Assembly: GCA_025934735.1 (NCBI GenBank)
Contig: JAICWP010000002.1
Coordinates: forward strand, 124,001 to 188,000
Reading direction: 5' to 3'
Length of the DNA stretch: 64,000 bases
Origin: Terriglobales bacterium
GTDB taxonomy: Bacteria > Acidobacteriota > Terriglobia > Terriglobales > Acidobacteriaceae
The position numbers were made by a program, and so were the translations under genes. The notes beneath the pieces are model-generated. The model did no database searches. It saw only the letters and a list, made by a program, of their open reading frames with translations, and was not told the DNA's origin. Shown here piece after piece: positions 1 through 64,000 of the stretch (position 1 is its first letter; every line of letters begins with the position of its first letter).

Positions 1-915
1 GGTTAACTCGGGCGGGCTCACAATATCGCTGACGTAAAAGCGAACTGTCAGCTGGCCCTGCTGGCGCAGTTGGTCGAGAAGAGGGAGGAACTCGAAATCA
101 CCGCCGGCGCTGTGCACGCGCACCAGGCCGGCCTTGTTGGCTTCGTGCATACCCTGGCGGAGGGCCTGGAGGCGTTCTTCGCGGGAGGGCTGGGGAATGA
201 CGCCTTGCACCAGTTCCGCTGCCGCATCTTCTTTCAATGCACCCGTGGGGTCGTCCTGGGCGTCATGGACGATTTTGCCGGTGGGCGGGTCGGGGGTGTT
301 GCGGGTGATGCCCGCCGCTGCGAGCGCCTTGCTGTTGGCCCAGTAGGTGTGGCCGTCATAGCCTTCCAGAAGGACAGGACGATCGGGAACAACTTCGTCC
401 AGATATTTCTTATCGGGCAGGGCGGCGGCGCCGAAGACGTCATAGGACCAGCCCCGGCCGAGAATCCACGGGTCCTTGGGGTGCGCGGCAGCAAATTCCT
501 TTACCCGCTGCTGGATGCCGGAGATGGTCTTCACATCTTCCAGGTTTATGCGCTGCAGGCTGAGGGAGCCACCCATGAAGTGGATGTGGCAGTCGGTGAA
601 GCCGGGGAGCACCAGGCGGCCACCGGCATCGATCACCTTGGAGGAAGGGCCGCGGTACTTCTGCATCTGCGCCGCCGTGCCCACGGCCACAATGTTGCCG
701 CCGCGAACGGCCAGCGCTTCAGCCCAGGGCTGGCGCGGGTTCACAGTATAGATGCGGGCGTTGAGCAGCACAGTGTCGGCGGAAATTGCGTTTTGCGCGA
801 TGCCAATTGCGGACAGCGCCACAACAACGAGAAGCGAAGCGGTGATCCGTCTTGCGGACGAACCAAGCCGCCGCGAAATTTGCGGGTATTGCACCGATTG
901 CGAAGATAGTGGCAT
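1..915 (-). CDS. Amidohydrolase family 3 (YtcJ-like), secreted, C-terminus outside window
   Basis: The leftward frame is open from an ATG at 915 to the window edge (305 codons, incomplete). An N-terminal arginine-rich stretch and a hydrophobic segment (about residues 22-42) form a probable export signal. The mature part starts with the amidohydrolase pattern 'LLNARIYTVNP', then 'GGRLVLPGFTDCHIHF' with the metal-binding HxH, and later 'WILGRGWSYD', typical of YtcJ-like (amidohydrolase family 3) enzymes. Such enzymes hydrolyse C-N bonds of amides or cyclic amides with a metal centre; the substrate cannot be read here. The start has GAGG six bases upstream and lies 19 bp after the stop of the cupin regulator, so the two probably form one operon. 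Rightward frames over this stretch are shadows. Confidence 0.85.
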   Translation of the reverse strand, partial: MPLSSQSVQYPQISRRLGSSARRITASLLVVVALSAIGIAQNAISADTVLLNARIYTVNPRQPWAEALAVRGGNIVAVGTAAQMQKYRGPSSKVIDAGGRLVLPGFTDCHIHFMGGSLSLQRINLEDVKTISGIQQRVKEFAAAHPKDPWILGRGWSYDVFGAAALPDKKYLDEVVPDRPVLLEGYDGHTYWANSKALAAAGITRNTPDPPTGKIVHDAQDDPTGALKEDAAAELVQGVIPQPSREERLQALRQGMHEANKAGLVRVHSAGGDFEFLPLLDQLRQQGQLTVRFYVSDIVSPPELT

Positions 916-934
916 GCAGGCCTCGTGAAGCCGC

Positions 935-1780
935 TTAGAAGGTTGGCGGCGTATTCACCCATAGCACCCAGGTTTCCGTCCTGCCGGGATTGGACCAGGT
1001 GTGCGGGGTAGCGCTTTCAAAATAGAAACTGTCACCACGCTTGAGCAGGTACTCCTCGCCGTTCAGAGCGATTTTAAATTCGCCGCGAAGGACGAAGAGA
1101 AATTCCTCACCCTCGTGTGAATAGGAATCGCCGCTGCCGGCGTTGGGTGCGATGCGAAACAGGTGCGGTTCCATGACGGCGTTGCCCCAGGCCAGCAGTT
1201 CCATGCGCACGCCCGGGCCAGCCTCCAGCACCTTGCGGCGCTCGGGGCGGACCAAATGGGAATTCGCCTGAGTGGGATCGAAGAAATCGAGGATGTTGGT
1301 CTTGTAAAAACGCGCCAGCTTGCGCAGGGTGCCGATGGAAGCGCTCATCTGGCCGCGCTCGATGGCGCTAAGAAAGCCGACTGAGATGCCCACCGCCTGA
1401 GCCACCGAGGCCAGGGACAGGGCGCGGCGGGTGCGCAGGTTACGCAGTCGCAGGCCAATGCCGCCGCCGGCGCCGTCGGGCGAGGTGCGCACCATGCCGT
1501 TGCGCTTCAGCGTCTGCACGATGGCGGGCGCATTCAGGCCGCGCACCCGGCGCAGAAAGCGGGCGCGCTTGAGCAGTTTTACATCTTCACTGCTGTAAAG
1601 GCGGTAACGGCTGGCGGTGCGTTGCGGGCGGGTGAGGCCCAGGCTCTCCCAAGAACGAATGACCGATGGAGAGACGCCCACGAGCCGGGCAACATCGCCG
1701 ATTTTCAAGTAAGGCTTGGGCTTCGCGCCATCCATTTTCGTTTTGGGAGAAAAGGTGGTATTTCCCCTCGGCAGTCGCAT
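935..1780 (-). CDS. Transcriptional regulator: MerR-type HTH + XRE-type HTH + cupin
   Basis: Three domains are visible in 281 residues. Residues about 25-95 read like a MerR DNA-binding domain ('YLKIGDVARLVGVSPSVIRSWE', then 'YRLYSSEDVKLLKRARFLR'). Residues about 108-165 are an XRE/lambda-repressor-type helix-turn-helix ('LSLASVAQAVGISVGFLSAIE'). Residues about 200-278 are a cupin ('SHEGEEFLFVLRGEFKIALNG', 'GDSFYFESATPHTWSN'). XRE-cupin regulators such as PuuR control polyamine or amino acid catabolism and sense the ligand in the cupin. Its position at the head of an aminotransferase/aldehyde dehydrogenase cluster suggests the same role here. A second possible start (Met 16, base 1735) would still keep all three domains; neither start has a strong ribosome site. 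A TATAAT box flanked by a perfect inverted repeat lies upstream at 1813-1837, which suggests autoregulation. Confidence 0.85.
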   Translation of the reverse strand: MRLPRGNTTFSPKTKMDGAKPKPYLKIGDVARLVGVSPSVIRSWESLGLTRPQRTASRYRLYSSEDVKLLKRARFLRRVRGLNAPAIVQTLKRNGMVRTSPDGAGGGIGLRLRNLRTRRALSLASVAQAVGISVGFLSAIERGQMSASIGTLRKLARFYKTNILDFFDPTQANSHLVRPERRKVLEAGPGVRMELLAWGNAVMEPHLFRIAPNAGSGDSYSHEGEEFLFVLRGEFKIALNGEEYLLKRGDSFYFESATPHTWSNPGRTETWVLWVNTPPTF

Positions 1781-1788
1781 GTTTTCGC

Positions 1789-1837
1789 TTGACAGCCCGA
1801 GGTAAGTTCAATAACCTTGCGCGATTATAGCAAGGTT
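1789..1837. promoter_or_regulatory. Divergent promoter region with perfect inverted repeat operator
   Basis: Between the regulator (leftward) and the TonB receptor (rightward) lies AACCTTGC-N9-GCAAGGTT (1813-1837), perfect 8-bp arms. The nine-base centre contains TATAAT read leftwards (1829-1824), with TTGCGC 16 bp upstream as a possible -35 for the regulator. Rightwards, TTGACA at 1789-1794 is 17 bp from TAACCT (1812-1817), which overlaps the left arm. A regulator bound to the repeat would cover both promoters. Promoter and operator roles are inferred; the symmetry is seen directly. Confidence 0.6.
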
Positions 1838-1859
1838 TGTAGTCCGCGCAAGCTGATAG

Positions 1860-1877
1860 TTGGAGCAATTGTTCCAA
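1860..1877. promoter_or_regulatory. Second inverted repeat upstream of the TonB receptor
   Basis: TTGGAGCAATTGTTCCAA is an 18-bp palindrome with one mismatched pair, 26 bp before the chosen receptor start. It is in the leader, so it could be a second operator site or a leader structure. Its arms differ from those of the 1813-1837 repeat. Confidence 0.35.
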
Positions 1878-1903
1878 TTCTTCTCCCGCATTGTGGAGGT
1901 TGC

Positions 1904-4900
1904 ATGCATCCCCGCAAAGCCTTGAGCTGGCTGTTGGTAGTATGTTTCGCCACCGCATTTTCGCTGTATCTGGCTGCCCAATCAACCGGAGGCAGAATGT
2001 TGGGCCAGGTGACCGATCCCACCGGCGCGGTGCTGGCCGGCGTGCAGGTCAAGCTGCTCAACGAACAGACCGGCGTGACCCAAACCACGCAGACGGATAA
2101 GGCCGGCAACTATGAATTTCCGGCCGTTCCCGTGGGCAATTACCGCCTGGAATACGAGCAAAGCGGCTTCAAGAAGGCGATCAAGAGGGGTTTGACCCTG
2201 CAGGTCAATCAGGTCATCACCATGAACATGACCATGCAGGTGGGCGGGGCGCAGGAAGTGGTGGAGGTGACCTCGGAAGCGCCCCTGGTGGATACCACCA
2301 GCACGCAACTGGGCGCGGTGGTCAACGACCGCTCGATGACGCAGTTGCCGCTCAATGCCCGTGATACTTACCAGTTCTTGCAACTGCAGCCCGGGGTTAT
2401 GTCCACCGTCGGTTCCGCCAACTCAGTCGTCTACGGTAATGACAGAGCTGGGGCCGTGTCGGTGAATGGAGGTCGTGGGCGAGCGAACAATTTTAGTGTT
2501 AATGGTGGCGACGCCAATGATCAGTTCGTGAATCTACCGACCGTGCAGCCATCGCCTGACAGTATTCAGGAATTCCGCGTTCTGACCAATACTTTCGACG
2601 CCGAATATGGCCGCAACTCCGGTTCGGTGGTCAATGTTGTGACGAAGTCTGGGACCAACAAGTTTCACGGCGATGCATATGAGTTCTTCCGGAACACGAA
2701 GCTTAACGCTAATGCTTATTGCTTCACGGCCTTACAGGGTATTCCATGTGAGAAGCCGCAATTCAATCAGAACCAGTTCGGAGCGACCTTCGGCGGCCCG
2801 ATAAAGAAGGATCGAACGTTCTTCTTCACGTCCTATGAAGGACGGCGCATTCGTCAGGGAATCCCGTCTCCAGCCGTGACGGTGCCAACCGCCGCGGAGC
2901 GGCCTGATCCGTCGCATATGGTGAACGGACACATAGTTGCGGATTTTTCCGCCGAATCTCCATTTGCAGGGGTTTTGAACAGTTCGTACGCGTTACAAGC
3001 GGGAAATCAAATCGGTCAGCGACCCGGCTGTCAGCAAGCCGTGACGGCTATCGGTGGAGGCTTGATCCAGGACGGCGCCAACTACTCTGACATCTTTCCA
3101 AACAACCAGATTCCCTTGGAGTGCATGGATGCTACTGCTGTAGATCTGCTTCAATTTGTTCCGGTTCCAAAGGGAGGGAGCAACGTTATCCAGACCAACC
3201 CGGTGCAGCCTGATCGTGGCGACCAGTTCACTCTGAGACTCGATCACCGGCTCAATGACAAGCAAAATCTTAGCTTCTACTATTATTTCGATGATCACCA
3301 CGTAGTTTCGCCCTTTGCACAGTTTCAAGCTGCGGGAGCGAACGTACCGGGTTTCGGATCCATCACCAACGAACGATTCCAGCAGTACAACCTCAGCCAT
3401 ACCTGGACGATCAACAACGCCACGGTCAACGAGCTTCGCTTCAACTACAATCGCGAAGCGCAGAGAACCTTCCAGCATCCGGTGAGCACTTCTTTAGTGC
3501 AGGACTCCTGTCCACCAGCTCCTTCTTGGCTCACCAATGTGCTGGGAACTGTGCCTTGCTTCAGGGACGGCACGCCAACGAACAGCTTGGGCATCCATCC
3601 TGGGCTGGGCCCCACAGCTGAGGGAGTTCCTTTCATTCAGCTGAGCGGCGGATTCACGATCGGCAATAACGGCGAGGGCGAACTGCCTCAGGTTGGCAAT
3701 TCGTTTCAATGGTCGGACAGTCTCACCAAAGTTGTTGGCAACCACTCCCTGAAATTCGGAACCGATGTTCGCCGCCAACGCTTTGATCAGACTCTCTTTT
3801 TCGACGTCAATGGCGAATTTTTTGTGGACGGTACATCGACCAATAGTCTCGTTGGCGATACAGTATTTTCCGATTACCTGCTTGGATTCCCCGGTTCCTA
3901 TGGGCAAGGTTCGGCCCAAGTGGAGAATGTCCGCAGCACGGGACTGTATCTATTTGCCCAGGACAGTTGGAAGATCAAACCAAACCTGACGTTGAATTAC
4001 GGCCTGCGCTGGGAATTGAATACGCCGATTGCCGATGTTAGCAAGCATGTGCAAACGTTCCGCCCCGGACAGGTGAGTTCGGTGTATCCATGTAAAAACA
4101 CAGTTAACACCGACTGCTCCTCGATGACGCCGGTGGGCCTCGTTGTCCCGGGAGATGTAGGCATTTCTAATGCCCTGACGCAAACCTATTACAAAGCCTT
4201 TGCTCCGCGAATCGGAATAGCCTGGAGTCCGGGGAGCTCCGGCAAGACCACCGTTAAGGCTGGATGGGGACTGTTCTACAATCCGATTGAGCAGCTTGTG
4301 CTGGAGCAGTTCAGCGCCGAGCCACCGTTCGGCGGAAGCACCTTCCCGTTCAACACTTTCCTCAATACTCCCTTTCTCGACCAAAGCGGGAGTTTTTCTT
4401 ATCCCAATCCATTCGGCTTGAGCTCACTCGGCGGCAAGGACGGTTTCCTGGATCCGCAACGAGGGCAGCCGGTGGACTGGGGGATGTTCCGCCCCATTCT
4501 GCTATTCGGCCAGTTTCAGCCGAAGATGCGAAATCAGTATTCCGCGCAATACAACCTCACGATCGAGCGTGAGCTGGCCAGAGATCTGAAACTGCAAGTA
4601 GGCTATGTAGGGTCTCAGGGCCATCGTCTTTTGGCAACCCACGATCTTAACTATGGAAATCCCCAGACCTGCCTGGATCTGAATGCAGTGCTTGGCGACG
4701 GCACGTGCGGCCAGTACTTTGCTGACAGTACCTTCTTCATCCCCGGAGGAACCATTCTTCCAGTGGATTTTCATCTGCCTTACGCCCAGAATAATTCCGT
4801 TATCCCAGCTGGAACCACGGTTGGTCCAAACGGCATTACTCTTGTGGGGCTACGTCGTTACTCCTCTCCACAATGCGATCCGCTGACCGGGATTGGCTGT

Positions 4901-5719
4901 CCTGCGGACGGCATCCCCGTCTTCAGCAGCATTTTTGCTCAGGATACAATCGCCAATTCGGCATATAACTCATTGCAGGCATCCCTCGACAAACGCTTTG
5001 CGCATGGGCTTCAGTTCACCACTGCTTACACGTTCAGCAAGTCCTTCGATGAAGCTTCGAGCTTCGAGGGGATCCTGAACCCGATTGATCCCCGCCGCAG
5101 CCGGTCGCTGTCGAACTTCGATGCGCGGCACCGAATCGTATTCAGCTATTACTGGGATTTGCCCATTCAGCATCACAGCGGCGTCCTGGGCAAGGTGATC
5201 AACGGCTGGTCCCTTTCCGGAATCACCACTTTTCAGACTGGATTTCCGATTCGTATCCAGTCGCTGGCGGATAACGAGCTGATGTACAGCTTCGATTTCG
5301 AACTGCCGGGTCAACCCAATCAGATTGCGCCGTTCCGGACTATGCGGCCGCAGTCGAACGGCAACTACTTTTTTGACCCCAATAGCTTCACGGAGAATGC
5401 ATCCGATAGCTCTCAGCCGCCCTGTACGGCAGGTGCGGTATTCGGATGTTACGATCCGACATTGTTCGGCAGTCTTGGTAATGCCCGCCGCACCGTTTGT
5501 TGCGGGCCACACATCAGCCAGACAGATTTTGCCATTCTGAAGACGATTCCCTTGTCGGAGACAAAGCGCCTTGATTTCCGCGCGGAGTTCTTCAATCTCT
5601 TCAACCACACGCAGTTTTTCACGCCGGATGGCAACACTTCCGATGGGTCGCAGTTCGGCCAAGTCACGCAGGCTCGCGATCCGCGCCTGCTGCAGTTCGC
5701 GTTGAAGTACATCTTCTAG
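1904..5719 (+). CDS. TonB-dependent receptor, Oar-like, with carboxypeptidase-regulatory-like domain
   Basis: Outer-membrane receptor of 1271 residues. The ATG at 1904 is preceded by GGAGG and is followed by a signal peptide ('SWLLVVCFATAFSLYLAAQ'); a longer in-frame start at 1817 would precede the signal peptide and is rejected. Residues about 30-120 are a carboxypeptidase-regulatory-like beta-sandwich ('GRMLGQVTDPTGAVLAGVQV'). The plug follows, with 'QEFRVLTNTFDAEYGRNSG' and 'VVNVVTKSGTNKFHGDAYEF', standard for Oar/CarboxypepD-plug receptors of acidobacteria. A long beta-barrel ends in an aromatic C-terminus ('LQFALKYIF'). It imports an unknown large or scarce substrate with TonB energy. 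Its place between the amine regulator and the catabolic genes suggests that it feeds this locus; that is inference. TonB/ExbB/ExbD are not in the window. Confidence 0.92.
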   Translation: MHPRKALSWLLVVCFATAFSLYLAAQSTGGRMLGQVTDPTGAVLAGVQVKLLNEQTGVTQTTQTDKAGNYEFPAVPVGNYRLEYEQSGFKKAIKRGLTLQVNQVITMNMTMQVGGAQEVVEVTSEAPLVDTTSTQLGAVVNDRSMTQLPLNARDTYQFLQLQPGVMSTVGSANSVVYGNDRAGAVSVNGGRGRANNFSVNGGDANDQFVNLPTVQPSPDSIQEFRVLTNTFDAEYGRNSGSVVNVVTKSGTNKFHGDAYEFFRNTKLNANAYCFTALQGIPCEKPQFNQNQFGATFGGPIKKDRTFFFTSYEGRRIRQGIPSPAVTVPTAAERPDPSHMVNGHIVADFSAESPFAGVLNSSYALQAGNQIGQRPGCQQAVTAIGGGLIQDGANYSDIFPNNQIPLECMDATAVDLLQFVPVPKGGSNVIQTNPVQPDRGDQFTLRLDHRLNDKQNLSFYYYFDDHHVVSPFAQFQAAGANVPGFGSITNERFQQYNLSHTWTINNATVNELRFNYNREAQRTFQHPVSTSLVQDSCPPAPSWLTNVLGTVPCFRDGTPTNSLGIHPGLGPTAEGVPFIQLSGGFTIGNNGEGELPQVGNSFQWSDSLTKVVGNHSLKFGTDVRRQRFDQTLFFDVNGEFFVDGTSTNSLVGDTVFSDYLLGFPGSYGQGSAQVENVRSTGLYLFAQDSWKIKPNLTLNYGLRWELNTPIADVSKHVQTFRPGQVSSVYPCKNTVNTDCSSMTPVGLVVPGDVGISNALTQTYYKAFAPRIGIAWSPGSSGKTTVKAGWGLFYNPIEQLVLEQFSAEPPFGGSTFPFNTFLNTPFLDQSGSFSYPNPFGLSSLGGKDGFLDPQRGQPVDWGMFRPILLFGQFQPKMRNQYSAQYNLTIERELARDLKLQVGYVGSQGHRLLATHDLNYGNPQTCLDLNAVLGDGTCGQYFADSTFFIPGGTILPVDFHLPYAQNNSVIPAGTTVGPNGITLVGLRRYSSPQCDPLTGIGCPADGIPVFSSIFAQDTIANSAYNSLQASLDKRFAHGLQFTTAYTFSKSFDEASSFEGILNPIDPRRSRSLSNFDARHRIVFSYYWDLPIQHHSGVLGKVINGWSLSGITTFQTGFPIRIQSLADNELMYSFDFELPGQPNQIAPFRTMRPQSNGNYFFDPNSFTENASDSSQPPCTAGAVFGCYDPTLFGSLGNARRTVCCGPHISQTDFAILKTIPLSETKRLDFRAEFFNLFNHTQFFTPDGNTSDGSQFGQVTQARDPRLLQFALKYIF

Positions 5720-5726
5720 AATAAGA

Positions 5727-5757
5727 GCCGGGGAGCCGCTTTGTGCGACGCCCCGGC
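5727..5757 (+). terminator. Hairpin after the TonB receptor
   Basis: GCCGGGG (5727-5733) pairs with CCCCGGC (5751-5757), 7 bp after the receptor stop. The following ATTTGTG is only weakly T-rich, so this may be an mRNA 3' stabiliser or attenuator rather than a full terminator. Confidence 0.45.
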
Positions 5758-5808
5758 ATTTGTGCGTTTAGCAATTACTCTTCGCGACAGCGAAAGGATT
5801 ACCACATC

Positions 5809-7185
5809 GTGTATGAAGCATTACGCAAGGAACTAGAAACGTTTGAGAAGCGCACGCCGAAATCGGCGGAAGCCCACAAGAAGAACCTGAAGCGCATTCC
5901 GCTAGGGGTGGCCAGCAATTACCGCGCCTATGATCCCTATCCGATCTTTGTGAAGGAGGCGCAAGGGTCGCATTTCCGCGATCTGGACGGCAACGATTAC
6001 ATTGATCACAATCTCTGCTTTGGCGCGCTGATGGCGGGGCATTGCCATCCCGCGGTCATGAAGGCGGTGGAGTCGCGGCTCAAGCTGGGCACCATGTTCG
6101 GCATGCCGCATGACATGGAGTGGCAACTGGCGGAGGAGATCTGCCAGCGCTTTCCAGTGGAGATGGTGCGGTTTGGCTCCAGCGGAACGGAAGCCACTAT
6201 GCACGCCATCCGCCTGGCGCGCGCCGCAACCGGCCGGGACAAGGTGATCAAGTTTGAAGGCGCCTACCATGGACTGCATGACACGGCGCTGGTCAGCGTG
6301 AAGCCTCACGCGCCAGAATTTGGCGACGTGAATGCACCGGCCTCGGTGCCCGGCGGGCTGGGCGTGCCCAAGGCCAGCATTGCCAATGTTCCGGTGGCCA
6401 CGTTCAACGACCTGAACAGCGTGGAGCGGCGGTTCAAGGAGAATCCGGGCGAGATTGCCGCGGTGATTCTTGAGCCCATCCTGATGAACGTCGGCATGTG
6501 CATGCCGCGGCCTGGGTTCCTGCAGGGTTTGCGGGAACTGTGCGACAAGAATGGCGCCTTGCTCATTTTCGACGAAGTGAAAACCGGAGCGAAGCTGGGA
6601 TGGGGCGGCGCCTCGGAATACTTCGGCGTGCAACCTGACATTATTTGCGTGGCCAAGTCCATTGGCGGGGGATTCCCGCTGGCGGCTTTCGGTGCGCACC
6701 CTTCAGTGATGGACCTGATCTCGCAGCACAAGGTCTTTCACGGAGGAACCTACAACACCAATCCCGTGTCCATGGCGGCGGGGCTGGCGACGTTCCGCGA
6801 AGTGCTCACGCGCGAGAACTACGCGCACGTGGACAAGCTCAGCAAGAAATTGACCGAGGGATATCGCAAAACGGCGGCCAAGGCGGGCTTGCAGGGCTAC
6901 GTCGCACAAGCGGGCGCTAATGGCGTGCTGATGCTCTATCCGGAAGAGATCCGCAATTACCGCGATTGGACAACCATTGACGTTGACCTGTGGCGGCATT
7001 ACTGGTTCGGCATGGTGAACCGCGGAGTCATGGCGCAGCCGTACTGGTGGGATGAGCAGTGGACCATTAGCGTGCAGCACACCGAGGCCGACATAGACAA
7101 GCACCTGGCGGCGTTCGCGGAGGTCGCACCGGCGCTGGCCGAGGCGCAGCAGGAGCGCTTTGCCGCAGCCGCGCGCTCGGCATAG
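5809..7185 (+). CDS. Class III aminotransferase, glutamate-1-semialdehyde aminotransferase-like
   Basis: PLP-dependent fold-type I enzyme of about 458 residues. 'FGSSGTEATMHAIRLARAAT' binds the cofactor phosphate, 'LLIFDEVKTGAKLG' carries the pyridine-nitrogen Asp, and 'VAKSIGGGFPLAAFG' holds the Schiff-base Lys (about residue 283). The family resemblance is to HemL, but the C-terminus ('MAQPYWWDEQWTISVQHTEADID') and the setting in an amine locus argue against a tetrapyrrole role; such HemL-like enzymes often act on other amino donors. I chose the GTG at 5809, with AAAGGA upstream, since the earlier in-frame ATG (5743) adds an unconserved-looking tail. The permease follows after 10 bp with its own ribosome site, so the two are co-transcribed. 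Exact substrate unknown. Confidence 0.85.
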   Translation: MYEALRKELETFEKRTPKSAEAHKKNLKRIPLGVASNYRAYDPYPIFVKEAQGSHFRDLDGNDYIDHNLCFGALMAGHCHPAVMKAVESRLKLGTMFGMPHDMEWQLAEEICQRFPVEMVRFGSSGTEATMHAIRLARAATGRDKVIKFEGAYHGLHDTALVSVKPHAPEFGDVNAPASVPGGLGVPKASIANVPVATFNDLNSVERRFKENPGEIAAVILEPILMNVGMCMPRPGFLQGLRELCDKNGALLIFDEVKTGAKLGWGGASEYFGVQPDIICVAKSIGGGFPLAAFGAHPSVMDLISQHKVFHGGTYNTNPVSMAAGLATFREVLTRENYAHVDKLSKKLTEGYRKTAAKAGLQGYVAQAGANGVLMLYPEEIRNYRDWTTIDVDLWRHYWFGMVNRGVMAQPYWWDEQWTISVQHTEADIDKHLAAFAEVAPALAEAQQERFAAAARSA

Positions 7186-7195
7186 GAGCTAAAGC

Positions 7196-8632
7196 TTGTC
7201 GTCGGCCACCAATACCGCGGACCTGAAGACCACCGAGGCTGGCGCCCCGCACCTGAAGCGTGTGCTGGGGCGCTGGGACCTCGTGCTGCTGTTCGTGGTG
7301 GCGGTCTTTAACCTCAACGTGGTGCCCTCGATCGCGGCCAATGGCGGGGTCACAGTGTGGCTGTGGGTAATTTCGCTGCTGCTCTTCTTCTGGCCGCAAG
7401 GCATCGCGGTGATCGAACTCTCGCAGCGCTATCCGGGAGAAGGCGGAGTCTACTTGTGGGCCAAGGAAATGTTCGGCGACTTCCACGGCTTCCTTTCCGG
7501 CTGGTGCTACTGGACCAACAACATGATGTACGTGCCCACGGTGATGCTGTATTTCGTGGGCGTCTCGGTGTACGTGCTGGGCCCCCGTCACGCCGGACTG
7601 GCCGATAGCAAGGCGTTTGCGCTGGGGGCTTCGCTGGCGCTATTTGCCGTGCTGGTGGTGCTGAACATCATTGGCCTGGGGGTCGGCAAGTGGATCAACA
7701 ACGTGGGCGCCGTGGGAACCTTCGCTGCCGCTGCCATGCTGATCGGCCTGGGAATAGTGGTGTGGCTACGTTTCGGAACCTCGGTGAGCGCGGCGGATTT
7801 TCGCATCCCCGCTAACCCGCGCTTCGTGATGAACGCGTTCGGCGTCATCTGCTTCGGCCTGGTCGGCCTGGAACTGGCGTCGGTGATGGGCGACGAAATT
7901 CATGAACCGCGGCGCACGATGCCTGGAGCGGTGGCGTGGGGCGGAATCATCTCCGGAGCACTCTATATCGGCACGACTCTGACCCTGTTGATTGCGGTGG
8001 ACAAGCGTGACATCAACGTTCTGCAGGGCATCGTGCAGGCGGTTACCCATCTGGCCGCGCGCGTGGGCATAAGCTGGATTATTCCCGGATTCGCGCTGAT
8101 GCTGAGCGTTTCCATCGCCGGGATTGGTTCGGCGTGGCTGGCAGGCTCGGCCCGCATTCCATTCGTGGCTGGCCTGGATTCGTATCTGCCGTCGTGGCTG
8201 GGGAAGGTGCACCCGCGCTACCATACGCCCTATGCCGCGCTGATCGTTCATGCCGCCGTATCCACCGTGCTGGTGGTGCTGGTCTTTTCCATTTCCGGGG
8301 TGCAGGAAAGTTTTCAGAAGCTGCTGTCGCTGGCGGTAGTGCTTCAACTGGTGCCCTTTTTGTATGTGTTTGCCGCCCTGCTTAAGATCGCCCGCGACCG
8401 TGGCGCTAAGACGTATTACAGCCGTACCACTCTGGTGGCTGCGGGCTTAAGCGGCCTGCTGACCACCACGCTGGGCATCGTGATGGTGTTTTTCCCGGCG
8501 CAGCAGATCACGTCGCTGTGGTCGTATGAAATCTGGATGTTCGGGGGAACGCTGTTCTTTATTGGCCTGGCAGCGTTCTTCTTTTTTATTTACGGGCGGC
8601 GCAAAGCGCTACGCCAGGCCACAAGCGCATAG
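7196..8632 (+). CDS. APC-superfamily amino acid / amine permease
   Basis: Inner-membrane protein of 478 residues with about 12 hydrophobic segments. TM1 shows the APC signature region ('DLVLLFVVAVFNLNVVPSIAANGG'), then 'PGEGGVYLWAKEMFG' in the TM2-TM3 part and 'GLVGLELASVMGDEIHEPRRTMPGAV' around TM6, where APC transporters carry substrate-binding residues. Likely imports an amino acid, GABA or polyamine by cation symport or exchange. The start is TTG at 7196 with AGGAG seven bases upstream. It sits between the HemL-like aminotransferase and the aldehyde dehydrogenase, which supports a role in bringing in the amine substrate. Confidence 0.88.
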   Translation: MSSATNTADLKTTEAGAPHLKRVLGRWDLVLLFVVAVFNLNVVPSIAANGGVTVWLWVISLLLFFWPQGIAVIELSQRYPGEGGVYLWAKEMFGDFHGFLSGWCYWTNNMMYVPTVMLYFVGVSVYVLGPRHAGLADSKAFALGASLALFAVLVVLNIIGLGVGKWINNVGAVGTFAAAAMLIGLGIVVWLRFGTSVSAADFRIPANPRFVMNAFGVICFGLVGLELASVMGDEIHEPRRTMPGAVAWGGIISGALYIGTTLTLLIAVDKRDINVLQGIVQAVTHLAARVGISWIIPGFALMLSVSIAGIGSAWLAGSARIPFVAGLDSYLPSWLGKVHPRYHTPYAALIVHAAVSTVLVVLVFSISGVQESFQKLLSLAVVLQLVPFLYVFAALLKIARDRGAKTYYSRTTLVAAGLSGLLTTTLGIVMVFFPAQQITSLWSYEIWMFGGTLFFIGLAAFFFFIYGRRKALRQATSA

Positions 8633-8701
8633 CTTCGACCGCAGCGGCGGCATCTTGCCGGTCTTTGAACGTTGCGGCGGCGCTACTGCAGGAGGTCCTA
8701 T

Positions 8702-10186
8702 ATGGCAACGGCAATCAGACCTAATGTTCGCAGCTACCAAATGTACATCAATGGCGAGTGGGTGGACAGCGCCAGCGGAAAGAGTTTCCCAGTGTACGAC
8801 CCCTCCACTGAGGAGGTGATTGCCGAAGTTCCGGACGCCAACGCCAAGGACGTGGACCGGGCGGTCCAAGCCGCGCGTGAGGCCTTCGACAATGGCGCCT
8901 GGCGTAGCACAACCGCCCAGGAGCGCGGCCGCGTGCTGTTTCGCCTAGCGGAACGAGTCCGCAAGGAAGCCGCCATGCTGGCCGAACTGGAATGCCGCAA
9001 CACCGGTAAGCCGATTGTGGAAGCGGAGTACGACATCGCCGATGTGGCCACCTGCTTTGAATACTACGGCGGGCTGGCCACCAAGGTGGTCGGCTATGTG
9101 AACCCGGTGCCGGACAACGCACTCAGCCTTTCCATGAAAGAGCCGGTGGGCGTGGCCGGGCAGATCATTCCCTGGAATTATCCGCTACTAATGGCGGCAT
9201 GGAAGCTGGCGCCGGCGCTGGCCGCGGGCTGCACTTGCGTGCTCAAGCCCGCCGAGCAGACGCCACTCACGGTGTTGGAAATGGCCAACTGGTTTGCCGA
9301 CGTGGGGCTGCCGCCGGGCGTGGTCAACATCGTAACAGGGTTTGGCGAGACTGCGGGCGCGCCCTTGGTTACTCATGCCGGGGTAGATAAGGTGGCCTTT
9401 ACCGGCAGCGCCGCGGTGGGCAAGCACATCGTCAAGATGGCCGCGGACACGGTGAAGCGGGTAACGTTGGAGCTGGGAGGCAAGTCGCCGAACATCTTTT
9501 TCGCCGATGCCGACTTCGAAGCCGCCATTGACGGCGCGCTGTTTGGCGTATTCGTCAACCAGGGCGAAGTCTGCTCCGCGGGCAGCCGGATCCTGGTGGA
9601 GAAATCCATTTATTCGAAGTTCGTGGAGGCCATGGCGGACAAGGCGAAGAAGATCCGCCTGGGGCCGCCACTGGAGCGCGAAACCAAGATGGGCCCGCTG
9701 GTCAGCAAAGAGCAATACGAGCGCGTGCGCGGCTACCAGGAGGCGGGGAAGAAGGAAGCCAAACTGGCCGCGGGAGGCGGGCGTCCGGCGAGCATCGGCA
9801 AGGGCTACTACGTGGAGCCGACCATTTTCTACGATGTGAAGAACAGCGCCAAGATCGCGCGTGAGGAAATTTTTGGCCCCGTGGCGGCGGTCATTCCGTT
9901 TCAGGATGAAGGGGAGGCCCTGAAGATCGCCAATGACACGCCCTATGGCCTGGCGGCGGCGGTGTGGACGCGCGACATCTTCAAAGCTATGCGCGCAGTG
10001 AAGGCGCTGCGCGCGGGGATCGTCTGGGTTAACCACATGCAGCCCACTTATGTAGAAGCACCTTGGGGCGGCTACAAGCAGTCGGGCTTCGGCCGCGAAC
10101 TGGGGCCGTCGGGGATCGAGGAGTACCTGGAAACCAAGCAGGTGCACATCAATCTGAATGAACAGCCAATAGGATGGTATAGCTGA
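8702..10186 (+). CDS. NAD(P)-dependent aldehyde dehydrogenase, betaine/aminobutyraldehyde type
   Basis: 494 residues, normal length for the family. ATG at 8702 follows AGGAGG. Visible motifs: 'IIPWNYPLLMAAWKLAPALAAG' (Rossmann/oxyanion Asn about 159), 'VTLELGGKSPNIFFADADF' with general-base Glu (about 257), 'NQGEVCSAGSR' with catalytic Cys (about 291), and 'EEIFGPVAAVIPF'. It resembles enzymes acting on betaine aldehyde, gamma-aminobutyraldehyde or similar omega-amino aldehydes. In this locus it could oxidise the aldehyde made by one aminotransferase to GABA or beta-alanine, or oxidise succinic semialdehyde. The next gene starts 1 bp after its stop, so translation is probably coupled. Confidence 0.9.
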   Translation: MATAIRPNVRSYQMYINGEWVDSASGKSFPVYDPSTEEVIAEVPDANAKDVDRAVQAAREAFDNGAWRSTTAQERGRVLFRLAERVRKEAAMLAELECRNTGKPIVEAEYDIADVATCFEYYGGLATKVVGYVNPVPDNALSLSMKEPVGVAGQIIPWNYPLLMAAWKLAPALAAGCTCVLKPAEQTPLTVLEMANWFADVGLPPGVVNIVTGFGETAGAPLVTHAGVDKVAFTGSAAVGKHIVKMAADTVKRVTLELGGKSPNIFFADADFEAAIDGALFGVFVNQGEVCSAGSRILVEKSIYSKFVEAMADKAKKIRLGPPLERETKMGPLVSKEQYERVRGYQEAGKKEAKLAAGGGRPASIGKGYYVEPTIFYDVKNSAKIAREEIFGPVAAVIPFQDEGEALKIANDTPYGLAAAVWTRDIFKAMRAVKALRAGIVWVNHMQPTYVEAPWGGYKQSGFGRELGPSGIEEYLETKQVHINLNEQPIGWYS

Positions 10187-10187
10187 A

Positions 10188-11549
10188 ATGGGGGCGATTC
10201 AGTTACGGACGGCAATTCCGGGACCATGCTCGCAGGAACTGATGCGGCGCAGAGCGGGGGCGGTTCCTCGCGGCATCTACCTGGGCACACCGATCTATGT
10301 GGCGCGGGCCGAGGGCGCGACGCTTGAAGATGTAGATGGCAATCGTTATCTCGACCTGGCGGGCGGTATTGGCTGCCTTAATGTGGGACATCGCGCACCG
10401 GGAGTGGTGCAGGCTATTCACTCGCAGGTAGACCGCTACATGCACACCTGCTTTCAGGTGCTCCCCTACGACAGCTACATTCGGCTGGCGGAACGGATGA
10501 ACGAACTGGCGCCGGGTAGGTTTCCCAAGAAGACATTTTTCGTAAACAGCGGCGCGGAAGCGGTAGAGAACGCCATCAAGGTCGCCCGCGCCTATACTAA
10601 GCGGCCCGCGATTATTGCTTTTGAAGATGCTTTCCACGGCCGCACCATGATGGGCCTGGCGCTGACCAGCAAAACGCACCCGTACAAGGCGGGCTTCGAA
10701 CCCTTTCCCGGAGATGTGTACCGTGTCCCCTTCGCATATTGTTATCGCTGCTCGTATTCGCTGAAGTATCCGGAATGCGGCGTGTACTGCGCTCAGCACC
10801 TGGAAGACACCTTTAAACGCGTGGTGGCGGCGGAATCGGTGGCTGCGGTGATTGCCGAGCCGGTACTGGGAGAAGGCGGATTTGTAACCCCGCCGCCGGA
10901 ATTTTTCCGCATACTGACGGAGATCTGCCGCAAGCACGGCATCCTGTTCATTGCTGACGAGGTGCAGACCGGTTTTGGGCGTACCGGAACGCTGTTTGCC
11001 TGCGAGCGCTACGGTATCGAACCCGATCTGCTGGTCACGGCCAAATCGCTGGGCGGCGGCCTGCCCCTGGGTGCCATCACAGGGCGCGCTGATATCATGG
11101 ACGCCGCCGGGGAGGGAGGGCTGGGCGGCACCTTTGGTGGCAATCCCGTGTGCGTGGAGGCGGGGCTGGCGGTGCTGGACGCCTTCGAGCAAAGCAATCT
11201 GTGTGCCCGCGCCAATGAACTGGGCAGCCGCTTTGCCAAGCGCGCCCGGCGCTGGCAGGAGCAGTGGCCGCAAATCGGGGAAGTGCGCGGTTTGGGCGGC
11301 ATGCAGGCGATGGAACTGGTGGAAACACGCGAGTCGCGCCAGCCGGCAGCTAAGCAGACCAAGGAGATTGTCCGTTACTGCTACGAGCACGGGCTGATCG
11401 TGCTTTCCGCCGGATCTTACGGAAATGTGATTCGCCTGCTCATGCCGCTGGTGATGGGCGACGAGCAGTTCGAAGAAGCGCTAGGCGTGCTGGAAGCGGC
11501 CTTGCAGACCGTGTTGCAGACTAGAGGCGTCGCTTTCCAGACCGCATAG
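10188..11549 (+). CDS. gabT: Class III aminotransferase, 4-aminobutyrate aminotransferase type
   Basis: 453 residues. '[21 protein letters not shown]' binds the PLP phosphate, '[15 protein letters not shown]' carries the Asp that contacts the PLP ring nitrogen, and '[17 protein letters not shown]' the Schiff-base Lys (about 286). The overall pattern is that of GABA aminotransferase, which moves the terminal amino group of GABA to 2-oxoglutarate and gives succinic semialdehyde. A four-Cys insert sits at residues 185, 188, 197 and 201 ('[17 protein letters not shown]'). It begins 1 bp after the aldehyde dehydrogenase stop, so the two enzymes likely act together. Related omega-amine:pyruvate activity cannot be excluded. 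Confidence 0.85.
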
Positions 11550-11638
11550 GCAGATGTCTTTGTGCGGGTGGGTCTTGGGTCCCGTCTGCACGGAGCAGAA
11601 CTCAGCCCCTCATCTTTTTTCTTGCCAGAGGAAATCTT

Positions 11639-13129
11639 ATGAGTATTGCAGCGCCAACCCAGACCACGGTTCGCAACTATGTCAACGGTCAGTGGCAGCC
11701 TGCCGCATCCGCGGAGCACCGGGAGATTATCAATCCCGCCACCAATGAAGTGCTGGGCCAGGTGCCGCTTTCCAGCGCCGCCGAGGTGGATGCCGCGGTG
11801 CGGTCCGCAGCTGCGGCGTTTCCGGAATGGCGCCGGACCCCTGCGGAAGACCGCATCCAGTACCTGTTCAAGCTGAAGAACCTGCTGGAAGAAAACCTCG
11901 AAGAACTGGCGCGCACCATCACGCTCGAAAACGGCAAGACGGTGGGCGAGGCCAAAGGTGAACTGCGGCGCGCCATCGAAAACGTCGAGGTCGCCTGCGG
12001 CATTCCTACCATGATGCAGGGCCGCATGCTGGAGGACGTGGCTCGCGGTATTGACGAGACCATGATCCGGCAGCCGCTCGGCGTTGTAGCGGCCATCACT
12101 CCCTTTAATTTTCCGCTGATGATTCCGTTCTGGTTCCTGCCCTACGCAATTGCGTGCGGCAACACGTTCGTGCTCAAGCCCTCTGAGCGCGTACCGCTGA
12201 GCAGTGTGCGGATGTTTGAAATCATGGAGGCTCTGCACCTGCCGCCCGGTATCATCAACCTGGTGAACGGCGGCAAAGAGGCGGTGGACGCGCTTTTAGA
12301 CCATCCCACCGTGCGCGCCATCAGCTTTGTAGGTTCCACGCCTGTGGCCAGATACATCTACGCCCGCGGGGCGCAAGCGGGCAAGCGCTTGCAATGCCAG
12401 GGTGGCGCCAAGAACCACGTGATTGTGCTGCCCGATGCGGACATGCAGCAGGCCACGAACATAATCAGCGACAGTGCCTTTGGCTGCGCCGGGCAGCGCT
12501 GCCTGGCGGTTTCCGTTGCCATTACCGTGGGTGAGGCGCAGAAGACCTTTCGCGACGCGATAGCCGAAAACGCTGCCTCCTTGCGCGTAGGCTTCGGCCT
12601 GGATTCTGGCGTGCAGATGGGGCCAGTAATCACGAAGGACAGCAAGACGCGCATTGAGTCACTGATCGCCAAAGGCGCGGGCGAGGGCGCCAAGGTGCTG
12701 GTGGATGGCCGTAACCCGCGCGTCACCAAATATGAATCGGGTAATTTCGTGCGGCCCACCGTGCTTGATGGCGTGCGCCAGGACAGTTCGCTGGCCGATA
12801 CGGAAATTTTTGGCCCGGTGCTCAGCCTGGTGCCGGCCAACGACATTGACGAAGCGCTCGCATTCCTGGAGCGCAGCCCGTATGGGAACCAGGCATCATT
12901 GTTCACCTCCAGTGGGGCAGCGGCGCGCAAATTCCGCTATGAGGCGCCCGCAGGCAACATCGGCATCAACATCGGCGTGGCCGCGCCCATGGCCTATTTC
13001 GCCTTCAGCGGCTGGAAAGAGAGCTTCTTCGGTACGGTGCACGCGCAGGGCAACGACGCTATTGAGTTTTACACCGACAAAAAGATTGTTATCGAGCGCT
13101 GGGCGCGCGAGCATAGCAGGAAATTCTAA
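11639..13129 (+). CDS. mmsA: CoA-acylating (methyl)malonate-semialdehyde dehydrogenase
   Basis: 496 residues. The MmsA/IolA hallmark is clear: '[18 protein letters not shown]', then 'GGAKNH' where other aldehyde dehydrogenases have the general-base Glu in ELGGK, and '[10 protein letters not shown]' with catalytic Cys 288. These enzymes oxidise malonate or methylmalonate semialdehyde with loss of CO2 and give acetyl- or propionyl-CoA. ATG at 11639 follows AGAGGAAA. Together with the omega-aminotransferase downstream it makes a two-step beta-alanine or beta-aminoisobutyrate route. A myo-inositol or valine role is possible for the family, but no partner genes for these are nearby. Confidence 0.92.
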
Positions 13130-13238
13130 GGTCGCCGATGGCGACGGCTGACGGTCGAGGTCAGCATGTAGAAACCACCGGCGTCGCCCTAGTTTTTGAT
13201 TTGCCGTAGACATCGGCCAGAGAGCGCCAACCAAGATC

Positions 13239-14543
13239 ATGTCCAACACCATCCAGAAATACTCCGACTACGTCATTACCAGTTTCATGAAGTCCATTCA
13301 GCCCGTGGTGGTGGAGCGCGCCTCTGGCGCCACCGTCACGGACGTGAACGGGCGCGAGTACGTGGACTGCTTTGCCGGCATTTCGGTGGTCAACGCCGGC
13401 CACAACCACCCCAAAGTGATTGCTGCCGCCAAGGCGCAGATGGATAAGCTGGTGCACTGCGCGTCCTACATTTATCACTCGCAGCCCACGGCCGACCTGG
13501 CGGAGAAGATGGCGGAGATCATGCCCGGCGGCCTCACCAAGACTTTTTTCGGAAACGGCGGAGCCGAAGCCATTGAAGGCGCGCTCAAGCTGGCCCGGCT
13601 CTATACCGGCAAACACGAATACCTCTCGCTGCAGATGAGCTTCCATGGCCGCAGCTGGGGCGCGCTCAGCGTGACCGGCAATTACGGCCGCAAAAAACGC
13701 GGAGGGCCCTACGCGGCAGGCGTTGCTTTTTTGCCTGCGCCTTACCTGTTTCGCTCCCCCTGGCGCGATGACCCGGACGAAGCGGTGCGCCAGTGGGCGC
13801 AGACGCTCGAAGACGCCATTCGCTACAGCACCTCCAACGATGTGGCCGCGCTCATTGCGGAGCCGGTGATGGGCGAGGGCGGAATCATCGTTCCGCCGCC
13901 GAATTATTTCCGCGAGATCAAGAAGGTGCTGGACGCGCACAAAATCCTGTTCATCGCGGACGAGGTGCAGAGCGGTTTTGCCCGCACCGGAAAGATGTTC
14001 GCCATCGAGCACTACGGGGTTACGCCGGACATTCTGGTGACCGCCAAGGGCATTGCCGATGGCTTTCCGCTCAGCGCCTTCACCACCCGCCCGGAAATCG
14101 CCGCCGCGTTCACTCCCGGCGACCATCTTTCCACCTTCGGCGGCAATCCCGTTTCCTGCGCTGCCGCTTTAGCTAACATCCAGGTGATGGAAGATGAAAA
14201 CCTGTGCCAGCGTTCGCGAGAAAGCGGTGCCTACGTCGTGGAGCGGCTGAAAAACGTGCAGAAGCACACGCCGCTGATTGCCGATGTGCGCGGCCTAGGG
14301 CTGATGATCGGCATTGAACTCGTCAAAGACGCAGCGCTCACGCCCGCGGCGGCTGAGGCGGAGGCGGTGCGCGAGTTCTGCCTCCACCATGGCGTGCTCA
14401 TCGGCGTGGGCGGAGTGTTCGGCAATGTCGTGCGCATGCAGCCTCCGCTGGTCATCTCCCGCCAGCAACTGGACCACGCATTGGACGTGCTGGAACAGGC
14501 GCTCGCGGACGTTTCCGGGAAGAAGGTGAGAGCTGCCTCGTAA
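13239..14543 (+). CDS. Class III omega-aminotransferase (beta-alanine / AGXT2-like)
   Basis: 434 residues. 'TFFGNGGAEAIEGALKLARLYTG' (PLP phosphate), '[17 protein letters not shown]' (Asp for the ring nitrogen) and 'ILVTAKGIADGFPLSAF' (Schiff-base Lys 270) are present. It is a paralogue of the gabT-type gene but lacks the four-Cys insert. The family includes beta-alanine:pyruvate, AGXT2 and GABA aminotransferases; the mmsA neighbour favours beta-alanine or beta-aminoisobutyrate as amino donor, yielding malonate or methylmalonate semialdehyde. The ATG at 13239 has only a weak ribosome site and is 109 bp from mmsA. Confidence 0.83.
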   Translation: MSNTIQKYSDYVITSFMKSIQPVVVERASGATVTDVNGREYVDCFAGISVVNAGHNHPKVIAAAKAQMDKLVHCASYIYHSQPTADLAEKMAEIMPGGLTKTFFGNGGAEAIEGALKLARLYTGKHEYLSLQMSFHGRSWGALSVTGNYGRKKRGGPYAAGVAFLPAPYLFRSPWRDDPDEAVRQWAQTLEDAIRYSTSNDVAALIAEPVMGEGGIIVPPPNYFREIKKVLDAHKILFIADEVQSGFARTGKMFAIEHYGVTPDILVTAKGIADGFPLSAFTTRPEIAAAFTPGDHLSTFGGNPVSCAAALANIQVMEDENLCQRSRESGAYVVERLKNVQKHTPLIADVRGLGLMIGIELVKDAALTPAAAEAEAVREFCLHHGVLIGVGGVFGNVVRMQPPLVISRQQLDHALDVLEQALADVSGKKVRAAS

Positions 14544-14573
14544 GCGCATCAACCGCCCAGCGCAGGGGAAAGC

Positions 14574-14600
14574 AGGTCCTTCGCTGCGCTCGGATGACAA
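14574..14600. repeat. REP-like intergenic element (GTCATCC...GAAGGACCT family)
   Basis: Read leftwards, this stretch has the form TTGTCATCCGAGCG...GCGAAGGACCTGC, 30 bp after the omega-aminotransferase stop. Two further variants with the same ends occur at 25137-25170 and 28037-28087. No flanking 7- or 8-bp tract was seen at this copy. Confidence 0.55.
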
Positions 14601-14663
14601 GCGGGAAGGGTGCCGAAAACATCCGGAAAGTCACAGGGAAAAACATGTGCTTGCATGTTCGGC

Positions 14664-15170
14664 TCAGCCACTGAATTCCCAGCGAGTCGCGTCGTTGGGG
14701 AAATTTTTCTCCGTCCATGCCAGTGCCACGCGCGGGCGCACGCGATAGAGAACGGCTTCCGGGTGCAAGGGCGTCTTGTACTTCGCGCGGTAGGCTTTAT
14801 CAATTTTCCGGAATGTCGCCGGGTCGCTCACCTCGATGGCAGCTCCTTCCAGGATGAGTACGTCATCACCGGATTCCAGGTGCACTGAGAGCGCGGGGTT
14901 GTGGGCGAGGTTCAGCGCCTTACACGAAGAGCGGGCGGTTCCGAAATAGAGAGCGCCGCCGGTCCAGGAGCCCCACACCGGGACGGAGTGTGGCCGGCCG
15001 TCGGGGCGGGCGGTGCAGATCCAGTAATTGCGCGATTTCGCCAGGCGGGCCTCGGCGTGTGCCCAGGGCAGATATTGCTTGCGTGGCTTCAAGCCATAGT
15101 GTTGGGGGATATGCGGCAGGCCAGCCGAAACGGGCGAGCCGCCTGGGTTTGCCGGCGTTTTTCTCGGCAT
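14664..15170 (-). CDS. Pyridoxamine-5'-phosphate-oxidase-like flavin/F420-fold protein
   Basis: 168 residues from the ATG at 15170, which has GAGGAG just upstream; a TTG 15 bp earlier is a weaker alternative. The split-barrel pattern is seen: 'WICTARPDGRPHSVPVWGSW', 'LYFGTARSSCKALNLAHNPALSVH', 'DDVLILEGAAIEVSD', then 'VLYRVRPRVALAWTEKNFPNDATRWEF'. Proteins of this fold bind FMN, F420 or heme; many are small oxidoreductases of unknown substrate. It faces the aminotransferase operon and is probably separate from it. Not the biosynthetic PdxH by length and motif. Confidence 0.8.
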   Translation of the reverse strand: MPRKTPANPGGSPVSAGLPHIPQHYGLKPRKQYLPWAHAEARLAKSRNYWICTARPDGRPHSVPVWGSWTGGALYFGTARSSCKALNLAHNPALSVHLESGDDVLILEGAAIEVSDPATFRKIDKAYRAKYKTPLHPEAVLYRVRPRVALAWTEKNFPNDATRWEFSG

Positions 15171-15218
15171 GCTGCTCCTCGTCAAACTCCGCGGTTCAGA
15201 CGGAACGATTTTCAGCCG

Positions 15219-16454
15219 TTATTGTGCCAGCCGATTATATTTCTTTAAGACCGCACGCAGCTGATCGTGAGGCAGGCCAATGGCCTTGTGACCGTCACGG
15301 CCCACCATGGTCTGGGCGGCCACCATGGCGTTGATTTCGGCTTCCTCCACCGCCTGCACCGTAGCCTCAAATACAGGATCAAGCTGGTCGTTTGCCATCA
15401 TCGCCGGATGCGTAATTTTGGAATAGTTGAAGGCGCCGGGATTAGCGGTTGAAAAGGCAATAAAGATGTCTCCCGAGCCGTTGCCGGCAATAGCGCCATT
15501 CCGGCCTAAGCCCAGGGTCACGCGCTTGGCGATGCGCTTGAGCTGATGGGGCAGCAGGGGTGCGTCGGTAGCCACCACCACAATGATGGAGCCCATATCG
15601 CGAGTGGGCTGGCCGGCGCTGGCCCACACCGGATCCTGGGTGATCTCCTTGCCCACGGGGACGCCTGCAATTCGCAACTGCTCACGCCCACCATGATTGC
15701 ATTGCAGGAGCACGCCCACGGTGTAGCCGCCGTCCTTGGCGGGGAGCTTCCGCGAGGCCGTGCCGATGCCGCCCTTGAACTCGTAGCAGATCATGCCGGT
15801 GCCGCCGCCCACATTGCCTTCGGGAACGGGGCCGCCGCGGGTCGTGTCAATGGCATGGAACACGTCTTGGGGGTGCACGTGAAAGCCGTTCACGTCGTTG
15901 AGCCACCCGTCCCAGGTTTCCGCCACCACCGGCAGCGACCACCAGTACTCCGATTGCCTGGGCTGTCCGTTCTTCACTCGCCAGGCAATCACCGCATCTC
16001 GGACCACGCCTACGCTGTGGGTGTTGGTAATCATCACCGGGCCTTCGAGAAAGCCCGACTCCTCCACCCAGGTGGTGCCGGTCATCTCGCCATTGCCGTT
16101 TTCGGTGAACCAGCCGGCGAAAACGGGATCGCTGTTCTCGCGGCCGCGAGGCAGCACGGCAGTCACTCCGGTGCGCACCGGCCCCATACCCACTTTCAGG
16201 GGGCCATCGCCCGAAATCAGGGTGGTGTTGCCCACCTCCACCCCGGCCACGTCGGTAATGGCATTCAGCGGTCCTGGAGTGCCATCGAAAGGAACGCCCA
16301 AATCCCGTGCCCGGGGTTGGCTTTGGGCGAAGGCAAGCCCGCTGGCGAACATTAGCAGGACAACGACTGCACAGCGGGCTTCTGCGCCGCGATGGGAACG
16401 GGACGCCCGCACAATGGCCGGCCAGAGGACGGCTCTGCTTCTTTCCATTAACAT
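15219..16454 (-). CDS. Secreted P1-family aminopeptidase (DmpA/BapA type)
   Basis: 411 residues with an arginine-rich N-terminus and a signal peptide ending near 'ASGLAFAQSQ'. The DmpA fold is clear: 'PGPLNAITDVAGVEVGNTTLI', 'GVTAVLPRG', 'GNVGGGTGMICYEFKGGIGTASR', and 'MGSIIVVVATDAPLLPHQLKRIAKR'. In DmpA the chain cleaves itself between Gly and the Ser of this last motif, which becomes the N-terminal nucleophile; the Gly-Ser pair is conserved. DmpA is an L-aminopeptidase/D-esterase and BapA releases N-terminal beta-amino acids such as beta-alanine from carnosine-like peptides. Near a beta-alanine-type catabolic pair, the second activity would fit, but that is inference. GGAGAA precedes the ATG at 16454. 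Confidence 0.88.
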   Translation of the reverse strand: MLMERSRAVLWPAIVRASRSHRGAEARCAVVVLLMFASGLAFAQSQPRARDLGVPFDGTPGPLNAITDVAGVEVGNTTLISGDGPLKVGMGPVRTGVTAVLPRGRENSDPVFAGWFTENGNGEMTGTTWVEESGFLEGPVMITNTHSVGVVRDAVIAWRVKNGQPRQSEYWWSLPVVAETWDGWLNDVNGFHVHPQDVFHAIDTTRGGPVPEGNVGGGTGMICYEFKGGIGTASRKLPAKDGGYTVGVLLQCNHGGREQLRIAGVPVGKEITQDPVWASAGQPTRDMGSIIVVVATDAPLLPHQLKRIAKRVTLGLGRNGAIAGNGSGDIFIAFSTANPGAFNYSKITHPAMMANDQLDPVFEATVQAVEEAEINAMVAAQTMVGRDGHKAIGLPHDQLRAVLKKYNRLAQ

Positions 16455-16639
16455 GAAGGGTTCTCCGGATTAAAACGTTTCAGTTTACATCGGCTGTAAA
16501 GAGCGGCTCGGCCCGGCGGCAAGCAACAGCGTTGCTCTTAGAACGCTCTAATCCTTTGCAGGACCGCTTATAGAGCAAATCATCGTGATATGCTCCCGGC
16601 GTCCCTTACAGAGGAGCCGGGCAGGGCTGGGAGGCAGAA

Positions 16640-16921
16640 ATGCAAGGCTGGAAGCGAGCGGTGGTATTCGGTTCTTTGGGAGCAGGCGCGCTGTTGTTGC
16701 TGGGCGGGCGCAAGGCTCCTGGCATGATCATGGCTGCAGCCGGCCTGGCCGTGTTGGCTTCGGAGTACCCGGATGCCTTCGAAACCGTCTGGCAAGACGC
16801 CCCGGTCTATATTGACCGCGGGGTACGGATTTTTTCGGCTCTTTCGGCGATTGGCGAGCGCGTGGCTGAAGAGGCGGCGCGCAGCGGCGGCCGTGCCTGG
16901 CGCGACATGGTGACGGAATAG
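16640..16921 (+). CDS. Small membrane protein of unknown function
   Basis: 93 residues; GGGAGG lies six bases before the ATG. Two adjacent hydrophobic stretches (about residues 7-21 and 27-41) are followed by an amphipathic tail rich in Ala, Glu and Arg. It resembles small proteins with a glycine-rich N-terminal hairpin found beside stress genes, but I recognise no family. It stands alone, after the divergent DmpA-like gene. Confidence 0.7.
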   Translation: MQGWKRAVVFGSLGAGALLLLGGRKAPGMIMAAAGLAVLASEYPDAFETVWQDAPVYIDRGVRIFSALSAIGERVAEEAARSGGRAWRDMVTE

Positions 16922-16991
16922 CTTTTAGCTGCTTGCCTGCTCGCTTCGAGCTATAAGCGGCGCCCGAACCAGATGCCGAGATCCGAGGGCC

Positions 16992-17096
16992 AAAAACAAA
17001 CTCCCCGGCAGCTCGCGGCTACCGGGGAGCAGCTTCCCAACCCACGCTCCCTCCCTTGCACCGTTTCCCCCAGGATTTGTATGCACGGGAGGGGGC
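16992..17096 (-). ncRNA. Candidate structured RNA with terminator hairpin
   Basis: The 336-bp gap after the small membrane protein has no gene but holds two strong stems. CTCCCCGG (17001-17008) pairs with CCGGGGAG (17022-17029), with an inner AGC/GCT pair. A second stem pairs 17046-17060 with 17082-17096 with two non-matching positions in 15. Read leftwards, the first stem is followed at once by TTTGTTTTTGG, the form of a rho-independent terminator. This suggests a short leftward transcript of about 100 nt; strand and existence are inferred and no known RNA family was recognised. One non-matching pair would be G-U wobble on the rightward strand, so orientation is uncertain. Confidence 0.35.
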
Positions 17097-17256
17097 GAAC
17101 TAGATTGGATGTTTAGGCAAAAGTGAACCCATTGTGCGCCTCCCGACTCAAAATGAGAATTGAGGGAAAGTCCTAGGTGGGTGAGAATAAGACCTTAACC
17201 CGGGTAGCTGGTGTTTGGGCAGTGCCTCCTAACTGCCAGAACCCTGCGATCACTCC

Positions 17257-17970
17257 ATGAAGCCCGAAACCCGCAAATACATTCAGGTGTTTCTGGCAGT
17301 GGCCCTGATAGGGGCGGCGGTGCGGTTGGTCATCATTTTTCGGGAGCGCCACGAAACTGCTCGTCAGTCCAAGGCGCAGCCTGCGCCGGCTCTCGACCCC
17401 ACCTATTACGTCGTGCCGAAGAAGCTGTATCCTTACGACCTCAAATCGGCACGGCAGTTGACTCAGCAACCGGTCTGGGTCAAAGAAGGGTATAGATACT
17501 TCTACTATCCTTACGACCCAGTAAGGCGGCGCACGGACTTTGCCCAGGACGCTGGTCTGCTGGGCCCCATTGAGGAACTCAATATCAAGGATGTAGTCAC
17601 GGACGTCACTCCCGGGGCTCGCGAGCAGAAGCAAGTGCTGGCTGTTTTCGAGAAGGGCGGGAAAAGCTATGCCGTGCCGATCGGCGTGCTCAAGGGCCAC
17701 GACTATCAGATCTATTCCGATGAGATGTTCTTCATCCAGGATCCCCACCAGCTCTACAACGTGTGGCCGAAAGACGCGTGGCAGGCCATCGACCAGCACC
17801 AGGCCAAGACCGGCATGGACGAAGTGCAGGTCAGCTTCGCCCTGGGCATGGGGATGCCACAGCCTTCCGACGACCCTGACCTCAAGACGGTGAGATTCCC
17901 TAACGGGGGCAAGCCGCTGGAAATCACATTCCGCAAGGGACGGGCGGTGGAGATCCGTCCTGGCAGCTGA
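17257..17970 (+). CDS. Hypothetical protein with one N-terminal membrane anchor
   Basis: 237 residues. A single hydrophobic segment at about residues 9-28 ('YIQVFLAVALIGAAVRLVIIF') is followed by a Pro/Ala linker and a soluble domain with many Tyr and Asp residues ('YYVVPKKLYPYDLKSARQL', 'YSDEMFFIQDPHQLYNVWPKDAWQAI'). The topology suggests a domain outside the inner membrane. I do not recognise the family. It converges with the pilin-like gene; the two stops are 3 bp apart. Confidence 0.75.
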   Translation: MKPETRKYIQVFLAVALIGAAVRLVIIFRERHETARQSKAQPAPALDPTYYVVPKKLYPYDLKSARQLTQQPVWVKEGYRYFYYPYDPVRRRTDFAQDAGLLGPIEELNIKDVVTDVTPGAREQKQVLAVFEKGGKSYAVPIGVLKGHDYQIYSDEMFFIQDPHQLYNVWPKDAWQAIDQHQAKTGMDEVQVSFALGMGMPQPSDDPDLKTVRFPNGGKPLEITFRKGRAVEIRPGS

Positions 17971-17973
17971 GAT

Positions 17974-18444
17974 TCAGCGAAGAACCGGCGATTCCGGGCC
18001 CGCCGGCTTGTCTTCTTCCACCCGAATCTTTCCGCCCTCATCGGCATAAAACGCACGGTGGTCCGGGCCGAACTGCTGGGGAATCGCGGTAAGCTGGTAC
18101 TTGTCTTTTTTGCCCCGGTAATGGATCGTGTAGTCGCCGCGCTGGGTGCTGTGAGCCATGCGCCTGGTGAAGGAGCCATGGCCGGCCAGGTCCAGCAGGG
18201 AAGGGGCAAACTCAGTGCGTTTCTTGAAGTAGATTTTGTCCGCCCGGATGACGGTTCGCATGTAGCCCAGGGTCTGCGATTCCGCCCCAGACTTAGCCGG
18301 GTCGTGCGGGAACTTTGGCTGGTAGGTGTTCTGAGCGGGTGCACTTGCGGCCGGCTCTGTCTGGGCCAGCCCGGCTGGCCCCAGCAGGCTCGCGGCCAGC
18401 AAGGTTATAAAAATGGTGCAGCCTAGCTTAAGGCCTCGCTTCAT
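17974..18444 (-). CDS. Secreted small protein with pilin-like C-terminal domain
   Basis: 156 residues from ATG 18444, which has GGAGGAG nearby; a longer frame to 18531 lacks support. A clear signal peptide ('LGCTIFITLLAASLLGPAGLAQ') replaces the N-methylation helix of type IV pilins. The mature part ('YMRTVIRADKIYFKKRTEFAPSL... GDYTIHYR... AFYADEGGKIRVEED') resembles the globular half of acidobacterial pseudopilins, where a YF..K..EFAPSL helix is followed by a strand and an FYAD-G-IR end. It could be a secreted pilin-domain protein; function unknown. Confidence 0.7.
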   Translation of the reverse strand: MKRGLKLGCTIFITLLAASLLGPAGLAQTEPAASAPAQNTYQPKFPHDPAKSGAESQTLGYMRTVIRADKIYFKKRTEFAPSLLDLAGHGSFTRRMAHSTQRGDYTIHYRGKKDKYQLTAIPQQFGPDHRAFYADEGGKIRVEEDKPAGPESPVLR

Positions 18445-18570
18445 CACGTCTCCTCCCCATCCCATCCTCCTCTGGTTTAGATGCAGCGTGTATTGCCCGA
18501 TCAAGTTCCGTCCTCTTTCCAAGATGGACAAATACAGCTATGCTAACGCCAACCCCCAGAAGGATAAACT

Positions 18571-19233
18571 ATGAAACCGGCGGCAAAACCGGCTAAGAGA
18601 CCGCATATACGCATCGCCGTGGTGGAAAGCGATCCCCTGCGCTTTGTAGGCTTTCGTGCCCTGTTCGATTCCGAGCAAGATTTCGAACTGGTCTCGTCGA
18701 GTGTGGCCGAGTTGGCGCACCAGGAAAACATTGACCTGGTGCTGCTGGGCAGCCGCGGAGGTCCCAACCTGTTCGACGTAATGGCAAGCCTAAAAGCCGC
18801 CCGCCCCGACCTGCGCATCATCGTGACCGGTTCGGGGGCGGATGATGAAACCATTCTGAAGGCCATTGCCGCGGGTGCCAAGGGCTATGTGGATGAGGCG
18901 GCTGCGCCGTCGGAGTTCACCCAGGCTATCCGCATGGTGAACCTGGGCTCGGTGTGGGCGCCGCGCCGCGTGCTCTCCATGTTCATTGAGCGCGTCAGTT
19001 CCTCGCCGGGGCGTATTTTTCCCGCCGGCCGAGTCACCTTCACCGACCGCGAAAAAGAGGTGCTGGAAATGCTTGTAGCAGGCCGCTCCAACAAGGAAAT
19101 CGGGGCTGCCTTGGGCATCGAAGAACGCACTGTTAAAGCCCACGTGGCCAAACTGATGCGCAAAGTAGGCGTGCAGAACCGGATTGCGCTCTCAGTGCAC
19201 GCCATCACGCATTCGCTAGTTACCGCGAAATAG
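18571..19233 (+). CDS. LuxR/NarL-type regulator with degenerate receiver
   Basis: 220 residues. Residues about 12-130 align with a response-regulator receiver and residues about 150-215 with a LuxR/GerE helix-turn-helix ('FTDREKEVLEMLVAGRSNKEIGAALGIEERTVKAHVAKLMRKVG'). The receiver has lost its chemistry: the acidic pair reads 'VESDP' in place of VDDHP, the phosphoacceptor site reads 'VLLGSRGG' in place of VLLD, and the usual Lys of GYLLK is Glu ('GYVDE'). Only the Thr/Ser ('IVTGS') is kept. It therefore probably works without phosphorylation. No kinase is adjacent. AAGGA precedes the start. Confidence 0.87.
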   Translation: MKPAAKPAKRPHIRIAVVESDPLRFVGFRALFDSEQDFELVSSSVAELAHQENIDLVLLGSRGGPNLFDVMASLKAARPDLRIIVTGSGADDETILKAIAAGAKGYVDEAAAPSEFTQAIRMVNLGSVWAPRRVLSMFIERVSSSPGRIFPAGRVTFTDREKEVLEMLVAGRSNKEIGAALGIEERTVKAHVAKLMRKVGVQNRIALSVHAITHSLVTAK

Positions 19234-19238
19234 GCGGG

Positions 19239-19264
19239 TTACCAAGGGCACCCGCCCTTGGTAA
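19239..19264 (+). terminator. Perfect hairpin after the LuxR-type regulator
   Basis: TTACCAAGGG and CCCTTGGTAA are perfect 10-bp arms around a 6-base loop, 5 bp after the regulator stop. TCTTGTTGGTTTT follows. A likely terminator, possibly working in both directions. Confidence 0.7.
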
Positions 19265-19323
19265 TCTTGTTGGTTTTCGCCTCCGACGCCATACTGCCCT
19301 CACCTACCACAGAACCTGGGAGA

Positions 19324-19369
19324 CGGGGTCGGGATTGATGAAGGGTCACAATCTCGGCCCCGCTTTTTT
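19324..19369 (+). terminator. Strong rho-independent terminator with no gene before it
   Basis: A 14-bp stem (19324-19337 with 19349-19362, two G-U pairs) is followed by C and six T. It is 60 bp after the preceding terminator, with no coding frame between. The 360-bp gap to the SYLF gene otherwise shows only AT-richer leader sequence. The arrangement allows a short RNA that starts near 19265 and ends here. Confidence 0.7.
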
Positions 19370-19592
19370 CCCCACGCAAATCCAAACCCCAACCAAAACC
19401 GCAGAGGACGCCAAGGACGCTTGTAATTGAACACTTCTTTCTAGTCCTTGCCCGTTGCCTGTTTCCTGAGATGGTGTTTTTTCACCGCTATTTTTGTTGG
19501 CCCCTTGACCTTGCTGCCGGTTCGGTATTTGCTAGGGAGTACAGGTTCCACGGCCTAAGATGCCGGTCCTATCCAGGTGGAGGTCACAGACG

Positions 19593-20363
19593 ATGAAGAC
19601 ACTTCTTGCGGCGTTGGTGATTTGCAGTGCGATGTTCGCCTATTCGCAGAACACTGCATCCACAAACCAGGCGCCCGCTCCGGCTCCGCAGGCGGCACCG
19701 GCTACGACGGCCTCGCCCAGCACTACAGCGGCCGAAGGCGCCGACCAGAGCAAAGCTGTGGATCGGTTGCAGGCCGCCTCCGAGGTAATCAACGAGATCA
19801 TGTCCGCGCCGGACAAGGGCGTTCCCATGGAGGTGATGGGCTCGGCTCAATGTGTGGCTGTGGTGCCCTCCATGCTTAAAGGCGGTTTCATCTTCGGCGG
19901 GCGCTATGGCCGGGGCGTGGCCAGTTGCCGAACGCCCAAGGGCTGGAGCGCGCCCGCTTTCTTCACTATCAAGGGCGGCAGCTTCGGATTCCAGATCGGC
20001 GGACAGGCGGTGGACCTGATCATGCTGGTGATGAACGAAAAAGGCATGCGTAACCTGCTTTCCAGCAAGTTCCAGGTGGGTGCCGATGCCTCCGCGGCAG
20101 CGGGCCCGGTGGGCCGCCATGCCGAGGGTTCCACTGACTGGAAGATGCGGGCTGAGATTTTGACTTACTCGCGGGCGCGCGGCGTGTTCGCCGGGGTTAG
20201 CCTGAACGGTGCTGTGGTGAAGCAGGACAAGACCAGCACACGCGAGTTCTACGGGCGCATGGTGCCTTTCCGCACTTCGCTGACCGGCGAGATCCCATCA
20301 CCTGAAGGCGCGCGCCCGTTGCTGGCTTCGCTCAGCAAGTTCGCCACCGAAGCAGCCAAGTAA
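19593..20363 (+). CDS. SYLF (YSC84-like) lipid-binding domain protein, secreted
   Basis: 256 residues from ATG 19593, 9 bases after GGAGG. Signal peptide 'LLAALVICSAMFAYSQ', then a Pro/Ala/Thr linker. The SYLF domain follows: 'SAQCVAVVPSMLKGGFIFGGRYGRGVASCR', 'SAPAFFTIKGGSFGFQIGGQAVDLIMLVMN', 'DASAAAGPVGRHAEG', 'YSRARGVFAGVSLNGAVVKQD'. SYLF proteins bind acidic lipids; bacterial secreted forms are common in acidobacteria and their role is unclear. The gene stands alone and ends in a 7-bp-period repeat tract. Confidence 0.9.
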   Translation: MKTLLAALVICSAMFAYSQNTASTNQAPAPAPQAAPATTASPSTTAAEGADQSKAVDRLQAASEVINEIMSAPDKGVPMEVMGSAQCVAVVPSMLKGGFIFGGRYGRGVASCRTPKGWSAPAFFTIKGGSFGFQIGGQAVDLIMLVMNEKGMRNLLSSKFQVGADASAAAGPVGRHAEGSTDWKMRAEILTYSRARGVFAGVSLNGAVVKQDKTSTREFYGRMVPFRTSLTGEIPSPEGARPLLASLSKFATEAAK

Positions 20364-20457
20364 TTGAAGATTGATGATGGAGTCTCTAGTCAGTTCACAA
20401 TTGCGGAATCACCCCAGGGTGTTTATTCATCAATCATCATTCTTCGATCGTTAATTA
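20361..20457. repeat. Inverted pair of 7-bp-period tracts
   Basis: The left tract (20361-20383, units like GAAGATT, GATGATG) and the right tract (20424-20457, which read leftwards gives GAAGAAT, GATGATT) enclose about 40 bp. The left tract touches the SYLF stop and the right one touches the cytochrome stop. Confidence 0.6.
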
Positions 20458-21015
20458 GTGGTGCTGGTGTTCCTGTCCTTCCGCGTGGTGGTGTTCCTCT
20501 TCTGACTCCTGAAAAACTGCGGGCACGCCCAGGCTGCCCTTCGGCGGCAGGTGGCGGATAAAGCGGACGATAGCCCACATTTCATTGTCGTCCAGAATAC
20601 CCCGCCAGCCGGGCATGCCGCTGAACCGGATGCCGTTCTGGATAATCATCTTGAGTTGCCCATCGCTGAATTCCTGCACGCTGTGATCGCTCAGTTCTGG
20701 AATGTTGGGCGACATTTTGTTGGCGAAAGGCACGCCGGTGTTGTGGCCGTCCAATCCATGGCAGACCTGGCAGTGATGCCCGAAATGCTCCTGCCCGGTT
20801 TTTGCGATTTCCGGAGTGTCCGGTAGCGGGTTCTTCAAGTTTTTGCCGGCGATGCCCACGCGCTTGGCCTCTCGCGCCACCATGCTCTCGATGTTCCCCG
20901 GACTGCTGGCGGAACAGGCTAGGAGCATAAGGCAACTGCTGACGGCCAGGCCAGGTACCAGGCAGGTTTTCACGGCTTCACGGACCGACTCCCTAAACTT
21001 GACCCAATTGCTCAT
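20455..21015 (-). CDS. Lipoprotein mono-heme cytochrome c
   Basis: 186 residues from ATG 21015 with GGAG upstream. A lipobox ('SSCLMLLACS') predicts a lipid-anchored periplasmic protein. The heme site 'HCQVCHGLDG' (CxxCH) and a likely axial Met in 'RFSGMPGWRGILDDNEMWAIVRFIRHLP' mark a class I cytochrome c with the usual C-terminal helix. The tail is very His- and Glu-rich ('EEEHHHAEGQEHQHH'), which may bind metal. It moves electrons in the periplasm; its partner is not in the window. Confidence 0.9.
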   Translation of the reverse strand: MSNWVKFRESVREAVKTCLVPGLAVSSCLMLLACSASSPGNIESMVAREAKRVGIAGKNLKNPLPDTPEIAKTGQEHFGHHCQVCHGLDGHNTGVPFANKMSPNIPELSDHSVQEFSDGQLKMIIQNGIRFSGMPGWRGILDDNEMWAIVRFIRHLPPKGSLGVPAVFQESEEEHHHAEGQEHQHH

Positions 21016-21172
21016 GTGCGCTCCGGTAAGGCTATTCATTATAGGGCTCGAGTAGGTCATCCGTGGGATTAGAGCTGGAAGTCAGGAGCTACGGGCGAAA
21101 GGCCGACACAGCCTGCCGGCTGCTTCCGGTTTGAAAAAACTGGTGCCGGATGTTACCGTCACGCTTTCCTGA

Positions 21173-22072
21173 ATGCGGCATCGCCTCGAGTACGCGCCGG
21201 TGTGGCTGCTGGTCCGAATCCTGGGCGTGTTGCCGCGGCCGCTGGCACGAGCGGCGGGCATTGCGCTGGGCCAGACGGTCCGCATGTTACACCCACGTTT
21301 GAGCCGAGTAGGCTTCCGCAACTTGCAGCTGGCTTTTCCGGAAATGAGAGAAGCTGAGCGGCGGCGCATTGTGCGCGGCGTGTTCACTTCGCTGGGCCGT
21401 TTGCTGGCTGAGGTCTGCCGGTTTCCGCGGTATACGCCAGAAAACGTCTCCGAGGTCGCGGTTTACGATGGCCTGGAGAATTTCCTAAATGCCGAAAAGC
21501 GCGGCAAGGGCGTGCTCTTCCTGACCGCGCACCTGGGCGGCTGGGAAGTAGGTTCCTTCGCGCACTCACTCTACGGACACAAGCTGCACATCGTGGTCCG
21601 ACCGCTAGATAACCCCTTGCTGGACGCCTTGGTTCGGCGCTATCGCACGCTGCACGGCAACACGACTTTTGATAAGCAGGATTTCGCCCGCGGGTTGTTG
21701 GGGGCCATGAAGGCGCGCGAGACTGTCGGCATCCTCATGGATACCAACATGACACCGCCGCAGGGCGTGTTCGTGGACTTCTTCGGCCACCTGGCCTGCA
21801 CCGCTAGCGGGGTGGCACGCGTGGCATTGCGCACGGACGCGGCGGTGGTGCCGGCGTTCTCGATTTGGGACGATAGGTTGCGAAAGTACCGCATTCGTTT
21901 TGATCCGGGGCTGGAACTGGTGCGCACCGGCGATGATGCCGCCGACGTAGTCACGAACACCTTACTGTTTACGAAAGCAATTGAGGGCTACGTGCGGCGC
22001 TATCCGGACCAGTGGCTCTGGGTGCACCGGCGCTGGAAGACGCGGCCCGAAGGGGAAGCGCCTTTGTATTGA
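21173..22072 (+). CDS. Lysophospholipid / lipid A acyltransferase (LpxL/HtrB family)
   Basis: 299 residues. The family pattern is visible: 'GRNLQLAFP'-like 'GFRNLQLAFPEMREAERR', the catalytic HxxxxE in 'TAHLGGWEVGSFA' , 'GILMDTNMTPPQGVFVDFFGHLA' and C-terminal 'YPDQWLWVHRRWKTRP'. Such enzymes add secondary acyl chains to lipid A or acylate other lipids at the inner membrane. Closeness to lpxD supports a lipid A role. The start at 21173 has only a weak ribosome site. The gene ends in a heptamer tract. Confidence 0.88.
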   Translation: MRHRLEYAPVWLLVRILGVLPRPLARAAGIALGQTVRMLHPRLSRVGFRNLQLAFPEMREAERRRIVRGVFTSLGRLLAEVCRFPRYTPENVSEVAVYDGLENFLNAEKRGKGVLFLTAHLGGWEVGSFAHSLYGHKLHIVVRPLDNPLLDALVRRYRTLHGNTTFDKQDFARGLLGAMKARETVGILMDTNMTPPQGVFVDFFGHLACTASGVARVALRTDAAVVPAFSIWDDRLRKYRIRFDPGLELVRTGDDAADVVTNTLLFTKAIEGYVRRYPDQWLWVHRRWKTRPEGEAPLY

Positions 22073-22109
22073 GTGAGCAGTGGTCAGAACCGAGAACCGA
22101 GAACTGCTT
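22073..22109. repeat. 7-bp-period tract
   Basis: Units such as GAACCGA, GAACCGA, GAACTGC directly follow the acyltransferase stop. No clear inverted partner; single tract. Confidence 0.5.
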
Positions 22110-22110
22110 C

Positions 22111-22257
22111 TTAGCACAGCCAGCCGCTGCGATACACCAGCCACCAACTGACAACCACAATTGGTATGCTGGCGACCATGCCCCAGAAGAAGGGCAGGAA
22201 GACGTCGGCCAACAGGCTCAGCCCGATAAAGATCAGCCAGAAGATTTTCTTTTCCAC
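22111..22257 (-). CDS. Very small membrane protein (48 residues)
   Basis: A short leftward frame from GTG 22257 to TAA 22111 encodes a Trp- and Phe-rich hydrophobic peptide ('KKIFWLIFIGLSLLADVFLPFFWG', then 'IPIVVVSWWLVYRSGW'), consistent with two membrane helices joined by a short turn. The composition is that of a real small membrane protein and not of a random frame. Weak points: GGGAG is only a few bases before the GTG, and part of the coding strand also shows a 7-bp rhythm. No family recognised. Confidence 0.45.
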   Translation of the reverse strand: MEKKIFWLIFIGLSLLADVFLPFFWGMVASIPIVVVSWWLVYRSGWLC

Positions 22258-22447
22258 GTCTCCCGTATCTTACTGCCATGCCGGCCAAACATGCTGCCGG
22301 GCATGCCGGCGAGGATTACCAATGTCACGGTTCCTTAAGGGCAAACACCCGCATATTTGCTGCATTTGCGGCTCGGCTGAACCCGAGAGCTTTCAAACGG
22401 TGTGACGAACACATGGGAAGTGCCCGGGCTAGTGTTTAGACCAAAAG

Positions 22448-22480
22448 GGCAACTGAGTACTGGCAACTGGGAACTGATTT
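22448..22480. repeat. 7-bp-period tract before lpxD
   Basis: Units GGCAACT, GAGTACT, GGCAACT, GGGAACT in the leader of lpxD. Single tract; the unit resembles that at 63056-63103. Confidence 0.5.
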
Positions 22481-22495
22481 GTATACAACGTTGGC

Positions 22496-23506
22496 ATGAA
22501 AACTACCCTGGCGGCGGTGGCGCAACAGATTGCAGCACGTTTGGTGGGCGATGGCGGGCTGGAAGTAGAGAACGTGGCCAGCATCGCCTCGGCCAAAGCT
22601 GGCGACCTGGTGTTCGCGGAAGACGAGGGGGCACTGGCGCAAGCCTTGGGTTCGGGCGCCACGGCCGTCATAGCTGGCGATTTCGCCGGCAAGAACAAAG
22701 CTTCGAAGCCGCTGTTGATTGCGCATGTTCCCAAGCTGGCTTTTGCCCGGGCGGCCCGGCTGCTGTGCCCAGCTCGGATATTCGAGCCTGGCATTCATTC
22801 CTCCGCCATGGTGGAAGATTCCGCGCGGCTGGGTCGCCATATCTGCATCGAACCGGGTGCGGTGGTCGGCGACAAAGTTGTAATTGGCGACCGCACCCGT
22901 ATTGGCGCCGGCAGCGCAATCGGCGCTGACGTCCGCATGGGCAGCGAATGCAACATAGCGCCTAACGTTACAATCTATCCCGGAGTACGGCTGGGTAACC
23001 GCGTGATTGTGCATAGCGGGGCGGTGCTGGGCAGCGACGGCTTCGGCTACGTGCGCGATCCCGCCAGCGGCCGCTACGAAAAGTTTCCCCAGATTGGCGG
23101 CCTGGAAATTGGCGACGACGTGGAAATCGGCGCCAACACCACCGTGGACCGGGGAGCGCTGGACCTGACGGTCATCGGCCGGGGCACAAAGCTCGATAAC
23201 CTGGTGCACGTGGGCCACAATGTGCGCATCGGAGAAGATGTGGTCATTGCCGCTCAGACCGGTTTTTCCGGCAGCATCACCGTGGAAAATGGCGCGGTGA
23301 TTGGCGGCCAGGTGGGCATCGGGGACCATGCGCGCATCGAACGGGGAGTGATCCTGGGTTCGCAATGCGGGGTGCTCCCCAAAAAGGTAGTTCGGGGTCC
23401 CGGCACAGTGTTCTGGGGAACGCCAGCACGGCCCCTGCGGCAATACTTGAAGGAATTGGCGGTGCTGGCACGGTTGGGAAAAAGAGCGGGAGTAAGTAGC
23501 TCATAA
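22496..23506 (+). CDS. lpxD: UDP-3-O-acylglucosamine N-acyltransferase
   Basis: 336 residues, normal for LpxD. An N-terminal uridine-binding domain ('ENVASIASAKAGDLVFAED', 'AVIAGDFAG') is followed by a left-handed parallel beta helix of hexapeptide repeats ('IGAGSAIGADVRMG', 'IGEDVVIAAQTGFSGSITV'). The catalytic His is in 'NLVHVGHNVRIG' (His 241, matching His 239 of E. coli), and 'SDGFGYV' is also conserved. It adds the second 3-hydroxyacyl chain in lipid A synthesis in the cytoplasm. Neighbours are the acyltransferase upstream and lnt downstream. Confidence 0.95.
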   Translation: MKTTLAAVAQQIAARLVGDGGLEVENVASIASAKAGDLVFAEDEGALAQALGSGATAVIAGDFAGKNKASKPLLIAHVPKLAFARAARLLCPARIFEPGIHSSAMVEDSARLGRHICIEPGAVVGDKVVIGDRTRIGAGSAIGADVRMGSECNIAPNVTIYPGVRLGNRVIVHSGAVLGSDGFGYVRDPASGRYEKFPQIGGLEIGDDVEIGANTTVDRGALDLTVIGRGTKLDNLVHVGHNVRIGEDVVIAAQTGFSGSITVENGAVIGGQVGIGDHARIERGVILGSQCGVLPKKVVRGPGTVFWGTPARPLRQYLKELAVLARLGKRAGVSSS

Positions 23507-23555
23507 ATGGTTTCGCAAGATTCCGGCTGTGCGGGCCGGAACCCCAAAATACGGG

Positions 23556-23583
23556 TTAGTAGCCAGCTAATCAGCTAGAAAGC
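23556..23583. repeat. 8-bp-period tract before the P-loop gene
   Basis: Units AGCTAATC and AGCTAGAA run straight into the start codon of the next gene. The unit is related to that in the composite repeat at 25075-25270. Confidence 0.45.
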
Positions 23584-23584
23584 T

Positions 23585-24214
23585 ATGTCCTTAATCGTCA
23601 TCGGTGGGCACACACGCAACGTGGGCAAGACCAGCCTCATGGCGGGCCTGATTTCCGCCCTGCCCGAGCGCAACTGGACCGCGGTGAAGATTAGCCAGTA
23701 CGGCCACGGGGTGTGCTCGGTAAACGGTAAGACCTGTAACTGCGCTGTGGACGAACATCCTTGGGCAATTACCCAGGTCTACGACCGCGATGGCGATTCC
23801 GACACCTCGCGTTTTCTTGCCGCGGGCGCGGCCAAGGGACTGTGGGTGCGCTGCAAGCAGGGGCGCCTGGAAGAAGCCATACCCGCATTTCAGCAGCGCA
23901 TTACCGCCGACGAGAACGTAATTATCGAATCCAATAGCGTGGTTGGGTTCGTGCAGCCGGATGTATATCTAACCGTGCTCAATTTTTCCGTGGCCGACTT
24001 CAAGGAATCGGCGCGCCGGTACCTTGACCGAGCCGACGCGGTGGTGCTGCACGATCCCGCTGCTAACGGCCACAAGGAGCCTGCCTGGACGCAGGTTTCG
24101 CGCGCGCAGTTGGCGGGGAAGCAAATCTTCTATATCACCCCGCCACCCTACATCACGCCGGAGATCGTGGACTTCGTGCGCCAGAAGATCGGGCCGGTGC
24201 ATGCGCAAGTTTGA
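23585..24214 (+). CDS. MobB-like P-loop NTPase of unknown role
   Basis: 209 residues. Walker A at the N-terminus is 'GGHTRNVGKTSLMAGLI', close to MobB/CobQ-type P-loops. Two paired Cys follow at 'GKTCNCAVDEH', then 'DGDSDTSRFLAAGAA' and 'ENVIIESNSVVGFVQPDVYLTVLNF', a Walker-B-like region. MobB helps molybdenum cofactor synthesis, but no mo-cofactor gene is near and the cysteines suggest a metal or a different cofactor. The next gene starts inside this one (14-bp overlap), so both are translated together and probably act in one pathway. Confidence 0.75.
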   Translation: MSLIVIGGHTRNVGKTSLMAGLISALPERNWTAVKISQYGHGVCSVNGKTCNCAVDEHPWAITQVYDRDGDSDTSRFLAAGAAKGLWVRCKQGRLEEAIPAFQQRITADENVIIESNSVVGFVQPDVYLTVLNFSVADFKESARRYLDRADAVVLHDPAANGHKEPAWTQVSRAQLAGKQIFYITPPPYITPEIVDFVRQKIGPVHAQV

Positions 24215-25076
24215 AGTCCTGTTCGACCGCGGCGAAGAGAGCCCGCTGCAGCATCCCGCCTATGCTCCTTATGGCAAGCTGGGTTTCCCCACACCGCCGG
24301 CAGACCGCCCCTGGATTTTTGCCAATTTCGTTCAGACACTTGATGGCATTAGCTCGTGGAAGGGCGAGCATGCCCTCGGCAGCGACATTTCGCGATCGGC
24401 CGAGGATCGCTGGCTGATGGACCTGCTGCGGGCCCACGCCGACGCGGTGCTGCTGGGGAGCAAGACCCTGGCGGTGGAGAGAACGGTGCTCGGCCCGACC
24501 AGCCGCGGCGCTACCTACATGATCGAAGATCCGCAAATGCGCGACCTGCGTGGCCGGCTCGGCCGCCGGCGTGAGACCGTGATATTTGTGACCGGCTCGG
24601 CAGCGCTCAAGCTCTCCGACTACGCGGTTTTTGATGGCGATAAGGTGGACGCCGTCATCCTTACCGCTCGTGCCGGCGCCGCCAAGCTCGCGCCGCAACA
24701 GGGAGCTCATCCTCACGTGCGCGTGCTTGCCGTCGGGGAAGGCAACGTGGTTGACTTGCCCGCCGCCATGCGACTGCTGGCACAGGAACTGGGCATTCGC
24801 CTGCTTTTATGCGAAGGGGGCCCGACGCTCTACGGCTACATGTCGGGCGCCGGGCTGATCGACGAGAAATTCCTGACCATTTCGCCGGTCGAGGCCGGGC
24901 AGATTATTCCAGAGGAGCAAGAAGTCGGGATGCTGGAAGGCCCGGCCCGCCTGCGGCCCACCACCTTCAGCGCCCCCGGGTTTACTCCCGACAATGCGCC
25001 CTGGTGGACCTGGGTCAGCTGCCGAAAGGTGGGAGACCACGAGTTCAACCGCTATCGGCGGAAAGCGGCTAAATAG
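24201..25076 (+). CDS. RibD C-terminal-like (dihydrofolate-reductase fold) reductase
   Basis: 292 residues from ATG 24201. Motifs of the RibD reductase domain: 'RPWIFANFVQTLDGISSWKGEHALGSDISRSAEDRWLMDLLRAHADAVLLGSKTL', 'LLLCEGGPTLYGYMSGAGLIDEKFLTISPV'. These enzymes bind NADPH and reduce pyrimidine or pterin-like substrates. No RibD deaminase domain is fused and no other riboflavin gene is near, so a stand-alone reductase role with the overlapping P-loop protein is more likely. The overlap with the upstream gene decides the start. Confidence 0.82.
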   Translation: MRKFEVLFDRGEESPLQHPAYAPYGKLGFPTPPADRPWIFANFVQTLDGISSWKGEHALGSDISRSAEDRWLMDLLRAHADAVLLGSKTLAVERTVLGPTSRGATYMIEDPQMRDLRGRLGRRRETVIFVTGSAALKLSDYAVFDGDKVDAVILTARAGAAKLAPQQGAHPHVRVLAVGEGNVVDLPAAMRLLAQELGIRLLLCEGGPTLYGYMSGAGLIDEKFLTISPVEAGQIIPEEQEVGMLEGPARLRPTTFSAPGFTPDNAPWWTWVSCRKVGDHEFNRYRRKAAK

Positions 25077-25270
25077 CTGACTGGCTGATTAGCTGGCTAG
25101 CTGCTCTCGCCTAACCGAGAGTTTTGTTTGCTGGGCGTCATCCTGAGTGCCTTCAGGCACGAAGGATCTGGCGAGCAGTGAGGGATCGCGGAAGCCTACG
25201 CTAAAGCCTCTGAGCACGACTCCCTGGTAAGAGACAGCCAATCAGCTAGCCAGCCAGCTACTCAGCTGCT
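25075..25270. repeat. Composite repeat: inverted 8-bp tracts around a REP-like hairpin
   Basis: Left tract 25075-25104 has units AGCTGACT, GGCTGATT, AGCTGGCT. Right tract 25235-25270 is the same kind of unit read on the other strand (AGCTGGCT, AGCTGATT). Between them, at 25140-25167, is a hairpin with arms ATCCT and GTGCC paired with GGCAC and AGGAT inside GTCATCCTGAG...CGAAGGATCTG. No coding frame of interest lies in this 211-bp gap before lnt. Confidence 0.65.
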
Positions 25271-25287
25271 TTTGTTATGCTTCAACA

Positions 25288-26889
25288 GTGAGGCAAATCC
25301 ACCGCGATGCCTGGCTGCTGGCGGTTATGTCGGGCGTCCTGCAGATCCTGGCATTCCCTCTGCCCAACCTGTACCCGCTGAGCTGGGTAGCCATCGCACC
25401 GCTGTTGGTGGCGGTTTTGCGGGCCCGCGAACCGGAGGACATTCACCTGCCCGCAAGCCTGGCCAAAAAACTGGTTCCGGCTAGCGCGCTCCAGGGATTC
25501 CTGCTTGGCTATTTGAGCGGCACCCTCTGGTATGCCGGCACCTGTTACTGGGTGTACCACACCATGCATCTCTATGGCGGGCTGAGCGCGCCTGCGGCCG
25601 CCGGCATTCTGGTGCTCTTCTGCCTGTACCTGGGACTCTACGAAGGCCTGTTTGGTCTCACTGTGGCGCTGCTGGCGGGGGGCAGGCCGGGTGGCGGGCG
25701 CCGCGCCCTGTTTCTCAGCCCGTTTGTGTGGGTGGCGCTGGAGTTGGCGCGCACGCGCATCAGCGGCTTTCCCTGGGACCTGCTGGGCACGGCGCAGGTG
25801 AACAACATCTCCTTGAACCGGCTGGCCACCATCACCGGCGTGTACGGCCTGTCATTCGAAATCATGCTGGTCAACACGGTCTTTGCCGCCGCGTTGCTGG
25901 TCGGGCGCGAAAAGCGCAGGATCATCTTGATTGAAGCCGTCGTGGTGGCGACCGCGCTGCAGTCGTTCGCGCTAATCCGGCCTGCACCGCTGCGCACTGA
26001 CCACACCGCATTGCTGGTGCAGGAAAACGTCCCCATCCTGCCCTCGGACGAATGGACGGCACAATACTTCCAGAACACGATCGGCGACCTGAGCCGGTTG
26101 AGCGTGCCGCCGGACGTCGCCGGCGCGCCCAAGCCCAACCTGGTGGTCTGGCCGGAATCGCCGGCGCCGTTCTACGTTAACGAGGCCCGCTTTCGCGAAG
26201 CCATCGCCGCCGTGGCCAAAAAAGACCATACCCACGTGGTGGCGGGGAGTCTGGGTGAGAACGCGGGCTCCCAACCGCCGGGCAGCGGGCAGACTTACAA
26301 TTCGGCAGCACTGATGTCACCGGAGGGGCAGTGGGTGGCGCGCTACGACAAGATCCACCTGGTGCCCTTTGGGGAGTACGTGCCGTTTAAATCGCTGTTC
26401 AGTTTTGCCAGCGGACTGACCCAGGCGGTGGGCGAGTTCGGCCGCGGCTCCTCGCGCGAGCCCCTGGTGGTGGACGGCTACAAGCTGGGCATCTTTATCT
26501 GCTATGAGGCGGTGTTTCCCGATGAGGTGCGGCAGTTCGCCCGAAATGGCGCCCAGGCCTTCGTCAACATTTCTAATGATGGCTGGTACGGCGACACCGG
26601 AGCCTGGGCTCAGCACCTGAACCAGGCCCGCATGCGGGCGGTGGAGAACGACCGCTGGCTGTTGCGCGATACCAACACTGGCCTGACCGCCTCCATTGAC
26701 CCGTACGGCCGCATCGTGGCCAGCCTGCCGCGCAAGCAGCGCACCGCGCTGGAAGCGCCTTACGCACTGGTCAGCGGAACCACCTTCTACACGCGGTACG
26801 GCGATTGGTTCGGGTACCTGTGTGCGATAATTTCTGTGGCAGCGCTGTTGTGGCGCTATCGAGTCCCCTCCAGGATGGTTTCCTCCTAA
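25288..26889 (+). CDS. lnt: Apolipoprotein N-acyltransferase
   Basis: 533 residues. About seven N-terminal membrane segments are followed by a nitrilase-like periplasmic domain. The catalytic triad is seen: Glu in 'VVWPESPAPFY', Lys in 'YDKIHLVPFGEYVPF' and Cys in 'IFICYEAVFPDEVRQF'; 'FVNISNDGWYGDTGAWAQH' is also typical. Lnt adds the third acyl chain to lipoproteins, which fits the lipoprotein cytochrome and lolCD in this window. The start is GTG 25288; no strong ribosome site. Its stop overlaps the prfB start (TAATG), so the two are coupled. Confidence 0.94.
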   Translation: MRQIHRDAWLLAVMSGVLQILAFPLPNLYPLSWVAIAPLLVAVLRAREPEDIHLPASLAKKLVPASALQGFLLGYLSGTLWYAGTCYWVYHTMHLYGGLSAPAAAGILVLFCLYLGLYEGLFGLTVALLAGGRPGGGRRALFLSPFVWVALELARTRISGFPWDLLGTAQVNNISLNRLATITGVYGLSFEIMLVNTVFAAALLVGREKRRIILIEAVVVATALQSFALIRPAPLRTDHTALLVQENVPILPSDEWTAQYFQNTIGDLSRLSVPPDVAGAPKPNLVVWPESPAPFYVNEARFREAIAAVAKKDHTHVVAGSLGENAGSQPPGSGQTYNSAALMSPEGQWVARYDKIHLVPFGEYVPFKSLFSFASGLTQAVGEFGRGSSREPLVVDGYKLGIFICYEAVFPDEVRQFARNGAQAFVNISNDGWYGDTGAWAQHLNQARMRAVENDRWLLRDTNTGLTASIDPYGRIVASLPRKQRTALEAPYALVSGTTFYTRYGDWFGYLCAIISVAALLWRYRVPSRMVSS

Positions 26890-27990
26890 TGGCTGAAGAG
26901 CTCGAGCAAGAGTACGTCGCGCTGAAGGACAAGGTCCGCGACCTTCGGGAGTATCTTTGACGCAGACCGGCTGCGCCAGCAACTAAGCGAAATCGAGAAG
27001 AAGGCGTCCGATCCCAACCTCTGGTCCAATCCTCAGGAATCCCAAAGGGTAATGCGTGAGCGCAAGCGCCTGGAAGACGTGCTGGCCACCGAATCTGAGC
27101 TCGTCCGCCGCAGCGATGACATTAGCGCCTACCTGGAACTAGTACGCGAAGGCGAAAACGTGGCCGCGGACCTGAAGCGCGAACTCGCCGCCCTCCGCGA
27201 AACCGTGGACCGCATCGAGACAGAAACCCTGCTCTCCGGCGAGAACGACGCCCGCAATGCGATTGTGACCATTCACCCTGGCGCCGGCGGTACAGAATCA
27301 CAGGACTGGGCGGACATGCTGCTGCGCATGTACCTCCGCTGGGGCGAACGGCATGGCTTCGAGACGGTGCTGAACGACTACCAGCCGGGCGAAGAAGCGG
27401 GCATCAAATCCGCCACTTTCAGCGTGAACGGGCAGTACGCTTACGGGCTGTTGACCAGCGAAATCGGCGTGCACCGACTGGTGCGCATTTCGCCCTTCGA
27501 CCAGGCCAAGCGCCGGCATACGTCGTTCGCCAGCGTGTTCGTTTCGCCGGAGATTGACGAGAGCATTGAAATCGTGATCAAGCCCGAAGACTTGCGAGTG
27601 GACACCTACCGCTCCAGCGGCAAGGGAGGGCAGCACGTGAATACCACCGATTCCGCGGTGCGCATCACCCACAATCCCACCGGAATCGTGGTCAGCTGCC
27701 AAAATGAACGTTCGCAGCACAAGAACCGCGAGCGCGCCATGAGCATCCTCCGCTCCAAGCTTTACGAGCACGAACTGGAGAAGAAGCGCGCGATTTCCAA
27801 GAAAGTGGAAGACTCGAAGCTGGATATTGATTTCGGCTCGCAGATCCGGTCCTACGTGCTCGCCCCTTACCGCTTGATCAAAGACCATCGCACCAAAGAG
27901 GAAGTGGGCGATGTGGACCGCGTTCTCGACGGGGACATGGATCCTTTTATTCGCGCATATCTACGCATGCGGCGGGGAGAGAAGAACTAA
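26889..27990 (+). CDS. prfB: Peptide chain release factor 2, with +1 programmed frameshift
   Basis: The ATG at 26889 opens 23 codons that end in TGA at 26958-26960. A +1 shift (26889-26957 joined to 26959-27990) gives a 366-residue protein, the usual RF2 length. The C-terminal part shows the UGA-recognition tripeptide SPF ('VRISPFDQAKRRHTSFAS') and the GGQ loop ('SSGKGGQHVNTTDSAVRITH'). RF2 ends translation at UGA and UAA. The frameshift site controls the level: when RF2 is low, the UGA is read slowly and the ribosome slips. It is co-transcribed with lnt. Confidence 0.95.
26947..26961 (+). promoter_or_regulatory. prfB programmed frameshift site
   Basis: GGGAG, then TAT, then CTT TGA C: an internal Shine-Dalgarno-like element three bases before the CUU slip codon and an in-frame UGA followed by C. 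This is the same layout as in E. coli prfB and in many other phyla. Confidence 0.93.
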
Positions 27991-27993
27991 ATA

Positions 27994-28161
27994 ACCGGGT
28001 AATCGCGTAATTGAAACCACTCTCTGCAAATGATGATGTCCTCCTCAGGGAGCGCGGCGCGAGCTGAGCGCGACCGAAGGATCTATGCGTTTTTTAGTAG
28101 CTTATATGGCTGCTTCCTCGCAACCGCCGAACCCAATTACTCAATCAGCCGATTACCCGCC
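27994..28161. repeat. Composite repeat: inverted 8-bp tracts around a REP-like element
   Basis: Left tract 27994-28014 (CGGGTAAT, CGCGTAAT) and right tract 28134-28161 (on the other strand CGGGTAAT, CGGCTGAT, TGAGTAAT) enclose a REP-like stretch at 28037-28087 with a GCGCG-rich hairpin and the end CGAAGGATCT. The layout equals that at 25075-25270 though the octamer sequence differs. Confidence 0.62.
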
Positions 28162-28177
28162 CGCCCGATCGGCTGCT

Positions 28178-28765
28178 GTGCGCCGTGGCCGCCAGCTGGA
28201 ATATATAACGCTGGCCTGGAACTCGGCTGAGGGCGTCGCGGCGTTGGTGGCCGGGCTTCTCGCGGGTAGCATTGCCCTAGTCGGTTTCGGCCTGGATTCG
28301 ATAATTGAGATTTCTTCCGGAGCGATATTGCTGTGGCGTCTGCGGGCGGAGGCCGACCCTCAGCGGCGCGAACGAGTCGAACGCCGCGCGCAGCGTCTGG
28401 TTGGCCTTTCTTTCTTGGCTCTGGCCGCCTATGTAGCTTTTGATTCCATTAAAGGCCTGATGCTCCACGACGCGCCCCGGGAAAGCCTCTTCGGCATTGG
28501 CATTGCTGTCGCCGCCCTGATTGCTATGCCGCTGCTGGCGCGAGCCAAACGCCAAATCGCCCGCCAGCTCAAAAGCGGCGCTATGCGTGCCGATTCACGG
28601 CAGTCCGACTTCTGCGCCTATCTTTCCGCCATCCTGCTTGGCGGCCTGCTCCTGAACGCGCTGCTGGGCTGGTGGTGGGCCGATCCAGTGGCTGCCCTGG
28701 TCATGGTTCCACTGATTGCACGCGAAGGCGTAGAAGGGCTGCGTGGCGAGGGCTGTTGCGACTAG
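28178..28765 (+). CDS. Cation-diffusion-facilitator-like membrane transporter
   Basis: 195 residues from GTG 28178, with five to six hydrophobic segments. 'LEYITLAWNSAEGVAALVAGLLAGSIALVGFGLDSIIE' and 'SRQSDFCAYLSAILLGGLLLNALLGWWWADPVAAL' match a group of short cation transporters related to CDF proteins, with conserved Asp in the second and fifth segments. They probably export a divalent metal; the metal is not evident and the C-terminal cytoplasmic domain of true CDFs is missing. An earlier in-frame ATG at 28085 lies inside a repeat element and would translate the octamer tract, so I prefer the GTG. Confidence 0.75.
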   Translation: MRRGRQLEYITLAWNSAEGVAALVAGLLAGSIALVGFGLDSIIEISSGAILLWRLRAEADPQRRERVERRAQRLVGLSFLALAAYVAFDSIKGLMLHDAPRESLFGIGIAVAALIAMPLLARAKRQIARQLKSGAMRADSRQSDFCAYLSAILLGGLLLNALLGWWWADPVAALVMVPLIAREGVEGLRGEGCCD

Positions 28766-28841
28766 CCATACAAGCCATTACCTACGTAATCAGAGCGGGT
28801 ACGCGCGCTTCTCCCGTCCCTGTATTAACCTGTTATCGCCC

Positions 28842-29483
28842 ATGAAATCGGAGGAAAAAACGCACCAGCACCCGCACGAACCGCCGGACCCAATGCTGGA
28901 GCAGCGTTTTGTGGACGCTCTCGCCTATACCATCAACTTACATGTGCGGCAGGCACGCAAAGGAACGCGAGTGCCCTACGTTTCTCACCTGCTGGGTGTT
29001 GCCTCTATTGTGCTCGCGGAAGGTGGAGACGAGGATATGGCCATCGCAGCCCTGCTGCATGATGCCGTGGAGGATCAGGGTGGCAAGCCTACACTGCACG
29101 AGATTGAGCGCCGCTTCGGAAAACGTGTAGCCCGGCTGGTGCAAGCCTGCACCGATGCCGATAGCGTGCCCAAGCCTCCCTGGAAGGACCGCAAGACGCG
29201 CTATATCGAGGCGGTGCGCCACGAGCCGGCGGACGCGCGCCTCATTTCCGCCGCCGACAAACTGCACAACGCTCGCGACATTCTGGCTGATTACCGCCAG
29301 CACGGCGAGGAAGTGTGGAAACGCTTTCGGGGCGGGCGAGAAGGCACGCTCTGGTATTACCGCTCGCTGGTGGACGCCTTCCGCGCCGCCGGTAGCAACC
29401 GCCTGGTCGAGGAGTTGGACCGGGTAGTGAGCGAACTGGAAGATCTGGTGGGCAAAACACCCATTACTGCGACGGGGAGCTAA
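28842..29483 (+). CDS. HD-domain hydrolase, small RelA/SpoT-type (p)ppGpp hydrolase-like
   Basis: 213 residues from ATG 28842. 'VPYVSHLLGVASIVLAEGGDEDMAIAALLHDAVEDQGG' contains the HD pair of the metal site, and 'LISAADKLHNARDILADY' the later Asp and Asn typical of the SpoT/MESH1 hydrolase domain. No synthetase, TGS or ACT domain is present. Such small alarmone hydrolases remove the 3'-diphosphate of (p)ppGpp; other nucleotides are possible. Linked closely to the next gene (6 bp). Confidence 0.85.
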   Translation: MKSEEKTHQHPHEPPDPMLEQRFVDALAYTINLHVRQARKGTRVPYVSHLLGVASIVLAEGGDEDMAIAALLHDAVEDQGGKPTLHEIERRFGKRVARLVQACTDADSVPKPPWKDRKTRYIEAVRHEPADARLISAADKLHNARDILADYRQHGEEVWKRFRGGREGTLWYYRSLVDAFRAAGSNRLVEELDRVVSELEDLVGKTPITATGS

Positions 29484-29489
29484 ACGGTT

Positions 29490-30614
29490 ATGGGGCGGAT
29501 GGTGGACATGATTCGGCAATCGGCGGTGCCGCCGAACATGCTGCGTGCTGCCGCCAAGGGAGCTCTCTCCGTGCCCCCAGCCGAGATGGTCGAGATTCTG
29601 GTGGTGCTGACCCAGAACGCGGTTTTTGGTGAGCAGGCGCGCCTGACTCTGGCCAGTTGGGACGAGAAGGCATGCCTGGCTGTTGCTGGGGATCCTGAAA
29701 CTCCGCGCGAAGTGCTGGAGTACATGGTGGAACCGCGCAACCGCCGGCCCAGCATTTTTGGCGCGCTGCTGGAAAATCCGTCTGTGCCTGAGGCGAAACT
29801 GGCCGAGGTCGCGGCTGCGGCGGGACGCGAAGTCATTGAGCAGATGCTGGCAAGTTTGCGGGTTGGAAAATCACGCAGCATTTTGCAGGCCCTGGCAAGC
29901 AACCACGAGCTCCGGGAAGCGGAGACGGCGCGCATCCATGATGTACTGGCGGGACTTTCGGCTGGCCCGCAACCCACGGAGCAAGCTGCTGAAGGGCCGG
30001 AGCCCAGCCCGGAAGTGATCAAGGTGTTCCTGACCGAGCACGCCGCGGAAATCGCCGCCGAGGAAGGCAAGCCGTTTCACGTCATCGGTGGCATCGAGGA
30101 AACGCTGGCGGCAGAAGCGCCGGTTCCGGCCTCGGGCAGTGGCGCAGGTTCCGCGGCTGGGGCTGCTCCGGCGAAGGAACCTGCGAAGAAAGCCAAGAGC
30201 GTGTTGCAGAAGATCGCCGCCCTGACCGTGGGGGAGCGCGTGCAACTGGCCATGAAAGGCAACAAGGACGAGCGCTTTCTCCTGATCCGCGACGGCGCCC
30301 GCGTGGTCCCGCAGGCGGTGTTGGAATCGCCTAAGCTCACGGACACGGAAGCGGAAATGTTCGCCAGCATGAAAAATGTGCAGGAAGTGGTGTTCCGCGG
30401 CCTCTCCAGCAAACGAAAGTTCGCCAAGAATTACCGCGTCCAGCGCAACCTCGCATTCAATCCCAAGGTGCCCATTGACGTGGCCATCAACATGGTGAAT
30501 AACCTGCTGCTCAGCGACCTCAAGCACCTGTCCCTTAATAAGGAAGTTCCGGACACGGTGCGCAAAGCGGCGTTACGCCTGTTCGCGCAGAAATCCGATA
30601 CGCGCACCAAATAG
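29490..30614 (+). CDS. Hypothetical protein, helical repeat, two domains
   Basis: 374 residues with GGGGAG before the start. The N-terminal half (about 1-155) looks like short alpha-helical repeats ('LTLASWDEKACLAVAGDPETPREVLEYM', 'ALLENPSVPEAKLAEVA', 'ILQALASNHELREAE'). A Pro/Ala/Gly linker (about 205-235) leads to a second helical domain ('LTVGERVQLAMKGNKDERFLLIRDGARVV', 'NYRVQRNLAFNPKVPIDVAINMVNNLLLSDLKHLSLNKEVP'). There is no signal peptide or membrane segment. The repeats recall HEAT-like or leucine-rich-variant proteins; function unknown. Likely co-transcribed with the HD hydrolase. Confidence 0.75.
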   Translation: MGRMVDMIRQSAVPPNMLRAAAKGALSVPPAEMVEILVVLTQNAVFGEQARLTLASWDEKACLAVAGDPETPREVLEYMVEPRNRRPSIFGALLENPSVPEAKLAEVAAAAGREVIEQMLASLRVGKSRSILQALASNHELREAETARIHDVLAGLSAGPQPTEQAAEGPEPSPEVIKVFLTEHAAEIAAEEGKPFHVIGGIEETLAAEAPVPASGSGAGSAAGAAPAKEPAKKAKSVLQKIAALTVGERVQLAMKGNKDERFLLIRDGARVVPQAVLESPKLTDTEAEMFASMKNVQEVVFRGLSSKRKFAKNYRVQRNLAFNPKVPIDVAINMVNNLLLSDLKHLSLNKEVPDTVRKAALRLFAQKSDTRTK

Positions 30615-30725
30615 GCAAAATTAATTGTTGGATGGTCTCGCCAGGCAATAAGTCGTGGGACGACATTGTGTGCCGGTGAGGACGAGGCTGCGCCTCTCCT
30701 ATACAATCTCTGCTGAGGAGCGCCG

Positions 30726-31139
30726 ATGTCCCTTTCCGCTCACGATCCCATTACCGACCTTCTGAAGGCGGCCAAGTCCATCGCCGTGGTTGGGCTCTCC
30801 AACAGCCCCTTTCGCGCCAGTTACGGCGTTTCCGCCTACATGCAGAACCAGGGCTATCGCATCCTTCCGGTCAATCCCAACCTGCACGAAGCGGTGCTGG
30901 GCGAGGAGCCGTATGCTTCCTTGCGCGACATTCCCGAACGAATTGACATTGTGGACATTTTCCGCCGCTCCGAATTTGTTCCCGAATTGGTGGACCAGGC
31001 CATCCAGTTAGGAGTTCCCGCCATCTGGATGCAAGAGGGCGTTATCCACGAACCTGCGGCTGCCAAGGCTCGTCAGGCTGGTCTGTTCGTGGTGATGGAC
31101 CGGTGCATTCTCAAGGAGCACCGCGCCCGTTTTCGATAG
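30726..31139 (+). CDS. CoA-binding domain protein (YccU-like)
   Basis: 137 residues; GAGGAG precedes the ATG. 'KSIAVVGLSNSPFRASYGVSAYMQNQGYRILPVNP' and 'PAIWMQEGVIHEPAAAKARQAGLFVVMDRCILKEH' are the CoA_binding_2 Rossmann pattern of YccU-type proteins. The fold binds CoA or a nucleotide; the cell role is not known. The next small gene follows at once. Confidence 0.88.
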   Translation: MSLSAHDPITDLLKAAKSIAVVGLSNSPFRASYGVSAYMQNQGYRILPVNPNLHEAVLGEEPYASLRDIPERIDIVDIFRRSEFVPELVDQAIQLGVPAIWMQEGVIHEPAAAKARQAGLFVVMDRCILKEHRARFR

Positions 31140-31148
31140 GAGATGAGA

Positions 31149-31391
31149 ATGGCGGAATTAGGCATGAATGTTGTCCCGGTTGGACCCTGGCGCTGCAAGC
31201 ACTGCGGGCGGGAGCTGTTGTTACTGACCGATACTACATCTGGACCTCCGGTGCGCGGCTATGTGACCTGTGTGTGCGGAGAAGAGCACTACGGCGGGGC
31301 CGACCCGGTGGCGGTCTTCTGGCGCACTCAGGATGGCAACTGGGAGCGGGTGAACGAGGAGAAGGCCAAGCAGGATTTGCTGGCAGGATGA
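31149..31391 (+). CDS. Small zinc-ribbon-like protein
   Basis: 80 residues from ATG 31149, six bases after AGGAG. Two Cys pairs ('WRCKHCGREL' and 'VTCVCGEEH') form a plausible zinc ribbon. The rest is short and polar. Unknown role; the tight spacing to the CoA-binding protein suggests one transcript. Confidence 0.7.
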   Translation: MAELGMNVVPVGPWRCKHCGRELLLLTDTTSGPPVRGYVTCVCGEEHYGGADPVAVFWRTQDGNWERVNEEKAKQDLLAG

Positions 31392-31400
31392 CCCGGACTG

Positions 31401-31512
31401 TTTTGTAATTGACTAGTTTGTGATGGGCAACGTTTTGTTCGCTGTCGGTCTTTTATCTGCAGTCGTAACTCCAACGAAATTTCAAATTACCAATTGGAAA
31501 TTACAAATCCTC
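31401..31512. repeat. Inverted pair of AT-rich 7-bp-period tracts
   Basis: Left tract 31401-31425 (TTTGTAA-like) and right tract 31478-31512 (units TTTCAAA, TTACCAA, TTGGAAA, TTACAAA) enclose about 50 bp. The right tract abuts the stop of the phosphatase gene. Confidence 0.5.
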
Positions 31513-31513
31513 G

Positions 31514-32773
31514 TCACTCCGCTTTTACCAGGATCGCCGTGGCATCGTCCTGCAACCCGCGCCCAGCCACAAAGGTACGCACGTCATCCAGAACTTGCTC
31601 CGCGCAAGTGCCGCGCTCAGAGTTGAGGAACTCTTGCAAGCGCCGGCTGCCATAATCCTCATCCCGGCTGTTTTCTGCCTCGCTGATGCCGTCGCTGTAA
31701 AAGAGGACGCGCGCGCCGGGCGGCAGCTCAATCGAGGTCTGGGCGAAGCTTTCCTGGGCAAATCCAATGGGCAGCCCATTGGCGCCGCTGACTACATGAG
31801 CCGCGCTGCCATTGGCCAGCAGTGGCCAGGGATGGCCGGCATTGGCGATGGTCAGGGTTCGGGCTGCGGGATCGAGTACCGCAAACAGCATGGTGACAAA
31901 CCGGCCCACCGGGAAATCGTTCAGCAACAGCCGGTTCAGGCAATCGAGCACTTCCCCGGGAGCGGCGCAGTCTTCCGCCAATGAGCGCAGAATCCCCCGC
32001 GCCGCCGACATCATCAGCGCCGCCGCCGTGCCCTTGCCGGAAGCGTCTGCCAGCACCAGCCCCCAGCGTTCATGGCTGAGAGGAATAAAGTCGTACCAGT
32101 CGCCGCCCACCGCTCCGGCGGGAATGGAAAAGCCGCTGATCCGGTAACCGGGCACCAGAGGCGAGCTCTTGGGAAATAGCGCTTCCTGGATCTGCCGCGC
32201 TTCCTGAGCCTCGCGATCCATGCGGTCGCGCACCTGGCGCTGCTCCTGAAACAAGCGGGCATTCTGGACCGCCACTTCGATGTGGCAGCCGAGTGCCTGC
32301 AGCAGTTGCAGCTTCTCCTGGCAAAAGGCATCCACGTCCGGGTGCGCGGCCGTAAAAACGCCGATCACTTCGCCGTCCACCTGAAGCGGGATTCCGACTT
32401 CGGAACGGGTGTCCGGCTCGCACGGAATGTAGTAGGGATCGCTACGCACGTCGGGAGCGTAGTGCATGCGGCCGGTCAGGGCAACGTGGCCGACGATCCC
32501 CTTACCCGGTTGCAGGGCGTGCCCTTTGCGGTGCAACGAGCAGCCATGGACCGCAGCCAGCGTCATGTCATGGCCTTCGCGCAGGTAGATGTTGGATTCC
32601 AGAACGCCGAACCAGCGCGAAACGTCGTGGACGATGCGCTCAATGAGCAGCTCGAGGTCAAGGATGGAGCCCATCTCCCGTGCCGCGCGGTGAAGCAGAA
32701 GCAGGCCCTCATTGTCGTCGGATGCGAAGGGCGCGGGAGTACGCTCGGCACTCGGTCTCGGATAGGTGGCCAT
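31514..32773 (-). CDS. GAF-SpoIIE-type PP2C serine phosphatase
   Basis: 419 residues, GGAGG before the ATG. Residues about 25-175 are a GAF domain ('MGSILDLELLIERIVHDVSRWFGV', 'VGIPLQVDGEVIGVFTAAHPD'). A short linker helix leads to the PPM/SpoIIE phosphatase (about 200-415): 'IPAGAVGGDWYDFIPL', 'GLVLADASGKGTAAALMMSAARG', 'LTIANAGHPWPLL', 'RVLFYSDGISEAEN' and 'DDATAILV' supply the metal-binding Asp. Such RsbU-like enzymes dephosphorylate anti-sigma antagonists under stress. The partner genes are not in the window. Confidence 0.92.
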   Translation of the reverse strand: MATYPRPSAERTPAPFASDDNEGLLLLHRAAREMGSILDLELLIERIVHDVSRWFGVLESNIYLREGHDMTLAAVHGCSLHRKGHALQPGKGIVGHVALTGRMHYAPDVRSDPYYIPCEPDTRSEVGIPLQVDGEVIGVFTAAHPDVDAFCQEKLQLLQALGCHIEVAVQNARLFQEQRQVRDRMDREAQEARQIQEALFPKSSPLVPGYRISGFSIPAGAVGGDWYDFIPLSHERWGLVLADASGKGTAAALMMSAARGILRSLAEDCAAPGEVLDCLNRLLLNDFPVGRFVTMLFAVLDPAARTLTIANAGHPWPLLANGSAAHVVSGANGLPIGFAQESFAQTSIELPPGARVLFYSDGISEAENSRDEDYGSRRLQEFLNSERGTCAEQVLDDVRTFVAGRGLQDDATAILVKAE

Positions 32774-32791
32774 CGCACGCCTCCGGAGAGA

Positions 32792-32839
32792 ACAGTCAGA
32801 GTCAGGCGTGAGCAGACCTCTGACTCGTGACTCCTGAAG
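32792..32839. repeat. Inverted 7-bp-period tracts, near-adjacent
   Basis: AGTCAGAGTCAGG-type units (32792-32813) and the same family on the other strand (32818-32839, CTGACTC, GTGACTC) are separated by four bases, which gives a long imperfect hairpin between the phosphatase start and the rarA stop. It might also act as a rarA terminator. Confidence 0.5.
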
Positions 32840-32859
32840 TTGGATTTGCGGGGAAGGGA

Positions 32860-34233
32860 TTATGATTCTTTTTTATCCCGTTCGGGCCGGTGCTGCGCCG
32901 CCTGTGCGCGCCGTTTTTTTATCTCCTCCATGCGTTCGCGGATACGGCGCTCAACCCCTTCGGCGGTAGGCTGGTAATACACCCGGTTGCGCAGGTTGTC
33001 GGGCAGACATTGCATGTCCGCCACCTTGCTTTCGAAATTGTGCGCGTACTGGTAATCCTTCCCGTAGCCAATGGACTTCATCAGCCCAGTGGGGGCGTTG
33101 CGCAGGTGCAGGGGAACGGGTTCGGCCACGGTGCGTTCCACGTCCTGCTGCACCTCGGCATAGGCGCTGTAGAGCGCATTGGATTTGGGTGCCAGCGCCA
33201 AATACACGGCCGCCTCGGCCAGCGCCAGGTTGCCCTCGGGCATGCCAATAAAGTCCACGGCATCGCGTGCAGCCACCGTCAGCGCCAGCGCCTGGGGATC
33301 GGCCAGGCCGATGTCCTCCACCGCCATCCGCACCAGGCGGCGGGCTACGTAGAGCGGGTCTTCGCCAGCCTCCAGCATCCGTCCCAGCCAGTAAAGGGTG
33401 GCGTCAGGGTCGCTGTTACGCACTGACTTGTGCAGCGCGGAAATCAGATTGTAGTGCTCCTCGCCGGCCTTGTCGTAGAGCAGCACCCGCTTCTGGAGCG
33501 CGTCCTGCACAATGGGATTGGTGATCTCCGCGCCTGCTCTGCCCGCATTCTGCTGCAGAGCCAGCCCGGCCGCGACCTCAAGCGCGTTATAGGCGCTGCG
33601 CGCGTCACCGCTGGAGTAAGCCGCGATGCGGGCCAGGCCTTCGTCGCTGGCTTGCAGTTGCATTTCGCCCAGGCCCCGTTCCTTGTCCCCCAAGGCGCGC
33701 CGCAGCAGGGTCATGATCTGCTCTTCGCTGAGCGGATTGAGCACGTACACGCGGCAGCGCGAGAGCAGCGCGGAAATAATTTCGAACGATGGATTTTCGG
33801 TGGTGGCGCCAATCAGGCGGATGGCGCCACTTTCCACGTAGGGCAGGAAGGCGTCCTGCTGCGCCTTGTTGAAGCGGTGGATTTCGTCAATGAAGACGAG
33901 GGTGCGGGTGCCGTACTGGCGTGCCTTGTCAGCATCCGCCATCACCTGCTTGATTTCCTTGATGCCGGCGAGCACGGCCGAAAATTCGATGAACTCCGCC
34001 CGGGTGAGACGCGCGATCACCTTGGCCAGCGTGGTCTTGCCCACTCCCGGTGGACCCCAAAATATGATGGAGCCGGTGTCATCGCGGTCAATTTGCGTGC
34101 GCAGCGGCTTGCTCGGCCCTACCAGGTGCTCCTGCCCGATAAACTCCTCCAGCGTCCGCGGGCGCATGCGGTCCGCCAGCGGCCGGGTGCGGTCGGGAGA
34201 TTCATCGGACGGTATGGGTTGGAAAAGATTCAT
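32860..34233 (-). CDS. rarA: Replication-associated recombination AAA ATPase
   Basis: 457 residues. '[19 protein letters not shown]', Walker A '[19 protein letters not shown]', Walker B '[20 protein letters not shown]', sensor '[13 protein letters not shown]', and the C-terminal MgsA domain ('[56 protein letters not shown]') are all present. RarA acts at stalled forks and during recombination. The gene is complete and of usual length. Confidence 0.95.
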
Positions 34234-34239
34234 AGATTC

Positions 34240-34288
34240 GGTAACTGGCAGCTAGCGGGCGGTAGTTGGTCACTGGCTACTAACTACC
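34240..34288. repeat. 7-bp-period tract between rarA and the methylase
   Basis: Units GGTAACT, GGTAGTT, GGTCACT, GGCTACT fill the whole gap. GGTAGTT and the terminal AACTACC are complementary, so a short hairpin can form. The last bases overlap the methylase stop. Confidence 0.5.
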
Positions 34289-35129
34289 GTGGTCCTTTGT
34301 CGCTGTGGTGAAAAAGCATTCTCTGCCTCGCCGCTTCATACAACGCTATAGATGCGGCCACACCCGCGTTGAGCGATTCCACCCGGGGCGAGTGGGGGAT
34401 GGCCACCACCTCATCCACTTGGGCCATGATTTCACGCGCTAACCCGGCGCCTTCGCTGCCCACCAGCAGCGCCAGCGGGGAAGTTAATCCGGCATCATTC
34501 ACCGGATTTCCCTGGTGAGATGAAGTAGCCAGCAACCGCAACCCACGGTCGCGTAATGCGGGCAGCGCCGTTTTCAGCTCCTGCCTCACCACCGGAATAC
34601 GGAAAATTGATCCGGCCGAGGCCCGCACCACCTTGGAGTTATACGCGCTCACCGTGTTCTCGCCCAGCAGCACGCCGGTGGCGCCAAAAGCCTCCGCCGA
34701 GCGCAAAATAGTGCCCAGATTGCCAGGATCCTGCACTCCTGCGACGGCCACCACCAGCGCCGAATCCTGCTCTCCCGCCAGCAAGTCTCCGAGAGCGTAC
34801 GATTTCATCCGCACCAGGGCGGCCACGCCTTGCGGAGTCTCGCTGGGAACCATGCTGGTAAACAGCTTGTCCGGCAGAAGCAGGGTTTCGACCTGAGCCC
34901 CAAGTTGTGGCAGCAGGCGCCCGGCGCGGGCCTGGCCGGATTCGCTGAACAGCGCGGCGCGTAAATGCAAGCCGCTGCGGATGGCCTCTTCGACGATGCG
35001 TACGCCTTCCACAGCGCATTCGCCGTCAGCCGTGAGTTCGGCCCGGGCGAACGCCCGCCGCACCTCTTTGATGAGCACGTTGTGCCGGCCGGCCACACGC
35101 CGCAACCGCTCCTGCTGCGAGTTCTTCAT
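34284..35129 (-). CDS. TrmH/SpoU-family RNA 2'-O-methyltransferase
   Basis: 281 residues. An N-terminal substrate-binding domain ('AVEGVRIVEEAIRSGLHLRAALF') is followed by the SPOUT knot: 'VAVAGVQDPGNLGTILRSAEAFGATGVLL', 'SPLALLVGSEGAGLAREI' and 'VAIPHSPRVESLNAGVAASIALYEAARQR' hold the three SpoU motifs. The enzyme methylates a 2'-OH in rRNA or tRNA using S-adenosylmethionine. The target site cannot be assigned. Confidence 0.92.
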   Translation of the reverse strand: MKNSQQERLRRVAGRHNVLIKEVRRAFARAELTADGECAVEGVRIVEEAIRSGLHLRAALFSESGQARAGRLLPQLGAQVETLLLPDKLFTSMVPSETPQGVAALVRMKSYALGDLLAGEQDSALVVAVAGVQDPGNLGTILRSAEAFGATGVLLGENTVSAYNSKVVRASAGSIFRIPVVRQELKTALPALRDRGLRLLATSSHQGNPVNDAGLTSPLALLVGSEGAGLAREIMAQVDEVVAIPHSPRVESLNAGVAASIALYEAARQRMLFHHSDKGPR

Positions 35130-35263
35130 CGGAATGCTATCCTGCTAAGCTGTTCATCGAAGGCTCGCATGAATAATACGCCCGCAGTTCCGCTAGGTTG
35201 CGGGGCAGCGCGGGCTTGTGTTAGTTTTCGCGCTTTCAAGCTGCTACCAAGGGAAGGATCCGA

Positions 35264-35911
35264 TTGCGTCCGGAAATCATAAAGATCAGCACTGAACGGC
35301 CTGAACCCTCGCTGGTGAGCTACGCCGCCCAGCAGATTCGCCAGGGCGAAGTTCTGGGCATGCCCACCGACACGTTTTACGGCCTGGCCGCCGATCCCTT
35401 CAACTTGCGGGCCGTGGACCGGGTGTACGAAATCAAAACCCGCTCCCGGCACAAGCCGCTGTCGTTGTTGATAGAGAACGTCGAGCAGGCGGAGGAACTG
35501 GCACGGCCGCTGCCGCCTGAATTCTATGCCCTGGCGCGGCGCTTCTGGCCGGGGCCGCTCACCATCATCGTGCGCGCCGCCTCCAAGTTGCCGCTGAAGG
35601 TCACCGCCAACACCGGCAACGTGGCCCTGCGCATTCCTGCCGCCGCGATCCCCGTGGCCGTCATCAAGGCGGCGGGCATTCCTATGACCGCCACCTCCGC
35701 CAACCTCAGTGGCGCTACCGAGTGCACCACCGCCGTCGAAGTGCGCGATCAGTTGCAGAACCGCATCGGCATCATCATTGACGGGGGGACTTCGCCGCGC
35801 GAAGTGGCTTCCACCATCGTGGACCTCACCGATTCCGACGCCCGCTGGAAGGTTCTGCGCGAAGGCGCTATCCCCAGCCAGGAAATTTCTAAATTCTTTG
35901 CCGAAGGATGA
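35264..35911 (+). CDS. tsaC: L-threonylcarbamoyladenylate synthase
   Basis: 215 residues from TTG 35264, preceded by GGGAAGGA. 'GEVLGMPTDTFYGLAADPFN', 'IKTRSRHKPLSLLI', 'RFWPGPLTIIVRA' and 'IPMTATSANLSGATECTTAVEV' match the YrdC/Sua5 fold. It makes threonylcarbamoyl-AMP for the t6A modification of tRNAs reading ANN codons. The C-terminal Sua5 domain is absent, so it is the short TsaC type. The next gene overlaps by 4 bp. Confidence 0.92.
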   Translation: MRPEIIKISTERPEPSLVSYAAQQIRQGEVLGMPTDTFYGLAADPFNLRAVDRVYEIKTRSRHKPLSLLIENVEQAEELARPLPPEFYALARRFWPGPLTIIVRAASKLPLKVTANTGNVALRIPAAAIPVAVIKAAGIPMTATSANLSGATECTTAVEVRDQLQNRIGIIIDGGTSPREVASTIVDLTDSDARWKVLREGAIPSQEISKFFAEG

Positions 35912-36528
35912 GTGCTGATTCCGCTGACCGGGCTGGGCGCAAACACCACGTAATCTGGTTGGTTGTGCTGGCTATTGCCTGTCTGATGGCGTGGTTCGGC
36001 ACGGTTTGCGTTCACATTTTGCGGCAAGCCCGCAGCGACGAATCCCGCCCGGCGGCGGCCATCGTGGTTTTTGGCGCGGCCGAATATGCCGGCCGCCCCT
36101 CCCCCATCTACCGCGCCCGCCTCGACCACGCCTACGCGCTTTTCCGCAAGGGCCTGGCCCCGGTCGTCATCACCACGGGCGGCTCCGGGCGCGATCCCAC
36201 CTTCACCGAGGGCGGTGTGGGCCGCGATTACCTGCGCTCCCTGGGCGTCCCGGATAGCGACCTGATTGCGGAGACGCAAAGTTCCGACACCGAGCAATCG
36301 GCGCAGCGTGTCGCCGTGATCATGCGGACCAATGGCCTGCGCAATTGCCTGGCGGTGAGCGACGCCTATCACGTATTTCGCGTCAAGCAGATGCTGGAGG
36401 GCGAAGGCGTGACCGCCTATGCCGCACCCCGGCCCGGATCGCTGCCCCATTCCTTTTGGGAACGCTCTTTCCTGGTTGGGCGTGAAGCTGTCAGTTACAT
36501 GCTCTGGCGTGTGGGATTCAAAGTGTAA
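35908..36528 (+). CDS. DUF218 (YdcF/ElyC/SanA-like) membrane protein
   Basis: 206 residues; its ATG overlaps the tsaC stop. One membrane segment (about 14-36) is followed by the DUF218 domain: 'AAAIVVFGAAEYAGRPSPIYRARLDHAYALFRKG', 'VVITTGGSGRDPTFTEGGVGRDYL', 'TQSSDTEQSAQRV' and 'CLAVSDAYHVFRVKQML'. ElyC and SanA influence envelope integrity; YdcF binds S-adenosylmethionine. The exact activity is unknown. Confidence 0.88.
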   Translation: MSADSADRAGRKHHVIWLVVLAIACLMAWFGTVCVHILRQARSDESRPAAAIVVFGAAEYAGRPSPIYRARLDHAYALFRKGLAPVVITTGGSGRDPTFTEGGVGRDYLRSLGVPDSDLIAETQSSDTEQSAQRVAVIMRTNGLRNCLAVSDAYHVFRVKQMLEGEGVTAYAAPRPGSLPHSFWERSFLVGREAVSYMLWRVGFKV

Positions 36529-36652
36529 GTATTAGGATTGTGCAGCCAACGCCAGGAAATTGGCGGGCCGGAAGCTGCAACATACGGCTGGAGCAGCCGG
36601 CTGAACTCCTTTGCTTCCTGTCGTCTAGGCCTGCGATGCACACGAGAGGGCA

Positions 36653-37213
36653 GTGCCCGGTAGCCCCGGAACCGTAGTAACCACCCCCGCCAGCGCAATT
36701 CAGCATCAAAATGGAATCGTGGCCAGCAACAGAGTAGCGGTGGGAATTATGACCGTGGCGCTTCTGGGGCAGGCGCTACCTGGCTGGGGGGCGACCCGGG
36801 GCCACAAGCGGTCAGAGAAGCCGCCGGCCAAGGAAGGGATGGCCATTATTGCGGCTGCCCTGGATTTCTCCCGTACGCACCGCGCCCGGCCCGATTGTTC
36901 GCACCTGGTACACGACGTCTATGCTGAGGCTGGTCTTGCCTATCCCTACGTGGATTCGCTGGATCTCTACCGTGGTGCGCCGGGCTTCAGAGCCGTCAAA
37001 CATCCCCAACCCGGCGACTTGGTCGTATGGCGCACCCACTCAGGGATTGTGGTTGATCCTGACCAGCGTTCTTTCTACAGTTCCTTGAATTCCGGCCTGG
37101 GCGTGGACTACTACGACTCGCATTACTGGAAGCACAAGGGCAAACCGCGTTTTTACCGCTTCGAGGGCATTCGCCAGCAGCAGTCCGCCAGCACCGATCA
37201 GCCGAGCGACTGA
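36653..37213 (+). CDS. NlpC/P60-type cysteine peptidase, exported
   Basis: 186 residues from GTG 36653; a GTG at 36719 just before a signal-like segment ('VAVGIMTVALLGQALPGWGA') is equally possible. The catalytic Cys lies in 'ARPDCSHLVHDVYAEAGLAYPY' and the His in 'QPGDLVVWRTHSGIVVDP', the order and spacing of NlpC/P60. It likely cleaves peptidoglycan stem peptides in the periplasm. Short, with no SH3 or LysM binding domain. Confidence 0.8.
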   Translation: MPGSPGTVVTTPASAIQHQNGIVASNRVAVGIMTVALLGQALPGWGATRGHKRSEKPPAKEGMAIIAAALDFSRTHRARPDCSHLVHDVYAEAGLAYPYVDSLDLYRGAPGFRAVKHPQPGDLVVWRTHSGIVVDPDQRSFYSSLNSGLGVDYYDSHYWKHKGKPRFYRFEGIRQQQSASTDQPSD

Positions 37214-37216
37214 AAT

Positions 37217-37266
37217 CAGCACTCAGTACGTAGCCCTTAGTGAGTAGTTGGCTAGCAGTTCGTAGC
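37217..37266. repeat. 7-bp-period tract
   Basis: Units such as CAGCACT, CAGTACG, TAGTGAG, TAGTTGG fill the gap between two convergent genes. No clear inverted partner. Confidence 0.45.
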
Positions 37267-37274
37267 AAAAGCCA

Positions 37275-38060
37275 CTACCTTGCCAGCGCCATCACGCGCA
37301 CGGGCGCCGAGGAACTGCCCTGCAGCTTGGCGGGAGCCACCAGCACCAGCCCGCTGTTTTCGGGAGCCAGGCCAAGATTGGCTACGTTCTCAATCTGGTA
37401 CACACTGTGGCTCAAGGCGTAGTTGCGAACCAGGAAATCAGCATTCTGACCGCCATCCGTGCCAGCGGTATCAATTCCCAGTCCCACTACGTTGCGGCCT
37501 TGCACCAGGAACTGCACGGCTTGCAGCGAGAACCCGGGAAAGTGCGATACGCCGCGGCTGTCCTGGTTGCGATACTGGGTGGAGTTCCAGCGCTGGGCCC
37601 AACCCGTGCGCGCCATCACTACCGCGCCCTGCGGTATCTGTCCATGTGCCTGTTCCCAGTTCGCAATATCGGTGACCGTAAGCTGGTAATCGGAATTGCG
37701 GCGCGCCTGCGAGCGGACATCAATTACGGCCAGAGGCGCGAATAGCCGCTCCGGAGGTATCTGGTCAACCGTCCACAAACTGCCGGCCACGTGCGCGGGG
37801 GCGTCGAGGCGCGTGGGGAAGCGCAGCGCGGGGCTGCTCGGGACGTTACCGTACCGAGTGACGGCGGCCACCGGCTTGGGACGCAGCGGAAAACTCTGGC
37901 TGGTTTGGGTGGTGGCCGTGCCGCGATGAATGCTGTGCGTCAGGTCAACAATGTGCGCGAAAGTGGCAGATTGGGGCGCCTGCTCTGGGCGGTGTTGGGC
38001 AAACAGCAGCAGCGCCAGCGCCAGCGCGTAACCAATCACAAACGTTTTCCACTTCATCAT
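37275..38060 (-). CDS. Cyclase-family protein with altered metal motif, exported
   Basis: 261 residues with a signal peptide or anchor ('FVIGYALALALLLFAQ'). 'IVDLTHSIHRGT', 'LAVIDVRSQA', 'QIPQGAVVMARTGWAQRWN', 'FPGFSLQAVQFLV' and 'VVGLGIDTAGTDGG' are the cyclase (kynurenine-formamidase-like) pattern. The usual HxGTHxDxP metal site reads 'RFPTRLDAPAH': both first His are Arg, while the Asp and final His remain. The enzyme may therefore be inactive as a metal hydrolase or bind something else. Substrate unknown. Confidence 0.8.
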   Translation of the reverse strand: MMKWKTFVIGYALALALLLFAQHRPEQAPQSATFAHIVDLTHSIHRGTATTQTSQSFPLRPKPVAAVTRYGNVPSSPALRFPTRLDAPAHVAGSLWTVDQIPPERLFAPLAVIDVRSQARRNSDYQLTVTDIANWEQAHGQIPQGAVVMARTGWAQRWNSTQYRNQDSRGVSHFPGFSLQAVQFLVQGRNVVGLGIDTAGTDGGQNADFLVRNYALSHSVYQIENVANLGLAPENSGLVLVAPAKLQGSSSAPVRVMALAR

Positions 38061-38580
38061 TTAGCTCGGCCTGTAACTCGCGACTGGGAGAACTCGCGGA
38101 CTGGGCTGCCGCGGGAACTGGTTCCTTTAGTCAGATGCGAACCACATCGCTAAGTTTGATTCAGTTTGGCGCCCGCAGAGAAATTTGCGCAAGGAACAGT
38201 GGGACATGGACTTACGAGTAACGGTAGATGGAATGCCATCATGCTGCAACAGGGTTCCACTTTTGCAACATCTCTTGTGCCTTTGCGGCGGGGGTTGCCT
38301 CAACAGAAACTCTGTTCCGCTGTCATGCTGCCTTGCGCTGCGGCCGCGAGGCGCTCCTTTTGCGCCCCTCCATGCTTTTCTTCCTTCCCATGCCCGCGCC
38401 GGATTGCAGGCGCGGCTCAGCGCCGGTGCGACGCCCGGAGTTGTCGCCGCCCATGGATTCCGCTCCTTGCTGGTGATGAGGACGTTTGGAGATAAAGCTC
38501 TTGCCTTTCGCGATTCTTCAACGCGTGCGATGGTTCCGGTGCGGAAGATGTTGTCGCGGCAACAAAAAGGTCGGGGATAA
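38061..38580. other. 520-bp stretch without a supported gene
   Basis: Open frames exist on both strands (for example 38185-38580 rightwards), but their products are Cys/Arg/Pro-rich, low in hydrophobic pattern and match no fold I know. Short GC-rich inverted repeats occur near 38345-38430. It may be decayed coding sequence or a long leader of the cyclase gene. Confidence 0.5.
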
Positions 38581-39354
38581 TCAGAGAGAGTGCGCCAGCA
38601 GTAATGCAAGCGCCGCCGCAATGACGGTGCTCAGAAAATTTACCTGGTCGTTGGTCAAGCGCCGCCGCCGCTCCAGCCAGGCGCCCAGGTAGCTGTCGGC
38701 AAACATGCCGAGTATGCCGGCAGCAAAGGTTATCGCCATCCAGCGGCGGGAAACCAGGCCCCCCGCGGCGCAGACCAGCGACAGCAAAATCGATGCGGCA
38801 AGTCCCGCCAGCGTGCCCGGCAGGCTGATGCCGCCGTCGGTGCCGACTGGCACTACTTCCCAGGTAGTGATCATGTAGGCAGTGCTGCCGCTGGCCTGCC
38901 CATACTCACTGGAGACAGTATCGGCGGCTGCTTCCGCCAGGGCGGCGGAAAGCGCTAACAGCCAGAGTTCGGGCCGGCTTGCCACAATGAAGAGTACTCC
39001 GCACGCTGCGGCAGCGCCCAAATTGGCCAGGACCTGCGAGGCGGTACGGCCGCCACGGCGCTCTGCGGTGCCCAGGAACTGCTTGTGGCGGTATCCTAGG
39101 CGAGTCGTCAGGAAAGCCAGTACAAACACCGCTGCCACGGCTGCAAAGGCCGCCGGGCCAGCGGCAACAAACAATACCCAAGTGACGATTACGCCTGCGA
39201 TGGCTCCGGAGAGGTCCACAGCCCGCAGCAGGCGCGCCAGCACTCCGAAGCCGACTGTAATCACCGTGGCCGGCCAAAAATGGTGGCTCAGTGCGGCAGC
39301 GACCCTGGGAGACATCCAGAATAATCGAATTAAATACTCTAAAATCAAGTACAT
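38581..39354 (-). CDS. DUF92 integral membrane protein (VTE6-like)
   Basis: 257 residues with six to seven hydrophobic segments. 'FGVLARLLRAVDLSGAIAGVIVTWVLFVAAGPAAF', 'LAFLTTRLGYRHKQFLGTAERRGGRTASQVLANLG', 'ALAEAAADTVSSEYGQ' and 'VPVGTDGGISLPGTLAGLAASI' are the conserved DUF92 motifs. The plant member VTE6 is a phytyl-phosphate kinase, and bacterial members may phosphorylate isoprenols; unproved here. The start could also be Met 14 (39315). Confidence 0.87.
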   Translation of the reverse strand: MYLILEYLIRLFWMSPRVAAALSHHFWPATVITVGFGVLARLLRAVDLSGAIAGVIVTWVLFVAAGPAAFAAVAAVFVLAFLTTRLGYRHKQFLGTAERRGGRTASQVLANLGAAAACGVLFIVASRPELWLLALSAALAEAAADTVSSEYGQASGSTAYMITTWEVVPVGTDGGISLPGTLAGLAASILLSLVCAAGGLVSRRWMAITFAAGILGMFADSYLGAWLERRRRLTNDQVNFLSTVIAAALALLLAHSL

Positions 39355-39539
39355 ACCTCATATCGCCTGGGGCCAAGGCCAGCTTGGAGCCATAAGCCGG
39401 GGGGCGCTGCGCATCCTAGCAGAAGTGCTCACGGGGGCGCAGACGCACCTCGGAGGACACCTACGAAGGACTATTTGCCTCATTCATGGGGCAGTGTAAA
39501 CTGCTGTCCCTGCAATCCGCAGGCAATCAGGAGCAAGTT

Positions 39540-40415
39540 ATGGCGGCTTCGGTGTGGTCGGGGTACTTGACGTTCGGACTCATTTCCATGCCGGTACGGC
39601 TGTTTTCCGGCGCCCGCAGCAACGGCATTTCCTTTCACATGTTGCATCGCGACGATGATGCCCGCGTCAAACAGCAGCTTACGTGCTCCGCTGATGGCAA
39701 GGTGCTGGAGCGCGATGAGATCGTGAAGGGATACGAATACCGCAAGGGCGAGTATGTGATCATCGAACCGGACGAGATCAAGAAGATCCAGCCCAAGACC
39801 GCGAAGACCATGGAGATCCTGGAATTCGTGAAGTCCGGCGACGTAGATCCCATCTATTTCGAGTCCTCCTACTATCTGGTGCCGGAAGAGGCGGGCCGGC
39901 GGCCTTACGCGCTGCTGAGCAAGGCACTGCAGGAGACCAACTACGTCGCCATCGCCAAAATTACCATGCACAACCGAGAGTACACGGTGTTTCTGCGGCC
40001 CTATGAAGGCGGGATGATGCTGCACACCATGTACTACTCCGACGAAATTCGGGAGGTGGAGGAGTTCGGCAAACCGGAGGTGGAACTGAAGGAAGCTGAA
40101 CTCAAGGTTGCGCACCAGTTGATTGAAGCTCTCGCCGACAAGTTCGATCCCAAGAAGTATTACGACACCTACGAAGCCAACCTGAAGAAGCTGATCGAGG
40201 CGAAGCTCGAGGGTGGCGAAGTGGCGGAACTTGAAAAACCGGCCAAGATGGCGCCCGTGGTGGACCTAATGGCGGCGCTGAAGCAGAGCCTGGCGCAAAT
40301 GGAAGGCAAGAAAAAGCCTGCGGCGCGCGTGGCGGAGGCGCAAGCAGCCTCAGAAACCCAGGTTACAGGAGGCACGCAACATCACCGTTCCACGCGGCGG
40401 CGGCGGACCGCGTAG
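39540..40415 (+). CDS. ku: Ku protein (bacterial non-homologous end joining)
   Basis: 291 residues from ATG 39540 with AGGAG seven bases upstream. 'MAASVWSGYLTFGLISMPVRLFSGAR' and 'YEYRKGEYVIIEPDEIKKI', 'ESSYYLVPEEAGRRPYALLSKAL' match the bacterial Ku core, and the C-terminal tail is Lys/Arg-rich, as in longer Ku proteins. Ku binds DNA ends and recruits LigD. No ligD or polymerase gene is in the window. It diverges from the DUF92 gene. Confidence 0.95.
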   Translation: MAASVWSGYLTFGLISMPVRLFSGARSNGISFHMLHRDDDARVKQQLTCSADGKVLERDEIVKGYEYRKGEYVIIEPDEIKKIQPKTAKTMEILEFVKSGDVDPIYFESSYYLVPEEAGRRPYALLSKALQETNYVAIAKITMHNREYTVFLRPYEGGMMLHTMYYSDEIREVEEFGKPEVELKEAELKVAHQLIEALADKFDPKKYYDTYEANLKKLIEAKLEGGEVAELEKPAKMAPVVDLMAALKQSLAQMEGKKKPAARVAEAQAASETQVTGGTQHHRSTRRRRTA

Positions 40416-40418
40416 AAG

Positions 40419-40450
40419 CAGTTGTCAGTTCTCAGTTGCCGGTTGTCAGC
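40419..40450. repeat. 7-bp-period tract after ku
   Basis: Units CAGTTGT, CAGTTCT, CAGTTGC, CGGTTGT. The unit is nearly the same as in the tract at 62601-62644. Confidence 0.5.
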
Positions 40451-40454
40451 AGGG

Positions 40455-40482
40455 ACGGCCTCCCGCCGGTCCGCGAGGCCGT
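40455..40482 (+). terminator. Hairpin after ku
   Basis: ACGGCCTC and GAGGCCGT are perfect 8-bp arms with a 12-base loop, followed by TTTCGCCCT. A possible ku terminator. Confidence 0.5.
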
Positions 40483-40644
40483 TTCGCCCTGTATCCTCCA
40501 ACATCTACGCTTCGGGCTTCGTAGTGAGGGGCTTCGCGTCGAAAATCCCCCCGGAACCTGCGGAATTACTTCCCGGCGTCCGTTTTTCCACCGATTATCT
40601 GGCTAAGACCTAGGACTCCCCCGCACGGGTCTTGAGGGAGGCCC

Positions 40645-41028
40645 ATGCTCGCAGCCCAAGACGAGCGGCGCCGCATGCAGCGCTGTGATTTGCAAGAGCC
40701 GGTAACTATCAAGTTCTGGGAACACGGCCCGCGAGAGATTACCGGGACGGTGCTCAACGCCAGCCCTGACGGATTGCTTGTCGAAAGTGGCCGCGAAATT
40801 CCCCAGCACTGCCAACTGGAGCTGGTGTTCCTGTTTCCGGCAACGCTGCGTTCGCCGGGAGTGCGCTTCGTGTGTCAATGCCGGATGGTGCGGCGCGTGC
40901 CGCAAGCTACAGGCCGGCATGGGCTGGCGCTCGCCATTCTGCGCACCGAAAGCGAGCGTCTGGCGCGGCGCGAGGCCCAGCCGGATTCCTCCTGGAGTGC
41001 CGCCGGCTTTGCTCTGGCCCAATCATGA
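40645..41028 (+). CDS. PilZ-domain protein
   Basis: 127 residues; GAGGGAGG before the ATG. 'DERRRMQRCDLQEPVTIKFWE' gives a basic RxxxR-like N-terminal motif and 'GTVLNASPDGLLVES' the second PilZ element (D/N-x-S-x-x-G); 'MVRRVPQATGRHGLALAIL' closes the barrel. It may bind cyclic di-GMP, though the RxxxR is imperfect. Its stop overlaps the next start (ATGA), so the two PilZ genes are translated together. Confidence 0.8.
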   Translation: MLAAQDERRRMQRCDLQEPVTIKFWEHGPREITGTVLNASPDGLLVESGREIPQHCQLELVFLFPATLRSPGVRFVCQCRMVRRVPQATGRHGLALAILRTESERLARREAQPDSSWSAAGFALAQS

Positions 41029-41984
41029 ATCTTCCCTGGATACGTTCTCGTAAAGCTGAAGCTGGCGCCGAGGCGCCGCCGGAGCGCCGCCGCTGCATGC
41101 GCCAACGCGTGCACGCTCCCGCCTGTGCCAGCTTCGACGGGGTCACCGGAGGCATGGTGCTGGACCTGAGCGAGCAGGGCATGTCCATGCAGACCGCAGC
41201 GCCGCAGAAGGCCACCCGTGCCATCAATCTCCACCTTAATCTTCCCGACCCTGTAACCAATGTGGAAACGACCGGCTACATCGCCTGGGCGGATGCGTTC
41301 GGACGCGCGGGCGTGCGCTTCTCCGAATTGCCCGAGGAAGCCCGGCGCAGGTTGCACCAGTGGCTGGCCATGAACGCCGGCGCGCCCAGCCGCACCGCAC
41401 CGAAACTGGCGGTGTCGGAGCAGGTGGAAAAGCCGGTGCGAGCCCCGGATTTCCACGAACCGCTGGCGGTCAGCCTGGAGCCGGAGGCCGCCAACACCCA
41501 GCGCACCCCAGAATCCACCACCGTGCAATACGAATTCGCTTCGCTGGGCTCGGACCTCGATGCGGCGTTGCGCCAAATCGCCAAGAAGCTGCGCTCCCTG
41601 ACCCGGGCGGGCGGAGCGGCTATTGCCCTGGCGCAAAACAGCCAGATGGTGTGCCGCGCCCGCACCGGCCTGATTGCGCCGCCGCTGGGCACGGCGATTG
41701 ACGCCAGTTCAGGCTTTACCGGGGAGTGCCTGCGCAGCGGCAAGGCTCTGCGCTGCGATGACACGGAAACCGATCCCCGGGTGGATGCCGAAAGTTGCCG
41801 CCAGTTAGGCATACGCTCCATCCTGGCAGCCCCGGTGCAATACGAGCGCAACATCGTGGGCGTGATCGAGGTCTTCTCGGGCGATCCTTTCGCTTTTGAT
41901 GAGGGCGACGTGGCCGTGCTGCAGCGCCTGGCCCAGACCGTGCTGCTGGCTATGAGCCAGTCGGCGGCGCTGAACGTGTGCTGA
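41025..41984 (+). CDS. PilZ-GAF protein
   Basis: 319 residues from ATG 41025. Residues about 20-115 form a PilZ domain ('ERRRCMRQRVHAPACASFDGVTGGMVLDLSEQGMSM', 'AWADAFGRAGVRFSELPEEARRRL'). After a linker, residues about 175-315 form a GAF domain ('FASLGSDLDAALRQIAKKLRSLTRAGGAAIAL', 'SILAAPVQYERNIVGVIEVFSGDPFAFDEGDVAVLQRLAQTV'). There is no output enzyme. It likely combines a cyclic-di-GMP-type signal with a small ligand; partners unknown. Confidence 0.85.
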   Translation: MNLPWIRSRKAEAGAEAPPERRRCMRQRVHAPACASFDGVTGGMVLDLSEQGMSMQTAAPQKATRAINLHLNLPDPVTNVETTGYIAWADAFGRAGVRFSELPEEARRRLHQWLAMNAGAPSRTAPKLAVSEQVEKPVRAPDFHEPLAVSLEPEAANTQRTPESTTVQYEFASLGSDLDAALRQIAKKLRSLTRAGGAAIALAQNSQMVCRARTGLIAPPLGTAIDASSGFTGECLRSGKALRCDDTETDPRVDAESCRQLGIRSILAAPVQYERNIVGVIEVFSGDPFAFDEGDVAVLQRLAQTVLLAMSQSAALNVC

Positions 41985-42074
41985 ACCCTTTTTCCACCGT
42001 TCAGGACTGACGAATGAAAGCACATAATGAGCTTTTCAATCGTCCATCATCCTAAATCTCTGTGCGCTCTGGGG

Positions 42075-43400
<1,326 letters not shown>

Positions 43401-43574
43401 AGCCGGACTCCTCCTGCAACGTAAAGAACAGTGGATTCTAAATGGTGGGCGGGTTTTCCCGAAAGCTAATCCTGAGCTGTCGGCTGCCGGGGCAAGGCGG
43501 CCGGCGCTGAACGTCGTCTCGCGACATACTGATGACCTTGGTGCAAGCCCCACAGGAAAACAGTAGTTTTTATG

Positions 43575-43606
43575 TCGTGATACGATACCGCATCCGATAT
43601 AATCGG
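43575..43606 (+). promoter_or_regulatory. marR-type promoter with two palindromes
   Basis: TATAAT at 43598-43603 lies within the perfect palindrome CCGAT-ATA-ATCGG (43594-43606). Seventeen bases upstream, the -35 region is overlapped by TCGT-GAT-ACGA (43575-43585). Both sit just before the MarR gene, which suggests binding by its own product. Confidence 0.55.
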
Positions 43607-43624
43607 GGCAGCGGTGGAGCTACC

Positions 43625-44053
43625 ATGGACATCAAAATACAAGACTACGAATCGCTGGCCGAACTCCGCTACCAGATTCGCAGATTCCTCCGCTTCAGCG
43701 AACAGGTGGCGCGTAACGCGGGATTGGAGCCAAGGCAGCACCAGTTGATGCTGGCCCTGAAAGGCCTGCCCAAGGAGGCGCGCCCCCGAATCGGAGAAAT
43801 GGCTGAGCGGCTGCAAATCCAGCACCACAGCACGGTGGAGCTGGTGAACCGCTTGGCTTCCCACAACTTCGTGAAGCGTCACCGTGGGGGCATTGACCGG
43901 CGGGAGGTGCTGCTTTCGCTGACACCGAAGGGAGAAAAGGTGCTGCGCGAGCTTTCGCTGCACCACCGGGAAGAGCTGCGTGACGCCGGCCCCAGCCTGC
44001 TGCGCGCGCTCAAGCAGGTGATGAACGGGGAGAAGCGCAGGAGAAGGAGATAG
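43625..44053 (+). CDS. MarR-family transcriptional regulator
   Basis: 142 residues from ATG 43625. A winged-helix core is seen in 'GLEPRQHQLMLALKGLPKEARPRIGEMAERLQIQHHSTVELVNRLASHNFVKRHRGGIDRREVLLSLTPKGEKVL'. It ends in a run of Arg. MarR dimers bind palindromes and release them when a small acid or stress ligand binds. The ClC channel starts 85 bp downstream in the same direction, so the channels may be its target. Confidence 0.88.
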   Translation: MDIKIQDYESLAELRYQIRRFLRFSEQVARNAGLEPRQHQLMLALKGLPKEARPRIGEMAERLQIQHHSTVELVNRLASHNFVKRHRGGIDRREVLLSLTPKGEKVLRELSLHHREELRDAGPSLLRALKQVMNGEKRRRRR

Positions 44054-44138
44054 TACCGCCAGGAGCCAGCCGCCCTCGGCCAATTCCTCGCAGGGAATGC
44101 TCATTCGGCCAGAGGAACGGAAATACTAATCAGGGATC

Positions 44139-45956
44139 ATGGGAATAAGTGTGAGCCATCGGGCGAAAACGGCAAATAACGTCAAAGAGAAGCGATCGAT
44201 AGGATCGCGGGATCGGCTGCTGGTGCTCTCCTCACTGGGCGTCCTGGTGGGGATCGCAGGCGGGTTGGTGGCCGAGGGATTGCTGCGCACCATCAACTTC
44301 ATAACCGATTTGCTCTATTGGCATCGGGTTAGCTCGGCGTACCTGCCGCCCAACCTGGCTCCGTTTCACTGGTGGCTGCTGCTGCTGCCGGCAGCGGGCG
44401 GCCTCCTGGTAGGCCTGCTGGTCAACTACTTTTCGCCGGAAATTAAGGGAGACGGCATTCCCGAAGCCATGGCGGTGGTGCTGACTAACCGCAGCATCGT
44501 CAAGCCGCGGGTGGGCTTCTTCAAGCCCTTGAGCGCGGCCATCACGGTTGGCACCGGTGGACCGTTCGGAGCTGAAGGTCCCATCATCCAGACGGGTGCG
44601 GCGCTGGGCTCCATCCTCAGCCAGTTCATTCCTTCCTCACCCTCAGAACGCCGCACTCTGCTGGCTTGCGGCGCCGCCGCCGGACTGGCTGGCGTATTCA
44701 AGACCCCATTTGCCGGCGCCATGATGGCAGTGGAACTTCTGGTGTTCGAGTTCCGCGCCCGCTCCTTCATCCCCATCGCGCTGGCCTCGGCTTCGGGCAC
44801 GCTGGTGGCCATGGCGTTCCGCGGCGGAAACCCAGTTTTTCCTCTCGATACCAATTACCACTTCCACGCCGGTGAGCTGCCGTTCTTTGTGCTGCTGGGA
44901 GTCGCCTGCGCCGGCCTGGCCTGGGTCATGACCAAGGCGCTTTACCTGTGCGAGGACTTCTTCGAGGAGCTGAAAATCTGGTTTCCCCTGATTCCGGCGC
45001 TTGGCGGGCTGGGCGTGGGGGCGATCGCTTACTTCTATCCGCAGGTGCTGGGAACTGGCTACGCTGTGATCGCCGACCTGCTGAGCAAGCCGCACAGCGT
45101 GGGCCAGTTCGTTGGCATTGGAGTGGCTAAGCTGGGCGCTTTCGCCATCGCCTTGGGTTCAGGCGCATCCGGTGGAACCTTTGCGCCGGCCCTAATGATC
45201 GGAGGCAGCCTGGGAGCGGCCTTCGGCAAAATGGTGCACCTGGTGGTGCCCAATGCCTCTACCGTGGGTTTATACGGCATGGTGGCCACGGCGGCGCTGT
45301 TTGGCAGCGTCTACCGGGCTACGCCGAGCGCGATTCTGTTCATGCTAGAGGTGACCGGCGCCTACAATGCATTCTTGCCGGTGTTCCTGGTGGCGATTAT
45401 TGCCGACTTGGCAGTGCACTACTTTATGCGCACCACCATCAATACGGAGCGGCTGGTGCGCCGGGGCACTCTGGTGCCGGAAGCGTACACGGTTGATCCC
45501 ATGAAGATGTTGCGAGTTCGCGACGTGATGACGCCGGATGTGGACACAGTGCGGGACAGCGCCAAGGTAAGCGAATTCCTGACCGACGTGATGGCCCACG
45601 GCTCGGTGCCGGTGGTGGATGAGCATGACCATTTCCTGGGCATGCTGCGGCGGAGCGACCTGATCGCCGCCAGTCCCAATGCGACGGCAGAATCCATGCT
45701 GCACCGGGAGTTTCCCCAAGTCTATGCCGACGACGTAGTGCACGACGTCGCTCTGCGTTTTGTGCAGGAGGGCATCGGCCGCTGCCCTGTGCTGGACCGG
45801 GAAAGTGGCGAACTTGTAGGCATCCTGACCGCTTTCGACCTGCTGAAGGCGAAAGACTGGGAGCAGATGCAGGAGATGCCCGAACCCGGGCGGCTGTGGG
45901 GCCTGGCGCTGGCCCGCTTCGGGGTGCAGAATAAGGAGGGCAATCTGGGGCAGTAG
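44139..45956 (+). CDS. ClC-family chloride channel/transporter with CBS pair
   Basis: 605 residues. Selectivity-filter motifs are present: 'KGDGIPEAM' (GSGIP-like), 'GTGGPFGAEGPIIQTG' (GxEGP with the gating Glu) and 'GSGASGGTFAPALMIG' (GxFxP). Residues about 440-590 hold two CBS domains ('VMTPDVDTVRDSAKVSEFL', 'VPVVDEHDHFLGMLRRSDLI', 'CPVLDRESGELVGILTAFDLL'), which commonly bind adenine nucleotides. It moves chloride or another anion, with or without proton exchange. The proton-site Glu of E. coli ClC could be 'AVELLV'. A close paralogue follows. Confidence 0.93.
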   Translation: MGISVSHRAKTANNVKEKRSIGSRDRLLVLSSLGVLVGIAGGLVAEGLLRTINFITDLLYWHRVSSAYLPPNLAPFHWWLLLLPAAGGLLVGLLVNYFSPEIKGDGIPEAMAVVLTNRSIVKPRVGFFKPLSAAITVGTGGPFGAEGPIIQTGAALGSILSQFIPSSPSERRTLLACGAAAGLAGVFKTPFAGAMMAVELLVFEFRARSFIPIALASASGTLVAMAFRGGNPVFPLDTNYHFHAGELPFFVLLGVACAGLAWVMTKALYLCEDFFEELKIWFPLIPALGGLGVGAIAYFYPQVLGTGYAVIADLLSKPHSVGQFVGIGVAKLGAFAIALGSGASGGTFAPALMIGGSLGAAFGKMVHLVVPNASTVGLYGMVATAALFGSVYRATPSAILFMLEVTGAYNAFLPVFLVAIIADLAVHYFMRTTINTERLVRRGTLVPEAYTVDPMKMLRVRDVMTPDVDTVRDSAKVSEFLTDVMAHGSVPVVDEHDHFLGMLRRSDLIAASPNATAESMLHREFPQVYADDVVHDVALRFVQEGIGRCPVLDRESGELVGILTAFDLLKAKDWEQMQEMPEPGRLWGLALARFGVQNKEGNLGQ

Positions 45957-46014
45957 AGCTTGAGGCGCGAGCAGGAACTTCGCCTTCCACGTCCACGGGC
46001 GTGAGGAGCACCCG

Positions 46015-47844
46015 GTGCAAGGAAATCAGGAGACGGGTCCACCAGCCGCCGGCCTGCCGCTGATGCAAGACCTGGAAGGGCCGCCGCGGCAATCTCGCAT
46101 TCTGGTTCTCTCTCTCCTCGCCGCTGCAATCGGCTTAGCCGCCGGCGTGATCGCCTACATTCTCTATCACCTGATTGGCTTCTTCACCAATCTCTTCTTC
46201 TTTCACCGCATTTCGTTTCAGTTCACCAGCGCGCGCTTAAACCTGCTGGGCCCCTGGGAAATCGCCATCCCCGTAATTGGCGGAGTGATTGTGGGCCTGA
46301 TGGCAAAGTACGGCTCATCCAAAATCAAGGGTCATGGCATCCCGGAAGCCATGGAAGCGGTGCTGGTAGGGCACAGCAAGATCGAGCCCCGGGTTGCGGT
46401 GCTGAAGCCGCTTTCGGCGGCCATTGCCATCGGCACCGGGGGACCCTTCGGGGCGGAGGGGCCCATCATCCAGACGGGCGGAGCCGTGGGCTCGCTGGTC
46501 GGGCAGCTGTTTAATAGCACCGCCGCTGAGCGCAAGGTGCTGCTGGCGTGTGGCGCAGCCGCTGGCATGTCCGCCACTTTCAACACGCCAATTGCGGGCG
46601 TGATCCTCTCCATTGAGCTGCTGTTGTTTGAGTTCAAGGCGCGCTCTTTTATCCCCCTGGTGATTGCCAGCACGCTGGCCACCGCCGTGCACTGGGTGCT
46701 GCTGGGGCGCGGGCCCATGTTCGCGGTGGGGCAGATTGATTTTGCCGTGCCGCGGGGGTTGCCCTTCTACCTCGTGCTCGGACTGCTTTGTGGCGTGGCA
46801 GCGGTCGGCTTCACCAAGGCCCTGTACTTCGCAGAGGATCTATTTGAAAAACTGCCGGTGAATGATATGTGGTGGCCGGCAATCGGCGCCCTGGGCCTGG
46901 GGGTCATCGGCTACTTTGTCCCCCGCGTGCTGGGCGTGGGGTACGACACCATCGGCGATATCCTTAACAATCACCTGGCCATGAAAATGCTAGTGCTGGT
47001 CCTGCTCTTCAAGACGCTGGCGCTGGTTATCTCTCTCGGCTCAGGAACTTCCGGCGGGCTGCTGGCGCCCATGTTCATGAGCAGCGCGGCCTTGGGCGGG
47101 GTGTTTGCCGCGCTCGTCAACCGCGTCTTCCCAGCTGCGCACGTGGCCTCCACCGGCTTCGCACTGGTAGCCATGGGCGCGGTGTTTGGCGCGGCGGCGC
47201 GGGCGCCCTTCACCTTCATTATTTTTGCCTTTGAAATCACGCGCAACTACGATTCGGTGCTGCCACTCATGCTGGTCACGGTGATAGCCGATGCCGTTGC
47301 CATGCTGTTGTCGCCCAGCTCCATCATGACGGAGAAACTGGTGCGCCGCGGCCTGCACATTGATCAGGATTACGAGTCCGACGTGCTGCAGGAAGTGAGC
47401 GTATCGGAAGTGATGGACCGCAACGCCGCCAGCGTGCCGCCCGAGATGACCGTTCGCGAATTGGCGGACCGCATCGCCCGCGGCGACCCGGCGGCCATTG
47501 CGCACCAGGGACATCCTGTTGTGGACCACTCTGGGAGGCTGGTGGGGATCATCACTCGCAGCGACCTTCTGCGCGCGCTCGACAAAGACGCGTCGGGCCG
47601 CATGGCCGTGCTGCAAGCAGGGACGAAAGACCCGATCGTAGCCTATCCCGACGAGCTTCTGTCAGAGGCGGTGGCCCGCATGCTGCGCCACGATATGGGA
47701 CGGCTGCCGGTGGTGAGCCGCGAGGAACCCAATCGTGTGATCGGCTATTTGGGGCGTTCTCAAGTGATGGCCGCCCGCGCCCGCCGCCTGGAGGAAGAAT
47801 ACTTGCGCGAGCCGGGATGGATTCATTCCCGGTTTTTGCCGTAG
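46015..47844 (+). CDS. Second ClC-family chloride channel/transporter with CBS pair
   Basis: 609 residues from GTG 46015, seven bases after GAGGAG. It repeats the motifs of its neighbour: 'KGHGIPEAMEAV', 'GTGGPFGAEGPIIQTG', 'GSGTSGGLLAPMFM' (here GxLxP, not GxFxP) and a CBS pair ('VMDRNAASVPPEMTVRELA', 'GHPVVDHSGRLVGIITRSDLL', 'LPVVSREEPNRVIGYLGRS'). The pair arose by tandem duplication followed by marked change. The gap to the first gene is 58 bp. It ends at a heptamer tract. Confidence 0.92.
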   Translation: MQGNQETGPPAAGLPLMQDLEGPPRQSRILVLSLLAAAIGLAAGVIAYILYHLIGFFTNLFFFHRISFQFTSARLNLLGPWEIAIPVIGGVIVGLMAKYGSSKIKGHGIPEAMEAVLVGHSKIEPRVAVLKPLSAAIAIGTGGPFGAEGPIIQTGGAVGSLVGQLFNSTAAERKVLLACGAAAGMSATFNTPIAGVILSIELLLFEFKARSFIPLVIASTLATAVHWVLLGRGPMFAVGQIDFAVPRGLPFYLVLGLLCGVAAVGFTKALYFAEDLFEKLPVNDMWWPAIGALGLGVIGYFVPRVLGVGYDTIGDILNNHLAMKMLVLVLLFKTLALVISLGSGTSGGLLAPMFMSSAALGGVFAALVNRVFPAAHVASTGFALVAMGAVFGAAARAPFTFIIFAFEITRNYDSVLPLMLVTVIADAVAMLLSPSSIMTEKLVRRGLHIDQDYESDVLQEVSVSEVMDRNAASVPPEMTVRELADRIARGDPAAIAHQGHPVVDHSGRLVGIITRSDLLRALDKDASGRMAVLQAGTKDPIVAYPDELLSEAVARMLRHDMGRLPVVSREEPNRVIGYLGRSQVMAARARRLEEEYLREPGWIHSRFLP

Positions 47845-47850
47845 AGACGG

Positions 47851-47973
47851 CAGTTAGCAATTAGCATTTGGCATTTAGCCCTTAAAAATCTGAACGCCGC
47901 CTGACGATTTTTCTGGACCCGGCAAGAACGTGGCTGGCCAAGTGCCAAGTGCCAAGTGCTAACGGGTAACGGG
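47851..47973. repeat. Inverted pair of 7-bp-period tracts between clc and ada
   Basis: Left tract 47851-47884 (AGTTAGC, AATTAGC, ATTTGGC, ATTTAGC) and right tract 47936-47973 (on the other strand CGTTACC, CGTTAGC, ACTTGGC) enclose about 50 bp that hold AAAAATC and GATTTTT arms, a likely two-way terminator. The right tract runs into ada and supplies its last codons and stop. Confidence 0.65.
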
Positions 47974-49026
47974 TGATTCTTTTTCCCTCGCCAAGAGCTT
48001 CTGCTTCCTGCCTAACCCCCAGCGATATCCTCCCAGCTCGCCCGTGCCACGGACCACGCGGTGGCAGGGAATCAGCACGGCTACGGGGTTGGTGGCGCAG
48101 GCGCGGGCCACGGCGCGTGCCGCTTTGGGGTGGCCTATTTCAGCTGCTACCTGCTGGTAGCTCTGCGTGCTGCCGTAAGGAATGCGCAGCAGCGCCTCCC
48201 ACACCTGGCGCTGAAAAGCGGTGCACTGCAGGTCCAGGGGAACGCCGGGGTGAGGCTGGTGGCCGGCTACCGCGTTCACGATCTCCTGCACCCACGCGCG
48301 CAGGCCCGATCCGGCGGACTTGATCTCAGCGGCGGGAAATTCCTCCTCGAGTTCGCGCTGGAGTTCGCGGTCGGACCCGCCAAACTGCACGGCGCAGACG
48401 CCACGATCGGTGGCAGCCACCAGCACGCGTCCCAGGGGGCAAGCCGCGGTAGCGTAGCGGATGTTCATACCCGCGCCGCCCCGGCCGTAGGTGGCGGGGG
48501 TCATGCCCAGGCGCCCATTGGCCGCTTCGTAGATGCGGCTGCTGGAGCCGTAGCCCGCCTCGTAAGTTGCCGTGGTCACGTTGTAGCCCTGCCGCAAGCG
48601 CCCTTTCAAGCTCTGCAGGCGGTGCCCAGCTGCATATTGCCGCGGCGAAATGCCCAGCGCCTTCTTGAACATGCGTTGCAAATGGAAGGCACTATAGCCG
48701 GATATACGGCTCAGTTCACTGAGAGTGACGCGACGACCGGCCTGATTGTCGAGATAACGGCAAACGCGTGCGACCACGTCGTGGGCAGAAGTGCCGTTGC
48801 GGTCGGGGTGGCAGCGGTGGCAGGCGCGGAACCCGGCCTGCTGCGCCTCCTGCGGCGCACCGAAGAAGGTCACCTGCTCGCGCCGCGGACGGCGCGACGG
48901 GCAGGAGGGGCGGCAATAGATGCCGGTAGAACGTACGGCATAAACGAACTGCTGGTCAAAATGTGGATCGCGTTGCAGTACGGCGGCCCAGCGTTGATTG
49001 CTTTCGAGATTGGTTGCGGTTGTCAT
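47959..49026 (-). CDS. ada: Ada-type DNA repair methyltransferase and regulator
   Basis: 355 residues. Residues about 10-80 hold the zinc/methyl-acceptor Cys ('STGIYCRPSCPSRRPRRE', 'GFRACHRCHPD'). Residues about 85-180 are an AraC-type DNA-binding domain ('VTLSELSRISGYSAFHLQRMFKKALGISPRQYA'). The C-terminal third is an O6-methylguanine-DNA methyltransferase with 'AVLIPCHRVVRGTGELGGYRWG' (acceptor Cys). It removes alkyl groups from phosphotriesters and O6-methylguanine and induces the adaptive response. No alkA or alkB is adjacent. The last codons lie in a heptamer tract. Confidence 0.94.
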   Translation of the reverse strand: MTTATNLESNQRWAAVLQRDPHFDQQFVYAVRSTGIYCRPSCPSRRPRREQVTFFGAPQEAQQAGFRACHRCHPDRNGTSAHDVVARVCRYLDNQAGRRVTLSELSRISGYSAFHLQRMFKKALGISPRQYAAGHRLQSLKGRLRQGYNVTTATYEAGYGSSSRIYEAANGRLGMTPATYGRGGAGMNIRYATAACPLGRVLVAATDRGVCAVQFGGSDRELQRELEEEFPAAEIKSAGSGLRAWVQEIVNAVAGHQPHPGVPLDLQCTAFQRQVWEALLRIPYGSTQSYQQVAAEIGHPKAARAVARACATNPVAVLIPCHRVVRGTGELGGYRWGLGRKQKLLAREKESPVTR

Positions 49027-49177
49027 GCTCGAACCTTACGGCGGCGCCAAACCTCATGCTATCCGAAAATTGCGGTGAAAACAGGACGGTAGGTGTAGGT
49101 CATCGAAGGACCTATGCTCCGACGTTTTCCAAGGATTCCCCCAGTGGGCAGCCAAGAGCGCTGTCCTCGCCCAATAT

Positions 49178-49609
49178 TCACTTGGCGAGAATTTCGCGGC
49201 GGGTGATGCGGGCGGCCATGCCGAACTGGTTTTGACCGGTACTCTCCGCGCGCACCACTTTAACGTGATAACACACATGCTCCTGCGTGTCGGGCTCTGT
49301 GAGCCGGATCTCGGCGAGTTGTCCTGGCGCCAGCTTGTAAGCGGCAAAGAAGTAAACGCCTTGTGGGCTGATATCGCGAACTGTGACCGGATCGGGTGTA
49401 GCGAAAGAGCCGGTTATCAGGCTGGCAGGAACGCCCAGTGGTCGACGGTTGGTGGATCGCTTCTCCCCGCTGGCGGATTCTTCAGGAAACAGATCAATGG
49501 CGGGCTTCTCTTCTGCCGCTGGAACGGTTTCCGGCAGGGACGCAGGGGTTACTTGTTCCGATGGGTTGCTCTCGCGGAACCAATCCAGCACCTTCCAGCC
49601 TTTAGCCAT
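49178..49609 (-). CDS. PilZ-domain protein
   Basis: 143 residues; GGAGG before the ATG. A variable N-terminal half leads to 'STNRRPLGVPASLITGSF' and 'PVTVRDISPQGVYFFAAYKLAPGQLAEIRL', a PilZ-like barrel. The canonical RxxxR reads NRRPL, so cyclic di-GMP binding is doubtful. A third PilZ-type gene in the window, unlinked to the pair at 40.6-42 kb. Confidence 0.75.
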   Translation of the reverse strand: MAKGWKVLDWFRESNPSEQVTPASLPETVPAAEEKPAIDLFPEESASGEKRSTNRRPLGVPASLITGSFATPDPVTVRDISPQGVYFFAAYKLAPGQLAEIRLTEPDTQEHVCYHVKVVRAESTGQNQFGMAARITRREILAK

Positions 49610-49744
49610 GCCACACCTCCAATCCGAGAAAGCGGGGAGGTCTTTCTGAAACTACCTCCCGAGAAATAGCAAGTCAAGCAACTCCCCAACGCGCATAGAT
49701 AACTAGAGTAGCAACACTCCGGGCGAAAAGGACACGGGTGGCGT

Positions 49745-49808
49745 GAAGAATTGCGCCTCCTTAAACGCAAAAAAAAGAAGAATTGCGTCTCTTTAAACGC
49801 AAAAAAAG
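49745..49808. repeat. 32-bp tandem direct repeat, hairpin-forming
   Basis: Two copies (49745-49776, 49777-49808) start with GAAGAATTGCG and end in CGCAAAAAAA. Inside each copy TTGCG and CGCAA can pair. They lie downstream of the clpC terminator. Confidence 0.7.
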
Positions 49809-49809
49809 A

Positions 49810-49829
49810 GGGAGCGGTTTCCCGCTCCC
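49810..49829 (-). terminator. clpC rho-independent terminator
   Basis: Read leftwards: GGGAGCGG, loop GAAA, CCGCTCCC, then TCTTTTTTT, starting 23 bp after the clpC stop. Perfect stem and T-run. Confidence 0.88.
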
Positions 49830-49852
49830 AGCTTCCATGGTATGGAACCGTG

Positions 49853-52297
49853 CTAGGGCGTGTACAGCAGCACAGCCTCGTTTTCCTTGGAGTCTACTGG
49901 GCGGTAGAACAGCTTGTTGTTCTCCAGGAAGACCTCAATGAACGCCGGCCGGGTGCGGATGGTGCCCTGGATGAGCGCCTCCGAGAGCGGGTCCTCGATG
50001 TACCTCTGCAGGGCCCGGCGCAGCGGGCGCGCGCCATAGCTGCGGTCCACCAGCGTCTGCTCCAAAATCCACTTCTTGGCCTCGTCGGTCACGGTCACGG
50101 TGATGGACTTCTGCGCCAGGTTCTGGTTCAGCTGGCTGACCATGAGCTCCAGAATCTGGATCAGGTCGCTCTCGTTCAGCGCCTGGAACAGAATGACTTC
50201 GTCCAGCCGGTTGAGGAACTCAGGGTTAAAGGTGCGCTTCACCTCGTTCTTCACCAGGTCCTCGACCTTGCTGGAAATGACTTCTTCCTTTTCCGACTGG
50301 AAGCCGAGCCCGGTGCGCTTCATCAGGTGGCGCGCGCCGATGTTGGAGGTCATGATGATGATGGTGTTCTTGAAGTCCACCGTGTTGCCCAAACCGTCGG
50401 TGAGCTGGCCATCTTCAAAGACCTGCAGCAGGATGTTGAACACATCCGGATGCGCCTTCTCGATTTCGTCCAGCAGCACCACCGAGTAGGGGGCGCGCTT
50501 GACGCGCTCGGTCAGTTGTCCGCCCTCTTCGTAGCCCACGTATCCCGGAGGTGAGCCGATCAGCTTGGAAACCGAGTGCTTCTCCATGAATTCCGACATG
50601 TCGAAGCGGATCAGCGATTTCTCCGTGCCGAACATGAACTGGGCCAGGGTGCGGGCTACTTCGGTTTTGCCCACGCCGGTGGGACCCAGGAACAGGAACG
50701 ACCCGATCGGCCGGTTGGGGTTCTTCAGGCCGGCTCGCGAGCGGCGAATCGCCCGTGCCAGCGCGATGATGGCCTTATCCTGCGAAATCACGCGCTTGTG
50801 CAGCTCTTCCTCTATGCGCAGCAGCTTCTGCGATTCCTCTTCCTTGATGGAAGAGATGGGCACGCCGGTCCAGCGCGAAACAACTTCTTCGATGTCCTCG
50901 CGGTTGACCACGCCGGTCGTGGAATCGTCCAGGTGGTATTTTTCGCGCAGCCCACGCAGGTTCTCGCGCTCCTTCCGCTCCTCGTCGGAGTAGAAGCGAG
51001 CCTTCTCGAACTCGTGATTGGCGATGGCGTTCTCCATGCGGTGGACGATGAACTTCACCCGCTTCTGCGCCTCAACGATCTCCTCCGGCAGCGAAGTCTG
51101 GCGCAACTTCACCCGGGCGCCCGCCTCGTCAATCAGGTCAATGGCCTTGTCGGGCAGGAAACGATCGGGAATGTAGCGGTTGGAGTGGGCCACGGCAAAG
51201 CCGATCGCTTCATCCGTGTACGTCACCGCGTGAAACTTCTCGTAGCGGTCCTTAATGCCGTACAAGATCTTGGTGGCGTCCGACTCGTTCGGCGGCGGCA
51301 CCTTTACCGATTGGAAGCGGCGCTCCAGAGAGCGGTCCTTCTCGATGGACTTGCGGTACTCGCCAGGGGTGGTGGCGCCGATGCACTGAATCTCGCCCCG
51401 CGACAGCGCCGGCTTCAGAATGTTGGCGGCATCCAGCGAACCTTCCGCGGAGCCTGCGCCTACCAAGGTGTGCAACTCATCAATGAAGATGATGGCGTTC
51501 TGCGACTCCATCAATTCCTTCATGATGGTCTTGAGCCGCTCTTCAAACTGGCCGCGGTACTTGGTGCCGGCCACGATCAAGGAGAGGTCGAGGGCCAGGA
51601 TGCGCTTGTCGGCCAGGAACGAGGGCACGTCGCCATCTGCGATGCGCTGCGCCAGGCCTTCCACGATGGCGGTCTTACCCACACCAGGCTCGCCAATCAG
51701 GACAGGATTGTTCTTGGTGCGGCGGCAGAGGATCTGCACCACGCGCTCCAGTTCCTGTTCGCGGCCAACCAGCGGGTCGAGTTGGGTGTCCATGGCAGCC
51801 TGGGTCAGGTCGCGGGAGAACTCGGCCAGAAGAGAAGACTCGCGGGAACGCTGGGGCTGAGCTTTTTCCTGGGTGGTGCGGGCCAGTTCTTCACGGATCG
51901 TGGAAAGGCGCAGTCCGCGTTCGTGCAGAATCTCAGCGGCAAAGCACTTTTCCTCGCGCAGTAATCCCAGGAGCAGGTGCTCGGTGCCAATGTGCTTATG
52001 AGAGAGGCGCTCAGCTTCCTCGGCGGCATAGGCCAGCACGCGCTTGCACTCATTGCTGAGGGGCAGGTCCACCGAAGTGGAAACCTTCTCACGAATGGTG
52101 GTGTGCCCTTCGATCTGCTTGCGGATCGATTCCACCGAGGCGTGCGACCGCAGAAAGCGGTTAGTGAGGGCCTTGTCCTCGCGAAGCAAGCCCAGCAGCA
52201 GGTGCTCGGTCTCAATATAAGGCGAGCCGAACTGACTGGCTTCGTAGCGCGCAAAGAAAATCACGCGCCTGGCTTTTTCCGTATACCGTTCAAACAT
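49853..52297 (-). CDS. clpC: ATP-dependent Clp protease ATPase subunit ClpC
   Basis: 814 residues. Two N-terminal Clp repeats (about 1-145: '[26 protein letters not shown]', '[19 protein letters not shown]'), AAA-1 with '[18 protein letters not shown]' and '[14 protein letters not shown]', a ClpC-type middle domain with a UVR-like segment (about 415-460), AAA-2 with '[18 protein letters not shown]' and '[15 protein letters not shown]', and 'GLGF' for ClpP docking. It unfolds proteins for ClpP. Start has GGGAGAGG upstream. No ctsR, mcsA or mcsB is in the 267-bp upstream gap. Confidence 0.95.
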
Positions 52298-52563
52298 GGT
52301 CTGCCCTCTCCCAAGCTCTCCAAGGCCAGCGACCTTGGTCTCAGCGCCGCCCGAAGTTTCCCGGGAGCCCTAACCCCAAACACATTTAAGATAAAGCAAT
52401 CCGACTGCCACTTCCTACCCAGGAAGCCCAGCAGTCAGTAACCCTTGTTCGAGTTGGGGATAGCCACTTTGCTGCCATTCCCTCCGCTTGCACCCGATCG
52501 GGGTATATAGCCCAATTTGTCCTTCTCTCCTGCCATTCTAACCCCGCCGTCCAGCCCTGCTAG

Positions 52564-53277
52564 TTACGCAGGCAGTGACTCCGGCGTAACCTCCTCAATT
52601 CGGCCCTGCTGCAATCGCAAAACCCGGTCGCAACGTCGCGCAAAGGCAAAATTGTGGGTGACTAGGAGAGAGGTAAGCCGATAATCGCTATGTAACCTGG
52701 TAATCAAGGCAAAAACAGACTCCGCCGTCCGGTTGTCCAAGTCGCCGGTAGGCTCGTCGGCAAGCAACAGTTGCGGCCGGGTGACCAAAGCTCGGGCCAG
52801 CGCAACCCGTTGTTGCTCACCGCCGGAGAGCTCGCCTGCCAGGTGATGGGCGCGAGTTTCCAATCCTACTTCACGCAACCACTTGGCTGATTCCCGTTCC
52901 GCATCCTGCCGTTTCGCGCCGCGAACCAGCAGCGGCATAGCCACATTCTCCAGGGCCGTAAATTCGGGCAGGAGGTAGTGAAACTGCCACACAAACCCAA
53001 TTTCGCGGTTGCGAAACTCAGCCGCCGCCTCGTCAGAAAGTGAACCTAGCTGCAAGTGGCCGCAGTATACGGCACCCGCAGAAGCAGCATCAAGCGCGCC
53101 CAGGATGTGCAAAAGGGTACTCTTGCCTGCGCCGGATTCCCCGACGATGGCCAGCATTTCCCCCTTCCCCACGGAGAAGGACAAATTCTCAAAGAGCACC
53201 AGGTCGGCCGTGCCGGAACGGAAAACCTTCTTGAGGCCCTCCACCCGGAGCAATTCGATCTTCTCAATTTGATGCAA
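52564..53277 (-). CDS. lolD: LolD-type ABC transporter ATPase
   Basis: 237 residues from TTG 53277, eight bases after GGGAGA. Walker A '[17 protein letters not shown]', signature '[15 protein letters not shown]', Walker B '[13 protein letters not shown]', and '[20 protein letters not shown]'. The MacB/LolD subfamily works with a FtsX-like permease, here the gene upstream. It powers lipoprotein release from the inner membrane. Confidence 0.9.
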
Positions 53278-53430
53278 CCAGCATCTCCCGCGTCACATTT
53301 TTAGCCATCTGGAGACGGGCAACCCCGCCCCGAGGGCCCCCTCTTTGAGCTGCTGTTCTCATTAAATCACGCGGGCAGCTGCTGGTCGTTAGCTTATGTG
53401 GAAACTGTAGGGGAGCCGCGGGCCGTAGGG

Positions 53431-53446
53431 CGTGACCATGGTCACG
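53431..53446. promoter_or_regulatory. 16-bp perfect palindrome between lolC and lolD
   Basis: CGTGACCATGGTCACG is fully self-complementary. It lies 27 bp past the lolC stop and 154 bp before lolD in a 195-bp non-coding gap. Candidate protein-binding site; function unknown. Confidence 0.4.
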
Positions 53447-53472
53447 GGAGTGGGTGATAGTACCGGGCGCGC

Positions 53473-54762
53473 TTACTCGTAACGTAGCGCTTCGGCCGGC
53501 GCGATCCTCGCCGCCGACCATGAAGGATAAAGGGTGGCCACGAAAGAAATGCCCAGGGCTACGGCTGCTACCAGCACGCCATCCCGCACGGTAGGCGCGA
53601 AAGGCACGTAATCAATGGAATAGACCTCGGGAGCGAGGGAAATCAGGTGGTAGTGGCCGCCGGCCCAGGAGAGGGTGTAGCCCACGATCAGGCCGATGAT
53701 GGTGCCCAGCACGCCGATGAGCACGCCCTGGGTGACGAAAACGCGGCGGACCTGCCGTTTGCGCGCCCCCATGGACATGAGCACGGCGATGTCGCGCGTC
53801 TTCTCCATGACCATCATGGTGAGCGAAATGAGAATGTTGAGCGCGGCCACAAACACAATCAGCCCTATGGTGATGAAGGTGACTACCTGCTCCAGGCGCA
53901 GGGCGCGGAACAGGGCCCGGTTCTGCTCCATCCAGTTGGTGCTCATAAAACCCCGCCCGGCGGCTTTTTCCAGCTCCTGGCCAACCTGGGCGGCGCGATA
54001 GATATCGTCCACCTTGAATTCGAACACGGCCACTTCATCACCCAGTCCGAAGAGTCTTTGCGCGGCGGAGAGGCTGGTGAGCGCCCAGGAGCTGTCATAG
54101 TCGTAAAAGCCGGACTGGAAGATTCCTACCACACGGAAATTTTGAAATTTGGGAACCAGTCCGAAAGGCGTGAGCTCGCCTTGCGGGCTGGTGACCAGCA
54201 CAACCGAGCCCACGGTCGCTCCGAGCTGGTCGGCCATATCTTTGCCCAGCACAATCGGCGGCAGCGACTGTACTCGCCGGTGTGCCGCTTCCAGAGAAGA
54301 CGGAGAAGCTGAAGCCGGCGGCGGCGCAGTTTGCGGGCCGCTGAGTTCGGCCGCCGAGCCCGACTTAATGCTTTCCAGCAGGTCGCTGACCTTCCTCTCG
54401 TCGGCAGGCACAATTCCCTTGAGAACAGCCCCTTGAGCGCGCGCTCCGCGCGAGATCAAAAGCTGCTCGTAGATGGCGGGCGCGCCGGCGACAACGTGCG
54501 GCTGCTGGAGTAGGTGAGCCAAAAGCGGGCGCCAGTTGTTGATGCCCTGGTTCTGCACGCGCATGAGATTCACGTGCGCGGTGGCGCCCAGCAGCCGCTG
54601 CTGCAAGTCAGTGCGAAAGCCATTGGTAATAGAGAGAGCAACGATGAGCGAGGCCACGCCCGCCGCCACCCCGGCGATGGAAATCGCGGTGATGACGCCA
54701 ATAACGGCCTGGCGCCGCTTGGCGCGTAAATAACGGCGCGCAACGAAGAATTCAAAGCTCAT
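53473..54762 (-). CDS. lolC: Lipoprotein-releasing ABC permease LolC/LolE
   Basis: 429 residues from ATG 54762. 'FEFFVARRYLRAKRRQAVIGVITAISIAGVAAGVASLIVALSI' is the first helix and entry motif of LolC/E, then a large periplasmic domain with 'GKDMADQLGATVGSVVLVTSPQGELTPFG', then three helices with 'MMVMEKTRDIAVLMSMGARKRQVRRVFVTQGVLIGVLGTIIG'. It forms a complex with LolD and extracts lipoproteins. Only one such permease is present, as in organisms with LolF-type homodimers. Confidence 0.92.
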   Translation of the reverse strand: MSFEFFVARRYLRAKRRQAVIGVITAISIAGVAAGVASLIVALSITNGFRTDLQQRLLGATAHVNLMRVQNQGINNWRPLLAHLLQQPHVVAGAPAIYEQLLISRGARAQGAVLKGIVPADERKVSDLLESIKSGSAAELSGPQTAPPPASASPSSLEAAHRRVQSLPPIVLGKDMADQLGATVGSVVLVTSPQGELTPFGLVPKFQNFRVVGIFQSGFYDYDSSWALTSLSAAQRLFGLGDEVAVFEFKVDDIYRAAQVGQELEKAAGRGFMSTNWMEQNRALFRALRLEQVVTFITIGLIVFVAALNILISLTMMVMEKTRDIAVLMSMGARKRQVRRVFVTQGVLIGVLGTIIGLIVGYTLSWAGGHYHLISLAPEVYSIDYVPFAPTVRDGVLVAAVALGISFVATLYPSWSAARIAPAEALRYE

Positions 54763-54873
54763 GACGCAGGAACTACCGGCTAGCTGCTGGCTCGCACCGA
54801 TTATAGCGACATTGCTGTAGGCAAGGTGTTTGTGGCCCGGGCGCCCTCGTGCCAATTAGGGTCCGGCTCAACT

Positions 54874-55482
54874 CTATGGTGAGGTCAGCTGGGAGTTTGA
54901 ACTCGCAAAGATTCGCGGCAGGAAGGCGGGGACGCGCCGACGGTAGCTGCGGTATTCATCGCCGAAGCGCTGTTCCAGTTCGCGCTCCTCCACCCGAATC
55001 ATCACCGTGCCGGTAAGCAGGGCGAAGGCGGTCAAGGCATAGAGGACTAGCAGGCCGGTGCCCACACTCCAGGCCAGCATTTCGCAGAAATGCGCCAGGT
55101 AAACGGGATGGCGGACGCGGGCGCGGATGCCACTGGTGACCAGGCGCTGCTCAAAGCGGTGTGGCTCAAGTTCGGGGCGGCCGCCGAGTTGGGCGCCAGT
55201 GAAGCCGTACCGGCTCTGACGATACAAGTACAGGCCGGAGGCGAAAAGCGCCACGGCGGGTATCCAGGCCAGCGCCGTCGAGTAGATGCGCACGTGATGC
55301 CAGGGGAAAGTGACAGCTCCAGTCACGATCCACATCCCCATCCATAGCGGCATCAGCACGCGATAAGGCGAACGGCGCCGTGAGCGCCAGTATTCCACGC
55401 GAGGGTGGATAGCCAGCCAGAACAAAGGGATTGTGCTGTAAACGCAGCAAGCTATCCAGCCCAAAGTGCCCAGGACGCGCAT
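54874..55482 (-). CDS. ICMT/PEMT-like integral membrane methyltransferase
   Basis: 202 residues from ATG 55482 (an ATG at 55527 is possible). Five or so hydrophobic segments, then the C-terminal pattern of isoprenylcysteine/phospholipid methyltransferases: 'SGIRARVRHPVYLAHFCEMLAWSVGTG' and 'RVEERELEQRFGDEYRSYRRRVPAFLP', where RHPxY and EExxL bind S-adenosylmethionine. The acceptor is unknown; a lipid or quinone is possible. Confidence 0.82.
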   Translation of the reverse strand: MRVLGTLGWIACCVYSTIPLFWLAIHPRVEYWRSRRRSPYRVLMPLWMGMWIVTGAVTFPWHHVRIYSTALAWIPAVALFASGLYLYRQSRYGFTGAQLGGRPELEPHRFEQRLVTSGIRARVRHPVYLAHFCEMLAWSVGTGLLVLYALTAFALLTGTVMIRVEERELEQRFGDEYRSYRRRVPAFLPRIFASSNSQLTSP

Positions 55483-55531
55483 GCGGGAGATTGTATAGCT
55501 GTGCTGCAGTTGGGTGACGCAGGACATTCAG

Positions 55532-55590
55532 GCCTGCCGACAAAGCAGGCGAGGTTCGCTCGCCCGCACAGGCGAGGGCGCCCGTGCTCA
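55532..55590. repeat. Tandem REP-like hairpins
   Basis: GCCTGC pairs with GCAGGC (55532-55550), GGCGAG with CTCGCC (55548-55564), followed by GCACAGGCGAGGGCGCCCGTGC, itself partly palindromic. Alternative pairings overlap. Lies in the gap between two leftward genes; other copies in this window were not seen. Confidence 0.5.
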
Positions 55591-55632
55591 GGTATTTCCA
55601 CTTGTTTGCGCCCACGTGTAGTGGCAGCTTGC

Positions 55633-57867
55633 TTACTTGCCCGCTGTGGAAGAGCCGGCGCGGGGCCGCAGGACAACCTTGGCCGCGCCCATATTGTCGA
55701 AGCGGTCATAGGCGCGCACTACAATCACATGCTCCTGCGCGTCGCCCGCGGGCACAGGAATGCTGAAGTCGTATCCTTCTGTTTTGGAATCGGAAATCTG
55801 TCCCACCGGTTCAACATATTGCCAGTCCTTGGCGTCAATGGAGTACTCCGCGCGCTTGATGGGCGAAAAGCCGTCCAGAGCTCGGAAACTGACGCGTAAC
55901 TGGTCTCCTGCGATGGCGCCCCGCAGATCCTGAATGGCGGGCGGCGTGGTATCCACCTCGAAGCGCGAACTCTCCTTCGATGAAGTGAGGGCCTCGTGAG
56001 GCGAGTGCGAAGGCGCATCCGAAGCGACTACCTTGAAGGTGTAGCCGCCGTCAGGCAACAGGCTGGCGTCGAAGGAGTAAAAACGGTCGTCCAGGTCCTT
56101 TTTCAGCGGCAGCCAGCGGCTGTCGCCCTCGCCGCGATAATAAAGCGAGTAAACCAGTTGATCATCATTGTCGTCGTGGCCGCTCCAGTGTACAGCGATG
56201 GAATCGCGGTCGTGGATCGCGGGCGGAACGGGAGCATTGGCTTGTGCACCGCCTCCGCTCGCGCCCGAATCGCTCGGCGCTTTGGGCAGCGGCTGGTAGC
56301 GCATCCCGACCTGCACCGTGATGTCGTCAATCTCAGGTGCCACGTTCTTAGGCAGGTAATTGACGATCACGCTCTCCACCTGCGCGGGAGTTCGGCCATC
56401 GTGCAGCACCGCCCTCCACTGCACGAAGCGAGCGGAAGGAATGGAGACCGCACCCTGGTTCAATACATCAATTTTCTGCCAGGTACTCCAGTTGCGGTCG
56501 GGATTATCCACATTGCCGCTGCGGGCGTAGAGGTCCACCGGGCCGCTGGAGCGCACCTGAGCGCGACCCCAGCGAGAGAAAATGTGGGCGTCAAAAACAT
56601 CGCTCTCGTACGAGCCCTCAGTTTGCGGTTGCGGGCCCAACACAAAAATTTTCCCGAAATTGCTGCTGCAGGCGTAGAGACCGCCTTGGGGCGCCTTGGC
56701 GAAAGCCGTTACTTGGTTGGCGGGAGCCTTGAGCAAATCTGTGAACTGGTCCGGGCCGGTGATAGCATAGATGTGGCCCTTGTTGCCGGTTCCGGCCAGC
56801 AGCCGGCCCTGATTGTCGAAGGCCAGGGCATAGACCAGGTCGTCACGGGAACTCCAAAGCGTAAGCGGCGAACCGTCTGGCGCGATACGATAAATTTCCG
56901 ATCCCCCGGCGGTGGCGAGGCTGGTAACCGAGAGCACCGGCGGCGGAGTTGCCGGGACAGCATTCATGGTCAAGCCCATCTGCGATCCCGGAGATACGGG
57001 CATGGGGGATACCTGGATAGGAACTGCGCCGGGTGATGGAGCGCGCTTCTCGCCCACTGCGCCGGCATAAATGTTCCCCTTGGCATCTATGGCCAAGGCG
57101 GTTATTTCCTTCTTGGGCGCGCTGTAGAGCACAAAAGCCTGACCATCCGGCGCGATGCGATAAATCAGGCCACTTCCGTCGGAGCCGGCGATCAGGTCGC
57201 CCTTCTGATCCAATGCTAGAACTCGAATGTGCGCCTCATCGCTTTTGAAAAACAGCGAGTGCTCGCCGTTCTTCGCCACTTTGAAGATTTCGCCACGGTC
57301 GCCGGTGGCGACATAAAGATTGCCCAGCTTGTCCAAAGCCAGGCCCCAGATGTACTTAGTGCCGGGATTAAAAACAACGGATGAGGAGTAGTCCGGATCA
57401 ACGGCGACGGTGGTTTTCGACTGCGCGGCGGGTTCTTCTCCCTTATTTCCCGGTGTGACACCCTTCCCGCGCTCTACCCGGTATACCTTGCCATCGGGTG
57501 AGGTGCCCACATAAACCGTGTTGCGCGGTCCTACCACTAGCGTTTGTACCTGCAGCTCCTGGGGAGCAAAAATCACGCTCGCCTTCCCCTCGGGGGTAAT
57601 GCGATAGACGCGGGCTGGAGAGCCGGCGGCTACGTAAACGTTGCCTTCGCTGTCGGTGTCCATAGCCCAGGTGTACGTAGAAGGAGTGACATAGAGGGAA
57701 CGGAATGAGGGCGCTAGTTGGAGCGCGCCATCGCTGGTAATGGCGATTCCAGCGGCGGTGCCCTTCTCGAAATCATCGAAGCTGGACTGTTCCCAGGTGC
57801 GAGTGCCTTCAGCCAAGGCAACGGTTGCGGCTAGAAGAATGACGGAGAACGCGAAGAACTTTGCCAT
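55633..57867 (-). CDS. Secreted beta-propeller protein with fibronectin-like C-terminal part
   Basis: 744 residues from ATG 57867; signal peptide 'FFAFSVILLAATVALAEG'. Residues about 50-420 show repeats of the form 'NVYVAAGSPARVYRITPEGK', 'NLYVATGDRGEIFKVAKNGE', 'LIAGSDGSGLIYRIAPDGQ', 'NIYAGAVGEKR', 'LLAGTGNKGHIYAITGP': an NHL/WD40-type propeller. The C-terminal part is beta-sandwich-like ('IAVHWSGHDDNDDQLVYSLYYRGEGDSRWLPLKKDLDDRFYSFD', 'AEYSIDAKDWQYVEP'). Probably a periplasmic or outer-surface binding protein; ligand unknown. It is next to the S55 peptidase. Confidence 0.85.
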   Translation of the reverse strand: MAKFFAFSVILLAATVALAEGTRTWEQSSFDDFEKGTAAGIAITSDGALQLAPSFRSLYVTPSTYTWAMDTDSEGNVYVAAGSPARVYRITPEGKASVIFAPQELQVQTLVVGPRNTVYVGTSPDGKVYRVERGKGVTPGNKGEEPAAQSKTTVAVDPDYSSSVVFNPGTKYIWGLALDKLGNLYVATGDRGEIFKVAKNGEHSLFFKSDEAHIRVLALDQKGDLIAGSDGSGLIYRIAPDGQAFVLYSAPKKEITALAIDAKGNIYAGAVGEKRAPSPGAVPIQVSPMPVSPGSQMGLTMNAVPATPPPVLSVTSLATAGGSEIYRIAPDGSPLTLWSSRDDLVYALAFDNQGRLLAGTGNKGHIYAITGPDQFTDLLKAPANQVTAFAKAPQGGLYACSSNFGKIFVLGPQPQTEGSYESDVFDAHIFSRWGRAQVRSSGPVDLYARSGNVDNPDRNWSTWQKIDVLNQGAVSIPSARFVQWRAVLHDGRTPAQVESVIVNYLPKNVAPEIDDITVQVGMRYQPLPKAPSDSGASGGGAQANAPVPPAIHDRDSIAVHWSGHDDNDDQLVYSLYYRGEGDSRWLPLKKDLDDRFYSFDASLLPDGGYTFKVVASDAPSHSPHEALTSSKESSRFEVDTTPPAIQDLRGAIAGDQLRVSFRALDGFSPIKRAEYSIDAKDWQYVEPVGQISDSKTEGYDFSIPVPAGDAQEHVIVVRAYDRFDNMGAAKVVLRPRAGSSTAGK

Positions 57868-57997
57868 CTTGCTTGTAACACCTCTAAAAAATGGGGGAAA
57901 TCTCAGAGTATCACGGAGAGTGCGTGCCATGCTTGGGCGACCGGCACCGGCAGCCATTCCGATACCAAACCGATTCAGAATCACAACAGTAACAAAT

Positions 57998-58073
57998 AGG
58001 CAGCTAGTAGCTGGCAGTTGGTATGTGAAGTTCGCGGCGTGTGGCAAGCAGCCACTAACAACGACAGCAGCTC
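57998..58073. repeat. 7-bp-period tract with weak inverted partner
   Basis: 57998-58026 shows units GCAGCTA, GTAGCTG, GCAGTTG; 58046-58073 is a weaker tract with CAGCCAC, TAACAAC on this strand, roughly inverted. Confidence 0.4.
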
Positions 58074-58081
58074 ATCGAACG

Positions 58082-59875
58082 CTATTTCACAGTCAAAGCG
58101 ATGATCTGCGCGCCGGAAATCTGGTAGTCGAGCGGGGTGGAGGCCTCGTTCACCGAGGACTCGCCCAGCACCACCATGTCCTGTGTGCCGCGCATGCCGT
58201 CCATGACGTTCATCACGGAAAGCGGCAGCGTGGGCATGACCTTGTCCTGCACCATCGCTTCGGGGTCAGCCTCGAGCAGGGAAACGTAAAGCCGGTCATT
58301 GGAGTGCTCCTTGTTGAGCACGGCAATGATGGAGCCCAAGTCGAGCTGCCGGCCCATGGGAAGGCCGCTGCTGCGGATGCGGTCAAGCGTATCGCCATCG
58401 CTGACCAGGATGCGCAACATCCCCTTAGAAGCTGAGGTAGGAACGCGAATGGGAATCCGCCGCACAATGCGCTCGCCGCGATAGGGGCGCAGCACCGCTT
58501 CCACCATAACCTCATCGCCGGGGCGGGCTTCGGTCACATCGGTGCGGGCGCTCTCCAGGCGCGCAGAGCGGCGGTCGTTGACCAGATCAAAACTCAGGTC
58601 CACGCCGCGAATGTTGGGCACCACGTATGAATTGTCAAAAATTCGGCCGAAGCGGTCGCCCAGGGATAGGGCCACCAGCACTCCCGTGGGTTGGCCGCCA
58701 TCTCCGGGAGCGAACATGTCCTTCACTTCCACATCGGGGTAGCCGTTGACCTGAATGCGGCCGTCCAGGCGGTAAGTGGTGTCTTCGCCGTACTCGTTCA
58801 CGCCCTGCAGGGCGCTAAAAACAGTGGCCATCATGGCCAGCGGCGTCAGCTTGCTGTTGTCCAGCACCTCGTAGTGAAACGTCTTGGGGCGGGTAACGCC
58901 ATGAATGCTGAGAGTTACCGGAATCATCTGCGGCTGCTTATTGAACACACCCAGAATGCCGGTGTGGCGGTCCTGCACAAACGCGCCTACCTGCTCGGTA
59001 GTGTTGACGATCTTGAATGCATTGGCCGGTGAAGGCAGGGTAGCCAGCACATCGGCTTTGTCCATGGGCAGGTCCACGTTGCCGAATTGCATCAGGGGAT
59101 GGCCACAAGCCAGAAGGTGGCTGGCGTCCAGGTAAGTCACAGTGCAGGTAGCGGCAATATTCATATCGCCGCGTACCAGTACGGCGCTGATGGACGAGCC
59201 CGGCACCAGCGGTTCGGGCTGCTTGGCACCGGGACTGACGGAGCCTGCGCCCATCACCGGCACAATACCTGCCGCTTGGAACTGCGGAGAAAACTGCTGG
59301 AAGGCCTGGCTGCTGAAACCGCTGAACACCAACGGTGTGTCAATCGGGGTCAGATAATCTTTGTAGCCCTCAGGCGCAGAGCCAATGCCGGGCGCGGCGG
59401 TCTTAGTGGTAACCTGCGGCCCTTTAGCGGAAGCGGGCTCGATGTCATTGGGCTTACTGCGGTCCAGTTCGCCGATCTCGAGCATTTCCTGGATGGGAGT
59501 GACGCCGGCAATCGGCTCCTTGGAGAATTCGCCAATGCGGAAGGCCAATGCTCCCACCAGCTTGCCGTCAATGTAAACCGGGCTGCCGCTCATGCCCGCG
59601 ACCACGCCCGTATATTCAACCTTCGCGCCGTGCAGGCGTACTAGGATGACGTCGCCCTTGGGCCCGTTGACGTCGCGCAGAATCCCCAAGACCTCGACCT
59701 CCATGGATTCAGGCATGGTGCCCTGGAAAACGGTATAGGCCACGCCCCGCATGCCGGCGTGAATCTGGTCGAGTGGCATGATTTTCGTCTTAATGGAAAG
59801 ATCGCTGGCGAAGCCGGTGACCACGAAGAAGAAGAAACTGGCGAGGACGAGGGACGCGAAATTCTTATTTTTCAT
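58082..59875 (-). CDS. S55 (SpoIVB-type) serine peptidase, secreted
   Basis: 597 residues from ATG 59875. Signal peptide 'ASLVLASFFFFVVTGFASD'. The S55 domain contains 'MPLDQIHAGMRGVAYTVFQGTMPESMEVEVLGIL', 'LVRLHGAKVEYTGVVAGMSGSPVYIDGKLVGALAFRIGEF' with the nucleophile Ser in GMSGSPVY, and 'ATCTVTYLDASHLLACGHPLMQFG' with the His. In Bacillus SpoIVB acts in sporulation, but acidobacteria do not sporulate; in this phylum such proteins are common and unstudied. The C-terminal half is beta-rich. It diverges from the VWFA gene across 148 bp. Confidence 0.9.
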   Translation of the reverse strand: MKNKNFASLVLASFFFFVVTGFASDLSIKTKIMPLDQIHAGMRGVAYTVFQGTMPESMEVEVLGILRDVNGPKGDVILVRLHGAKVEYTGVVAGMSGSPVYIDGKLVGALAFRIGEFSKEPIAGVTPIQEMLEIGELDRSKPNDIEPASAKGPQVTTKTAAPGIGSAPEGYKDYLTPIDTPLVFSGFSSQAFQQFSPQFQAAGIVPVMGAGSVSPGAKQPEPLVPGSSISAVLVRGDMNIAATCTVTYLDASHLLACGHPLMQFGNVDLPMDKADVLATLPSPANAFKIVNTTEQVGAFVQDRHTGILGVFNKQPQMIPVTLSIHGVTRPKTFHYEVLDNSKLTPLAMMATVFSALQGVNEYGEDTTYRLDGRIQVNGYPDVEVKDMFAPGDGGQPTGVLVALSLGDRFGRIFDNSYVVPNIRGVDLSFDLVNDRRSARLESARTDVTEARPGDEVMVEAVLRPYRGERIVRRIPIRVPTSASKGMLRILVSDGDTLDRIRSSGLPMGRQLDLGSIIAVLNKEHSNDRLYVSLLEADPEAMVQDKVMPTLPLSVMNVMDGMRGTQDMVVLGESSVNEASTPLDYQISGAQIIALTVK

Positions 59876-60023
59876 CCAGCTACTCTGCCTGGATAGACTT
59901 CGGATATCGTCGTCTAGAGCCAGGACCATGATTTCGGGGGAGTTTAGACCGCCGCGATATCTATCCAAATCGCGTCAGAGTGCATCTATACTAGCACAGA
60001 GAGAGTCTCGTCCCGAGGGTTTC

Positions 60024-61232
60024 ATGTTAAGTTTGCCGTCGTCCTGTTCCCCAGGGCAAAGGATTGCTGCGCGGGCACTTAGCCTTTTTGCCGTTCTTTG
60101 CTTGTTAATCAGTTCGCTGTTTGCGCCAGCCATGGCGCAGTCGCAAGAACAAGGTTCCAGCCAGCAACAAAAGCCCACTGAGACAGCTCCCCCGGAAGCT
60201 GGTGGTCCGCAAGGAGATATTGGCCCGATCGCCGTCCCCAAGAAGAAAGAAGCGCCGCCTCCGCCCCCGCCGCAGCCGGCGCCCAAGAAAATACCGGGAA
60301 TGCCCGACTACTCCATCCAGGTGAACGTGCCGCTGGTCAATCTGGACGTGATGGCGGTTACCAAGGATGGACACTTCATCCCCGGCCTGAAAGAAGACAA
60401 TTTCAAGGTGTACGAAGATGGCGTGCAGCAGAAGATCAGCAGTTTCGGCCAGTCGCAAGCCCCCATTACCGCGGTCCTGCTGGTGGAGTTTGCCGCTACC
60501 AACTACTCGTTCATGTATGACGCGCTCAACGCTTCGTACTACTTTGCTAACTCCCTGAAACCAAATGATTGGGTGGCGGTGGTCTCCTACGACATGAAGC
60601 CCTACATTCTGGTGGACTTCACCCAGGACAAGCGGTCGATTTTCGGGGCGCTGAACCAATTGCGCATCCCGGGCTTCAGCGAAACCAACTTGTTCGACGC
60701 GCTCTACGACACTCTGGACCGCCTGGATCGAATTCCGGGGCGCAAAGCCATCGTGCTGGTTTCCAGCGGGCGGGACACCTTCAGCAAGCTGACCCTGGAC
60801 CAGATGCTGCAGAAGGTAAAAGCCACCAAGGATGTGGTCATCTTCCCAGTCAGCATCGGCTTCATGTGGCGCGAGTACATCGAGTCGCACTACGGGGGCA
60901 ATCCAGACGTTTCGGCGGCCATGATGGATTACCTGCAGGCCGACAACCAGATGAGGACGTTTGCCAAGCTGACCGGCGGGCGCGCCTATTTCCCGCGCTT
61001 CGAAGGCGAGATGCCGGACATTTACCGCGAAATCGGCAACTCCCTGCGCAACGAGTACACGCTCGCCTACCACCCCACTGACTCCAAGCTGGACGGCACC
61101 TACCGCAAGGTCAAGGTGGAGCTGGTGGGACCGGACGGCAAGCCGCTAAAGGTGCGCAACGAAAAGGGTAAAGACATGAAATACGAACTGGTGTACCGCG
61201 ACGGGTACACGGCGAAACACCAGGTAGATTAG
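60024..61232 (+). CDS. VWFA-related acidobacterial-domain secreted protein
   Basis: 402 residues from ATG 60024 (GAGGG upstream). Signal peptide 'LSLFAVLCLLISSLFAPAMAQ', then a low-complexity Gln/Pro/Lys stretch. 'VPLVNLDVMAVTKDGHFIPGLKEDNFKVYEDGVQQKISSF' is the N-terminal hallmark of the acidobacterial VWFA-related family; 'DRIPGRKAIVLVSSGRDTFSKLTLDQML' and 'TGGRAYFPRFEGEMPDIYREIGNSLRNEYTLAYHP' follow. The classical DxSxS metal motif is replaced by 'LLVEFAATNYS', so metal binding is altered. Role unknown, probably adhesion or protein assembly outside the inner membrane. Confidence 0.92.
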   Translation: MLSLPSSCSPGQRIAARALSLFAVLCLLISSLFAPAMAQSQEQGSSQQQKPTETAPPEAGGPQGDIGPIAVPKKKEAPPPPPPQPAPKKIPGMPDYSIQVNVPLVNLDVMAVTKDGHFIPGLKEDNFKVYEDGVQQKISSFGQSQAPITAVLLVEFAATNYSFMYDALNASYYFANSLKPNDWVAVVSYDMKPYILVDFTQDKRSIFGALNQLRIPGFSETNLFDALYDTLDRLDRIPGRKAIVLVSSGRDTFSKLTLDQMLQKVKATKDVVIFPVSIGFMWREYIESHYGGNPDVSAAMMDYLQADNQMRTFAKLTGGRAYFPRFEGEMPDIYREIGNSLRNEYTLAYHPTDSKLDGTYRKVKVELVGPDGKPLKVRNEKGKDMKYELVYRDGYTAKHQVD

Positions 61233-61312
61233 TTGTCCGTATCGGGGCACCCGTAGCGACAACGCCCAACAAGGATAACGACATTGTCAGGCCCTGGATC
61301 TGACCGCTGAAA

Positions 61313-61338
61313 GTGAGTACTTGGTACTGCGAACTACA
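61313..61338. repeat. Short 7-bp-period tract
   Basis: Units GAGTACT, TGGTACT, GCGAACT at the 3' end of the histidine-box gene; overlaps its stop. Confidence 0.4.
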
Positions 61339-61813
61339 TCTTGGGCAGAACTTCGCTCAACGCCCACTGAATGCGGTTGACAGCGCGGTCAATGTTAGCC
61401 ACTTCCTTGGCGTGCTCCTGGTTGGCGTGAACCGTGAAGGAGATGACCTGCAGCGCGTTGCGGATGTGATGGTTCATCTGATCAATGGTCTCTAGCCGCT
61501 GTAGAATCAATTTTCGCCGCCGCCGCCCGGCATCGAGAATCTTATAAAACAGCACGCCCGCGAGCAACGCCGCCAGCGCATCGGAAACTTCGACCGTGGC
61601 CAGGGGCGAGTCGCGATGGACCAGCAGCAGATAATCCAGCGCCAGGCTGCTGCAGAATACAAATAACCCAAACAGGATGGCGATCACAGCCAGGCGCTGC
61701 CATGTGGGCAGCCAGTCGTGGGCCAGTGATTTGCCGGGGGCGGGAAGCTCAGGAATCTGAATCTGGGGGTGCGGTGGAAATTCGGGCTGGGGCCCGGGTG
61801 AAATACTGTGCAT
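61334..61813 (-). CDS. Orphan membrane protein with histidine-kinase H-box, no catalytic domain
   Basis: 159 residues from ATG 61813. A Pro-rich N-terminus is followed by two membrane segments (about 38-60 and 72-92, 'LAVIAILFGLFVFCSSLALDYLLL', 'VSDALAALLAGVLFYKIL'). The C-terminal helix 'RLETIDQMNHHIRNALQVISFTVHAN' looks like the dimerisation/phosphoacceptor helix of a sensor kinase, with a possible phospho-His in NHHIRN. A second helix ends at the stop; no ATPase domain exists. It could be phosphorylated by another kinase, or be a dimerising decoy. A longer frame to 61918 would overlap the ZIP gene. Confidence 0.65.
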   Translation of the reverse strand: MHSISPGPQPEFPPHPQIQIPELPAPGKSLAHDWLPTWQRLAVIAILFGLFVFCSSLALDYLLLVHRDSPLATVEVSDALAALLAGVLFYKILDAGRRRRKLILQRLETIDQMNHHIRNALQVISFTVHANQEHAKEVANIDRAVNRIQWALSEVLPKM

Positions 61814-61865
61814 AGACGAACCTTGGAACTGCGTCGCAACAATTCTACTACTTTTCAAACCGCAC

Positions 61866-62597
61866 TTAGTGGACGTGAAAAATGCTGTCCAGCAGAAAGA
61901 GAAATGCGACGCCGACAAACACCAGGAGCGCCATCTTTACCCCCGGCTCTTTGTTGACCTCGGGAATGAGGTCGGAGGCGGCGACGTAAATGGTGACGCC
62001 GGCGGAGAGCGGGAGCCCGGCGCTGACCGCGTGCTTGAAAAGGACCATCGTCAGCACGCCCGCCAAGGTGGCGGCCCCCAGCAGCACGGAAGCGCTCCAC
62101 GCCCAGCCGCGGCTGCGCCCGCTGGCCAGCATCACCGAGGCCACCGTAAAGCCCTCAGGAATCTTATGCAGGAAAACGGCGATGAAAATTATCCATCCCA
62201 GCCAATTGGAAACCAGGAAGCCGGAGGTGATGGCGATTCCGTCAAAAAAAGTATGAATGATGAGACCGAGCAGAACGGACATGCCTTTATGCGCCTGCAC
62301 AAACTCCGCGCGGTGCGTTTCTTCGCCAAAATGGAAGTGCGGCGTGACTGTGTGCTCAAAAAAATGGATAAGCAGGTAGCCGAGCAGCACCAGAAAGCCG
62401 GCGCTGAAGCCGCGCAGCTGCAGGCTGGCCGGCACCATCTCCACTAGCGACGTGGCCAGCATGAAGCCGGCGCCCAGAGCCATGAAATACTTCAGGTAGC
62501 GCTGCTCCCAGTGCCGGCGCGCGACCACCGCGCCCCCTAACACGTTGGCGGCAGCGGCGGTCAGGCCGAGCAGGATGCTGAGGGCGATAGGGTGCAT
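61866..62597 (-). CDS. ZIP-family metal transporter
   Basis: 243 residues, about seven to eight membrane segments. A His-rich loop ('HTVTPHFHFGEETHR') and the two signature helices 'GLIIHTFFDGIAITSGFLVS' and 'FIAVFLHKIPEGFTVASVML' carry the His, Asp and Glu that bind zinc or iron(II). Probably imports a divalent metal. The downstream H-box protein starts 53 bp beyond its stop in the same direction. Confidence 0.92.
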   Translation of the reverse strand: MHPIALSILLGLTAAAANVLGGAVVARRHWEQRYLKYFMALGAGFMLATSLVEMVPASLQLRGFSAGFLVLLGYLLIHFFEHTVTPHFHFGEETHRAEFVQAHKGMSVLLGLIIHTFFDGIAITSGFLVSNWLGWIIFIAVFLHKIPEGFTVASVMLASGRSRGWAWSASVLLGAATLAGVLTMVLFKHAVSAGLPLSAGVTIYVAASDLIPEVNKEPGVKMALLVFVGVAFLFLLDSIFHVH

Positions 62598-62600
62598 GGT

Positions 62601-62644
62601 TCAGCTGTCGGTTCTCGGTTGTCAGTTCTCAGTTCTCGGTAGTC
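62601..62644. repeat. 7-bp-period tract, left flank of four-helix gene
   Basis: Units CAGCTGT, CGGTTCT, CGGTTGT, CAGTTCT, CAGTTCT. Inverted partner at 63056-63103. Confidence 0.68.
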
Positions 62645-62655
62645 ATGCTGCCTGC

Positions 62656-63015
62656 TTATTTTGGCTTAATGGAAGCAAGCAGGCCGTTCAGAATTCGGCC
62701 CAGTTCCGCGGTCCGTTCAAGTAGACTCCGGCATGCCTCCTGTTCGAGATACTTCAGTTTTTCAGCGATTATGATCTGAGTTTCGACCTCGACAAGCGAA
62801 CCGCGTGCCATAGCCAAAAAATGGTGAAATTCCTTAGGCGAAAAACGCGCTTGTCCCTCAGCGATGTTGCTGGGGACGGAAACGGCAGCGCGCCGAAGTT
62901 GGTTGCTTAGTCCGTAGAGTTCCTCTCGCGGAAACAGGCGCGTTACCTCATAGATCTCGGTGACCAGATCAATTCCTTTCTGCCACGCAATCAACTCGCG
63001 ATAGGACTGTCCCAT
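62656..63015 (-). CDS. Four-helix-bundle protein (23S rRNA IVP / Avd type)
   Basis: 119 residues. 'SYRELIAWQKGIDLVTEIYEVTRLFPREELYGLSNQLRRAAVSVPSNIAEGQARFSPKEFHHFLAMARGSLVEVETQI' is the classic pattern of the four-helix-bundle family found in intervening sequences of 23S rRNA genes and related to the Avd subunit of diversity-generating retroelements. No rRNA, reverse transcriptase or variable repeat is nearby. It sits alone in a gap, flanked by inverted heptamer tracts, as if it were cargo of a repeat element. Confidence 0.9.
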   Translation of the reverse strand: MGQSYRELIAWQKGIDLVTEIYEVTRLFPREELYGLSNQLRRAAVSVPSNIAEGQARFSPKEFHHFLAMARGSLVEVETQIIIAEKLKYLEQEACRSLLERTAELGRILNGLLASIKPK

Positions 63016-63055
63016 TGCTGCTCTCTCAGCAATCGTACCTAAGAGTCGGCCCCTC

Positions 63056-63103
63056 TGAGAACTGAGAACTGAGAACCGGGAACTGCGAACCGGGAACTGC
63101 CTA
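63056..63103. repeat. 7-bp-period tract, right flank of four-helix gene
   Basis: Units GAGAACT, GAGAACT, GAGAACC, GGGAACT, GCGAACC, GGGAACT: seven periods, the reverse complement of the units at 62601-62644. It runs into the ychF stop. Confidence 0.7.
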
Positions 63104-64000
63104 CCCCGAATGCCTAATGTGCATTACATCGCCATCCTGCACAATGTAGTCTTTGCCTTCGAGGCGCAGGGTGCCGCGGGCGCGGGCATTGGCTTCGGAC
63201 CCGGCGTCCAGCAGCGTGTCCCAGTGGATGGTTTCGGCACGGATGAAGTGTTTCTCCAAGTCGGAGTGAATGGCTCCGGCGGCCTCCACCGCGCGGGTGT
63301 TGCGGGCGATGGTCCAGGCGCGGCACTCGTCCTCTCCCACGGTGAAGAAGGAAATCAGGCCCAGCAGTTCGTAAGTCTTGCGCACCAGGCGCACCAGGCC
63401 GCTCTCCTTTAAGCCGTAGCTGGCGAGGAATTCGCCCGCGTCCTCATCGGCCATTTCGGCCAACTCGGCTTCCACCTTGGCGCAGATAGCGATGGCGCCC
63501 GCATTCGGGCGAGCGGCCACTTCGGTGAGTTCATATTTCGCGATGGCGTCCTCCAGTTCGCGGCCCAGGTCGTGAGTTTCGCTGATGTTGAGCACGTAAA
63601 GGATGGGCTTTTCGCTCAAGAACATGAAGCCGCGCACCCGCTTCTTGTCGTCCGGCGTCATGGGCATGTCGCGGAGCGGGTGCTCGCTTTCCACATGAGC
63701 TTTGGCGCGCAGCAGCAGGTCGTGTTCGCGCTCCAGTTCCGGGGAACGCATCCTCTTCAGATCTTTTTCCAGGCGCTCCAGGCGTTTTTCGATCTGGCCC
63801 AAATCGCTAAGGATGAGGTCGAAATCCACGTTCTTGATGTCGCGCAAGGGGTTGATGTCACCTACGTGGGGAATGGAAGGATCGTCGAAGGCGCGCACCA
63901 CGTGCGCGATGGCATCCACTCCTCGGATGTTGGTGACAATGGAGTCGCTCAGTCCTTCTTTCGGATCTCCCGCCGCGGTTTTGGCGGAGGCCACGGGCAT
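63101..64000 (-). CDS. ychF: YchF-type Obg-family GTPase/ATPase, N-terminus outside window
   Basis: The last 299 codons are present; the gene continues beyond 64000 and the Met codon at the edge is internal. 'GLSDSIVTNIRGVDAIAHVVRAFDDPSIPHVGDINPLRDI' , 'KPILYVLNISE' (NKxD-like region altered, as in YchF) and the C-terminal TGS domain 'ISFFTVGEDECRAWTIARNTRAVEAAGAIHSDLEKHFIRAETI... KDYIVQDGDVMHIRHS' identify it. YchF binds ribosomes and hydrolyses ATP in preference to GTP. Stop is provided inside a heptamer tract. Confidence 0.93.
   Translation of the reverse strand: MPVASAKTAAGDPKEGLSDSIVTNIRGVDAIAHVVRAFDDPSIPHVGDINPLRDIKNVDFDLILSDLGQIEKRLERLEKDLKRMRSPELEREHDLLLRAKAHVESEHPLRDMPMTPDDKKRVRGFMFLSEKPILYVLNISETHDLGRELEDAIAKYELTEVAARPNAGAIAICAKVEAELAEMADEDAGEFLASYGLKESGLVRLVRKTYELLGLISFFTVGEDECRAWTIARNTRAVEAAGAIHSDLEKHFIRAETIHWDTLLDAGSEANARARGTLRLEGKDYIVQDGDVMHIRHSG

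Follow-up and report, generated by a model that had tools for sequence, protein, structure and literature searches.

Comparison of the 64,000-nucleotide stretch analyzed here (the window) with related and more distant genomes revealed a compact unit of about 490 bp (about 0.5 kb), in which a gene of the IVP (S23/four-helix-bundle) family is enclosed by inverted tracts of tandem heptamers. This tract-IVP-tract unit is probably a small selfish mobile element, namely the 23S rRNA intervening sequence (IVS) in free-standing form on the chromosome. In the window, it takes up the whole intergenic space between ychF and a ZIP transporter gene, and the features are as follows:

47850-47974, no strand assigned: two inverted tracts with no gene between them, at 47850-47884 and 47937-47974, of a different heptamer type (period-7 scores 14.2 and 21.8)
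61866-62597, minus strand: ZIP metal transporter, flanking gene (PF02535, E 3e-28)
62601-62645, minus strand: left inverted arm, 3' of the IVP gene (heptamers CAGTTCT/CGGTTGT on the plus strand; tract score 36.5)
62656-63015, minus strand: IVP gene, 119 amino acids (PF05635, 135 bits; TIGR02436, 131 bits)
63055-63105, plus strand: right inverted arm, 5' of the IVP gene (heptamers GAGAACT/GGGAACC; tract score 40.8)
63101-64000, minus strand: ychF GTPase, C-terminal part, running off the window (PF06071, E 7e-36)

An earlier note, made from the letters alone, had described a complete gene enclosed by inverted heptamer tracts at distances of 11 bp and 40 bp, and this description, approximate distances included, held. 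The left arm and the reverse complement of the right arm align without gaps over 27 bp (25/27, score 23), a score that none of 2000 inverted comparisons at similar spacing in the same window reached (99th percentile 12, maximum 21). The two arms are also the top GAGAACT-type tracts in the 64 kb, with a maximum of 12.0 in five shuffles. The gene is intact from its ATG at 63015 to the stop codon at 62656-62658, and its product matches PF05635 over positions 1-106 of 106 (E 1e-39, 135.3 bits versus a curated cut-off of 33.8) and TIGR02436 far above the cut-off of 24 bits. The fit between the neighbors is tight: the stop codon of ychF (63101-63103) lies inside the outer end of the right arm, and the outer end of the left arm is 3 bp from the start codon of the ZIP gene (62597). 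The note's remark that other inverted tracts hold only a hairpin or spacer was borne out as well, by the pair at 47850-47884/47937-47974 in the window and, outside it in the same genome, by C45:67716-67865, C45:35333-35404 and C45:200380-200478. A 32-bp direct repeat at 49745-49807 of the window, present in two copies (93% matches), ends in a run of A.

Folded together, the two arms pair at -46.9 kcal/mol, and in folding of the whole unit 32 of 51 left-arm bases paired with the opposite arm, so that the termini could form a long stem like those of an IVS. Since its neighbors are ychF and ZIP, the unit lies outside rRNA and is classified not as an rRNA IVS but as an IVS-like unit outside rRNA. 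Furthermore, IVP is its only gene, with no transposase or recombinase, and the unit therefore was not assigned to any known transposon family.

A structural model of the window IVP protein (pLDDT 96) matched Xcc0516 (2gsc) with a Z score of 21.6 over 115 residues at 1.0 Å, and BT_0352 (2rld) with a Z score of 17.8. Avd proteins of diversity-generating retroelements (DGRs) share this fold (Z 15.2-15.7 over 106-108 residues, 1.6-1.7 Å, 12-14% identity) and score above unrelated bundles (Z 12.6), with the Avd profiles staying under their cut-offs (DivGenRetAVD, 26.6 bits versus 80; bAvd, 33.1 versus 40). In its retroelement, Avd acts together with RNA and a reverse transcriptase, and solved complexes include 8ub7. 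Whereas Avd adjoins a reverse transcriptase, none adjoins the window IVP gene, whose neighbors are ychF and ZIP, and the phage Avd gene examined has no heptamer tracts. Residues P29, Q39, S46, N50, A52, E53, G54, S73 and E76 are invariant among diverse IVPs, and we know of no catalytic motif in the family.

The note had suggested testing homologous genes in relatives for inverted flanks, and matching tracts were found not only there but also in many other phyla. IVP genes occur in 107 of 150 related genomes, with up to 17 copies per genome. Flanks were examined with a detector that relies on 7-bp periodicity alone, without any consensus, in the adjacent 250 bp on each side. For 103 acidobacterial IVP genes, a period-7 tract was detected on the left in 74%, on the right in 71% and on both sides in 63%, versus 4.5% of segments 840-1100 bp away and 0% of shuffled flanks. 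A collection search yielded 80 IVP loci, including Spirochaetes, Planctomycetes, Verrucomicrobia, Chloroflexi, Fibrobacter, Omnitrophota, Proteobacteria and Firmicutes, in a sample biased toward close IVP relatives by the narrow alignment used. With both flanks available for 78 of these loci, 62 were positive on the left, 68 on the right and 56 on both sides (control, 4.8%). The period itself is specific: 7 was found in 77% of 364 flanks and its multiple 14 in 61%, versus at most 1.6% for periods 2-6 and 8-13. About one quarter of single IVP flanks have no detectable tract.

The genome of the window is itself rich in GAGAACT-type tracts, so that tracts common in a genome might flank the gene merely by accident. 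This explanation has practically no probability left, as it is refuted by the controls, with tracts in 71-87% of flanks beside the gene and 4-5% one kilobase off; moreover, arms match within elements only, and the pattern spans many phyla.

Inspection by eye added plasmid-borne IVP copies with heptamer arms in cyanobacteria, Bacteroidota and an alphaproteobacterium, and, in the Gemmatirosa plasmid copy L166 (Gemmatimonadota), inverted arms of 8-bp instead of 7-bp units (CTCCTGCC). In Azospirillum, the alphaproteobacterial plasmid copy L169 lies inside a 23S rRNA gene, with the Rfam LSU match spanning it, and its heptamer arms pair over about 25 bp. The presence of one and the same IVP gene on two Calothrix plasmids was considered as a case of transposition, which was rejected: their flanks are 97% alike over 3 kb, that is, the plasmids are homologous. 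Several plasmid contexts were recorded in passing. On the Nostoc edaphicum plasmid pNe_5 (L161), the unit has perfect AGTAGGG arms and separates the genes for the two ribonucleotide reductase subunits, lying on the strand opposite to both. On plasmids of Anabaena sp. 90 (L164) and Pseudanabaena (L167), the unit occupies the space between cas6 and cas4 in a CRISPR operon, with different heptamers on the two plasmids; the operon of Anabaena sp. 90 is annotated as type I-D. The 23S rRNA IVP is included in a published list of CRISPR-associated domains (PMC10910872), and this listing may reflect insertion rather than function.

Heptamer tracts were absent from the flanks examined at the distant IVP subfamilies L002 and L084-L090. 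In L084 and L087 (both G126) and L086 (G119), two IVP-like domains share one open frame of 444 amino acids, likewise without tracts; together with the tract-free distant relatives L002, L089 and L090, they possibly represent a domesticated branch.

We then compared the arms across elements. The arms of one element are alike when inverted (0.78), as compared with 0.48 across elements and 0.44 in direct orientation, and IVP copies that share a genome differ in heptamer. Among 120 elements, tract similarity tracked protein identity (Mantel rho 0.39, with 0 of 500 permutations as high), and at equal protein identity same-genome pairs were no more alike in tract than pairs from different genomes. 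After removal of pairs with homologous flanks, tract similarity was 0.43 at 25-35% protein identity and 0.79 at 65% or more (27 pairs). As tract type follows protein identity and not the host genome, these comparisons of sequence tie the heptamer to the lineage of the element, in which it is passed on along with the protein. The transition/transversion ratio inside the arms, about 1.2, is uninformative on RNA pairing.

Using ychF to locate the equivalent site in relatives, we found the unit with the same heptamer type in G000, G001, G024, G044, G048, G023 and G076, and with a reversed gene in G050. The unit is decayed in G017, G008 and G029. The note had proposed to look for a gene-free site between ZIP and ychF, and such sites exist, from clean junctions of 14 bp in G035 (L136) and 12 bp in G021 (L139), where the unit is absent, through to a remnant right tract alone in G036 (L137). 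Occupied and empty states thus both occur, and either could be ancestral. No target duplication was established, the empty sites compared being too diverged. In the sister species G126, a search with the flanks of L013 uncovered no empty site but a dispersed repeat that has no relation to the IVP gene. This repeat of about 120 bp (L013:71-199) has 56 matches in G126 and often forms inverted pairs 200-400 bp apart.

Because the unit is common to several genera at this site, the window copy is old, and it looks long vertically inherited there. This conservation, with the same heptamer type, and the ability of the arms to pair as RNA would also fit hairpins that serve regulation or RNA processing and are passed on vertically around a resident, immobile IVP gene, e.g., for autoregulation on its own transcript. 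We consider this quite unlikely, since the same lineage with the same heptamer occurs in unrelated contexts: the 27 pairs with at least 65% protein identity carry alike tracts there. Gene-less arm pairs at many places and the up to 17 copies in one genome also speak against resident hairpins, as does a second site at which the homology is confined tract to tract.

This second site is a junction that we take, from a reading of the translated ends, to be htpX-moxR-like. Here, L180 and G206 have the full unit, in G186 the core is inverted while the flanks have stayed in place, and G027, congeneric with G206 and G186, has a tract, a 53-bp spacer and a tract, with the gene missing. G027 carries a full unit (L260) 4.6 kb away, behind a ZIP gene, and L260 and L180 are 74% alike exactly from left arm to right arm, only within 1882-2413 of L180, in unrelated flanks. 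At the place of this full unit, G182 and G005 show paired tracts without the gene, and the heptamer there is of another type. The same unit with the same ends at unrelated places, as expected of a transposable element, is therefore seen both in L180/L260 and in the 27 high-identity pairs. The note had named tracts kept where the gene is gone as evidence against a movable unit. Such a case was found once, at the htpX-moxR-like junction of G027; the 53-bp spacer keeps the inner termini, however, and the locus looks like an element that has undergone internal deletion. The note's central suggestion of a repeat-bounded, movable unit is supported by the arms on homologues in relatives, the gene-free sites and the tract-to-tract copy elsewhere within one genus. 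From these comparisons we infer that the unit has moved.

Given that full, inverted and gene-less forms occur at the same site, gene-less tract pairs are most simply explained as deletion derivatives, and the pair at 47850-47974 of the window is probably a related derivative. In one-pattern counts over the 150 genomes, GAGAACT-type tract matches averaged 16.1 in the 107 genomes with IVP versus 0.8 in the 43 without; those IVP-free genomes that had at least five matches were incomplete assemblies. A reversed control pattern was likewise more frequent in genomes with IVP genes, possibly through matches to heptamers of other types. Tract density in five genomes was 117.5 per Mb (11 IVP matches), 17.5 (3 matches), 5 (2 matches), and 0 and 5 (none). 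Very long, nearly perfect GAGAACT tracts were observed downstream of ychF in G050 (L140, 546-665; about 17 units) and in G182 (C55:47770-48586), which suggests recent expansion.

Inverted termini, a patchy spread and an excess of gene-less over gene-bearing copies are also what a MITE-like passenger would show if an ordinary transposase worked on the arms in trans. Such a passenger is unlikely, as the termini vary within one genome and track the IVP protein rather than a shared enzyme, and an intact IVP gene would not be needed. In addition, variable-length tandem heptamer arms are, to our knowledge, unlike the ends of known transposons.

The neighbor 5' of the IVP gene is co-directional in 86 of 108 clear cases (binomial, 4e-10 for direction). 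In 63 of the 108, its stop codon lies at most 10 bp from the left arm; neighbor frames were taken from stop to stop, and in some cases the stop codon may come from the arm. Most units sit at the 3' end of a gene that reads in the same direction. This co-direction likely means either that the gene needs upstream transcription or that 3' ends are tolerated places. The bias bears on the very unlikely alternative that the unit is a switch, in which the IVP gene is inverted by recombination of one arm with the other and its expression thereby turned on or off. The inverted core in G186 and the reversed gene at ychF-ZIP in G050 would suit a switch, but the orientation is strongly biased to the upstream gene, no recombinase was present within or beside the units inspected, and gene-less units would lack such a role. 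Moreover, inverted repeats invert occasionally anyway, and these inversions could have arisen from ordinary recombination between the arms.

Among known systems, rRNA intervening sequences, as in Coxiella burnetii and Azospirillum L169, have the same protein family and inverted, stem-forming termini; they lie inside rRNA, whereas the window unit lies between protein genes. In the 23S rRNA IVS of C. burnetii, tandem heptamers occur beside the S23p gene in strain-variable number (PMC4990558). Heptamer arms are not named as a hallmark of the IVP/S23 family in the papers searched, and in the open-access literature we found no paper that links IVP genes to heptamer tracts or describes the unit. Heptamer repeats as such are known from Xanthomonas (GGGAATC), Nostoc/Calothrix and Beggiatoaceae (TAACTGA), those of Xanthomonas forming convergent inverted pairs, 70-75 per genome (PMC4692102, PMC4679880). 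They resemble the arms in their period of 7 and dispersed occurrence, and Xanthomonas also has the IVP protein Xcc0516, but they were described without a link to IVP, mobility or a cause. In its way of working, the unit may be compared with REP/RAYT and REPIN, in which a single small gene likewise goes with short inverted repeats and numerous copies that lack the gene. However, RAYT is a Y1 transposase, whereas IVP units end in lineage-specific tandem heptamers.

It is conceivable, albeit on balance somewhat doubtful, that tract-IVP-tract units form a new, transposase-free mobile class in which an Avd-like protein recognizes its own lineage-specific arms and places copies of the unit at gene 3' ends, probably via folded RNA or a single strand and with host enzymes; such a class would cover the rRNA IVS and account for the heptamer repeats of bacteria, which have long lacked an explanation. 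In the reading that we prefer, that of a small selfish element, the IVP protein is an Avd-like bundle, like its close relative Xcc0516, which is a pentamer; it would recognize its own heptamer arms, either in a hairpin of the transcript or in a folded single strand, and would thereby promote copying of the unit to new locations by enzymes borrowed from the host. No DNA-cutting or -joining enzyme is encoded in the unit, and none was identified. Once transcribed, the arms would form a long stem open to RNase III cutting, as in rRNA intervening sequences, and insertion between co-transcribed genes would therefore be tolerable. Loss of the gene would leave tract-spacer-tract units, possibly carried in trans. 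We infer arm recognition by IVP, copying by host enzymes and processing of the transcripts by RNase III.

If this is true, it would join three puzzles, namely, the purpose of the IVP/S23 protein, the spread of rRNA intervening sequences and the over-representation of heptamers in bacteria. It would also offer a simple unit of about 0.5 kb whose ends are defined, and it predicts that each IVP protein binds its own heptamer.
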